The notes under the pieces are model-generated. The model was given only the letters and a program-made list of their open reading frames with translations, was not told where the DNA came from and did no database searches. From an uncultured Arenicella sp. (GTDB taxonomy: Bacteria > Pseudomonadota > Gammaproteobacteria > Arenicellales > Arenicellaceae), in the NCBI GenBank assembly GCA_937918955.1, contig CAKZRZ010000305.1, forward strand, positions 1-37,037: a stretch of 37,037 nt of DNA, given 5' to 3'. The position numbers and the translations under genes are program-made. This document shows, one piece after another, positions 1 to 37,037 of this stretch (the first letter of the stretch is position 1; the number at the start of each line of letters is the position of its first letter).

Positions 1-1
1 C

Positions 2-391
2 ATTGCAAATCTTGCTTATAAGTACTTTCAGGAACGAGGTGCAGGACACATTATTGGGATATCCTCAGTGGCAGCCGTTAGAGGCGGGCCTTTTATGAGC
101 TATAACGCCTCAAAAGCATATGTGTCGTCCTATCTCGAAGGGCTCGCCTGCCGAAAAGAATGTCGAAGTGGAGCGATTACGGTTACTGACGTTCGACCAG
201 GCTTTGTCGATACGCCGATGGCACAAGGAGAAGGCCTCTTCTGGGTTGCGTCCCCTGAAAAAGCCGCTAAACAAATTTATGCAGCGATTAGAAAAAAGAA
301 ACGCATTGTCTATATCACCAAGCGCTGGCGTTTGATCGCGGCCATAATCAAACTATTGCCGTTTTGCTTATATAAAAGAATTATTAGCTAA
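2..391 (+). CDS. Short-chain dehydrogenase/reductase (SDR), 5' end cut off by the window
   Basis: The frame is open from base 2, so the gene begins before the window and only about 129 C-terminal residues are present. The first visible ATG at 68 is internal. The piece carries the SDR active-site half: a strand ending in the ISSVAA motif (catalytic serine), then the YNASK motif (catalytic Tyr-x3-Lys), then a PGFVDTPM segment typical of the region after the nicotinamide site. The nucleotide-binding Rossmann glycine motif would lie upstream and is not visible. The C-terminus is hydrophobic and basic, which is common in SDRs that touch membranes or use lipid substrates. The substrate cannot be assigned. 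It converges on the protease gene, 30 bp away. Confidence 0.9.
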   Translation: MANLAYKYFQERGAGHIIGISSVAAVRGGPFMSYNASKAYVSSYLEGLACRKECRSGAITVTDVRPGFVDTPMAQGEGLFWVASPEKAAKQIYAAIRKKKRIVYITKRWRLIAAIIKLLPFCLYKRIIS

Positions 392-421
392 CACTCTATT
401 AAATGCATAAAGCTAACTAAA

Positions 422-1558
422 TTAAACTTCGTAGTCGGCTAGTAAGCTAATCCCTCGCTTATGCAAAATATCCCTGATCGGCAACACGTAGCTTTTAGTG
501 TTGTTGCCGCCGATGAGAATACCTACAATTTTTTCGGCGCCATCAACATTGCTTACCACTAATGAACCAGAATCACCTCCGGCTGAAAAAGGACTTACGC
601 CCAGCGATTCAATTTCATAAATTTCTGGGTAGTAGACCGTACCTCGAAAGGTCTGCGAGCTGCTCGGTCCATAGTAACTGGTGACGTTATAATCAATCGA
701 TTCGGGCTCGCTTACCAACTTGGTGATCTCTCCATGAGTTAAACCCGTCGATCGGCCCCACTTTTTGACCTTAAGGTCGAGCGCTATCTTGGCGAATTGC
801 GTTGAAGTATCGTAACTGCCTTCGCCCTCACCTTGCTGTGAGCAGACTGGAGCTTGTTCGCTGAGCTCAAAAAAAGCGATGTCACAGTTTTCACTGATAT
901 CGAATACCTGAGGCAAGCCCTGACTCATCGGCCCAGTTGAATCATGTAAGCCGATTCCGGTAATCTCAAAATTCTCGGGGCTTACGTCTTGTATACCAGG
1001 AGACACGATCGGCGTTCCAACACTGGCCGTATTACAGCCGCCGGTTACATGATTACAAGAAATACCGAGAAGTTGGCCTGCCTTATCTTTAGCCAGCGCG
1101 GTAAGAGTGCCCGCGTTACGTTGGTTCCCCAGTCCAATAGACGAGCCGCAAGTGATCCTTTGCTTGTGAAAATAGACTGGTCTAAAGGTGTTTTGAATGT
1201 TCTGATCTACTCTAAAGGGCTTCTCAACATTAAGCTCCAACAAGATGTTCTTAGAAGCATAAAGCTTGGCAAACTCGGAGCTTAAGCGCTCACGTTTTAC
1301 TCTAGCAATCGGAAGCCGAGTAGCGATACTCACAGTATGAACTGAGCCTTTTCGTGACAGGCTTACTTTAACGATATTACGGGTTCTAAAATAGTCAGCG
1401 AGGCTAGCGTCAAACGGAATAAGACTCGCATCACCGTTTACACCTAATGCTTCACGCATGGCGTCGTTAGCAAGTATTGCGTATTGAACTGCCCATGTAA
1501 TTAATGCATCACGTAGCTCGCTTGCTAAGGCTTCGCCTGAAACTGATTTCTTAGCCAT
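422..1558 (-). CDS. Cytoplasmic chymotrypsin-fold serine protease-like protein
   Basis: This 378-residue protein has no signal peptide or membrane segment, so it is predicted to be cytoplasmic. The second half has the landmarks of a trypsin-like (PA clan) protease in the right order: His170 in GISCNHV, Asp226 in ENCDIAFF, and Ser330 in SAGGDSGS. A KKWGRSTGLTHGEI segment (residues 265-278) resembles the strand seen in trypsin-like proteins of the NAL1/DegP-related type. Residues 1-110 are a separate, partly helical N-terminal region that I do not recognise. It is the last gene of a four-gene minus-strand operon, 6 bp after the LCAT-like hydrolase. Activity is inferred from the intact triad; the substrate is unknown. 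Intracellular proteases of this kind are often regulatory or part of conflict systems, but nothing here proves that. Confidence 0.8.
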   Translation of the reverse strand: MAKKSVSGEALASELRDALITWAVQYAILANDAMREALGVNGDASLIPFDASLADYFRTRNIVKVSLSRKGSVHTVSIATRLPIARVKRERLSSEFAKLYASKNILLELNVEKPFRVDQNIQNTFRPVYFHKQRITCGSSIGLGNQRNAGTLTALAKDKAGQLLGISCNHVTGGCNTASVGTPIVSPGIQDVSPENFEITGIGLHDSTGPMSQGLPQVFDISENCDIAFFELSEQAPVCSQQGEGEGSYDTSTQFAKIALDLKVKKWGRSTGLTHGEITKLVSEPESIDYNVTSYYGPSSSQTFRGTVYYPEIYEIESLGVSPFSAGGDSGSLVVSNVDGAEKIVGILIGGNNTKSYVLPIRDILHKRGISLLADYEV

Positions 1559-1564
1559 ATACCA

Positions 1565-2914
1565 TTACTCGCTAACAACAAAGAAGCTGCGCTCTGGATC
1601 ATCAACTTGGTTTGCACACTGCAGCTCGTACACTCCCGGCGAGAGGTCTAAAGCCATGCTGAATTTAAAGTTCTGCAACTCTGCGCCATCAAAACGTGCA
1701 TCGATTGGCTCACCGATCATTTCTAGCACATCGCCATCTTCAGATTCTGGGTCAATCTTAGCAATCTGAAATCGACACCTCGGGTTTGTTTGCGCTTGCG
1801 TAAACGAGACCACAATCTCCATTTCATCGATGCTTTGATAGTCCTCGCGATCGGTACTAAAACCCATCATCGCTGGGTCGACCAATTGTGCTGAAACTCC
1901 ATCAGCTAAGGAGTGAGGAAATACTTCAGCCGGCGCACCGAGCATTTTAAATAACTCTTTGCGTAAATTGCGGTCGGCAAATATCGTCGCGTGTTTTTTT
2001 TGCGAGAACGAATGCGCAACAAAGCTATTGAGCGAACTTGCAATAGGCACAGTTCCGTCGCCTGCATCGCTTGCTTCACGCTCGATTAAATCACTGCCGG
2101 TCCATTCAAGGCGATTGATGGTTTTGTGCGCTGAACCAACAAAAGAAAAGTAACGCACTTGCTCGGGCTTGTTAAGCAAATTAATCGACGACCAAAAGGC
2201 GCGCGCTGACTCAATATTTCTAGGCTCTAAGTCAAAGCGCTGCACAATAGAATCATCAAAGGGGTCTATGGCGACTGGCAGGCGTTCGCGACCGGCTGAA
2301 CGCAAAGTCATCGCCGAGCCACTTTGAGGTACTAATTGGTAAGCAGATGGATAACGTGAGTCAGAGACTAAACGTTTCACGCTATCAGCCGACAAACCTA
2401 GATTGGAGGCCTTGCCAACAATCTGTTTCAAGGCAGCCGACGCGCCTAAGTGAGGGGTGCCGAGCGTGATTAATTGGGTGACCTTAGTAAACCATGGCTG
2501 CTCATTGAAGTTGCCACTTTCAAGCATGTAACGTAATACCAAGCCGCCCATTGAGTGACCTATCAACACAATTTCATCGAAGCTTTCTTGCTCGTTTAAA
2601 TGATCTGATAGAGCTTGCGCCGAAAGATCATTACTCTTGCGCCAGTCGTAGGCAAACGGAATAAATCGCCGTTCTGAACCGTCGACAGTGTAACCACAGC
2701 TTTCAATATCTCTTAGAATGCTACGGTAGACCGAGTAAAACGGAGTTACCGAAGTGATCGGACGTGTTGCTTCTAAATGCTCATCAAGTAAGGTTTCTAC
2801 GTCGACATTTTTACGAACCAAAGAAAGGAGCGACGGTGGCCAAACACGATCACCGGTCACTGAGTGGCGTAATTCCGAGCCCATTATTCCAGGTAAGAAA
2901 ACGACACATTTCAT
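1565..2914 (-). CDS. LCAT-like alpha/beta hydrolase (lipase/acyltransferase) with C-terminal beta domain
   Basis: The 449-residue protein begins directly with the oxyanion-hole strand (FLPGIMGSEL, residues 6-15), as in the lecithin:cholesterol acyltransferase/PDAT family. The nucleophile elbow is GHSMGG with Ser121. LGTPHLGAS (151-159) is the usual family motif after it. Asp286 in GDGTVP and His308 in KKHAT complete a plausible triad. Residues from about 365 to 449 form an extra, probably beta-sandwich domain that is not part of the catalytic fold. No signal peptide is present, so it would act in the cytoplasm or on the inner face of the membrane. It lies 4 bp after the ABC permease and 6 bp before the protease. 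Family members hydrolyse or transfer acyl chains on lipids; the substrate here is unknown. Confidence 0.85.
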   Translation of the reverse strand: MKCVVFLPGIMGSELRHSVTGDRVWPPSLLSLVRKNVDVETLLDEHLEATRPITSVTPFYSVYRSILRDIESCGYTVDGSERRFIPFAYDWRKSNDLSAQALSDHLNEQESFDEIVLIGHSMGGLVLRYMLESGNFNEQPWFTKVTQLITLGTPHLGASAALKQIVGKASNLGLSADSVKRLVSDSRYPSAYQLVPQSGSAMTLRSAGRERLPVAIDPFDDSIVQRFDLEPRNIESARAFWSSINLLNKPEQVRYFSFVGSAHKTINRLEWTGSDLIEREASDAGDGTVPIASSLNSFVAHSFSQKKHATIFADRNLRKELFKMLGAPAEVFPHSLADGVSAQLVDPAMMGFSTDREDYQSIDEMEIVVSFTQAQTNPRCRFQIAKIDPESEDGDVLEMIGEPIDARFDGAELQNFKFSMALDLSPGVYELQCANQVDDPERSFFVVSE

Positions 2915-2918
2915 AAGG

Positions 2919-3677
2919 TTAAATTCGCTGGCTGCGTTTCACGGTGGCTAAGGCAACAAAAACCACTGCCATAATTAAACCAGAGAGCAATGGAGTGGCG
3001 CTGTAGTCATTAAAGTTGATCCAACGATTTACCTGCACGATATTGCCAATAGTGCCGTCTAAGAACATTGAATCAACAATCCAAAATAAAACTGGTGCCA
3101 CAAACGCCAATAGAAACGGATTTTTGTTGGCAACCTCTGAGCAAAATAAGCACCAAGCGACGGTCGGGATAAGCGACCAAACTATCATCTTCATTAACAC
3201 TGACAATGAGCTATCGAAAAATACTGATAGATATTCAAAAGCTCCGAGTCCAAAGAACACAAAGGCAACAACAGTTTGGGTAAGCACCACCATGATTGGC
3301 GCAATGACTAAAGCAATTGCTAATTTTGAAGCAATGGTCGTAGCATCAGAAACTGGCAGTGAGCGCCAAAATAATACGCTTTGATCTTGGCGCTCGTTGT
3401 ACAAACACGACAAGGTATAAAAACATGCGACGATCATAATCACGCGAGCAATATTGAAGTTCATCCAATTAAGAGCGCGTGCGACAACTCCACTAACAAC
3501 ACTATCTATTTGATCATCTAACTTCAATTGCGAAGGCAAATCAAAGTCAATACTTAGATTGCCGAACGACATTGAGAAGCGCACCAAAATAGCAATGCCA
3601 ACCAGAATTACTGGCACAAACCATATATTACGATGCTCAAGAATTTCACGCTTTAATAGAGCTAACATTATATTCAT
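2919..3677 (-). CDS. ABC-2 type transporter permease
   Basis: This is a 252-residue integral membrane protein with about six hydrophobic segments. The first spans roughly residues 17-36, and a cluster of four or five follows after residue 75. The arrangement fits ABC-2 type permeases that pair with a separately encoded ATPase. A YNERQDQSVLFWRSLPVSD loop is typical of ABC-2 permeases related to the Bacillus Ytr and bacitracin-type exporters. The ATG is preceded by a good ribosome binding site (AGAGGAAAG). The ATPase gene ends 15 bp upstream. The two proteins should form one inner-membrane transporter, more likely an exporter or regulator than an importer since no binding protein is encoded nearby. 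The substrate is unknown. Confidence 0.85.
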   Translation of the reverse strand: MNIMLALLKREILEHRNIWFVPVILVGIAILVRFSMSFGNLSIDFDLPSQLKLDDQIDSVVSGVVARALNWMNFNIARVIMIVACFYTLSCLYNERQDQSVLFWRSLPVSDATTIASKLAIALVIAPIMVVLTQTVVAFVFFGLGAFEYLSVFFDSSLSVLMKMIVWSLIPTVAWCLFCSEVANKNPFLLAFVAPVLFWIVDSMFLDGTIGNIVQVNRWINFNDYSATPLLSGLIMAVVFVALATVKRSQRI

Positions 3678-3692
3678 TTTTACTTTCCTCTA

Positions 3693-4544
3693 TTATTGGC
3701 TGTTGATAGCAACGAACAAATCTTCGAGGCTGGGCGTAACAACTTGGCCATAGTCGGCGAGCTTACGAGCATCAACATCTTGAAAGATAATCTCGGAATG
3801 TTGCGGTAAGCTGCGTTGATAAATGGGCTTCATAGCGGGGTCTGAAAACGCCACGGTTTGATCGGTTACGAGCTTTACATAGCGTTGCTTGAGCTCATCA
3901 GTCTTGATATCAAGCGTGATTCGCCCTTCAGTAATGAACAATACGCGAGTCAGAATGCTTTCGATCTCGTCGACCTGATGCGTGGTGATCAGAATCGATC
4001 GATTTTGCGTGTAATAGTCTTCAACTAAACGATCTTGAAAATCGCGTCGTACTAAAACATCAAGCCCGAGGGTAGGTTCATCTAACACTAGAAAGTCGGT
4101 ATTGATCGAAAGAATTACGACTAAGTGCAAACGGGTTTTCATGCCCTTGGATAATGTCTCGATTCGACTATTGAGCATAATCGGTGTGCCACTCAATAGC
4201 TCCTTGGCCTTAGCTTGATCGAATTTAGGATGTGTATTGGCAACAAACTCAAGCAGATCCTTAACTTTCATCCAGCCCGGTAATGAGGCAACATCGGCAA
4301 TGTAGCTCATGCTTTTAAGAAGTTCGGTTCGATTTCGAAACGGATCTTTATCAAAGATCGACATTTTGCCCGAGTATTTTATTAAGCCCATGATGGCTTT
4401 TAACAAAGTTGATTTGCCGGCACCGTTAGGGCCAATCAAGCCAACAATCTCACCTTCTTCTATAGTGAGGTTTATATCGAATAACACTTGATTACTGCCG
4501 TAATGCTTAGACAGATTTGATACGTCGACAAACGTTTTTGGCAT
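3693..4544 (-). CDS. ABC transporter ATP-binding protein
   Basis: The 283-residue protein has all ABC ATPase motifs: Walker A GPNGAGKST near residue 38, signature LSKGMKTRLHL near 133, Walker B FLVLDEPTLGLD near 151, and the H-loop histidine in ITTHQVDE. The signature begins LSKGM rather than LSGGQ, which is frequent in ABC-2 export ATPases of the YtrB/CcmA type. About 70 residues after the ATPase core form a C-terminal accessory domain. It is the first gene of the four-gene operon and is preceded by a promoter-like sequence. It energises the permease encoded 15 bp downstream. Confidence 0.92.
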   Translation of the reverse strand: MPKTFVDVSNLSKHYGSNQVLFDINLTIEEGEIVGLIGPNGAGKSTLLKAIMGLIKYSGKMSIFDKDPFRNRTELLKSMSYIADVASLPGWMKVKDLLEFVANTHPKFDQAKAKELLSGTPIMLNSRIETLSKGMKTRLHLVVILSINTDFLVLDEPTLGLDVLVRRDFQDRLVEDYYTQNRSILITTHQVDEIESILTRVLFITEGRITLDIKTDELKQRYVKLVTDQTVAFSDPAMKPIYQRSLPQHSEIIFQDVDARKLADYGQVVTPSLEDLFVAINSQ

Positions 4545-4600
4545 AAATGCGACCTTATATTTAAGCAGAGTTTAGTGATTCATTATGAGCGTTCACTCTC

Positions 4601-4629
4601 ATCATAGCGCTAGCTCGCTGCATCGCCAA
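4601..4629 (-). promoter_or_regulatory. Sigma-70 type promoter for the ABC/hydrolase/protease operon
   Basis: On the minus strand there is a -35 box TTGGCG (4/6 to consensus), a 17-bp spacer, and a -10 box TATGAT (5/6). Transcription would start near 4594, giving a leader of about 50 nt before the ATPase ATG at 4544. The box sits in the 146-bp gap after the UbiB-like gene, so the operon need not depend on read-through. Confidence 0.5.
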
Positions 4630-4690
4630 ATCTGTACTCAATTTAGACTCTGAACCAACGATGTTTTGTGCGCGGCTTTAAACACTGGTC

Positions 4691-6040
4691 TTAAGCGTAT
4701 TTTTCTAACATATCGGCGCTATCAAGCTTGGCGCCTAAGCTTGAGACAAAGGTAAAGACACCCGTTAACTTTCGCACCATCAACATAAACTCTGCTGGCG
4801 GCACCACAAAGCCTTTAACCAACATGCCTTCAGCACCCAGTTTGCCTGCCCGCTTCAACAATCTCGAGCTACCCCAGTCGTAGAGCATGTCCTGGGTGCG
4901 GGCAAATTCTGGCAAGCTCGAAATGTTGGTCGAGAATGGTTCCAAAATAAAACAACAAAACTCAGCAAATGATTTCTTTACGCGCTCAGTATCTGTATCC
5001 CGCAAACAACGAAGCTCGGTGGCACCTTCGATAGTGGTTTCGGTATCGCCATGATGCGCGGCTAATATGGTTTTCTTTAAAGAGTCACTAAAACCGCAGT
5101 TTAAATCATGAACGGCACCAAAATCGAGAAGCACTAAGGTGTCATTTTCTCCCTGCTTATCTATCTGAATACGATAATTTCCAAAGTTGGGGTCGGTTTG
5201 CATTAATTTCCATTCAAAGGCTTCTTTGAAGAACAGTTCTAACATCGATCGCGCTAAGGCGTTACGGCGTTCTTGGCTCAAGGCTTGAACCTTCGGGTGC
5301 GTCACTTCTAAGCCGTCGATAAACTCCATGGCTAACACAGATTTAGTGCAGTAGTCAGGGTAATACTCAGGGATGTAATATCGTGAATCACCTCTAAGCT
5401 TTTGGCGTAAACGCTCAGCAACATCTAGCTCATAACGATAATCAACTTCGCGCATCAATTGCGATTTTAGCTCTTTACCCAATTGCTCAAGCTGCCGGCC
5501 AGACTTAACCCAGCGCGCTAAACTGAGCATTTGCATTACATTTTTAAAGTCATCTTCAATAGCATCGGCAATTCCCGGGTATTGAACTTTCAAACATATC
5601 TCGGGCACATCGCTTGACTCAAATTTCGCTCGATGAACCTGTGCTAAAGAAGCAGCAGCCATACTGTTCTGGTTGATGGTAAAAGAGTTGAGTTCGTCGC
5701 CCAATTCGGCCTCTAACTGTGCTTCGATTGCAGTCCAATGAAGCGCGGTAGTCTGCGATTCAAGCGTATGCAGCGCGTTTGTCACCGGCTTTGGAAGCAA
5801 ATGCTCACCGTATAAGGCTAACATTTGGCCAATTTTCACATAAGCGCCCTTAAGCTCGCCGAGCTCCTTAACAAATCGCATTGCTTCACGCTGCATTGCA
5901 GCATCGTTATGAGCTTTTTGCTGATCTTTGGGCAACAACATGCCGCTGGCTTTAGAAGCCAATAAACCGATGCCACCCTTCGCGCCCGCTGCACCGATAG
6001 ATAGACGTCGCCGCAGTCCGCCTTTTTTGATCTTTTCCAT
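4691..6040 (-). CDS. UbiB/ABC1 (ADCK) family atypical kinase-like protein
   Basis: The product (449 residues from the ATG at 6040) has the hallmarks of the UbiB/COQ8 family: the KxGQ motif (VKIGQ, about residues 68-72), the alanine-rich nucleotide loop AAASLAQVH in place of a glycine-rich loop, the ion-pair lysine in CLKVQYPG, and the metal-binding DFG in LLDFGAV. These are ATP-binding, kinase-like proteins that support quinone synthesis or lipid handling at the inner membrane. This one lacks the C-terminal transmembrane helices of E. coli UbiB. It resembles the shorter ABC1 paralogues with the VPPAEFMLMVRK ending, so I do not call it ubiB. An in-frame TTG at 6073 would add 11 residues but has no ribosome binding site. 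It lies alone, 146 bp upstream of the ABC operon. Confidence 0.85.
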   Translation of the reverse strand: MEKIKKGGLRRRLSIGAAGAKGGIGLLASKASGMLLPKDQQKAHNDAAMQREAMRFVKELGELKGAYVKIGQMLALYGEHLLPKPVTNALHTLESQTTALHWTAIEAQLEAELGDELNSFTINQNSMAAASLAQVHRAKFESSDVPEICLKVQYPGIADAIEDDFKNVMQMLSLARWVKSGRQLEQLGKELKSQLMREVDYRYELDVAERLRQKLRGDSRYYIPEYYPDYCTKSVLAMEFIDGLEVTHPKVQALSQERRNALARSMLELFFKEAFEWKLMQTDPNFGNYRIQIDKQGENDTLVLLDFGAVHDLNCGFSDSLKKTILAAHHGDTETTIEGATELRCLRDTDTERVKKSFAEFCCFILEPFSTNISSLPEFARTQDMLYDWGSSRLLKRAGKLGAEGMLVKGFVVPPAEFMLMVRKLTGVFTFVSSLGAKLDSADMLEKYA

Positions 6041-6273
6041 AGCCTGAATTGTAGCGTTAAACCGCCATATCAAGATGAAATACTGAAGATAAAACTAGCT
6101 AATTAAAAATCTCTTCCTTGAGAAACTGCATCCTTAGTTTCGCGCCTGACTCAAAGGTCGCGAAGCTTGTATTTATATTGGTGTACCTTGAAAACTAAAT
6201 CTCTCAGCCACTTTTAAATAACACATCTGAATAAACAACACATGTGAAATTAAGCCGCGCCTGATTTAAAAAC

Positions 6274-6358
6274 GCTCATCCGTGAGCATGGTTCGTCGAA
6301 TTACAAACGAGACTCAATCGTTTGTTTTCGTCCATGATTCCTCATTTACATGAAGAAT
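6274..6358. ncRNA. Three-hairpin repeat element, copy A
   Basis: Hairpin 1 (6274-6287) is GCTCA-TCCG-TGAGC. After four bases comes TTCGTC (6292-6297). Hairpin 2 has perfect 8-bp arms ACAAACGA and TCGTTTGT around the loop GACTCAA (6311-6317). TCGTCC follows at 6328-6333. Hairpin 3 (6337-6358) pairs ATTC-TCAT with ATGA-GAAT. Copy B at 6655 keeps hairpin 1, TTCGTC, the GACTCAA loop and TCGTCC but has different stem sequences that still pair. That pattern argues for selection on structure. The strand and function are unknown; the GACTCAA-loop strand is plus. Confidence 0.45.
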
Positions 6359-6513
6359 TGACCTATTTGCTGGCTATTAAAGAACTCCATGTAACCTCAA
6401 TAAACCAACAAACATACCATCCATTCTATCGATTAGTCGCTGTTAAGCTAGCTTATCCCCCAGACTCGCTTCACTTTCAACACGCTATCTCGATGTGAAA
6501 AATTTTACGAAAA

Positions 6514-6542
6514 TTGACACTCATGTGACATTCCCGATTAGT
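6514..6542 (+). promoter_or_regulatory. Possible promoter upstream of the micro-ORF
   Basis: A perfect -35 box TTGACA (6514-6519) is followed 17 bp later by ATTAGT, a poor -10 box (3/6). The presumed -10 and start point overlap the AGTTCA/TGAACT operator at 6540-6565. That would suit a regulated promoter needing an activator or blocked by a repressor. Its transcript would run into the micro-ORF at 6600 and element B. Confidence 0.3.
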
Positions 6543-6565
6543 TCAGCCAAGTGAACTAAAGTTCA
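6540..6565. promoter_or_regulatory. Operator made of three TGAACT half-sites
   Basis: AGTTCA (6540-6545), six bases, TGAACT (6552-6557), AA, AGTTCA (6560-6565). The last two half-sites form the perfect palindrome TGAACTAAAGTTCA. The same 14 bases recur at 7909-7922, in front of the response regulator gene. A dimeric regulator, possibly the encoded NarL/FixJ protein, is the simplest reader. Confidence 0.5.
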
Positions 6566-6599
6566 GTCGAATTCGAAAACTATGTATTCAGGAGGTAAT

Positions 6600-6623
6600 A
6601 TGGAGACCAAAAGTCTCAGTTAA
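6600..6623 (+). CDS. Putative 7-residue micro-ORF with perfect Shine-Dalgarno
   Basis: AGGAGGT at 6590-6596 is the ideal ribosome binding site, four bases from an ATG at 6600. The reading frame is only Met-Glu-Thr-Lys-Ser-Leu-Ser before TAA. The codons include a small hairpin, GAGAC-CAAAA-GTCTC (6603-6617), so the start region could fold. It is too short for a normal protein; a leader peptide, a ribosome-stalling site or an antisense target are options. It may also be chance, but no other stretch of the gene-poor interval has such a ribosome binding site. Element B begins 32 nt after its stop. Confidence 0.35.
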   Translation: METKSLS

Positions 6624-6654
6624 AAGAAAAATAGAGATTTGCAAAAGTAAAAAA

Positions 6655-6732
6655 GCTCATCCGTGAGCAAACTTCGTCCTTACCCTCGAACTTCCGACTC
6701 AAGAAGTTCAATAGTCGTCCTGTGCAACACAG
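6655..6732. ncRNA. Three-hairpin repeat element, copy B
   Basis: Hairpin 1 (6655-6668) is identical to that of copy A, followed after four bases by TTCGTC (6673-6678). Hairpin 2 has perfect 7-bp arms GAACTTC (6688-6694) and GAAGTTC (6703-6709) around a loop that again contains GACTCAA. TCGTCC lies at 6715-6720. Hairpin 3 is CTGTG-CAA-CACAG (6720-6732). Relative to copy A the stem bases changed on both sides while the loops and linkers stayed, which is what a structured RNA pair would show. Confidence 0.45.
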
Positions 6733-6973
6733 ATCCATTGCGTTACCGAGTTTTACCTAAAGCCCTACCGACTAGGAAACGGCATACTGGACTCAAATAA
6801 AACCCATCCTTTACGCACTCAGCTAAGGGTTGGTATCAGCCTTGTGCGCTATGAGGCTCGATAGATGCTTAGCTTAAATCCCCAGATCAATACTAAGGAC
6901 CGATCGGCTACCTCATGCAAAGCAGTTTACAAAACTTCACATTTCCCCAAAATTGGCAGTTGGTTTAGTAAAT

Positions 6974-6988
6974 TCAACCAAAGTTTAG
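6974..6988. promoter_or_regulatory. Degenerate copy of the TGAACTAAAGTTCA operator
   Basis: TCAACCAAAGTTTAG matches TGAACTAAAGTTCAG at 12 of 15 positions. It is nested in a wider inverted repeat, GTAAAT (6968-6973) and ATTTAC (6993-6998). It lies about 80 bp upstream of the -35 box of the membrane protein gene at 7135, a common activator position. The match is imperfect, so this is tentative. Confidence 0.3.
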
Positions 6989-7070
6989 TTTGATTTACTC
7001 CCACTTTTAAAAATCAAGGATATTCTGTTGTGACTAATAGCTCCCGTAGCGCCGATAAACAATATTGGCA

Positions 7071-7099
7071 TTGACTCCCTGATAAATAGAAATGATTAT
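7071..7099 (+). promoter_or_regulatory. Promoter for the membrane protein gene at 7135
   Basis: The -35 box TTGACT (5/6) at 7071-7076, a 17-bp spacer and the -10 box GATTAT (4/6) at 7094-7099 predict a start near 7106. That gives a leader of about 29 nt carrying the GGAG ribosome binding site at 7124-7127. Confidence 0.45.
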
Positions 7100-7134
7100 A
7101 AATAAAGGTAATTACCATTTATCCGGAGTTGAAC

Positions 7135-7854
7135 ATGTTTGTAGGTCACTACGCCGCAAGCTTTGTCGCAAAAGGTCTCGAACCCAGAGCGTCATTGGCT
7201 TTACTATTTATTGCAGCTCAATTTCTTGACTTCGTCTTCTTTCCGCTAGTGCTTTTGGGTGGTGAACAGCTTTCCTTGCTGCCCAACGCGACACAGTCGA
7301 CTCACTTTGAGTTGCCTTTCATGCCTTACTCTCACAGCATCTGGGCGGCAATCTTCTGGAGCACTATTGCGCTTATCATATGTCGATCTTTGTTGAACTT
7401 AAGCCGTACGATATCGCTTCTTGTATGCCTTGTTGTTGGCTCGCATTGGTGGCTAGACCTATTGGTTCATACTCCAGATTTAGCCGTTTGGCGTATTTTC
7501 TCTAGCGATGCAAGTAAATGGAGTTTTAGTCTTTGGAATAATGTTTATCTCTCATTCGCCGCTGAAACATGCCTCCTTTTGCTTTCGGTTGCTTTTTATT
7601 TGAAGAAAACGCACCCTACCAGCAAAGCAGGAAAGTATCTTGTCCCAGCCTTTGCAGCACTATTACTTGTTATCCAAGCCATTAGCAATTTCGCTGACCT
7701 TAACGTTGAGAGCGAGGCCGCCTTCGCGTGGCAAGCAATGACAATGTTTATTGTATTCATTGTTATCGCGAGCATCCTCGATCACCACCGAAGCGGAGGC
7801 CCAGCTAACAATGTGACTACCGAACCACTTAATATAAAAAATAGTAGCCAATAG
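7135..7854 (+). CDS. Membrane protein related to YdjM/DUF457-type putative metal-dependent hydrolases
   Basis: The chosen ATG at 7135 has GGAG about seven bases upstream; the TTG two codons earlier is too close to that site. The 239-residue protein has about six or seven hydrophobic segments. Conserved polar residues lie in or near the membrane: His5 in GHYAA, Asp32 in QFLDF, His67 in PYSHSIW, and His104, Asp108 and His112 in SHWWLDLLVHTPD. This pattern fits the inner-membrane family annotated as metal-dependent hydrolases, whose real activity is mostly untested. The family name is from memory of such motifs, so the assignment is moderate. It ends 125 bp before the response regulator and has its own promoter. 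Confidence 0.6.
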   Translation: MFVGHYAASFVAKGLEPRASLALLFIAAQFLDFVFFPLVLLGGEQLSLLPNATQSTHFELPFMPYSHSIWAAIFWSTIALIICRSLLNLSRTISLLVCLVVGSHWWLDLLVHTPDLAVWRIFSSDASKWSFSLWNNVYLSFAAETCLLLLSVAFYLKKTHPTSKAGKYLVPAFAALLLVIQAISNFADLNVESEAAFAWQAMTMFIVFIVIASILDHHRSGGPANNVTTEPLNIKNSSQ

Positions 7855-7908
7855 AACGTTTTCTCAATGAGGCGCTGGCTAATAAGACATCAACTGAACA
7901 GCTTCAAC

Positions 7909-7922
7909 TGAACTAAAGTTCA
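7909..7922. promoter_or_regulatory. TGAACTAAAGTTCA operator before the response regulator gene
   Basis: A perfect 14-bp palindrome (TGAACT-AA-AGTTCA) is identical to 6552-6565, with another near half-site TGAACA at 7895-7900. It lies 58 bp upstream of the regulator's ATG at 7980. Autoregulation by the encoded NarL/FixJ protein is the simplest reading but is not shown by the sequence. Confidence 0.5.
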
Positions 7923-7979
7923 TAGCGACCTAAACGACAGTTGATTGACTCCCCCCTTAGGAAAGATAAAAATACACCC

Positions 7980-8609
7980 ATGAATATTCTTATAATCGAC
8001 GACCACCGAATTTTCTCGGCTGGACTCGAGTTCCTGCTTGACGGCATCAGCGACAATAATGTGATCACCACCGAGGTGAGTTGCGAAGACGTCCTACGCA
8101 ACAAAGACAATATGGTCGCACCCGACTTGATTCTACTTGACTACAACCTACCTAATTCATATGGAGAACAAAGCTTAACTCTAATCAAGGAAGCATTTCC
8201 TTCTTCTATTGTTGTCATTATTTCAAGTGAAGAATCACACGCAATCATTCATTCTATGATTGAAGGTGGTGCTGCGGGGTACATACCTAAGTCGTCAGAA
8301 CCAAAGTTGCTAGAACATGCGTTAAATCTAGTTTTGGCAGGTGGAGTGTATCTTCCACCACAAGCTTTTGACACGCTCGGTCGACGAATCCAAATGCCTG
8401 AAACTCGATCGTTAACTGAAAGACAAGAGCAAGTTCTGCGAGGTGCGGTGTCTGGTAAAACGAATAAAGTCATCGCATTAGAGTTGGACATCGCCGAAGG
8501 CACAGTCAAATCTCACCTCTCATCAGCCTATGAGTGCATGGGTGTGAACAACAGAACTGAAGCCGTATTGGTCGCTGCCAAATTTGGGATTGGCAATCCG
8601 ATTCAATAA
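7980..8609 (+). CDS. NarL/FixJ family two-component response regulator
   Basis: The ATG at 7980 is preferred over a TTG at 7941 because the receiver domain begins at once (MNILIIDDHR). The 209-residue protein has a receiver domain with the acidic pair at residues 7-8, phospho-acceptor Asp54 in LILLDYNL and the conserved Lys104 in YIPKSS. A LuxR-type helix-turn-helix follows at about 145-200 (LTERQEQVLRGAVSGKTNK, GTVKSHL). It should bind DNA as a dimer when phosphorylated. The hybrid kinase gene starts 32 bp later on the same strand and is the likely partner. The TGAACT palindrome upstream is a candidate binding site. This is a DNA-binding output regulator, not a stand-alone receiver. Confidence 0.92.
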   Translation: MNILIIDDHRIFSAGLEFLLDGISDNNVITTEVSCEDVLRNKDNMVAPDLILLDYNLPNSYGEQSLTLIKEAFPSSIVVIISSEESHAIIHSMIEGGAAGYIPKSSEPKLLEHALNLVLAGGVYLPPQAFDTLGRRIQMPETRSLTERQEQVLRGAVSGKTNKVIALELDIAEGTVKSHLSSAYECMGVNNRTEAVLVAAKFGIGNPIQ

Positions 8610-8641
8610 TACATATCAATAACGAGAGATATGTAACGGCA

Positions 8642-10471
8642 ATGACTAACACTGATGTCAAACATGCGACCTCTGACGAGGAAGTCGTATCACGCCTCGA
8701 TAGCACTCAACGCTTAGACGCGTTTGAGGAAGAAATACTTTCTGCAAAGGCTCAACCAGCGGTAGGTGTGGTTATATCGTTGATGATCATCACTCTTTTG
8801 ATCAGCTACTTCGCCTACGATTCAGTGCCCACATTGGTGTGGTCGATCTGGCTTATTGCCATGATCTTGACCATGCCTGCACGCTTGTTTGTTCAGCGGA
8901 AATTCGATACGGATAAATCGATTCCGCTTCAAAAGCGAATGCGCTACTCTACCTTAATAAACCTTGGGATCGGCTTAGTACACGGCGCGTCGTTTTTTTT
9001 CTTTCCTTATTTTGATTTCGCCGAACGCATGATTCAAACCATCGTGTTTTTAGGCTTGACCAATGGCTCAATTAGCACAAACTCTGGTTACAAACCATTC
9101 TTCCTTGGCTACTCTGCTCCCGTTGCCTTAGGTTTAACCCTTGCATGGGCACTAACCCCGGTCGGCGAAGGTTCACTGCTTATACAGTTCGGCGTAACCG
9201 CACTAAACTTAGTTTACTACGCAATACAGTACTCCAACGCATCGAATCATTTCAGACTGTTCAAAGAATCGTATGAAATTCGTGAACAGCAAGCATCATT
9301 GAATCAGGTACTTAAGAAAAAGAACAAAGAACTTGATCACGCCCTCAACGCGGCAGTTCAAGCACGCCAAGAAGCAGACCAAGCAAGCACCTCAAAGACC
9401 CGTTTTCTTGCCTCGGCCAGCCATGATTTGAGACAGCCTACTCATGCGTTATCTTTGCTAGCTGGCGTATTGTCAAATCGCTCTCTGGATGAAAAGAGCA
9501 AGGCCATCGCACAAGACATACATACAGCAAGTCAGAGTTTGCAGTCTCTGATGAGTGGTTTACTGGACATCTCAAGATTAGATGCCGGCCTGATGGAACC
9601 AAAGGTTGAATCTGTTGATCTACATTGGCTGGTTTCACGCGTTTGCTCCGAATATCAAGCTGATTGCGATAGCAAAGGCTTGCGTCTAGTTTTCTCCAGT
9701 AGTCAGAAAAATGCGACGACCCGCGTGGACCCTCAACTTACTGAGCGCATCTTAAGCAACTTGGTCTCCAACGCTGTTAAATATACCGACGAAGGACATA
9801 TCGAGGTCAGCCTAGGTGAGACCGCTGGGCAATGGCAGATTCAGATTCAAGACACTGGCCATGGCATTAAGGAAGATGAGCAAAAACGCATCTTCGAAGA
9901 GTTCTACCAAATTGGTAACGATCACCGTGATCGCTCAAACGGTTTAGGTTTAGGCCTTGCGATCGTTAAACGCTTGACTACTGCGCTTAATATTGACCTA
10001 AGTTTTAGCTCTACATACGGAAAAGGCTCTACTTTTTCTTTTTCTCTTCCGAAAGTAGACGCTAAATCCGAGGTAAGCCAGGACGTCGAGCAAGCGGAAA
10101 TATTAAGTGGTTTGCACATTCTTTGTGTCGATGACGAAGCTGATATTCGCCGAGCACTTGAACTCGTATTCGAAGTCTTGGGCTGCTCATTTGACTTGGT
10201 TGAAGATACCCAAGCTGCCGCCGAGTCCGCAAAAAATAAAAAGCCCGATATCGTGCTTGCCGACTTTCGTTTAAAAGCCGACGATAATGGAATCAAAACA
10301 ATCGATGCGGTGCGAAACATCTACCCGAATATACCAGCCTTACTGGTAACCGGCGACACCTCGCCAGAACGACTAAAACATGCCAGCAACGCTGGAATAG
10401 AAATGTTGCACAAACCCCTAACCATGGAAAAACTTGCGCGCTCTGTTGGAGAAGCAGTGGCAAAACATTAA
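8642..10471 (+). CDS. Hybrid sensor histidine kinase with membrane N-terminus and C-terminal receiver
   Basis: The 609-residue protein has an N-terminal membrane region (about residues 40-200, five or six helices, little periplasmic sequence). A coiled-coil linker (about 210-250) follows, then HisKA with phospho-acceptor His261 in SASHDLRQPTHAL. The HATPase domain has N box NLVSNAVKYT, G1 box DTGHGI and G2 box GLGLGLAIV. A receiver domain from about 491 has the acidic pair in CVDDE, acceptor Asp541 in VLADFRL and the lysine in LHKPL. With few residues outside the membrane it probably senses something in or at the membrane. It lies 32 bp after the response regulator and 23 bp before the giant enzyme gene. 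The C-terminal receiver may tune kinase or phosphatase activity toward the separate regulator. Confidence 0.93.
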   Translation: MTNTDVKHATSDEEVVSRLDSTQRLDAFEEEILSAKAQPAVGVVISLMIITLLISYFAYDSVPTLVWSIWLIAMILTMPARLFVQRKFDTDKSIPLQKRMRYSTLINLGIGLVHGASFFFFPYFDFAERMIQTIVFLGLTNGSISTNSGYKPFFLGYSAPVALGLTLAWALTPVGEGSLLIQFGVTALNLVYYAIQYSNASNHFRLFKESYEIREQQASLNQVLKKKNKELDHALNAAVQARQEADQASTSKTRFLASASHDLRQPTHALSLLAGVLSNRSLDEKSKAIAQDIHTASQSLQSLMSGLLDISRLDAGLMEPKVESVDLHWLVSRVCSEYQADCDSKGLRLVFSSSQKNATTRVDPQLTERILSNLVSNAVKYTDEGHIEVSLGETAGQWQIQIQDTGHGIKEDEQKRIFEEFYQIGNDHRDRSNGLGLGLAIVKRLTTALNIDLSFSSTYGKGSTFSFSLPKVDAKSEVSQDVEQAEILSGLHILCVDDEADIRRALELVFEVLGCSFDLVEDTQAAAESAKNKKPDIVLADFRLKADDNGIKTIDAVRNIYPNIPALLVTGDTSPERLKHASNAGIEMLHKPLTMEKLARSVGEAVAKH

Positions 10472-10494
10472 TAAACTGAGGCTTAAGGCCGATT

Positions 10495-13400
10495 ATGGGT
10501 AAACAGGGTTGCAAAAGGGGTTCTTTGGAGTCTCAAAATCAAAACACTGACGTCGCACGATCCAAGGTAGAAAACAACGATCGTCAGTATTCAGCATTAC
10601 AATCTAAAGCTTGGCTCTCTAACGGTATTGAGCTTTTATTCGAGCGCAACGGTCTTAATAAAAACGGAAAACCATTCGATGTCGTTATTGTTGGTAGCGG
10701 CTATGGGGGCTCTATTGCTGCCGCCGAGTTGAGTAAAGCTCACGAGCTTGGGTTATCCATTTGTCTGCTCGAGCGTGGGCGAGAGTTTCTGCCAGGGGCA
10801 TTCCCTACTTCGATCGAAGAGGCTCCAACTGAGTTCAGAACAACGCCCTATTCAGGCGCTAAACCAAAGGGCAATCTAGAAGGCCTCTATGATATTCGCT
10901 TAGGCAACGATCTAAATATCGTTCTTTCCAATGGCTTAGGAGGAGGTTCTCTTATTAATGCCGGAGTCATGCAGAGAGCGAACGATGAAGTTTTTGAGAA
11001 TAATCATTGGCCATCACAGATCAATGGCAAGTCCCTCGAACCCTACTACGGTAAAGCCGAAGTCGCCCTGGGTTCGGTAAACCTAGAGACTGACGGTAAA
11101 CGGATTGATAATACAATTGAGCGGCATGAGAGCTTTAGCGATAACACAGGGCCTTCGAAATACGAGTCTCTCAAAAAGCTTGCCTTAGGCACTAACAAGT
11201 TTCGCAATACCAATATCACCGTTAATATGATCGAAGGCCAGCAAACTTCGGCTGGACTGGCATTGAATGCTTGTAATCTATGCGGCGACTGTGCCTCAGG
11301 TTGCAACAATAATTCAAAGATATCTCTTGATAAAAACCTAATCGTCGAAGCGGTAAGAAATGGAGTAGAAGTCTTTACTGGCGCATCGGTACTCAAACTG
11401 AGTCAAACTGAATCAGAGCTCTGGGAAATTGACGTCGTCTATACAGACGCGCAGTTACGAAGTCGACAAGCCGATCCAGTGTTACGTATAAGCTGCCCAA
11501 ACGTAGTGCTCGGTGCTGGCGCCTTGGGTTCAACAGAAATACTAAAACGCTCTGAGTCGGATAAGCTAAAATTTTCAGGGCGACTTGGTCAGAAATTTTC
11601 ATCAAACGGCGACATGCTCGTAGTGGGCTTTGATCAGAATCAGGTAGCTAACGCCATTGCCACCCATGATATCGTACCATCAAAACGAGGCATCGGACCT
11701 ACCATTACTGGCATGATTGACTTCCGTGATGAGTCAGTCTCGGGGCAACGCATTGTAATTCAAGAAATGGCTGTTCCCGCTCCTGCTAGCCATTTCTTTA
11801 GTGAGCTTTACGGAACAGTCAATTCAGTTCAAACTCTTTGGCGTTCTGATAAAACAGCGCATCAACATGATTCAAATTTTGACGACCATGCGGCACTAAG
11901 CAAGAAAGCACTAAAGCATACTTCTGTATATGCGGTCATGGGTAATGACGGTGCTAAAGGAAAGTTATCATTCAAATCTGACGACTATAGATACCACGAG
12001 GGCACAATACAGGTTGACTGGCCAATGCTCAAAGAGCATGAACTTTTTGAGCATCAAATCGACAGCTTAACTGAGTTATCCAATGGCCGCCAAAGTAACT
12101 TAGGAGGCGCAATTTTAAGCAACCCAGTATGGCAGTTGCTAAAGCCCGAGCATATGAACATGATGAAGGCTCAGCGCGGCGCACCGCTAACCGTTCACCC
12201 TCTAGGCGGCTGCCCCATGGGCGAATCGGAAAAAGATGGTGCGACTAATCACCTAGGCCAACCATTCAAACCCAATAGCTCTCATAATTCCAGCGCGGTC
12301 TACAAAGGGCTTGTGGTGCTTGATGGGGCGATAATTCCAGAAGCAGTTGGTATTAATCCCGCATTGACCATTTCGGCAATTGCTTTTAGAGCTGTTGATG
12401 AGTTAATTCAACAAGGCCACTTTACTGAGGTTAAGCGAAATAAACACCTCGAATCGAGTACTAAAAAAGTGGGGAATATAGTTCCGTTTATTCGCTCCTT
12501 TGAAGAACTAGAAGGCCTTTCGAACACTCGAAAAAAAGAAACCCAAGTTCAAATCACTGAGCGTTTAATTGGCTTCAGCAAGTTGGAGAATAATGTAGGG
12601 CAAGTCGTTGACGCTGTCATCGAACTCACTTTATGGTCAAGGCCGATTAGTGTAACGAAGCTAAGCAAATACCGTAACGAAGATAATTGTTCAGCTGTAA
12701 AGCTCGAGATAGATGATGAGCTAGTCGATGAAGTTACACATCAGCCTTTAAGCAAGCTACGCTTATATCTCAAAAGCGACTGGGAGAACCTTAAAAGCGG
12801 AAAGATAAAAGTCGACAAGCATGAAATCGCCCTCGACCAAGCTGCAAAGTTTGTTGGCCAAATCGAAGGCCATTTAACCGCATTTGCTCGAGCAGAGTCT
12901 TACCCACTCTCACGCATAATTGAAAGCGGTTGGGGCTGGATGCTCAATAGAGGCTTGCGAGATTTGTATCAATTCTTTCGTCCGAGACAGTGGGAGAATT
13001 TTGATAGTGAACCCCAAGCAAAACAACGTAGACAGAAAAATCTGTTTACTCGCCTGGCAAACCTCGGGCGCACACTTAGCCGAGCAGGAGAAATTCGCAC
13101 GCTCAATTACGACATTACAATAAAGACTCAGCTTAAAAGTGATGACTTCGGCTATTTCGGGCCCGATGGTAACTCCGACTTATCAGCTCCGAACAATAAA
13201 ATTATTGGCGTCAAGAAACTAACCTATGAACGGCGAGCCAACCCATGGAGTCAATTGGCCCAAGTTTCATTGCAAAAACTTCCTCAACGCAGCCGAGCAA
13301 AAGAACGTGGCTTACGCTTAACACCACCAAGATCTGCGTACCAGCAACTGGAAATACAACAGAGAAATTTAGCTCGACAAGGCAACACGCTTGCTCTCGA

Positions 13401-16400
13401 TATGAATTATCTAACTAAAGCCGGTACGCCGTTAATTCGAATCACACAACAACAGAATCAAGTCAAAGCATTAATGGATCTCGCATCTTTTGGCTCGTAC
13501 ATCACTCGCATGTTGCTTGGAGTTCACTTCTATAGTTTTAGAGCGCCTGACGCGCCAAAGCCGCGACAAGCAATGCGACTGGCTGGCACTGTAAATGGAC
13601 TGCCAGAACCAACTATTCATCGTTTAAGAGTTGATGAAATCCCTGACAATCGCATCAAAGGGTTACAAGCGGGGCAAGCGGTGGAAATAATTCTTACCCA
13701 TTATCGGAACGATCAAGCCACAAAAGCGCCCGTGATGATGCTGCACGGTTACAGCGACAATAGCGCTCTTTTTGCGCATTCATCGATGCCAAATAGTCTC
13801 GCGAAAGTGATGTATCAAAACAGCCGTGATGTTTGGTTAGTTGACCTGCGCACGAGTTCAGCGCTAACGAGCTCAAGGTATCCATGGAAATTTGAGACCG
13901 TTTCGAATATCGATATACCAAGCGCTGTCGAATATATTCATGCGCACTACGAAAGAAAAAATAAAATAGACGTGCTCGCACATTGCATGGGCGCTGTCAT
14001 GCTGGCTATGTCTATATTAAAGCCGAATAAAGACTCCTCTCAATCTAGAGCAAACTTATCTAATGCAACGATCAATCGTATTGTCTTCTCTCAAGCAACA
14101 CCAACGGTCGTTTTCACACAAGACAACAACTTCAAATCATTCGCCACCAACTACCTAAAGGAGATGATTCCAAATGAGTATCAATTCCAAGTACAAGATG
14201 GCCGAAAAGCTAACCAAATTCTTGATCGGCTATTATATACGCTACCCTACCCGCGTCACGAATTTGACATTGTCAATGCTCCATTAAAACCTTCCCATCG
14301 AGCCGAGTTCGCCCGCACACGCCACCGCGTAGACGCGCTATTCTCAAGAACATTCGAATTAGCAAACCTAAGCCCAGCTACGCTTGAGCATATTGACGAT
14401 TTCTTTGGCCCAATGCACTTAGATACAATTGTTCAAGCAAGTCGTTTTGCGCGCTATAACGTCGCTACTGACGCAGATGGAAACAATAGCTATGTCAGCC
14501 GCGAACGCCTCCAGAAGTATTGGAGTGGCATTCCCACTATGAGCTTTCACTCTCGAAGTAATGGCTTGATCGACGTTTCTACTGGCGAACGCACAAGACG
14601 AATCTTCTCGGAGGCGGGTTTAGCTTACACCAGCATTATCATCGACAAAGAGAACTATGGGCATCAGGACTCGATTACCGGGGTAAATGCCCACATTGAT
14701 GTATTTCCTAAGATTATTGAATTCCTAGATGAAAGCAATGAGCAATCAGCAGAACCGTCCAATCTAAATTGCTCCCAAGTTGATCACGCAGCTTGGGTTG
14801 TCGAACCTCCTGCATGTGGGCCCGTCATAATTCAACATAATGATGGGCAAAAAACTAAAGTGATGTTAGGTAGCAATACTGCGCGAGCATGCGAGCCGTT
14901 TCTTATCTTCGTTCCCGTATTCTTTAATGACGATCAGTTACACGTCGTTGGTAGCAACACAGAGGAACAACTGCGCATACTGGAACACTATGTCGAACAG
15001 TCTCTGAAAATTAAGAGCGTCCAAAGAGATGACGACTCATCGCGCTGGCGCATCGCTGAAATACCTGACTCGTTTATGACCCAGCCTAAACTCTCGACAA
15101 GTACCCGAATGGATGGTTTGGCTGCGTTAATGATTTATGACGATCTAGTTGAGCTTGATGTTGATCTCGTTGTTAGTTCACGCTGCAAAACAGATGAACG
15201 CGATTGCGCTTCCGTCTTATATACAGCGAATGAATATGAGCAACACGATTTACAAAAAGTTGTTGCTCAAGTTGTCGGAAATTTCTTTAAATCGAACCGA
15301 AATGTCCTCGTCGAGTTCGAGAAAAGTGTTATCGGCTACAAACCACAGGCCAACGAAGATAGACCGTTGTGCTTTGCGATAGGGAGTTGCCAATATCCTG
15401 CGGGGATGCTCGATAAAGAGGTCGCCTATGATTCCTATAAAAAAATGAGTCACTTACTTGACTCTCAGGCATCATTCAAACCCCAGTTTCTCGCCTTAAT
15501 AGGAGACCAGATTTACGCTGATGCTACCGCGGGTTTCCTGGACCCGATCACCAAGTTCGACCGTTTCGTACAACCTTATTATCAATTGTACAAAAATAAA
15601 AATGTTCGATCCGTCTTACGCAGGCTGCCGCTGTTTGCCATGCTTGATGACCATGAACTCTCAGACAATTGGGAACCGCTTACGAATAATGTAAAAAAGC
15701 AACGCGAACTCGATGAAACTCTCAGAGCAGGAGTCGACTCGTTTCTAAAATTTCAAAGAGGAGAAATTCGCGACCTCGATAAATCAGAAGGTAAAGATAC
15801 GCCTCTTTGGTACTCTTTCACATTCAGTGAACACAAATTTTTCATGTTAGACACACGTACTGAGCGTAGCGCTCGAAACGCATCTAATATTTTAGATTCT
15901 GAAACAACTATTATTAGTGAAAACCAACATAAAGCCTTTGAAAACTGGTTGCTTCGTTCAAATAATCAAAAACCAAAATTTATTCTCTCGAGCTCAATTT
16001 TGTTACCGAGGCACGCAATGAATCATGCAAGTGAAAACTCCGCGGCAAATTGCGTTCGATCGGATGGATGGGACGGCTACCCGGTCTCACTCCATAAAAC
16101 ACTTGCTCTGATCGTTGACAAGCAAGTGGATAATCTAGTTTTCTTATCTGGAGATGAACATATTGGCTGCTACGCCGAAATAGAGATACATAACCTAGAA
16201 ACAGGTAATTCAATTTCGACTGTATCGGCTCACTGCCCAGGGTTGTACACGCCATTTCCATTTGCAAATGCTCGAACTGACGATTTTGAAGGTGATATCG
16301 ACGATACAACCAAGCAATCAATCAGCCGATTCAATTTCGAGCATGACGGTGTTTGTTACCGATGTGAAGTGCGAGCTAAATTCGATATAAAGTCAGATAC

Positions 16401-16464
16401 GATTCATCTCGGGCCGATAGAAATTGAACTTTGCGGGGGATTTCTCAACATAAAGACTATTTGA
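10495..16464 (+). CDS. Giant fusion: GMC oxidoreductase, alpha/beta hydrolase and PhoD-like phosphatase
   Basis: This 1989-residue protein joins three enzyme modules in one unbroken frame. Residues 60-650 are a GMC (glucose-methanol-choline) FAD oxidoreductase of the cholesterol oxidase type: VGSGYGGS at 66-73, a cysteine cluster C260, C263, C266 and C270, and the active-site pair His568 (HPLGGCPMG) and Asn621 (NPALT). Residues 650-1075 are not recognised. Residues 1080-1430 are an alpha/beta hydrolase: oxyanion motif LHGYSDN at 1083, nucleophile elbow AHCMGA with Cys1164 in the serine position, Asp1360 and His1390. Residues 1620-1989 are a PhoD-like metallophosphatase: GDQIYAD with Asp1671, DDHE with Asp1718, Asp1719 and His1720, and SGDEH with His1889. 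No signal peptide is seen. It is closely spaced after the hybrid kinase gene (23 bp). Sterol-like, hydroxylated or ester lipid substrates are plausible but unproven. Confidence 0.88.
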   Translation: MGKQGCKRGSLESQNQNTDVARSKVENNDRQYSALQSKAWLSNGIELLFERNGLNKNGKPFDVVIVGSGYGGSIAAAELSKAHELGLSICLLERGREFLPGAFPTSIEEAPTEFRTTPYSGAKPKGNLEGLYDIRLGNDLNIVLSNGLGGGSLINAGVMQRANDEVFENNHWPSQINGKSLEPYYGKAEVALGSVNLETDGKRIDNTIERHESFSDNTGPSKYESLKKLALGTNKFRNTNITVNMIEGQQTSAGLALNACNLCGDCASGCNNNSKISLDKNLIVEAVRNGVEVFTGASVLKLSQTESELWEIDVVYTDAQLRSRQADPVLRISCPNVVLGAGALGSTEILKRSESDKLKFSGRLGQKFSSNGDMLVVGFDQNQVANAIATHDIVPSKRGIGPTITGMIDFRDESVSGQRIVIQEMAVPAPASHFFSELYGTVNSVQTLWRSDKTAHQHDSNFDDHAALSKKALKHTSVYAVMGNDGAKGKLSFKSDDYRYHEGTIQVDWPMLKEHELFEHQIDSLTELSNGRQSNLGGAILSNPVWQLLKPEHMNMMKAQRGAPLTVHPLGGCPMGESEKDGATNHLGQPFKPNSSHNSSAVYKGLVVLDGAIIPEAVGINPALTISAIAFRAVDELIQQGHFTEVKRNKHLESSTKKVGNIVPFIRSFEELEGLSNTRKKETQVQITERLIGFSKLENNVGQVVDAVIELTLWSRPISVTKLSKYRNEDNCSAVKLEIDDELVDEVTHQPLSKLRLYLKSDWENLKSGKIKVDKHEIALDQAAKFVGQIEGHLTAFARAESYPLSRIIESGWGWMLNRGLRDLYQFFRPRQWENFDSEPQAKQRRQKNLFTRLANLGRTLSRAGEIRTLNYDITIKTQLKSDDFGYFGPDGNSDLSAPNNKIIGVKKLTYERRANPWSQLAQVSLQKLPQRSRAKERGLRLTPPRSAYQQLEIQQRNLARQGNTLALDMNYLTKAGTPLIRITQQQNQVKALMDLASFGSYITRMLLGVHFYSFRAPDAPKPRQAMRLAGTVNGLPEPTIHRLRVDEIPDNRIKGLQAGQAVEIILTHYRNDQATKAPVMMLHGYSDNSALFAHSSMPNSLAKVMYQNSRDVWLVDLRTSSALTSSRYPWKFETVSNIDIPSAVEYIHAHYERKNKIDVLAHCMGAVMLAMSILKPNKDSSQSRANLSNATINRIVFSQATPTVVFTQDNNFKSFATNYLKEMIPNEYQFQVQDGRKANQILDRLLYTLPYPRHEFDIVNAPLKPSHRAEFARTRHRVDALFSRTFELANLSPATLEHIDDFFGPMHLDTIVQASRFARYNVATDADGNNSYVSRERLQKYWSGIPTMSFHSRSNGLIDVSTGERTRRIFSEAGLAYTSIIIDKENYGHQDSITGVNAHIDVFPKIIEFLDESNEQSAEPSNLNCSQVDHAAWVVEPPACGPVIIQHNDGQKTKVMLGSNTARACEPFLIFVPVFFNDDQLHVVGSNTEEQLRILEHYVEQSLKIKSVQRDDDSSRWRIAEIPDSFMTQPKLSTSTRMDGLAALMIYDDLVELDVDLVVSSRCKTDERDCASVLYTANEYEQHDLQKVVAQVVGNFFKSNRNVLVEFEKSVIGYKPQANEDRPLCFAIGSCQYPAGMLDKEVAYDSYKKMSHLLDSQASFKPQFLALIGDQIYADATAGFLDPITKFDRFVQPYYQLYKNKNVRSVLRRLPLFAMLDDHELSDNWEPLTNNVKKQRELDETLRAGVDSFLKFQRGEIRDLDKSEGKDTPLWYSFTFSEHKFFMLDTRTERSARNASNILDSETTIISENQHKAFENWLLRSNNQKPKFILSSSILLPRHAMNHASENSAANCVRSDGWDGYPVSLHKTLALIVDKQVDNLVFLSGDEHIGCYAEIEIHNLETGNSISTVSAHCPGLYTPFPFANARTDDFEGDIDDTTKQSISRFNFEHDGVCYRCEVRAKFDIKSDTIHLGPIEIELCGGFLNIKTI

Positions 16465-16527
16465 ACCGTCTAAGTGCAGGCCCGAAGTAGGCATTATTTA
16501 ATTATCTTGATGGCTATCACTTTCAGC

Positions 16528-16538
16528 AATGGTATAAT
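16528..16538 (+). promoter_or_regulatory. Extended -10 promoter for ppc
   Basis: A perfect TATAAT at 16533-16538 is preceded by TG one base upstream (extended -10). No good -35 box lies at 17 bp; TTGATG is 19 bp away, which an extended -10 tolerates. Transcription would start near 16545, about 30 nt before the GTG start. Confidence 0.55.
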
Positions 16539-16575
16539 TTGTGTAACTAAATTACATTTTTAGATAGGATCAGCT

Positions 16576-19344
16576 GTGAACCCACCGATTAACACGCTAA
16601 GCGATGACGCTAAAATTTTGCCTGACTTACTAGGCGAAGTAATAATTGAACAAGAAGGCAAAGATGTTTTCGATGCTGTTGAGCTACTTCGCCAAGGTTT
16701 TATTAGCCAACGTCAAACGCCAGATGAAGCAAAGCAACAGGCATTATTGAATGCCATTGATGGCTTAGATGTAGATGCGCTAGACCGAGTTATTCACGCC
16801 TTCAGCACCTTTTTTCACCTTGCCAATATCTCAGAAGAGCACGCAAACCAAAAAGCGCGTGCCTCGCTTGAAGAAGCTGGAGAGACTTGGAGTAACTCTT
16901 TTATTGATACCGTTGAAGGCTTCAAACGCAGTGGTAAATCATTAGATGAAGTGATGGAGCTTGTTAGCGACCTAAATTACTATCCAACCTTCACTGCGCA
17001 CCCGACCGAGGCTAAGCGCCCGATAGTACTGGAAGCCCTACAGCGTATTCATAAAGAATATCAAGGCCTTACAAATGGAAGCCTTGGTGAGGCCGAACTA
17101 AGTGAATATCGCCATCGTTTAAAAGCGATGATTCAAATTTTCTGGAAAACCGAGGCTGTACGCCCATCGAAACCAACGGTGTACGATGAAATAGAAAACT
17201 CGCTTTACTACTTTCGTGAGAGCATTTTCACCTGTCTTCCAGAAATTTATCGTGACCTCGAGAATGCAATTAAGCACGCCTACCCAGAAGCGCGTGGTCA
17301 AGCTCTAAAGTTACCCAATATTGTCCGCTTTGGAACTTGGGTTGGCGGCGACCGAGACGGCAACCCGTTTGTCACACCTGAAATTACTCGCAATGCGCTG
17401 CGCATGCAGCAAATAGAAGTACTTTCTGAATACGCGCGTCGAGTAGACCAACTAAGCAAAATACTTACACACAGTAGCGATCAAGTTGAGCTGTCAGATG
17501 AGTTTAAAGGTTCAATGGAACGCGACAGAATTCGCCTGACTAAATATTTAGGTGAAAAACATACAAAAGAACCCTATCGACGCAAACTTAGCCTAGTTAA
17601 ATTGCGATTAGAACACACTATCGCGATTGCCGAAGCGCGCCTAGGCGATGGACAACCTGCCTTCGACCCACTGGCGTTTCAGGATGAAGCTGAGTTCAAA
17701 TACGAACTAACAACTGTGCGTGACTCATTGATACACCACAACGAAGCCAACTTAACCCGTGGCGGCTTGCAAGACTTACTTCGTTTGTTAGACAGCTGCG
17801 GCTTCTATCTTTCAAAGATGGATATTCGCCAAGAATCAACCTTGCACAGCCAAGCAATTCACGAAATTGGTCTAACGCTGGACGAGCCTATCGACTATTA
17901 CTCGATGAGCGAAACACAGCGTCAAGAATGGCTGAGTGCTCGAATTCAAGATGCCAATGATTTGAGTTATGATCGCCGACAAATCACCATTCAAAGCGCC
18001 GACATCATTGCCGTATTTGATTTGATGAGCGAGATGCGCGAAGAAGTATCGAGAGAGTGCTTTGGCAGCTACATCATTTCAATGACGCACGAAGCAAGTC
18101 ACCTTCTTGAAGTTGCATTATTGGCGAAAATGTCTGGGCTAATCAGTAGTGACGCGAGTGGCAACCTTAAGTGTGAAATTCACATTGCACCATTATTCGA
18201 AACAGTGGTAGACCTCGAACACGCCGAACCCACTCTAGAAAGTTTGTTCACCAACCCAGTTTATCGTCAATTGCTTGCTTACAGCAATGAAACCCAAGAA
18301 GTGATGCTTGGCTATTCTGATTCGTGTAAAGACGGCGGTATTCTTGCATCTAGTTGGAATCTATACAAAGCGCAGCAAAACATTGTATCGGTCACTGACA
18401 AGCACAATATTCGTTGTTTATTATTTCATGGTCGAGGCGGCACAATTGGTCGAGGCGGTGGCCCAACTCATGAGTCAATTTTGAGCCAACCTAAAGGTAC
18501 GGTGAAAGGTGGCATTAAGTTCACTGAGCAAGGCGAAGTGTTGTCTTTCAAATACAATTTCAAAGACACTGCGCGCTATGAACTCACCGTTGGGATAACA
18601 GGCTTGATGAAGGCCAGTGATCCGAGTAACGACCGTCAAGACAAGCCAGAGCACATCTCCATGATGGATCAATTGGTAGTCGCCGGCGAAAGCGCGTTCC
18701 GCGAACTCACTGACGATAATGTTGCAACCATGCAATACTTTTATGAAACAACGCCTTCTAGTGAGATCGGCTTGTTGAACATCGGCTCACGCCCATCGCA
18801 CCGAAAGAAAGCAGACTATTCGAAGAAGTCTATTCGCGCTATTGGCTGGGTTTTCGGTTGGTCCCAGTCGCGACAAAACATTCCAGGATGGTATGGTTTA
18901 GGCGCAGCTCTGCGAGCCGCGATCAACAGTGATGGCTTAGCAACGCTTCAAGACATGCATACTAATTGGCGTTACTTTCAAAACCTATTAAGTAACTCTC
19001 AAATGGTAATCTTAAAAACCGACCAGAAGGTTGCGAAAGAGTATTCTAAACTGTGCAGCGACGCCGACATCGCTGAACGCACTTATGATCAACTACACAG
19101 CGAGTTCCGAGAGTCTTTAGAGAGCATTCGGGAAATCACTGGTGAACGCTTGATGATGGCAGACTTCCCTGAAATCGGTCAATCGGTTCGCTGGAGAAAC
19201 GCCTATTTAGACCCCTTGAACCATATCCAAGTTAAGCTGTTAGAACGGTTAAGTAAGGAAGACGATCGCATGGCGTCACCTTGGTTAAAACCGGCACTAG
19301 GCAGTATCAACGGCATTGCCACTGGCCTGCGAAACACTGGCTAA
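16576..19344 (+). CDS. ppc: Phosphoenolpyruvate carboxylase
   Basis: The 922-residue enzyme adds bicarbonate to phosphoenolpyruvate to make oxaloacetate, refilling the citric acid cycle in the cytoplasm. The catalytic histidine is in TFTAHPTE (His142, E. coli His138). The GGDRDGNPFV segment and the FHGRGGTIGRGGGPTH motif (His618, Arg620, Arg626, matching E. coli His579, Arg581, Arg587) are present. The C-terminus ends RNTG, close to the usual QNTG that closes the active site. It is slightly longer than the typical 870-890 residues. The start is GTG with AGGA ten bases upstream. A bidirectional terminator follows. No neighbour belongs to the same pathway. Confidence 0.97.
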   Translation: MNPPINTLSDDAKILPDLLGEVIIEQEGKDVFDAVELLRQGFISQRQTPDEAKQQALLNAIDGLDVDALDRVIHAFSTFFHLANISEEHANQKARASLEEAGETWSNSFIDTVEGFKRSGKSLDEVMELVSDLNYYPTFTAHPTEAKRPIVLEALQRIHKEYQGLTNGSLGEAELSEYRHRLKAMIQIFWKTEAVRPSKPTVYDEIENSLYYFRESIFTCLPEIYRDLENAIKHAYPEARGQALKLPNIVRFGTWVGGDRDGNPFVTPEITRNALRMQQIEVLSEYARRVDQLSKILTHSSDQVELSDEFKGSMERDRIRLTKYLGEKHTKEPYRRKLSLVKLRLEHTIAIAEARLGDGQPAFDPLAFQDEAEFKYELTTVRDSLIHHNEANLTRGGLQDLLRLLDSCGFYLSKMDIRQESTLHSQAIHEIGLTLDEPIDYYSMSETQRQEWLSARIQDANDLSYDRRQITIQSADIIAVFDLMSEMREEVSRECFGSYIISMTHEASHLLEVALLAKMSGLISSDASGNLKCEIHIAPLFETVVDLEHAEPTLESLFTNPVYRQLLAYSNETQEVMLGYSDSCKDGGILASSWNLYKAQQNIVSVTDKHNIRCLLFHGRGGTIGRGGGPTHESILSQPKGTVKGGIKFTEQGEVLSFKYNFKDTARYELTVGITGLMKASDPSNDRQDKPEHISMMDQLVVAGESAFRELTDDNVATMQYFYETTPSSEIGLLNIGSRPSHRKKADYSKKSIRAIGWVFGWSQSRQNIPGWYGLGAALRAAINSDGLATLQDMHTNWRYFQNLLSNSQMVILKTDQKVAKEYSKLCSDADIAERTYDQLHSEFRESLESIREITGERLMMADFPEIGQSVRWRNAYLDPLNHIQVKLLERLSKEDDRMASPWLKPALGSINGIATGLRNTG

Positions 19345-19372
19345 CTATCAGTGGCCTTCAATATGTTGAAAA

Positions 19373-19400
19373 GGGCTGCACATTATTGCAGCCCTTTTTC
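19373..19400. terminator. Bidirectional rho-independent terminator between ppc and the sodium channel gene
   Basis: Perfect 8-bp arms GGGCTGCA (19373-19380) and TGCAGCCC (19387-19394) enclose a six-base loop and are followed by five T on the plus strand. On the minus strand the same stem is followed by four T, so it can also stop the convergent channel gene. Confidence 0.85.
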
Positions 19401-19438
19401 GTTGTAGAGTAAATTGCTTACGCCGACGAGATGGGAAC

Positions 19439-20233
19439 CTAGTCAGGCTTCATATTCGCCTGCTTCACTTCGGCTCTCAGTTCACGAACTTCTTGATGCA
19501 ATTTAGTAATCAAAGTCTCGATATCATCGTGCTCTTCATGTAACTCCTTGTTTTCGGCCTCTTTTACCGTTGCCATAGCGTCGACCACGATCCCGATAAA
19601 TAGGTTTAGTACGGTAAACGTGGTGACCGTAATAAACGGTATAAAGAATACCCAAGCATATTCATGCACTTCCATTACCGGGCGCACGATTCCCATGGAC
19701 CAGCTTTCAAGCGTCATTATCTGAAATAAGGTATACATCGCACCGCCTAAGGTGCCGAACCATTGGGGGAAGGTATCGCCAAACAGCATCGTGCTCAACA
19801 CTCCCGAGATATAAAACACCAGCAATAAGAGGCCTGCAACTGACCCAACCCCCGGGATCGCTAACAGCATCCCGGATACCACACGACGAAACGATTCAAC
19901 TGCTGTTACCAGCCTTAGCACTCTTAAGATGCGGAACGCTCGAAGTATCGACAAACCGCCCGAAGCAGGTACCAGTGACACGACAACGATAACGAAGTCG
20001 AACACATTCCAGCCTTTGGTAAAAAACTTAAGCCGATAGACCAACAGCTTCATCAAAAGTTCAACAACAAATATTGCTAAACAAATGCTGTCGGCAATTT
20101 TTAAAAATGTTACCCAAAAGGAGCTAAGGTTGCGCGAAGTTTCAAAACCCAAAATGACGCCGTTGATAACAATGACAGCAATAATAAAGTTTTGAAACCA
20201 GCTAGATTCAACAATATTTTTAATAGATGACAT
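19439..20233 (-). CDS. Single-domain voltage-gated sodium channel (NavAb/NaChBac type)
   Basis: This 264-residue protein has the six-helix plan of bacterial sodium channels, which work as homotetramers in the inner membrane. The S4 voltage sensor has arginines every third residue (Arg98, 101, 104, 107). The selectivity filter TLESWSM (174-180) is the same as that of NavAb and predicts sodium rather than potassium or calcium. S6 ends near residue 220 and is followed by an acidic linker and a C-terminal coiled coil (about 225-258), the usual tetramer-stabilising tail. Such channels are common in marine and alkaliphilic bacteria and are linked to motility and pH or osmotic responses. It is convergent with ppc and divergent from the FetB-like gene. 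Confidence 0.93.
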   Translation of the reverse strand: MSSIKNIVESSWFQNFIIAVIVINGVILGFETSRNLSSFWVTFLKIADSICLAIFVVELLMKLLVYRLKFFTKGWNVFDFVIVVVSLVPASGGLSILRAFRILRVLRLVTAVESFRRVVSGMLLAIPGVGSVAGLLLLVFYISGVLSTMLFGDTFPQWFGTLGGAMYTLFQIMTLESWSMGIVRPVMEVHEYAWVFFIPFITVTTFTVLNLFIGIVVDAMATVKEAENKELHEEHDDIETLITKLHQEVRELRAEVKQANMKPD

Positions 20234-20385
20234 ACGATCCGCTCTTTTCCATGTTTCTCATCAATGTGGGGACACGCCCTAAAACGATGCGATTTTACTA
20301 CACAAACTTACATTGTGAATTAAACTTGTGAGAAGCTCAGACAATCGTATCACCGAGTCAACTGGAGACCGTCGATAGAATTACC

Positions 20386-21087
20386 ATGCAAATTATCCCG
20401 ATAATCAATCTAACCATTATTGCGCTGCCCGCACTCATGGTTCTTGTGATTCTGTGGCGATGGTCATACTCCGCGGGTAAATCCTTGTATGCCTTGGCTC
20501 GTATGGTGATTCAACTATGTTTAATTGGTTACGCTCTAAGTTATATCTTCGAGACCAAACACCCTGCCTTGGTATTTGGCGTGCTTAGCGTAATGATGTT
20601 GGCTTCCTCTTGGATTGCGCTGGGTTCGGTGCCAGAAAAGCGCACGCGTTTGTATTTTAAAGCACTGCTCGCAACGTTTCTGGTGAACTCAAGCCTGTTA
20701 GCACTGATTACTCAGGGTGTGCTCAGTGTTTCGCCGTGGTTTGCTCCTAATATTGTTATTCCGCTTGCGGGCATGGTATTTGCGGTTGGCATGAATGGTA
20801 TTAGTCTCTTCGCCGAGCGTTATTTTGTTGAACTTGAACGCGCAAGCGAGAACGAGGCCCGAAATACAGCTTATCGCGCGACCTTAATCCCAATTACTAA
20901 TTCATTGTTCGCGGTTGGTTTGGTGTCTTTGCCGGGCATGATGACCGGGCAAATTCTATCTGGCGTTTCACCCTTAATTGCTGTGCGCTATCAAATTATG
21001 ATTATGCTGATGTTTTTTGCTTCATCAGGCTTAACCTCGGCACTCTTTTATCAACTAATCAGAAAGAAAAACAGCGCCAAAAGATAG
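20386..21087 (+). CDS. FetB/UPF0014 family ABC transporter permease
   Basis: The 233-residue protein has about seven hydrophobic segments. It carries the family signature PGMMTGQILSGVSPLIAVRYQ near the C-terminus, and a central RNTAYRATLIPI segment also typical of the family. In E. coli, FetB works with the ATPase FetA in iron export and resistance to peroxide stress. No fetA-like ATPase gene adjoins it here, so the partner must be encoded elsewhere or this is a stand-alone relative. No symbol is given because the pairing is missing. It is divergent from the sodium channel gene and has a 139-bp gap to the next gene. Confidence 0.8.
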   Translation: MQIIPIINLTIIALPALMVLVILWRWSYSAGKSLYALARMVIQLCLIGYALSYIFETKHPALVFGVLSVMMLASSWIALGSVPEKRTRLYFKALLATFLVNSSLLALITQGVLSVSPWFAPNIVIPLAGMVFAVGMNGISLFAERYFVELERASENEARNTAYRATLIPITNSLFAVGLVSLPGMMTGQILSGVSPLIAVRYQIMIMLMFFASSGLTSALFYQLIRKKNSAKR

Positions 21088-21226
21088 ATCCTTACCACTA
21101 AAATGCCATATTCTAATCATTGAATTTATCGAATTTGTCGGCATATTCAATGCGAGCATTACAGGGTATCAGCGTAAAGGACGCCTTCGCTGAAAAAGAA
21201 AAATCAAATGATAAAAGGAGCAATCT

Positions 21227-22174
21227 ATGTTCGAAACCGTTCAATTGATCGCAATTGTTATTGCGATAGTGTGCTTATTTCTAATCGTTGTATCACCTAA
21301 AGGGCCAATCGGCGCCTTCCGTGGTTTGGCTAAAGTAACCATCGTTCCAGCGCTATTGGTATTTCTGGCGCTGTTCTGTGTGCAGCAAGTGCCTGCAGGT
21401 CACGTAAAAGTTGCAACTCTCTTTGGTAAAGTTCAGGACCAAGTTTATCCCGAAGGTCTGCACTTTCCGGTTAACCCTCTCTATGCCTGGAACGAATACG
21501 ATGTTAGGCAAAAAACCATTAAATTCGACAAACTCGGCGTACCATCGCAAGATCAGCTTATTTCACACTTTGATGTGTCGATTCAGTTTCGTTTGAATGG
21601 AAATAAAGCGCCACAGATCAAAAAGAATACCGGCTCAGCCAATGACGTGGTTCAGATTCATGTAGTGCCCTACTTTCGCTCATTGATCCGTGAGCAAGGT
21701 AAAACAGTTGCCAATGCCGAGGAGTTCTACTCCGATGCGGTGCAAACGCGCATGCAGGTTGAAATGATGTCAGCACTAACCAGCAATCTCGAGCCAATTG
21801 GCATCGAAGTTCAGGGCATTTTAATTCGTAACGTCGTGCTACCGCCGTTTATCGCTAAAGCTGTTGAAGATAAAAAGCGTCGTGAGCAAGAGGCAGAAAA
21901 GCAAAAAGCCGAACTAAAACGCTTTACCACAGAACAAGAGCAGAAGATTGCGACAGCCAACGCCGAATTTGAGGCCGCTAAGCTCGAAGAGCAAAAAATT
22001 CGCTTATTGGCCGATGCAGAGGCTTACAAAATTGAGAAAATCAATAAAGCCGCTCAACAGAGCCCCGCGTATATTCAACTCAAACAAATTGAAGCTTGGA
22101 ACGGCATTCTGCCAAAGTATATGGGCGGTGATAGTATGCCTATCTTAGACCTGCGCTCGGCGTCAGATAAATAA
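21227..22174 (+). CDS. SPFH/band-7 (prohibitin-like) membrane protein
   Basis: The 315-residue protein has two hydrophobic segments at the N-terminus (about 3-22 and 37-54), then the band-7 domain (VPAGHVKVATLFGKVQ onward, about 54-220). A long charged coiled coil with many Glu, Lys and Gln (about 210-275) and a short tail follow. Proteins of this group form large rings on membranes and affect protease or membrane-domain function. The ATG has a strong ribosome binding site (AAAGGAG). It stands alone between a FetB-like gene and a medium-chain reductase gene, with its own terminator. It is not HflK or HflC, which occur as a pair. Confidence 0.85.
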   Translation: MFETVQLIAIVIAIVCLFLIVVSPKGPIGAFRGLAKVTIVPALLVFLALFCVQQVPAGHVKVATLFGKVQDQVYPEGLHFPVNPLYAWNEYDVRQKTIKFDKLGVPSQDQLISHFDVSIQFRLNGNKAPQIKKNTGSANDVVQIHVVPYFRSLIREQGKTVANAEEFYSDAVQTRMQVEMMSALTSNLEPIGIEVQGILIRNVVLPPFIAKAVEDKKRREQEAEKQKAELKRFTTEQEQKIATANAEFEAAKLEEQKIRLLADAEAYKIEKINKAAQQSPAYIQLKQIEAWNGILPKYMGGDSMPILDLRSASDK

Positions 22175-22201
22175 GCCAGCTAACAAAAATAATTTAAATT
22201 T

Positions 22202-22233
22202 GGCCGCGACACATAGTGCTCGCGGCCTTTTTT
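22202..22233 (+). terminator. Rho-independent terminator after the SPFH gene
   Basis: Arms GGCCGCGA (22202-22209) and TCGCGGCC (22220-22227) pair perfectly over 8 bp around a ten-base loop and are followed by six T (22228-22233). It lies 27 bp after the stop codon. Confidence 0.9.
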
Positions 22234-22343
22234 GCCTAATTAAAATGCTTAGCAATGCGTTACCGGCTTTAACCTAGGTTGTACAAGTGCATTATTCGTG
22301 GGCTCGCTCAAACGGCATTCACTAGAGTTACGCCATCATTAGC

Positions 22344-22349
22344 TATAAT
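22344..22349 (+). promoter_or_regulatory. -10 box for the medium-chain reductase gene
   Basis: A perfect TATAAT lies 35 bp before the ATG at 22385. There is no convincing -35 box at the expected distance, so the promoter may need an activator. The ribosome binding site GGAG sits in the palindrome TTTGGAG-T-CTCCAAA (22371-22385), which touches the start codon. Confidence 0.4.
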
Positions 22350-22384
22350 TGCTCACAAAATTTTAATAATTTGGAGTCTCCAAA

Positions 22385-23383
22385 ATGAGCATTGAATACA
22401 CCGCCATCAAGCTGGTAAAACGCCCCGAAACAACGATCACACCGGACCTATTCGAAGTTGTTCGACTCACAACGCCAGAGTTGGAAGATGGCCAAATATT
22501 GATAAAGCAAACACATATGTCGCTCGACCCTGCTATGAGAGGCTGGATGATGCCCGATCGAGATAGCTACATTCCTCCCGTAGAGCTAGGTGATATCATG
22601 CGTGCCGGTGGTGTCGGTGAAATTGTTGAGTCTAAGAATCCTGCGATGCCGATTGGAGCGCGCGTTCAAGGTTTGATTGGCTGGACAGAGTACGCGGTGA
22701 GCAATGGAGACGGTTTAAACTTACTTCCCGAGGGCATTCCTACTGAAGCAGTGCTTTGTGTGCTGGCGCTACCAGGCATGACTGCCTACCAAGGCTTAAT
22801 GAATGTTGGAAAACCCAAGCCTGGCGAAACTATCGTAGTATCTGGTGCGGCTGGCTCAGTAGGCTCTATGGTCGGTCAAATTGCTAAAGCCGAGGGGCTT
22901 ACTGTTATTGGAACAGCCGGTACCGACGAAAAATGCCAATGGTTAACTGAAGGACTAGGCTTTGACGCGGCAATTAACTATAAATCTGACGGCCTCGCGA
23001 CAAAGTTAGCGGCGAGTGCGCCGAATGGTGTCGACTTGTACTTTGAAAACACTGGCGGCTCGGTACAACACGCAGTATTTGATCTAATGAATGCACACGG
23101 TCGCATTATGGTGTGCGGCATGATCTCTGATTACAACACGCTCACCCCATCGGCCGGCCCAAATTGGATTCCGATTATAAAAAAACGCTTAACCATCCAA
23201 GGGTTTACGATGCCTGATCACTACGACAAGATCCCAGGCATGATGCAGGCTATGTCCAAATATCTAATGGAAGGTAAAATTAAATATCGAGCGCACACCC
23301 TTCACGGTTTGGAAAGCGCGATAGAAGGTATTAACTTGCTATTTAGTGGTGGAAACACTGGCAAACTGATGGTGGAGCTCTGA
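22385..23383 (+). CDS. NADP-dependent medium-chain oxidoreductase (CurA/YncB, leukotriene B4 dehydrogenase-like)
   Basis: The 332-residue protein is a zinc-free medium-chain dehydrogenase/reductase. The N-terminal catalytic domain contains SLDPAMRGWM, and the Rossmann domain starts at VSGAAGSVGSMVGQIAK, with GTAGTDEKC after the second strand. LYFENTGG and GFTMPDHYDKI are typical of the prostaglandin reductase/CurA group. Such enzymes reduce the double bond of alpha,beta-unsaturated aldehydes and ketones with NADPH and often detoxify lipid-derived enals. The zinc-binding cysteines and histidines of true alcohol dehydrogenases are absent. It is a single gene, convergent with the membrane regulator gene. 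Confidence 0.9.
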   Translation: MSIEYTAIKLVKRPETTITPDLFEVVRLTTPELEDGQILIKQTHMSLDPAMRGWMMPDRDSYIPPVELGDIMRAGGVGEIVESKNPAMPIGARVQGLIGWTEYAVSNGDGLNLLPEGIPTEAVLCVLALPGMTAYQGLMNVGKPKPGETIVVSGAAGSVGSMVGQIAKAEGLTVIGTAGTDEKCQWLTEGLGFDAAINYKSDGLATKLAASAPNGVDLYFENTGGSVQHAVFDLMNAHGRIMVCGMISDYNTLTPSAGPNWIPIIKKRLTIQGFTMPDHYDKIPGMMQAMSKYLMEGKIKYRAHTLHGLESAIEGINLLFSGGNTGKLMVEL

Positions 23384-23522
23384 TCTTTAAGCCTTTCGCC
23401 AACTTGTGCAGTGCCTTACATGGTTAAAAAGCACTGCACGACTGAACCGGCCTATTCGGACTTGAGCAATTTCAAAGACAAACAGAAATAAGCTGAAATC
23501 CAATACTAAGATAAGCGCTTTG

Positions 23523-24449
23523 TTAGTCTTTGGTCTTCGCGTCGGTCTCGATTCCGAGTCGATGGAATATCGAATATAAAGAAGAACGAGGCATCTTCAT
23601 TAACTCGGCTGTGGCGCTCGCATTGCCGCCATTCTTTTGATACTTGTGCAAAACTAATAAGCGCTCTATCTCACTAACTCCATCACGGTATGAAATTTCG
23701 TCGCGCGCAAAGCTCGAGAATATCTCCATAATTTCATTAGAAGTGTGCCTCTCCGCCGAGTACGGCATAAAACGTCGGATATCGGTAATTTGATGCTCGG
23801 ATTCGCCAACCAGTGTAATTAACATGAAAGCCACGTGGACGATTGGCATAAACAAAACAGCATTTACCTTATAGCCAAGCGCCATAATCACCAAGATAAC
23901 CAAACACGTTATTACAAGAGGAAGCAGAGCCAATAATGTGTAGGAGCACCGAATCTGCATCATGTGGTCTTTGTGTCGAATATATCCACGCATAAGTACT
24001 GCGATAATCAGAACCAATCCAATCAAGGAAAACACTTGAAACAGAACATAGAGCTCGCCCTTAATCGCAGTTTGGGTGTACCCAAGAGGTTGGATTCCTT
24101 TAATAACAGTATCGGTAAACAACACCAAGCACGAGAGGGTCAAAGTAAAAAAGTGGATCAGCCATAAGCCTTTGTTAGACTTCTCGCGTGCCACATGCAA
24201 GGAATAAGTAAGAATCGACGATAAACCGCATAAAGCCGCCAAATAATAGGCTTTGACTAAATAAAGAAAACGATCGCCTTTAAAAAACTCAAAAGCGCTC
24301 AATACCTCGCAAACGCTTAGACAGATAAACATGAATATCATTATACAAAATGTATTTGACTCAGCTTTCTTTCGTCCTTGAAGCGCGGCAACAAACACAA
24401 CGATACTGACTAATAGTGCCATCGACGCGGGTAATACATATATACTCAT
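23523..24449 (-). CDS. Seven-helix membrane protein with C-terminal Fis-type helix-turn-helix
   Basis: The 308-residue protein starts with about seven transmembrane helices (residues 3-215) in a pattern like the 7TM sensor regions of some histidine kinases. A short linker follows, then a Fis-type helix-turn-helix at about 255-300 (IERLLVLHKYQKNGGNASAT, then SSLYSIFHRLGI), closely resembling the DNA-binding end of NtrC-family proteins. There is no kinase, receiver or AAA+ domain, so this would be a one-component, membrane-embedded transcription factor that senses a ligand in or near the membrane. The ATG has AGGTG at a suitable distance. It lies 91 bp downstream of the ketosynthase gene, with a terminator-like hairpin in between. 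The ligand and target promoters are unknown. Confidence 0.75.
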   Translation of the reverse strand: MSIYVLPASMALLVSIVVFVAALQGRKKAESNTFCIMIFMFICLSVCEVLSAFEFFKGDRFLYLVKAYYLAALCGLSSILTYSLHVAREKSNKGLWLIHFFTLTLSCLVLFTDTVIKGIQPLGYTQTAIKGELYVLFQVFSLIGLVLIIAVLMRGYIRHKDHMMQIRCSYTLLALLPLVITCLVILVIMALGYKVNAVLFMPIVHVAFMLITLVGESEHQITDIRRFMPYSAERHTSNEIMEIFSSFARDEISYRDGVSEIERLLVLHKYQKNGGNASATAELMKMPRSSLYSIFHRLGIETDAKTKD

Positions 24450-24478
24450 TTTGAGTTACACCTATTCTAAATCATGTT

Positions 24479-24513
24479 AAAAAGTAGGTCGTTGCGCAAA
24501 AAACGCAACGACC
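24479..24513 (-). terminator. Terminator-like hairpin between the ketosynthase and membrane regulator genes
   Basis: Perfect 10-bp arms GGTCGTTGCG (24487-24496) and CGCAACGACC (24504-24513) enclose a seven-base A-rich loop. On the minus strand the stem is followed after three bases by five T (24483-24479). The offset makes it a moderate terminator, so partial read-through into the regulator gene is possible. The plus strand has no T run. Confidence 0.65.
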
Positions 24514-24540
24514 GTAGTTAGCCTATTGGCTACGACAAAG

Positions 24541-25566
24541 TCAAAAAGTGTATCCAAATTGACCAATTACCAAACCCGAACCAGCAAAGCAGCCCCCAAT
24601 TCTATCGCCGCTGCGTACGTGTTGCTCTTCTACCAACTTATTAAAATTCACAGGAAAGGTCGCAGAGGTAATATTTCCTAATTTATCTAAAGTTTTGATC
24701 ATTCTATTAGGAGTTACTCCGTTAATGTTCGACAGCTTCTCGAACGGTTTCTTACCAATTTGGTGACTTAACATCCAATCGAAATCCTTCCACCCTAGAC
24801 GCCTTAATGTGTCGTCTATCAGCTTATTATGGCTTCGAATGAATATACCAGCGAGCTGCCCCATAATCATGTGACCGTCAATTGACCCATCTTCTCGTTG
24901 TTTATAGATACATTTATTAACGTGGGAACTTGACGAAAAAGTGTTAAATAGCTCAAAACCAGATTTATCGTTTTTACTTGCCGCACCAATTACAACAGCC
25001 CCGCCAGCGTCTCCAACAGACAATGCTCCTATGATATTTCGAGCTGTCTTAATGTCGACACCCGACTTTAGGACGTCAATCGCGGCTCGCATGACCCGTG
25101 TCGGCACCTCTCCCGTTACGATCAATGCATATCTGACAATACCACATTCGATATAGTTTGTGGCGATATGCATTGCATCTATAAAACCATAACACGCGTT
25201 CGAAATGTCATAAGCATACCGCGCATTCAGGCCCAAAGAATTCTGAATTGTATGCGCGGTAGCTGGCTCTGGCTGATCCCGCTCGATACCACAAAATATA
25301 ACTAAATCAATATGTTGTGGATCTATACACTCTGCTTTCTCGAGTGCTTGTTGAGCGGCAGGAATAGCTAAATCGGACGGCTTGGCCGAATCAGGCGCCA
25401 TTCGCCGCTCTTCAATACCCATCGTGTCGGACATCCAGTTTTTATCAATACCATACAAAGAATCAGACTTGATTTCTTCGAATAAATCATTTGATTTTAC
25501 GATTTGAGAGGGCAGGTAAACACCAGTTGAGTAGATTTTCGCTTTTTTCTTTTGAGGATGATACAT
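24541..25566 (-). CDS. FabH-like beta-ketoacyl-ACP synthase III family protein
   Basis: The 341-residue protein has the thiolase fold and KAS III signatures. The catalytic cysteine is Cys125 in ISNACYGF, the histidine is His268 in LSHQIGKKP, and the asparagine is Asn298 in LGNITSATFP. These match the Cys-His-Asn triad of FabH (112, 244, 274 in E. coli). The C-terminus reads GGCFAGSGLVIGQ. The sequence is far from housekeeping FabH and is not next to fatty-acid synthesis genes. It therefore fits the group of stand-alone KAS III-like enzymes that make secondary metabolites, signals or specialised acyl products by condensing an acyl-thioester. A structured RNA element and candidate operators lie upstream. 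The substrate is unknown. Confidence 0.87.
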   Translation of the reverse strand: MYHPQKKKAKIYSTGVYLPSQIVKSNDLFEEIKSDSLYGIDKNWMSDTMGIEERRMAPDSAKPSDLAIPAAQQALEKAECIDPQHIDLVIFCGIERDQPEPATAHTIQNSLGLNARYAYDISNACYGFIDAMHIATNYIECGIVRYALIVTGEVPTRVMRAAIDVLKSGVDIKTARNIIGALSVGDAGGAVVIGAASKNDKSGFELFNTFSSSSHVNKCIYKQREDGSIDGHMIMGQLAGIFIRSHNKLIDDTLRRLGWKDFDWMLSHQIGKKPFEKLSNINGVTPNRMIKTLDKLGNITSATFPVNFNKLVEEQHVRSGDRIGGCFAGSGLVIGQFGYTF

Positions 25567-25585
25567 AGAGAGGCTCCATTAGGTT

Positions 25586-25601
25586 TGTCTGAAAATAGAC
25601 A
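25586..25601. promoter_or_regulatory. Inverted repeat TGTCT-N6-AGACA before the ketosynthase gene
   Basis: The palindrome lies 20 bp upstream of the ketosynthase ATG. A related sequence with the same A-rich core (GAAAATCAGACAG, 25642-25654) occurs 56 bp further upstream. It could be a regulator site or a leader hairpin; its closeness to the start codon suggests control of transcription or translation start. Confidence 0.35.
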
Positions 25602-25655
25602 GGTTAAAGAAGCCATACTAGCAACCAAAAGCAGGCATAACGAAAATCAGACAGT

Positions 25656-25682
25656 TGTACAATTAGTTTCACACGTGTACAA
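25656..25682. promoter_or_regulatory. Direct repeat TGTACAA at two-helical-turn spacing
   Basis: TGTACAA at 25656-25662 and again at 25676-25682 are exactly 20 bp apart, so both face the same side of the helix. The first copy is part of the palindrome TTGTACAA (25655-25662). Between them lies ACACGTGT (25671-25678), another palindrome. They sit about 90-115 bp upstream of the ketosynthase start, a typical activator position. The nearby Fis-type membrane regulator is one candidate reader. Confidence 0.4.
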
Positions 25683-25777
25683 ATAGGTCTCAAGGTAACT
25701 CTCTACGAAGACTTGACACCTCTGAAGAAGGTTTCAAGCCTCGATAAAGACAAGCGCGAATGGATTTAAGTAAGAAG

Positions 25778-25927
25778 AAAAAAGGCCCTTGAGGGGGTAA
25801 ACTCAAGAGCCTTCCGGAAGAAATGTCCCCCCAAGGGTTTCTTCCTATTTTTACCTCAAATCCCATTTGAGGTGGCCTCCAGTTACTGCAAGCGTCGGGT
25901 TGGAAGATAAGCTGCGGTAATTGGAGG
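25778..25927 (-). ncRNA. Four-hairpin structured RNA ending in a terminator (leader or small RNA)
   Basis: Read on the minus strand, four hairpins follow one another. Hairpin 1 (25927-25876) has outer arms CCTCCA and TGGAGG plus more imperfect pairing. Hairpin 2 (25873-25853) has a perfect 9-bp stem ACCTCAAAT around GGG. Hairpin 3 (25845-25816) has arms GGAAGAAA and TTTCTTCC with the loop CCCTTGGGGGGACA. Hairpin 4 (25811-25784) is a 10-bp GC-rich stem followed by six T (25783-25778), a strong rho-independent terminator. The hairpin 3 loop (CCCTTGGGGGG, 25837-25827) can instead pair with CCCCCTCAAGGG (25797-25786) of hairpin 4 through 11 bp with one bulge, which would break the terminator. It is either an attenuator of the ketosynthase gene or a separate small RNA. 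I recognise no known family. Confidence 0.55.
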
Positions 25928-26126
25928 TTGTTGCGCACTGTTACGTGTACGCACTGCTAAAATACCACAATCCCAAAAAGATGCTATAAATGATTGAGTC
26001 TAAAGCGAATCTATTTGGGTCGATTGCGAGAGTTTTTGATGCTAAATGAACAAAACTCTCTCGTTTTAGAAACATTTAGAGCAGTGTTAGAAATTTAAGC
26101 AGGGATTGCTGGAGCTATACCTCGAC

Positions 26127-26876
26127 TCAGCTCATTTTTTTCAGCATACCTATTGGCATTATTTTCATAATGCGGCACATCAGCTCCCAAGGCCATCCAG
26201 GCACGTAATAGCTCGCCCCTTCTTTTTCAATAGCTTTCAAAATTGACTTGCAGCCTGTTTCGGTATCAACGATAAACGGCACCGTTTTAACTTTTTCATT
26301 AATTTCACTACGAATAAATCCAGGGTGGATTGTAGTGGCTTTTATTGGAGTGCCGATCAAATCTATCCGAATGCCTTCAGTTAAATTGCTTAAAGCCGCC
26401 TTAGTCGCAGCGTAAACTGTCATTGCGCGGCGAAACCCTCGCACAGCGCTCACTGATGAGATCGTTACCAAGTGACCATGATTTTGGGCTCTGAAGAGCT
26501 CCAAAGCCGCCTCACACTGAGCGATCGCCGAAACGAAGTTAGTTATTGCTGTTTGCTTATTTGCGTGAAAGTAGCCCGTACCCAAAGAAGCGCCTTTTCC
26601 CATGCCAGCGTTAACAATAACGCGATCTATATGACCAAGGTCGTCGGCAAATGCTTTGAAAACCTCAAATACTTGATCATGGTCGTTCACATCAAGAGAT
26701 CTAACCGCCACTTTGACATCCGGGTTTAATTTGGCAATTTCATCCCGAAGTTCTTCCAGACGCTCAACACGCCGGGCACATAATGCCAGGTTTCTACCCT
26801 GTTCAGCGTACATTTTCGCCATGGTATAGCCCAAGCCAGAACTCGCGCCGGTAATTAAAATATTTTGTCTGCTCAT
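26127..26876 (-). CDS. Short-chain dehydrogenase/reductase
   Basis: This classical SDR has 249 residues. The cofactor motif TGASSGLG is at 10-16, followed by the basic CARR segment that usually marks NADP preference. NAG is at 89-91, the catalytic serine is in TISSVSA (140-141), and YAATK gives Tyr155 and Lys159. The hydrophobic, basic C-terminus resembles membrane-near SDRs acting on lipids. It is the last gene of a tight minus-strand operon, 6 bp after the histidine phosphatase. It probably oxidises or reduces an alcohol/keto group in the pathway of that operon; the substrate is not known. Confidence 0.9.
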   Translation of the reverse strand: MSRQNILITGASSGLGYTMAKMYAEQGRNLALCARRVERLEELRDEIAKLNPDVKVAVRSLDVNDHDQVFEVFKAFADDLGHIDRVIVNAGMGKGASLGTGYFHANKQTAITNFVSAIAQCEAALELFRAQNHGHLVTISSVSAVRGFRRAMTVYAATKAALSNLTEGIRIDLIGTPIKATTIHPGFIRSEINEKVKTVPFIVDTETGCKSILKAIEKEGASYYVPGWPWELMCRIMKIMPIGMLKKMS

Positions 26877-26882
26877 AAGGTG

Positions 26883-27587
26883 TTATGCGTAAGTGATAAA
26901 GTGTTTATTGTCGACGCCTTCAAAATGCGTATGTTCGTTTAATGAGGATAAAAATTGCCGTGACCCTGTGGTCACAATCTTGGTCACGCCACAATTAAGC
27001 AAAGTCCAATTCATTTGCATCATCTTGGTCTCAGCGACGCCCAGTAAGTGTTGGCTCACAACTGAAATTGGGCCACCGGAGGTAAACACAGCAATGTTCT
27101 TTTTATGTTCGCAATTCGCGATTGTGGTATTAAATGCTTGATGAATACGAGCGCTGAATGTCGACCACGATTCGATATAATCGGCATCGTAACTACCTGA
27201 TATCCAACGATCAACCGCACTGTTAAAGGCTTGTTCGAAAGCTGCTTTAGGGTCAGTTTGGCTACGGATGTAATCGGTAGTGCCTTTCGCAGTGGCAAAC
27301 TCAGGACGTAATTGCGTTAAGATGTCTCGAAAGTCGTACTCGTTCCAATTGGCATCAAAAACCGCATTAGTCGATTCTAGCGATTGCTCGAAGCCTCTCA
27401 AGCAGTTCTCGGCTGTTTGCTTATGACGCAGCATTGAACCAAGGCGCACAACATCGAAGTTTGGCAAGCGCTGACTCAGGACATCTCCGAGCCGCGAAGC
27501 CTGTTGGTGACCTAGGTCCGATAATTGATCATAGTTTTCTTTTCCGAACGAGGCTTGCCCGTGGCGGATTAAATAAATAGTAGCCAT
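26883..27587 (-). CDS. Histidine phosphatase family protein
   Basis: The ATG at 27587 is chosen because the phosphatase fold starts right there with MATIYLIRHGQ. A longer frame from 27656 would overlap the kinase gene with sequence unlike the family. The 234-residue protein has the RHG motif (Arg8, His9, Gly10), with His9 the phospho-acceptor. A second arginine occurs in RLGSMLRHKQTA, and a C-terminal histidine would complete the site. Family members remove phosphate from small molecules or proteins. Its place 5 bp after an APH-type kinase gene is notable, because it could reverse or complete a phosphorylation step. The exact substrate is unknown. Confidence 0.85.
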   Translation of the reverse strand: MATIYLIRHGQASFGKENYDQLSDLGHQQASRLGDVLSQRLPNFDVVRLGSMLRHKQTAENCLRGFEQSLESTNAVFDANWNEYDFRDILTQLRPEFATAKGTTDYIRSQTDPKAAFEQAFNSAVDRWISGSYDADYIESWSTFSARIHQAFNTTIANCEHKKNIAVFTSGGPISVVSQHLLGVAETKMMQMNWTLLNCGVTKIVTTGSRQFLSSLNEHTHFEGVDNKHFITYA

Positions 27588-27592
27588 TGTGC

Positions 27593-28669
27593 CTATTTTC
27601 CTGATTGCTTGATGGCCTTGCGGCAACGGTGCATTAGATAATGAACAAACACCCAAAGTATTTTGAATGAAGGATTTCGAGTTTGTTTATGGTGATATCG
27701 ATAGTAAATTTGTTGCACAATGCCAGCCAAACGAAACAGGCCATAGACCTCATAGAAGGTAAAGTCCTTAACTTCACTATCGGTTTTCTCTAGATAGTAA
27801 TCGATCACTTCTTGGCGAGTTAGCATGCCGTCTATGTGTGTAGGCTGACGACGCGTTTTCTGGGCGAAAAAGTCATCTCCGGCCTCTACCCAGTATGCAA
27901 GTGAGTTACCTAAATCCATCAAGGGGTCGCCCAAGGTGGCTAGTTCCCAATCGAGAACGCCGATGATCTTAGTCGGCTGATCGGAATTTAAAACGAGGTT
28001 ATCCAAGCGGAAGTCGTTGTGCGTTAAACAAATGGATTCCTTTTCAGGCATATTGTCGGCGAGCCATATAATCACACCGCTAGCACATGGCACATTCCAA
28101 GTCTTAGCCTTTTTATAACGATGCGTCCAGCCGCTAATCTGGCGTTCGATATAACCCTTTCCTTTTGCAAGGTGATCAAGCCCTGCCGTTTTGTAATCCA
28201 CTTGGTGAAGTTCAATTAAACTATCTAGGGCGTTGTAACAAAGTTGTCGACATTGCGTTTGATCTAAATTTAAACCTCGCGGCATATTAGTTCTTGGGAT
28301 GACACCATTGACCTTCTCCATCACATAGAATTCTGCACCGACAATCGAATCATCATCGCTGTGGGCTAACATTTCTGGCACATAGGGATAAACTGGCTTT
28401 AGTGCCGCTTGCAAACGAAATTCGCGCCCCATATCGTGCGCGCCTTTGGCTTTGGTTCCATCGGGCGCTCGACGCAGTACTACCTCCTTTTCAGGATAGC
28501 TCAAACAATAGGTCCAATTGGACGCGCCACCGGAGTATTGAGTCACACGGGGTGTTCCACTAACCCCCTCAAGCTGCTCGAGTAACCAAGGATTGAGACT
28601 GTCTAAATCAAGCTCTTCGCCCGTTCGAATGTTTCCAGCAGTATCAATATTTTGTTGCGAATCAGTCAT
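27593..28669 (-). CDS. APH-fold phosphotransferase (ACAD10/11 kinase or LvaA-like)
   Basis: The 358-residue protein has the aminoglycoside phosphotransferase fold. A glycine-rich GGASNWTY loop near residue 44 and the VVLRRAP lysine/arginine strand near 59 come first. The catalytic loop is LTHNDFRLDN with His217 and Asp219, and the metal-binding DWE lies in VLDWELATLGDP. The QYSGGASNWTY start and the VMEKVNGVIPR segment are like the kinase half of ACAD10/ACAD11 and the bacterial kinase LvaA, which phosphorylate 4-hydroxyacyl-CoA. The neighbouring acyl-CoA dehydrogenase supports this over antibiotic resistance. It overlaps the upstream SDR gene by 8 bp. The substrate is an inference from family and context. 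Confidence 0.85.
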   Translation of the reverse strand: MTDSQQNIDTAGNIRTGEELDLDSLNPWLLEQLEGVSGTPRVTQYSGGASNWTYCLSYPEKEVVLRRAPDGTKAKGAHDMGREFRLQAALKPVYPYVPEMLAHSDDDSIVGAEFYVMEKVNGVIPRTNMPRGLNLDQTQCRQLCYNALDSLIELHQVDYKTAGLDHLAKGKGYIERQISGWTHRYKKAKTWNVPCASGVIIWLADNMPEKESICLTHNDFRLDNLVLNSDQPTKIIGVLDWELATLGDPLMDLGNSLAYWVEAGDDFFAQKTRRQPTHIDGMLTRQEVIDYYLEKTDSEVKDFTFYEVYGLFRLAGIVQQIYYRYHHKQTRNPSFKILWVFVHYLMHRCRKAIKQSGK

Positions 28670-29477
28670 TTTTTCTTACAAATTTGGCCGTTCTTTTCTT
28701 TGCGATCTTCAAATAACGTTCCATCGACAGAAACCTCTTTAGTCGATACGCTTTGCGGCCCTCTTTGTGTGTCACAATCATAAATTTCTTATCGTTCACG
28801 GCATCAAATACCTTGCCAGCAATCTCATCGGCACTAACTCCCGATTTCTTGATCAGCTTAGTCACCACAGCCTGCATTTTCTCGTCACTACTGCGCAAAG
28901 ACTGATTCAAATTGGTATCGAAAAAAGCCGGACAAACCACGGCAACATGGATATCGTCTGCCGCTAACTCTAGATAAAGTGTTTCGGAAAGGCTAACCAT
29001 CGCGGCCTTGGTAACACAATAGCTCGCCATACCAGGTGCAGAGGTTAAGCCAGCCTGAGAGGCGATATTAATGATGGTTTTATCAGCCGCTTCGCTATTG
29101 CGTAACAAGGGCAAACAAGATTTGGTCATTCGCACATGGCCAAGTAAATTAATATCAAGCACCCATTGCCACTGCTCCATAGTTTCAGAGTCAATTTTCC
29201 CTGCACTGGCAACACCAGCATTGTTAATTAAAATATCGATCGATCCCCAGCGTTCGGCGACGGCGATAACTAACTTCTCAACGTCCCACTGCTGTGTGAT
29301 ATCACACTTTACAAAAAATGCTTCGCCACCAGCGCTCTGAATGTGTTGAACTACCGCTTCACCGCCTTCTTGATTAAGATCGGCTACGCAGATTTGTGCG
29401 CCTTCATTAGCGTATTTTTTTGCCAGTGCTTCGCCTAAACCAGAGCCAGCGCCCGTTATTAAAACTTTTCTCATCAT
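28662..29477 (-). CDS. Short-chain dehydrogenase/reductase
   Basis: This 271-residue classical SDR has the cofactor motif TGAGSGLG (8-15) and an acidic Asp33 at the end of the second strand, which suggests NAD. NNAG is at 85-88, the catalytic serine is in NIASQAG (Ser140), and YCVTK gives Tyr153 and Lys157. The C-terminus is strongly basic. It is the first gene of the four-gene run SDR, kinase, phosphatase, SDR. Two adjacent ATG codons (29477 and 29474) are possible starts; GAGGA lies immediately upstream and suits the second slightly better. An SDR also accompanies LvaA and the acyl-CoA dehydrogenase in the known 4-hydroxyacyl-CoA route. Confidence 0.9.
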   Translation of the reverse strand: MMRKVLITGAGSGLGEALAKKYANEGAQICVADLNQEGGEAVVQHIQSAGGEAFFVKCDITQQWDVEKLVIAVAERWGSIDILINNAGVASAGKIDSETMEQWQWVLDINLLGHVRMTKSCLPLLRNSEAADKTIINIASQAGLTSAPGMASYCVTKAAMVSLSETLYLELAADDIHVAVVCPAFFDTNLNQSLRSSDEKMQAVVTKLIKKSGVSADEIAGKVFDAVNDKKFMIVTHKEGRKAYRLKRFLSMERYLKIAKKRTAKFVRKND

Positions 29478-29646
29478 TCCTCGAGCTCGTCAGCCCTAAT
29501 ATTTGTTGTATTCACGAGTTAAGCAAACGCCCTCGAACCTAGATCGCCTAGTATGCGATAAACCATGAAAAACTGCCTCAAACTATTTGAGTTTTAGATT
29601 ACAGATCATGAGTCGTTCAACAAGAGTGATTAAAACTTAAAACGAT

Positions 29647-30879
29647 CTAAGTATTTTTGGCCATGTACTTTTTAAGTTCTAAGCGAGTTACCATCCCCAT
29701 ATGAACTTCGTCTGGCCCATCTGCCAAGCGCAAGGCTCTGGCTCCAGCAGCGAAATGTGCCAAGGGAAAATCACCGCTCATTCCCGCGCCGCCGTGCATT
29801 TGCACCGCCATATCAACAACGTTTTGAGCCATGGTCGGTACTGCGACCTTAATTGCCGAAATTTCGGTCATGGCGTTCTTCACCCCAACGGCGTCAATTT
29901 TCCAGGCTGCGTGCAACGTCATTAAGCGCGCTTGATGAATCGCTATGCGCGCTTGCGCGATACGTTCGCCATTCCCACCGAGCTTAAGAATTTTTTTGCC
30001 AAAAGACTCCCTTTCTAGCCCTCGACCAATTGCCATTTCAAGCGCTTTCTCAGCCATACCAATAGTACGCATGCAATGATGAATGCGGCCTGGGCCTAAC
30101 CGGCCTTGAGCGATCGCAAACCCCTTACCCATCCCAAGAATGAGGTTGTCCTTCGAAACACGTACGTTGGTAAAGTGCATTTCTCCGTGCCCATAAGGCG
30201 CGTCGTAATCGCCATAGGCTGTTAGCATACGCTTGATCTCAACACCTGGCGTATCCAGAGGCACGATTACCATCGCATGTTGGCTATGTTGATCGTTTTC
30301 AGGGTTTGATAAGCCCATCATTATTGTGAACTTTGCATTCGGGTGCCCGAGACCAGTACTCCACCATTTCTTACCATTAATAATGACATCATCGCCATCT
30401 TGAGTAATTGTAGCTTGCATATTTGTTGCGTCTGATGAAGCAACATCGGGTTCGGTCATACCAAATACGGAGCGAATTTCGCCTTCCAGCAAAGGCTTCA
30501 ACCATTGCTCTTTTTGTTGCTCATTGCCAAAGTGGTAGAGCACTTCCATATTGCCGGTATCCGGAGCGTTACAATTGAATATTTCTGGCAAGAACAGCAT
30601 GCGCCCCATCTCTTCAGCCAAAGGAGCATACTCTAAAGTAGTTAAGCCTTTACCCAGCTGCTCATCAGCTAAAAATAGATTCCACAGACCTTGCTGCTTA
30701 GCCATGTCTTTAAACCGCTCAACCAAAGGATGCAGCTTCCAGTTCTGCCAATCGCCACCGGGATTGAGCTCGTGCAGCTCTCGATAAATCTGAGCTTCAA
30801 CTGGCTCAATATTGTCCCGAATAAACGCTTTAACTTTGGCGATGTAATCTTTGGTTTTAGCACTGTGTTCAAAGTTCAT
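29647..30879 (-). CDS. Acyl-CoA dehydrogenase, ACAD10/11-like
   Basis: This flavoprotein of 410 residues has the acyl-CoA dehydrogenase layout: helical N-domain, middle beta domain with FGMTEPDVASSDA (about 140-152) and KWWSTGLGHPNA, and C-terminal helical domain. The ending QMHGGAGMSGDFPLAHF and then RLADGPDEVHMGMV is characteristic of the ACAD10/ACAD11/FadE-type group rather than short-chain enzymes. With the APH-type kinase downstream it could convert phosphorylated 4-hydroxyacyl-CoA to an enoyl-CoA, as for LvaC and mammalian ACAD11. It is separated from the next gene by 169 bp that contains only a weak hairpin, and faces a divergent LysR gene that may control it. Confidence 0.92.
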   Translation of the reverse strand: MNFEHSAKTKDYIAKVKAFIRDNIEPVEAQIYRELHELNPGGDWQNWKLHPLVERFKDMAKQQGLWNLFLADEQLGKGLTTLEYAPLAEEMGRMLFLPEIFNCNAPDTGNMEVLYHFGNEQQKEQWLKPLLEGEIRSVFGMTEPDVASSDATNMQATITQDGDDVIINGKKWWSTGLGHPNAKFTIMMGLSNPENDQHSQHAMVIVPLDTPGVEIKRMLTAYGDYDAPYGHGEMHFTNVRVSKDNLILGMGKGFAIAQGRLGPGRIHHCMRTIGMAEKALEMAIGRGLERESFGKKILKLGGNGERIAQARIAIHQARLMTLHAAWKIDAVGVKNAMTEISAIKVAVPTMAQNVVDMAVQMHGGAGMSGDFPLAHFAAGARALRLADGPDEVHMGMVTRLELKKYMAKNT

Positions 30880-30945
30880 TAGGCAGCTCTCTCGGTAAAG
30901 AATATTTTGTGTTGATTTCGAAAGAGCAAAGAATAAGTCATAGAA

Positions 30946-30998
30946 ATATGAATAAAATGAAATATAATTGTGTAACGATATGAATAAAATTCACAATT
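30946..30998. promoter_or_regulatory. Repeats in the intergenic region between the acyl-CoA dehydrogenase and LysR genes
   Basis: ATATGAATAAAAT occurs twice (30946-30958 and 30978-30990), 32 bp apart, about three helical turns. An inverted repeat AATTGTG (30966-30972) and CACAATT (30992-30998) overlaps the second copy. They lie just before the LysR ATG and within the divergent control region, where LysR-type regulators usually bind. The AT-rich composition makes chance matches possible. Confidence 0.4.
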
Positions 30999-31000
30999 AA

Positions 31001-31927
31001 ATGTCTGACCCTAAACGAATACAACAATTAGACCTTAACTTATTGAAAGTGTTCCAAACTCTCTATGTAGAGCAAAACATGAGCCGTACGGCAGACATTC
31101 TTCATCTAACACCGTCGGCTGTAAGCCACGCGATGAAACGTTTAAGAGAATCTTTAGGTGACCCATTATTCCAACGATCGCGCAATAGAATGGTACCCAC
31201 AGCCACCTGCAATCGAATGGCGCCCCTAATTATCGACAACCTCACGCGCTTACAACAAATACTCCAGCAATGGGGCGAATTTGAACCGACTATCAGCGAA
31301 CATGTATTTAGAATTGGAATGCACGATGCTCTCGAACCGTCGATTCTTCCTAAACTCTGCGAGATTATGTCTAGGCGAGCGCCGAACGTCGGTATCGCGA
31401 GCGTTAAAATAGATCGATCTAAGCTATCACGCGACCTCGGTGCAGGCCATATTGACGTCGCCCTAGACGTATCCATACCGGTTCAACGGCCTGTTCGACA
31501 GCAAAAACTGGGGAGCGGTGGCTTTAAGGTTCTTATGCGCACACGTCATCCGCTACGAAACGCGTTAGACAAAAAGGCCTACCTTCAAAGCCAACACATC
31601 AGCGTGTCAAATCGGCCTCAAGGTATGACCATGGAGGACACCTTTTTTCGACAACAAGGTTTGGAACGTAAAACCAATGTTCGTTGCCAGAACTATTATG
31701 CCGCAGCGAAAATCCTCAAATCGTCACAACAAATTCTAACGGTAACAACCAGAATGGCTGAGCAGCTAATCGACGATGATCTGTGTATCGTAGATCTACC
31801 ATTCTCAATACCCAGCTTTGGCACTAGCCTTTATTGGCATGAGCATTCAGAGCAAGACGCGGCATTGGCGTGGTTACGTTCGCAATTACTTGAGGTACTC
31901 GCTCATTCTCAAGTGACATCGGCTTAA
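31001..31927 (+). CDS. LysR family transcriptional regulator
   Basis: The 308-residue protein opens with a LysR winged helix-turn-helix (about residues 9-68: LDLNLLKVFQTLYVEQNMSR, then AVSHAMKRLRESLGDPLFQR). An effector-binding periplasmic-protein-like domain follows from about 92. The N-terminal form with LDLNLL and AVSHAM places it near the NodD/PcpR-like subgroup. It is divergent from the acyl-CoA dehydrogenase gene with 121 bp between the starts, so it most likely controls the 4-hydroxyacyl-CoA-like cluster and itself, with a pathway metabolite as effector. The effector is unknown. Confidence 0.92.
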   Translation: MSDPKRIQQLDLNLLKVFQTLYVEQNMSRTADILHLTPSAVSHAMKRLRESLGDPLFQRSRNRMVPTATCNRMAPLIIDNLTRLQQILQQWGEFEPTISEHVFRIGMHDALEPSILPKLCEIMSRRAPNVGIASVKIDRSKLSRDLGAGHIDVALDVSIPVQRPVRQQKLGSGGFKVLMRTRHPLRNALDKKAYLQSQHISVSNRPQGMTMEDTFFRQQGLERKTNVRCQNYYAAAKILKSSQQILTVTTRMAEQLIDDDLCIVDLPFSIPSFGTSLYWHEHSEQDAALAWLRSQLLEVLAHSQVTSA

Positions 31928-31938
31928 AAGGGAGTAGT

Positions 31939-32976
31939 TCAAAGCACTTCTACAATTATGCGGCTGACCATTTCCCTCGCCGTTGTGATGCCAGTAAGGT
32001 CCTCATACACTTTGCCGTTTTTGCCAGAATGATGCCCCCGGCCAATTAGGCGCATAAAGTAGTAAGGCTGCTCATCATTTAAATTCACCGTCGCTGCGTA
32101 AATTAGCGATGGCTGGGCCGATGACCCTGTACCGCTATAAATAGGGTCATCAGGAAACGCATCTCGATGATAGACATCGTTAAAATCAAAAGACCGATTT
32201 ATTTCAAATTTTACAATAACCTCTTTATCGGCCTGAGTATTGGTGCGCAACTCAAAGCTCGAAATTGGCGTCGCGCCAGTAATCGCGTCGGCTATCGGGT
32301 TTGCACTACTTGGCATCATCAAACCGTCGTCACTTTTGATACCTCGAGCATATGACCAATGTGGAAGTGCCTCTGGGCGCCGTACCTCTTCACCACCAAA
32401 CAAAGACTGAATATAGGAGCTATCCGACGCTTTTTTGGTAACGTACAATGTTTCTAGGTAGTTTCCTTTTTTGTCTTCTACCCATACAGCCATTTGCGGA
32501 ATGCCGGTAGTGGTCACACCAAGAATCACTGCGCCAGGACCTGAGTAATGCTCACCTGCTTTTATATCAATGCTGATTTCTTTGCCTTCATTTTGATAGC
32601 GTGTATAAATTGTTTCGCTTAACTGGCGTTCGATTGGTTTGAGCTCCTTTATCGCATACCCCAAATCGACGATCGACTGAAACGGTGGTAGGCCCGCGCT
32701 TAAGCCTGCGACGATAATCGGCACCATCAACGTAGCCATCCATACATAGCGCTTAGCTCTTGGCTGACGAAAGTAATTTATGATTGGCTTTAAGTTATTT
32801 TTTAAGTGAAAAATGCCAAAAATAACGAACGTCAGACCAAATACCGTATGCACCGCAGACAATAGGCTGTTGTATCGTAAGCCGTACGAAAGTAAGCCGG
32901 TGACCAAAATAGTGACAAAACCAAACAGCATAAAAATACTAACCGCAGCACGGTTAGGTTTCTGATCAGCGCTCAT
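31939..32976 (-). CDS. Membrane protein with cytochrome b-like N-terminus and periplasmic DUF2271-like domain
   Basis: The 345-residue protein has three hydrophobic helices near the N-terminus (about 13-32, 37-56 and 77-95). His43 (AVHTVFG) and His57 (GIFHLKNN) face each other in a pattern like DUF4405 or cytochrome b-type proteins that bind haem. The rest, about residues 125-345, is predicted outside the membrane. MAVWVEDKKGNYLETLYVTKK resembles the DUF2271 family, often found next to PepSY or flavin and haem reductases. Both names are from recalled motifs and are moderate. It lies 35 bp after the TetR gene on the same strand and is probably its regulated partner. A redox role is a guess. 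Confidence 0.55.
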   Translation of the reverse strand: MSADQKPNRAAVSIFMLFGFVTILVTGLLSYGLRYNSLLSAVHTVFGLTFVIFGIFHLKNNLKPIINYFRQPRAKRYVWMATLMVPIIVAGLSAGLPPFQSIVDLGYAIKELKPIERQLSETIYTRYQNEGKEISIDIKAGEHYSGPGAVILGVTTTGIPQMAVWVEDKKGNYLETLYVTKKASDSSYIQSLFGGEEVRRPEALPHWSYARGIKSDDGLMMPSSANPIADAITGATPISSFELRTNTQADKEVIVKFEINRSFDFNDVYHRDAFPDDPIYSGTGSSAQPSLIYAATVNLNDEQPYYFMRLIGRGHHSGKNGKVYEDLTGITTAREMVSRIIVEVL

Positions 32977-33011
32977 AATTTACTCTCTTAATTATCGAAA
33001 TTGTTATTTCG

Positions 33012-33659
33012 TTATTGTTGATTGGCTTCAATGTTCGAAACAAGAAAACCAATACTTGCGATTAATCGCTCCCAGCCTTCATCTTCGGCAATACTCATAC
33101 CAGTAAAGGTGGTCACCTTTCGGGCTCGAATAGCCAGATAATGAATTCCCCCTGAGAATAGATTGGCAATCGCCTGCCAATCAGCTTCTGGCGGGTTCAG
33201 TTCACTGAGAAATTCCATCAACTCTAGCCCCATTGATTCGCGCACTTCTTCCATGGCGATGGTTAGTGCATTTCGCTCAATCGTTTCCCAGGAAAGAATC
33301 TCCAGTGTTAGAGGTCGTAATCTGAGCGCGTTTGCGTAGCGTCTAAACACTTCAGAAAACCCATCGGCAAAAGCCATCTGGGCTAGATGCATTCGTTGCT
33401 CACCTTCTCCTAGTAACTCAGAGGCAGGCGGCCAAAACTCTGAAGATTTTGCATAGCGCTCCATTAGGCCATCGAGACCATCAAAGTATCGGTAGATCAA
33501 AACTTTATCTACACCAGCTTGTTTCGCTACTGCGTTTACACCCAGCTTGCCAAAGCCTCTTACGGCCAATACCTCAGCAACTGCCGTTATGAGCTTGGCT
33601 TCGGTTCGCTCTCTATTTTTTGTAATTTTCGATTTTTCCACAGCTCTACCATGTGTCAC
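33012..33659 (-). CDS. TetR family transcriptional regulator
   Basis: The 215-residue frame has a TetR-type DNA-binding domain at about residues 16-66: AEVLAVRGFGKLGVNAVAK, then AGVDKVLIYRYFDG. A ligand-binding helical domain follows. The start is uncertain. The GTG at 33659 overlaps the operator palindrome at 33654-33671 and has no ribosome binding site of its own; GTG at residue 7 (33641) is an alternative. The promoter and two operators upstream predict self-repression together with the membrane protein gene 35 bp downstream. No neighbouring enzyme points to the ligand. Confidence 0.9.
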   Translation of the reverse strand: MTHGRAVEKSKITKNRERTEAKLITAVAEVLAVRGFGKLGVNAVAKQAGVDKVLIYRYFDGLDGLMERYAKSSEFWPPASELLGEGEQRMHLAQMAFADGFSEVFRRYANALRLRPLTLEILSWETIERNALTIAMEEVRESMGLELMEFLSELNPPEADWQAIANLFSGGIHYLAIRARKVTTFTGMSIAEDEGWERLIASIGFLVSNIEANQQ

Positions 33660-33671
33660 CTATTGGTGACA
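33654..33671. promoter_or_regulatory. TetR operator 1, at the start of the TetR gene
   Basis: TGTCACCTATTGGTGACA is an 18-bp near-perfect palindrome (eight of nine pairs). It covers the predicted transcription start and the annotated GTG start codon of the TetR gene. A bound dimer would block transcription of the TetR/membrane-protein operon. Confidence 0.7.
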
Positions 33672-33674
33672 TTC

Positions 33675-33703
33675 AAGATATCACCATTCGGTGACATAAT
33701 CAA
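33675..33703 (-). promoter_or_regulatory. Promoter of the TetR operon
   Basis: On the minus strand TTGATT (4/6) is followed by exactly 17 bp and TATCTT (4/6). Operator 2 lies in the spacer and operator 1 over the predicted start, near 33668. The transcript leader would be very short, about ten bases if the GTG at 33659 is used. Confidence 0.5.
33679..33696. promoter_or_regulatory. TetR operator 2, inside the promoter spacer
   Basis: TATCACCATTCGGTGACA repeats the palindrome core TCACC/GGTGA of operator 1, with centres 25 bp apart. It fills almost the whole gap between the -35 and -10 boxes on the minus strand. Confidence 0.65.
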
Positions 33704-33733
33704 ATTAAATAAGAAATTGAACCCTCGCTTGGG

Positions 33734-36472
33734 CTAGTTAGTCCAAGTCACCTTGGTTTCCAGCCAATTCTCGAGTTGCTCTGAATCTAGTCGATTCGCA
33801 TTAAACAGCCTATCCATTCTGCGAATCACATAGTCTGAATAATCCTTTTTCTTGTTAATCAACTCAGCAAGTGTGGCAACACTAGAATGGTCAAGTAGGC
33901 GCTTTAGATAGGGTTCTGGAAGAGTGTCTAACGCTTGCTCAGACTTGCCTAATAATCGTTCCCATAACTGTTGAATTCGCCAAAACTGTATCACTTCAGC
34001 GAGCTTCTCCGAGTCCTCCAACTCAGATAACAACTGATCAAATTCGGTTTCGGACGCCATCCCTGAGTGCTCAGCTTGGAGTATTAAACACGCAGCTAAA
34101 TATTCAGCCTGCATCAGGCCGCCCTCTCTAAGCTTGCTGAACATCAATTCAGGTGCCGATGATTTAACTCGATGCTCTGCAATTCTTTGCCACATCTTTT
34201 GCGCGTCATGACTTAGTTGCAGCGGATCTCTTGGAGTTTGCAGCAAGCTCGCTTTTATTTCGTTTAAGCGCTCTTCGGGACCTCTATTACCCGCTACCAC
34301 TCGACTTGGCACCAAGGCAATGTGCTCCCAGGTATGTGCTCGTTGCCTATGATGATTTGCAAAGCTCTCAATAGAGACAGTCGGCGCGCCAGACCTACCA
34401 GAAGGGCGTAGCCGCGTATCAAGCTCGTATAAAATACCTTCGCGCATCGGTGTCGCTATGGCGGTTTGTAAACGGCTGACAAAGCGTGATGCGAGATCTA
34501 AGTCGGTTTGTTCCTGATCAAATACGAAAATTAAGTCGAGGTCAGATAAAGGAGACATTTTTCCGAGTGCGACTTTTCCCATGCCAATAACCGTAATTGG
34601 CACCGTCTCTAACTGCATATTTTGCGTAACAACGTTGAGCGCTAGATCTAAGCTATGTTGTGCTAGGTCGGTTAAAGCTTTCTGAAATGTGGCGACGTCA
34701 ATAGTCCCATTTAAGAAGCTTAAGTAGAGTTGATAGAGGTGCTCATTAACGAATCGCCTCATTAGCTCTAGCCGTTCGCCATAGTCATCAGCGTGCAATA
34801 CGTAATCACTATCGAATGGCTCAGGGTAGATCCAGCGTTCATGTACATAGCAATCAATAATGTGCGGGGATTGCTTTAAAAGCAAAGTCATGGCCGGAGA
34901 ATGAAGTAAAGGCGGCACGATACTTTCGAGTAACACCGGCGACTCAGCTAATAAGCGAAAATACTGTTCACCACTTGGCAATGCTCTGAAGAACTCATGC
35001 AATCTCACTACGGTGTTACTAACATCGCCATCAGCGTTGCTTAGATAATTTGCGATGCCGCGAGTAAGCGCTCTGAGACGATGGCGAACCTGCGACGACA
35101 CGCCATAGTTTACAAAACCAGCTTCCCAAGAATCGATGATGTCATCTGCTTGGGGGCTCAACCCACTCGGCCAAATTATAGCCTCGCCCTGCGCTGCAGC
35201 TTGTTCGGCAAACAAGCCTTCAAAATAACGGTGTACAAAAACTCGACATTTATTTAACTTCAGGACCAACGATTGCCAACTTTCTAAGCCGAGCAATACC
35301 AACAAGCTTTGCTGCAACTCATCGCCACTAGGAATTAAATGGGTATGCTGATTGCCTTGCATTTGAATCGCGTTTTCTAGACGACGCAGGTATTGGTAAG
35401 CCTCGGCCAAAGTATCGCTACTCGCCTTATCTAATTTGTTAAGCTCGGTAAGCGCGGCGAGTGCCTCAAGTGTATTGGAGGTTCTAAGACTTCGATGACG
35501 GCCTCCCCAAAGAAGCTGCAAGGCATTACAAATAAACTCGATCTCTCGAATACCTCCGCTACCAAGTTTGACGTTATATCCACTAATTTCCTCACTGATC
35601 GGCGCTTCCCATGTGCGCTGCACCCTTAAGGAAGGGTGCTCAAGATTAATACGTTGCTTTATTTCAGCCAACTCATCTAATGCCCGATAGTCGAGATTCT
35701 GACGCCAGATAAAAGGTTTTATGGTCTTTAAAAAATCGGTACCAAGTGCCTCATCGCCAGCAACAACACGAGCTTTCATTAATGCCAGTCGATGCCAAGG
35801 CGAAGCTCGGTAAAAGTAATAATCCTCTGCAGCTGCGACTGACATAGCTAATGTCGTTGCTGATGCATTTGGTCGCAGCCGCCAATCGACCCGCCACACG
35901 AAATTAGACTGGCCTGATTGCGATATCAGCTGCGTAAGTACCTGAAGCACTTGGTGACACACATAACTCTTGCCTAAGGTATCGGGCACGGGTAGAACAT
36001 CAGGGTCAAAATAGGCAACCAGGTCAACGTCGCTTGAAAAGTTAAGATCATAACCGCCGAGCTTGCCCATTCCGAAGATAAACATACCCGGGACATCGCC
36101 TTGTTGATCAACGATTTGCTGACTAAGCATTCGATGCTTCGGGGCAACCTTTAGCCAAGCAAGTTTTAGTGCGTAATTGATACTCGATTGCGCAAATTGC
36201 GACTGCCAGCGACCAAGCCCGGGTTGGTTCAACGAGCGAGTAAGTTCGGCGATAGACCAAACGAAGCTGAAATCAACTTTGGCTTGAAGCAACGCTTGCT
36301 CAGACTGTTCAAGGTCGCCTACTTCGGGGTAATCAAGACCTTCACAGATCTCGCCGAGCGTAGAGACAAAAACTTCTGGTTTAAGCGACTCAAATTGGCT
36401 GAGTGAGTACTGACTGAGTTCGGCTTGTCGACTAAGAAAACTCGATGCGGAAATTTTTTCTAACACGTCCAA
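33734..36472 (-). CDS. glnE: Bifunctional glutamine synthetase adenylyltransferase/deadenylase
   Basis: The 912-residue protein controls glutamine synthetase by attaching AMP to it or removing it, in response to PII protein and glutamine. Two nucleotidyltransferase domains are seen. The N-terminal (deadenylylating) one has GMGKLGGYDLNFSSDVDLV (about 134-152). The C-terminal (adenylylating) one has GMGKVALGKMSPLSDLDLIF (about 631-650). Both keep the metal-binding acidic pairs (SDVD and SDLD), so both activities are expected. Length is near the usual 940-950. The best start is TTG at 36472; no ATG occurs nearby and the AAGGA about 19 nt upstream is rather far. It follows the small GNAT gene by 36 bp on the same strand. 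Confidence 0.97.
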   Translation of the reverse strand: MDVLEKISASSFLSRQAELSQYSLSQFESLKPEVFVSTLGEICEGLDYPEVGDLEQSEQALLQAKVDFSFVWSIAELTRSLNQPGLGRWQSQFAQSSINYALKLAWLKVAPKHRMLSQQIVDQQGDVPGMFIFGMGKLGGYDLNFSSDVDLVAYFDPDVLPVPDTLGKSYVCHQVLQVLTQLISQSGQSNFVWRVDWRLRPNASATTLAMSVAAAEDYYFYRASPWHRLALMKARVVAGDEALGTDFLKTIKPFIWRQNLDYRALDELAEIKQRINLEHPSLRVQRTWEAPISEEISGYNVKLGSGGIREIEFICNALQLLWGGRHRSLRTSNTLEALAALTELNKLDKASSDTLAEAYQYLRRLENAIQMQGNQHTHLIPSGDELQQSLLVLLGLESWQSLVLKLNKCRVFVHRYFEGLFAEQAAAQGEAIIWPSGLSPQADDIIDSWEAGFVNYGVSSQVRHRLRALTRGIANYLSNADGDVSNTVVRLHEFFRALPSGEQYFRLLAESPVLLESIVPPLLHSPAMTLLLKQSPHIIDCYVHERWIYPEPFDSDYVLHADDYGERLELMRRFVNEHLYQLYLSFLNGTIDVATFQKALTDLAQHSLDLALNVVTQNMQLETVPITVIGMGKVALGKMSPLSDLDLIFVFDQEQTDLDLASRFVSRLQTAIATPMREGILYELDTRLRPSGRSGAPTVSIESFANHHRQRAHTWEHIALVPSRVVAGNRGPEERLNEIKASLLQTPRDPLQLSHDAQKMWQRIAEHRVKSSAPELMFSKLREGGLMQAEYLAACLILQAEHSGMASETEFDQLLSELEDSEKLAEVIQFWRIQQLWERLLGKSEQALDTLPEPYLKRLLDHSSVATLAELINKKKDYSDYVIRRMDRLFNANRLDSEQLENWLETKVTWTN

Positions 36473-36508
36473 AGATAGTAAGCGTCGATTTAATCCTTTT
36501 TAACCTTG

Positions 36509-36808
36509 CTATGCATTCGTCGCGACTTTCGGCTTCTGACGACGCTCGAGTCTTTTAGCTGCATACCAACACGAGCTTTGAATATGAAGATTGTTCTCTT
36601 CAGCCCAGTCAAACGCATGATCAACTAACCTTGATGCCAAAGCTTTCCCTCGGTAGGCATCGGGCACAAACGTACTGTAAAAATCAACCAAGGCTTCGGC
36701 CGACTCGGTACCAGAACGCCGGTACTTCAAAAACGCGCGCTGACCGTCTTCCAAATGAACATAGAAAAGCGATTCTTCGGGCTGATGCTGAATTTGATAA
36801 TCGGGCAT
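36509..36808 (-). CDS. Small GNAT family N-acetyltransferase (YjdJ-like)
   Basis: The 99-residue protein belongs to the short GNAT group. A first half reads YVHLEDGQRAFLKYRR, then the acetyl-CoA loop motif is TFVPDAYRGKALASRLV (about 47-63), and a CWYAAK segment lies near residue 80. It is about the normal size for this group and lacks the first strands of full GNAT enzymes. The substrate is unknown; metabolite or protein acetylation are both possible. It precedes glnE by 36 bp and is likely cotranscribed. A palindrome GATAAT-TTAT-ATTATC (36823-36838) lies in front of it and may include a -10 box. Confidence 0.85.
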   Translation of the reverse strand: MPDYQIQHQPEESLFYVHLEDGQRAFLKYRRSGTESAEALVDFYSTFVPDAYRGKALASRLVDHAFDWAEENNLHIQSSCWYAAKRLERRQKPKVATNA

Positions 36809-36905
36809 GTCGTTTACGCAGAGATAATTTATATTATCAGTCTAGCAGATGTTCGCTATTCACGTAAAAACAATTGGATTTAGTGCTCGAGTTTAGAGCC
36901 TTGTT

Positions 36906-37037
36906 TCAAACTCCAAAGATTATTCTTTCCTTTTGCTCGATATTCCACGCAGCGAATTTTGGCATAACCTGTGCAAACAATTCTGATGCCAGATATTGAT
37001 CAAGCCATGCTTGCAGTTTAGGTAGATCTTGAGAATC
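36906..37037 (-). CDS. 3' end of an unidentified protein, cut off by the window
   Basis: A frame open to the right edge of the window on the minus strand encodes the last 43 residues of a protein, from Asp-Ser-Gln-Asp to a TGA at 36906-36908. Residues such as LPKLQAWLDQYLASELF and QVMPKFAAWNIEQ give an amphipathic helical tail. The composition is normal for coding sequence, but no family is recognisable from so little. It has no start in the window, and the gene would extend beyond 37037. It is followed by 97 bp before the GNAT gene. Confidence 0.6.
   Translation of the reverse strand, partial: DSQDLPKLQAWLDQYLASELFAQVMPKFAAWNIEQKERIIFGV

Follow-up and report, generated by a model that had tools for sequence, protein, structure and literature searches.

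A fused GMC oxidoreductase, Cys-type alpha/beta hydrolase and PhoD-type phosphoesterase recurs in Proteobacteria and may act on one intracellular metabolite

Introduction

The described enzymes closest to the protein studied here each resemble one of its parts. Cholesterol oxidase of the GMC type (4u2l) shares with it the GMC family, the FAD motif and a His/Asn pair. A 3Fe-4S cluster has been demonstrated in a GMC dehydrogenase, the FAD-glucose dehydrogenase of Burkholderia cepacia (BcGDH), whose catalytic subunit has a cytochrome and a hitchhiker subunit as partners (PMC6719666). PHA synthase (PhaC) is an alpha/beta hydrolase with a Cys nucleophile in a lipase-like box, while the gastric and lysosomal acid lipases use Ser. 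Bacillus subtilis PhoD and Streptomyces chromofuscus phospholipase D combine an N-terminal beta-sandwich with a metallophosphoesterase domain and belong to the subfamily with a Cys Fe ligand. Known PhoD-family enzymes are extra-cytoplasmic (PMC4223295).

The window analysed here is a stretch of 37,037 nucleotides from an uncultured Arenicella sp. (contig CAKZRZ010000305.1). It encodes a protein in which modules from known superfamilies are combined, and in the literature searched neither this three-enzyme fusion nor a linked triad of the corresponding genes was described. With a probability of about 0.5, we propose that the protein is cytosolic and catalyzes consecutive reactions on a single hydrophobic or ester-type metabolite in an intracellular lipid or hydroxyacyl-ester pathway.

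The fused gene and its conservation

The gene is a single open reading frame with an ATG start and no internal stop:

10495..16464, + strand: three-enzyme fusion protein, 1989 amino acids, without signal peptide (open reading frame, homologues, hydropathy)

Fused genes encoding 1829-2090 amino acids in one frame were found in about 30 proteobacterial genomes, including isolate genomes of Pseudomaricurvus, Ensifer and Ruegeria. Two Arenicella congeners carry the same fused frame, with 79% identity over residues 1-1989 in G007 and 36% identity in G002. The dN/dS ratio between the window gene and G007 is 0.096 for the whole gene, 0.078 for the GMC module, 0.139 for the middle region, 0.042 for the hydrolase and 0.116 for PhoD; purifying selection acts on the fused frame (dN/dS 0.10). 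Conservation of catalytic residues was counted over 30 fused proteins. Together, the recurrence in about 30 genomes, the purifying selection and the conserved catalytic positions place the three-enzyme fusion far beyond chance.

A reading made from the sequence alone (the sequence-only reading) had recognised three catalytic modules in one frame, and the conservation of all three catalytic sites across these genomes bears this out. The frameshift or sequencing error joining separate genes that it had considered as an objection is ruled out by the intact fused frame in independent assemblies and by the purifying selection. The loss of active-site residues that it had also considered was seen only in the PhoD part of three Ensifer genomes, which keep the fusion.

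The GMC module and its cysteine cluster

10660..12429, + strand: GMC flavodehydrogenase module, cholesterol-oxidase-like, residues ~56-645 (Pfam, PDB match, His568/Asn621)
11272..11304, + strand: CxxCxxCxxxC cluster, putative Fe-S site, residues 260-270 (conserved in 30/30, missing from cholesterol oxidase)

Pfam places GMC_oxred_N at residues 142-353 (2e-13) and GMC_oxred_C at 556-630 (1e-6), and the PDB match is cholesterol oxidase 4u2l (4.5e-17). The catalytic pair His568 and Asn621, present in all 30 fused proteins, aligns with the 4u2l motifs HPLGGC and VNP. In contrast to cholesterol oxidase, the fusion protein carries two further enzymes on the same chain, scores far below the equivalog cut-off of the NCBIfam cholesterol oxidase model NF058674 (122.8 against 850 bits) and contains a CxxCxxCxxxC cluster, which the sequence-only reading had overlooked. 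The four residues of this cluster (C260, C263, C266 and C270) are invariant (30/30). Because such a cluster is missing from cholesterol oxidase, the GMC module is probably an Fe-S flavodehydrogenase. In BcGDH the cysteine cluster likewise lies some 200 residues into the flavin domain, whereas its spacing (Cys212, 213, 218, 222) differs from that in the fusion. Judged from the motif, FAD would hand its electrons to an Fe-S cluster, which would pass them on to a membrane or protein acceptor instead of oxygen.

The middle region and the Cys-type hydrolase module

12430..13674, + strand: conserved middle region, residues ~646-1060, predicted beta-rich with helices (alignment A5, structure model)
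13675..14754, + strand: Cys-type alpha/beta hydrolase module, residues ~1061-1420 (alignment A3, PDB profile matches, PhaC comparison)
13984-13986, + strand: hydrolase nucleophile Cys1164 (conserved in 30/30)
14662-14664, + strand: hydrolase His1390 (conserved in 30/30)

Residues 650-1075 had been left without assignment, and this stands for residues 646-1060: Pfam gave no match that was consistent across 30 members, the PDB sequence search gave no convincing match, and neither Foldseek (best E 0.58) nor VIA (best Z 6.6) related the model to a known fold. A weak likeness to beta-barrels, some of them lipid-binding, lay inside the noise and was rejected. The model is just moderately confident (pLDDT 74.9, pTM 0.68), and a new fold is therefore not claimed.

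The alpha/beta hydrolase recognised earlier is confirmed as a module, with the correction that its nucleophile is Cys. This position is Cys in all 40 aligned sequences and the lipase Ser in none. Abhydrolase_6 (residues 1082-1172, 0.004) stays under the Pfam cut-off in the window protein, and Abhydrolase_1 passes it in the G002 homologue. In profile searches against the PDB, gastric and lysosomal acid lipases matched best (down to 4e-17), among them lysosomal acid lipase/cholesteryl ester hydrolase with 1.6e-13; a PHA synthase followed with 8e-4. Comparison with class III PhaC by hhalign (E 1e-6) aligned Cys1164 with the PhaC Cys. Where PHA synthases have the catalytic Asp after beta-7, however, the module has Asn1356 (Asn in 29/30; position taken from sequence alignment only), and NCBIfam PhaC models were not among the matches of the fusion protein at E 0.01. 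With Ser replaced by Cys, acyl transfer or thioester chemistry is favoured no less than simple hydrolysis.

Cholesterol oxidases as best matches of the GMC module and the similarity of the hydrolase to cholesteryl ester hydrolase would fit a catabolism of sterol or steroid esters, in which the three enzymes would act on sterol esters or phosphosterols by stripping and oxidising them. We consider this rather unlikely, because the cholesterol oxidase cut-off is far from reached, the oxidase lacks the Cys cluster, the nucleophile is not the lipase Ser, and members of the GMC-hydrolase family are found in Bacteroidota, Nostoc and Paenibacillus as well. Moreover, sterol-degradation genes were not recognised among the scanned window proteins or the scanned recurrent neighbour families. 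The sterol ester or phospholipid substrate suggested by the sequence-only reading is not borne out.

The PhoD unit and the upstream genes

14785..15339, + strand: N-terminal beta-sandwich of the PhoD/purple-acid-phosphatase type, residues ~1431-1615 (model, 2yeq alignment)
15340..16464, + strand: PhoD phosphodiesterase catalytic domain, residues ~1616-1989, with Fe-ligand-type Cys1632 (Pfam, structure, conservation)

Pfam PhoD (PF09423) matches residues 1628-1897 with 1e-28 and 100.9 bits (gathering threshold 27); the equivalog cut-off of the NCBIfam alkaline phosphatase PhoD model NF058638 is not reached (47.1 against 1000 bits). The model of the unit (pLDDT 84.9, pTM 0.88) aligns with 2yeq over 395 residues (Z 25.6, rmsd 3.7, model residues 8-564), and residues 1430-1615, listed earlier within an unassigned stretch 1430-1620, are the beta-sandwich of this unit. 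The site with the Cys Fe ligand and the conserved Asp and His residues is complete in the window protein. Cys1632, Asp1676, Asp1718 and Asp1719 are conserved in 30/30 and the remaining site positions in 27-29/30; the residues lost in Ensifer are those of the metal site. The unit shares its architecture with B. subtilis PhoD and S. chromofuscus phospholipase D at 18% identity in the structural alignment, but forms the C-terminal part of a longer chain and has no signal peptide. Hydropathy revealed neither a signal peptide nor a hydrophobic N-terminal segment in the fusion protein.

Three genes precede the fusion:

7129..7854, + strand: membrane protein without an assigned family, which precedes the fusion also in congeners G008 and G002
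7941..8609, + strand: LuxR-type response regulator, ErdR/NarL-like
8642..10471, + strand: hybrid sensor histidine kinase with NahK/ErcS-like C-terminal part, ending 24 nt before the fusion gene

The top NCBIfam model of the kinase is near_NosP_CTERM (NahK/ErcS) with 285.9 against a cut-off of 400, compared with just 144.7 for PhoR, and that of the response regulator is ErdR, below threshold with 112.9 against 390. An ErcS'/ErdR-like two-component system often lies upstream of the fusion in gammaproteobacteria and probably controls its expression there, a role that in several alphaproteobacteria would probably fall to an adjoining cyclase-domain protein.

The extra-cytoplasmic location of known PhoD-family enzymes could suggest extracellular phosphorus scavenging, with PhoD as main activity and the remaining modules as accessories. 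The missing signal peptide counts against this, as do the kinase scores and the persistence of GMC and hydrolase where other phosphoesterases replace PhoD, and we regard such a role as highly improbable.

Split forms and linkage of the triad

The conserved unit is GMC plus Cys hydrolase plus phosphoesterase, and the fusion is one form among several. Two-module GMC-hydrolase proteins (~1130-1190 amino acids) contain the same GMC and Cys-hydrolase modules but no PhoD part, and a separate phosphoesterase gene often adjoins them. In annotated plasmid records they are named merely "alpha/beta fold hydrolase" or "GMC oxidoreductase". A PhoD gene lies close by at four loci (L038, L056, L062, L092). 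A calcineurin-type phosphoesterase adjoins in Arenicella congeners (L024-L026), L108 and L073/L107, and in Azospirillum, where the two genes are 34 bp apart. An operon in Bacteroidota comprises hydrolase, ADC-like protein, membrane proteins, patatin, phosphoesterase and GMC.

Over the 81 rows compared, PhoD occurred in 34 and a phosphoesterase of another type in 30, never both at one locus; 17 of the 81 had none nearby. The four phosphoesterase families at GMC-hydrolase loci show no significant pairwise BLAST similarity. In the GMC tree the PhoD forms group in a single supported clade, apart from L092, a PhoD case that stands separately, and an independent-contrast test of PhoD against other phosphoesterases, based on 3 pairs, was not significant. 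In the split forms, too, these three activities lie next to one another, which supports one pathway.

The modules could also have been fused for co-expression or scaffolding while their substrates are unrelated, as the 17 rows and the decay of PhoD in Ensifer might suggest. This seems quite improbable to us, since the same GMC-hydrolase pair is linked to phosphoesterases of four different families and the same triad stands in operons of several phyla.

Class III phaC/phaE genes lie close to GMC-hydrolase genes in L086, the sole case among the genome loci scanned, and on one Rhizobium leguminosarum plasmid. With the Cys nucleophile and the hhalign match, they would fit PHA or hydroxyacid metabolism, in which the hydrolase would be PHA-synthase- or transacylase-like and GMC would oxidise hydroxyacyl products. 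However, neither of these two loci is of the fused type, Asn stands where PhaC has Asp, and the phosphoesterase is left without explanation. We consider PHA metabolism as such unlikely.

Proposed function

For the proposed cytosolic pathway, the PhoD module would split a phosphodiester or phosphomonoester and free a hydroxyl, and the GMC module would oxidise this or another alcohol; the order of steps is a guess. The Cys hydrolase may form an acyl-enzyme and then cleave or transfer the acyl or ester part. Most likely, such a pathway would serve the catabolism or remodelling of intracellular lipids or hydroxyacyl esters (storage-lipid or PHA-like). The PhaC-like traits of the hydrolase and the phaC/phaE neighbours at two loci are in keeping with this, as are several hosts that bear names pointing to hydrocarbon use.

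At slightly less than even odds, we further suggest an undescribed pathway of phosphoester cleavage, Fe-S flavin-dependent alcohol oxidation and Cys-dependent acyl transfer or cleavage, extending from Proteobacteria to Bacteroidota and Cyanobacteria, with the phosphoesterase slot filled independently by four families and the enzymes fused into a channelled protein in Proteobacteria. As the fusion shows which three chemistries go together, it supplies a testable pathway hypothesis for the separate genes of Bacteroidota, Cyanobacteria and other groups. If this holds, one chain combining an Fe-S GMC dehydrogenase with a Cys-type relative of acid lipases would represent new enzymology.

The fusion gene and its distribution

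The ORF at 10495-16464 (+) of the window runs through 1989 uninterrupted codons, and Pfam recognizes GMC_oxred_N, GMC_oxred_C and PhoD (1e-28) in its product, with Abhydrolase below threshold. One Arenicella congener carries an end-to-end counterpart with 79% identity, a second has the ORF at about 36-38% identity and in a third (G008) it is split across two contig ends. Between the window and the nearest congener, dN/dS is 0.096 for the whole ORF and low in each catalytic module, reaching its minimum in the hydrolase (0.042). The single-frame fusion of three enzymes claimed by the sequence-only reading is thus borne out, and the gene is genuine and under selection as one whole. The superfamilies joined in this conserved multi-enzyme protein are known, but their combination is undescribed, and two of its catalytic features are unusual. 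The G008 genome holds two forms: the PhoD fusion, interrupted by contig ends (L023/L003), and the other clade's two-module form, a GMC-hydrolase protein without PhoD (L027).

Among 84,980 species genomes scanned, about 30 loci encode all modules in a single ORF (1829-2090 aa); the hosts are Arenicella, Pseudomaricurvus, Aestuariicella, Halieaceae, Sinimarinibacterium, Fontimonas, Ensifer, Bradyrhizobium, Ruegeria and betaproteobacterial MAGs. The Ensifer copies reside on large plasmids, whose annotation either calls the product 'alpha/beta fold hydrolase' or does not list the gene. The hydrolase family is uncommon, since 12 of 397 evenly drawn Pseudomonadota genomes contain it at E 1e-30. A divergent three-module fusion (L067 567-6440, 1957 aa, 25% identity) comes from a MAG contig bearing the probably erroneous label Klebsiella pneumoniae.

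Catalytic modules

By sequence, the GMC module comes closest to cholesterol oxidases among solved structures. All 30 fused proteins have His568, Asn621 and a CxxCxxCxxxC motif (Cys 260, 263, 266 and 270), whereas cholesterol oxidase has no cysteine in the aligned stretch. In the FAD-glucose dehydrogenase of B. cepacia, also a GMC enzyme, loop cysteines at a comparable place ligate a 3Fe-4S cluster (PMC6719666). We infer a putative dehydrogenase sending electrons onward via an Fe-S cluster.

In the hydrolase, HC-x-G at 1163-1166 places the nucleophile at Cys1164, which is cysteine in 40/40 aligned sequences including stand-alone hydrolases. His1390 is conserved and Asn1356 occupies the usual acid position. 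Profile comparison puts gastric lipase and lysosomal acid lipase first among solved relatives, and the Cys of PhaC, likewise a Cys enzyme, falls in register in the alignment. At L106 (9286-10427), a stand-alone Cys-type hydrolase downstream of a two-module gene occupies two overlapping frames, possibly a frameshift.

Two regions, 650-1075 and 1430-1620, had been left unassigned by the sequence-only reading. Because the predicted model of 1426-1989 (pLDDT 84.9) superposes on B. subtilis PhoD along its whole length (Z 25.6), residues 1430-1615 are assigned by modelling to a PhoD-type N-terminal beta-sandwich; the middle region 646-1060, conserved among relatives, remains without assignment. Cys1632 is the aligned counterpart of the Fe-ligand cysteine that characterises the B. 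subtilis PhoD / S. chromofuscus PLD subfamily (PMC4223295).

Loss of active-site residues in homologues, which had been named as speaking against the fusion, occurs in the PhoD part of three Ensifer genomes (L045 7941-13742, L052 7971-13628 and L066 7941-13637), where the fusion is kept with intact GMC and hydrolase sites. The metal-site losses include Asp1671Gly and His1720Gln (GDQ to GGQ, DDHE to DDQE; GDEH altered in two of three). PhoD dN/dS is 0.16-0.20 in these metal-site-deficient proteins versus 0.11 for an intact Ensifer pair. PhoD can therefore become dispensable, at least there.

Linkage to phosphoesterases

In the close relatives L038, L056 and L062, a GMC-hydrolase protein of 1447-1491 aa is followed shortly by a separate PhoD gene, and a Desulfobacterales MAG (L092) has a 1133-aa protein plus a PhoD gene. 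A calcineurin-type phosphoesterase adjoins the GMC-hydrolase gene in Arenicella congeners (L024-L026, 11-nt overlap), in Acidobacteria and Alphaproteobacteria MAGs, at locus L108 and, 34 bp apart, in Azospirillum oryzae. A Bacteroidota operon (L068-L110, e.g. L090 7643-16556) contains a hydrolase (337 aa), an acetoacetate-decarboxylase-like protein, small membrane proteins of Anthrone_oxy/DUF4345 type, a patatin, a phosphoesterase (about 600 aa) and a GMC protein (778 aa). This operon resembles a complete separate pathway; part of it is present in Nostoc.

The four phosphoesterase types belong to the Pfam classes PhoD or Metallophos, and pairwise BLAST among them revealed no significant similarity. 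PhoD is present in 34 of 81 complete rows (loci compared), another phosphoesterase in 30, neither in 17 and both in none. These states require 10 changes on the tree, in which the PhoD forms, L092 excepted, are one supported clade. The exclusivity is suggestive and not statistical proof, because many of the 81 rows are related.

Proposed function

The conserved residues support three putative activities, and the repeated linkage supports one substrate common to the modules. Our best guess is that PhoD would release a hydroxyl group by cleaving a phosphoester, the GMC module would oxidise an alcohol, with electrons leaving via Fe-S, and the Cys hydrolase would cleave or transfer the acyl part; both step order and substrate identity we infer. 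Lipids are favoured, as the hydrolase has lipases among its relatives, the Bacteroidota operon includes a patatin and several hosts bear names referring to hydrocarbons. PHA or hydroxyacyl esters are an open alternative, since two relatives have phaC/phaE, the genes for class III PHA synthase, in the vicinity of their two-module genes (Cytophagales MAG, L086 81-2922; Rhizobium leguminosarum plasmid, L122 315-2055). Extracellular phosphate scavenging is unlikely, since hydropathy revealed no signal peptide or membrane segment in the fusion.

Neighbouring genes

7129-7854: membrane protein, no Pfam match; in two congeners, proteins encoded ahead of the fusion gene are 52% and 39% identical to it
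7941-8609: LuxR-type response regulator, directly ahead of the kinase and the fusion gene
8642-10471: hybrid kinase, leading straight into the fusion gene

Of the 30 fused rows, 15 have the hybrid kinase next to the fusion gene; in Arenicella and Burkholderia it accompanies the two-module form, too. The best NCBIfam models, both scoring under cut-off, are NahK/ErcS for the kinase and ErdR for the regulator; these proteins control alcohol oxidation in Pseudomonas. In several alphaproteobacteria the adjacent gene encodes a product of about 1350 aa that contains an adenylate/guanylate cyclase domain (L040, L041, L043, L044, L046, L050; L121 1705-5715).
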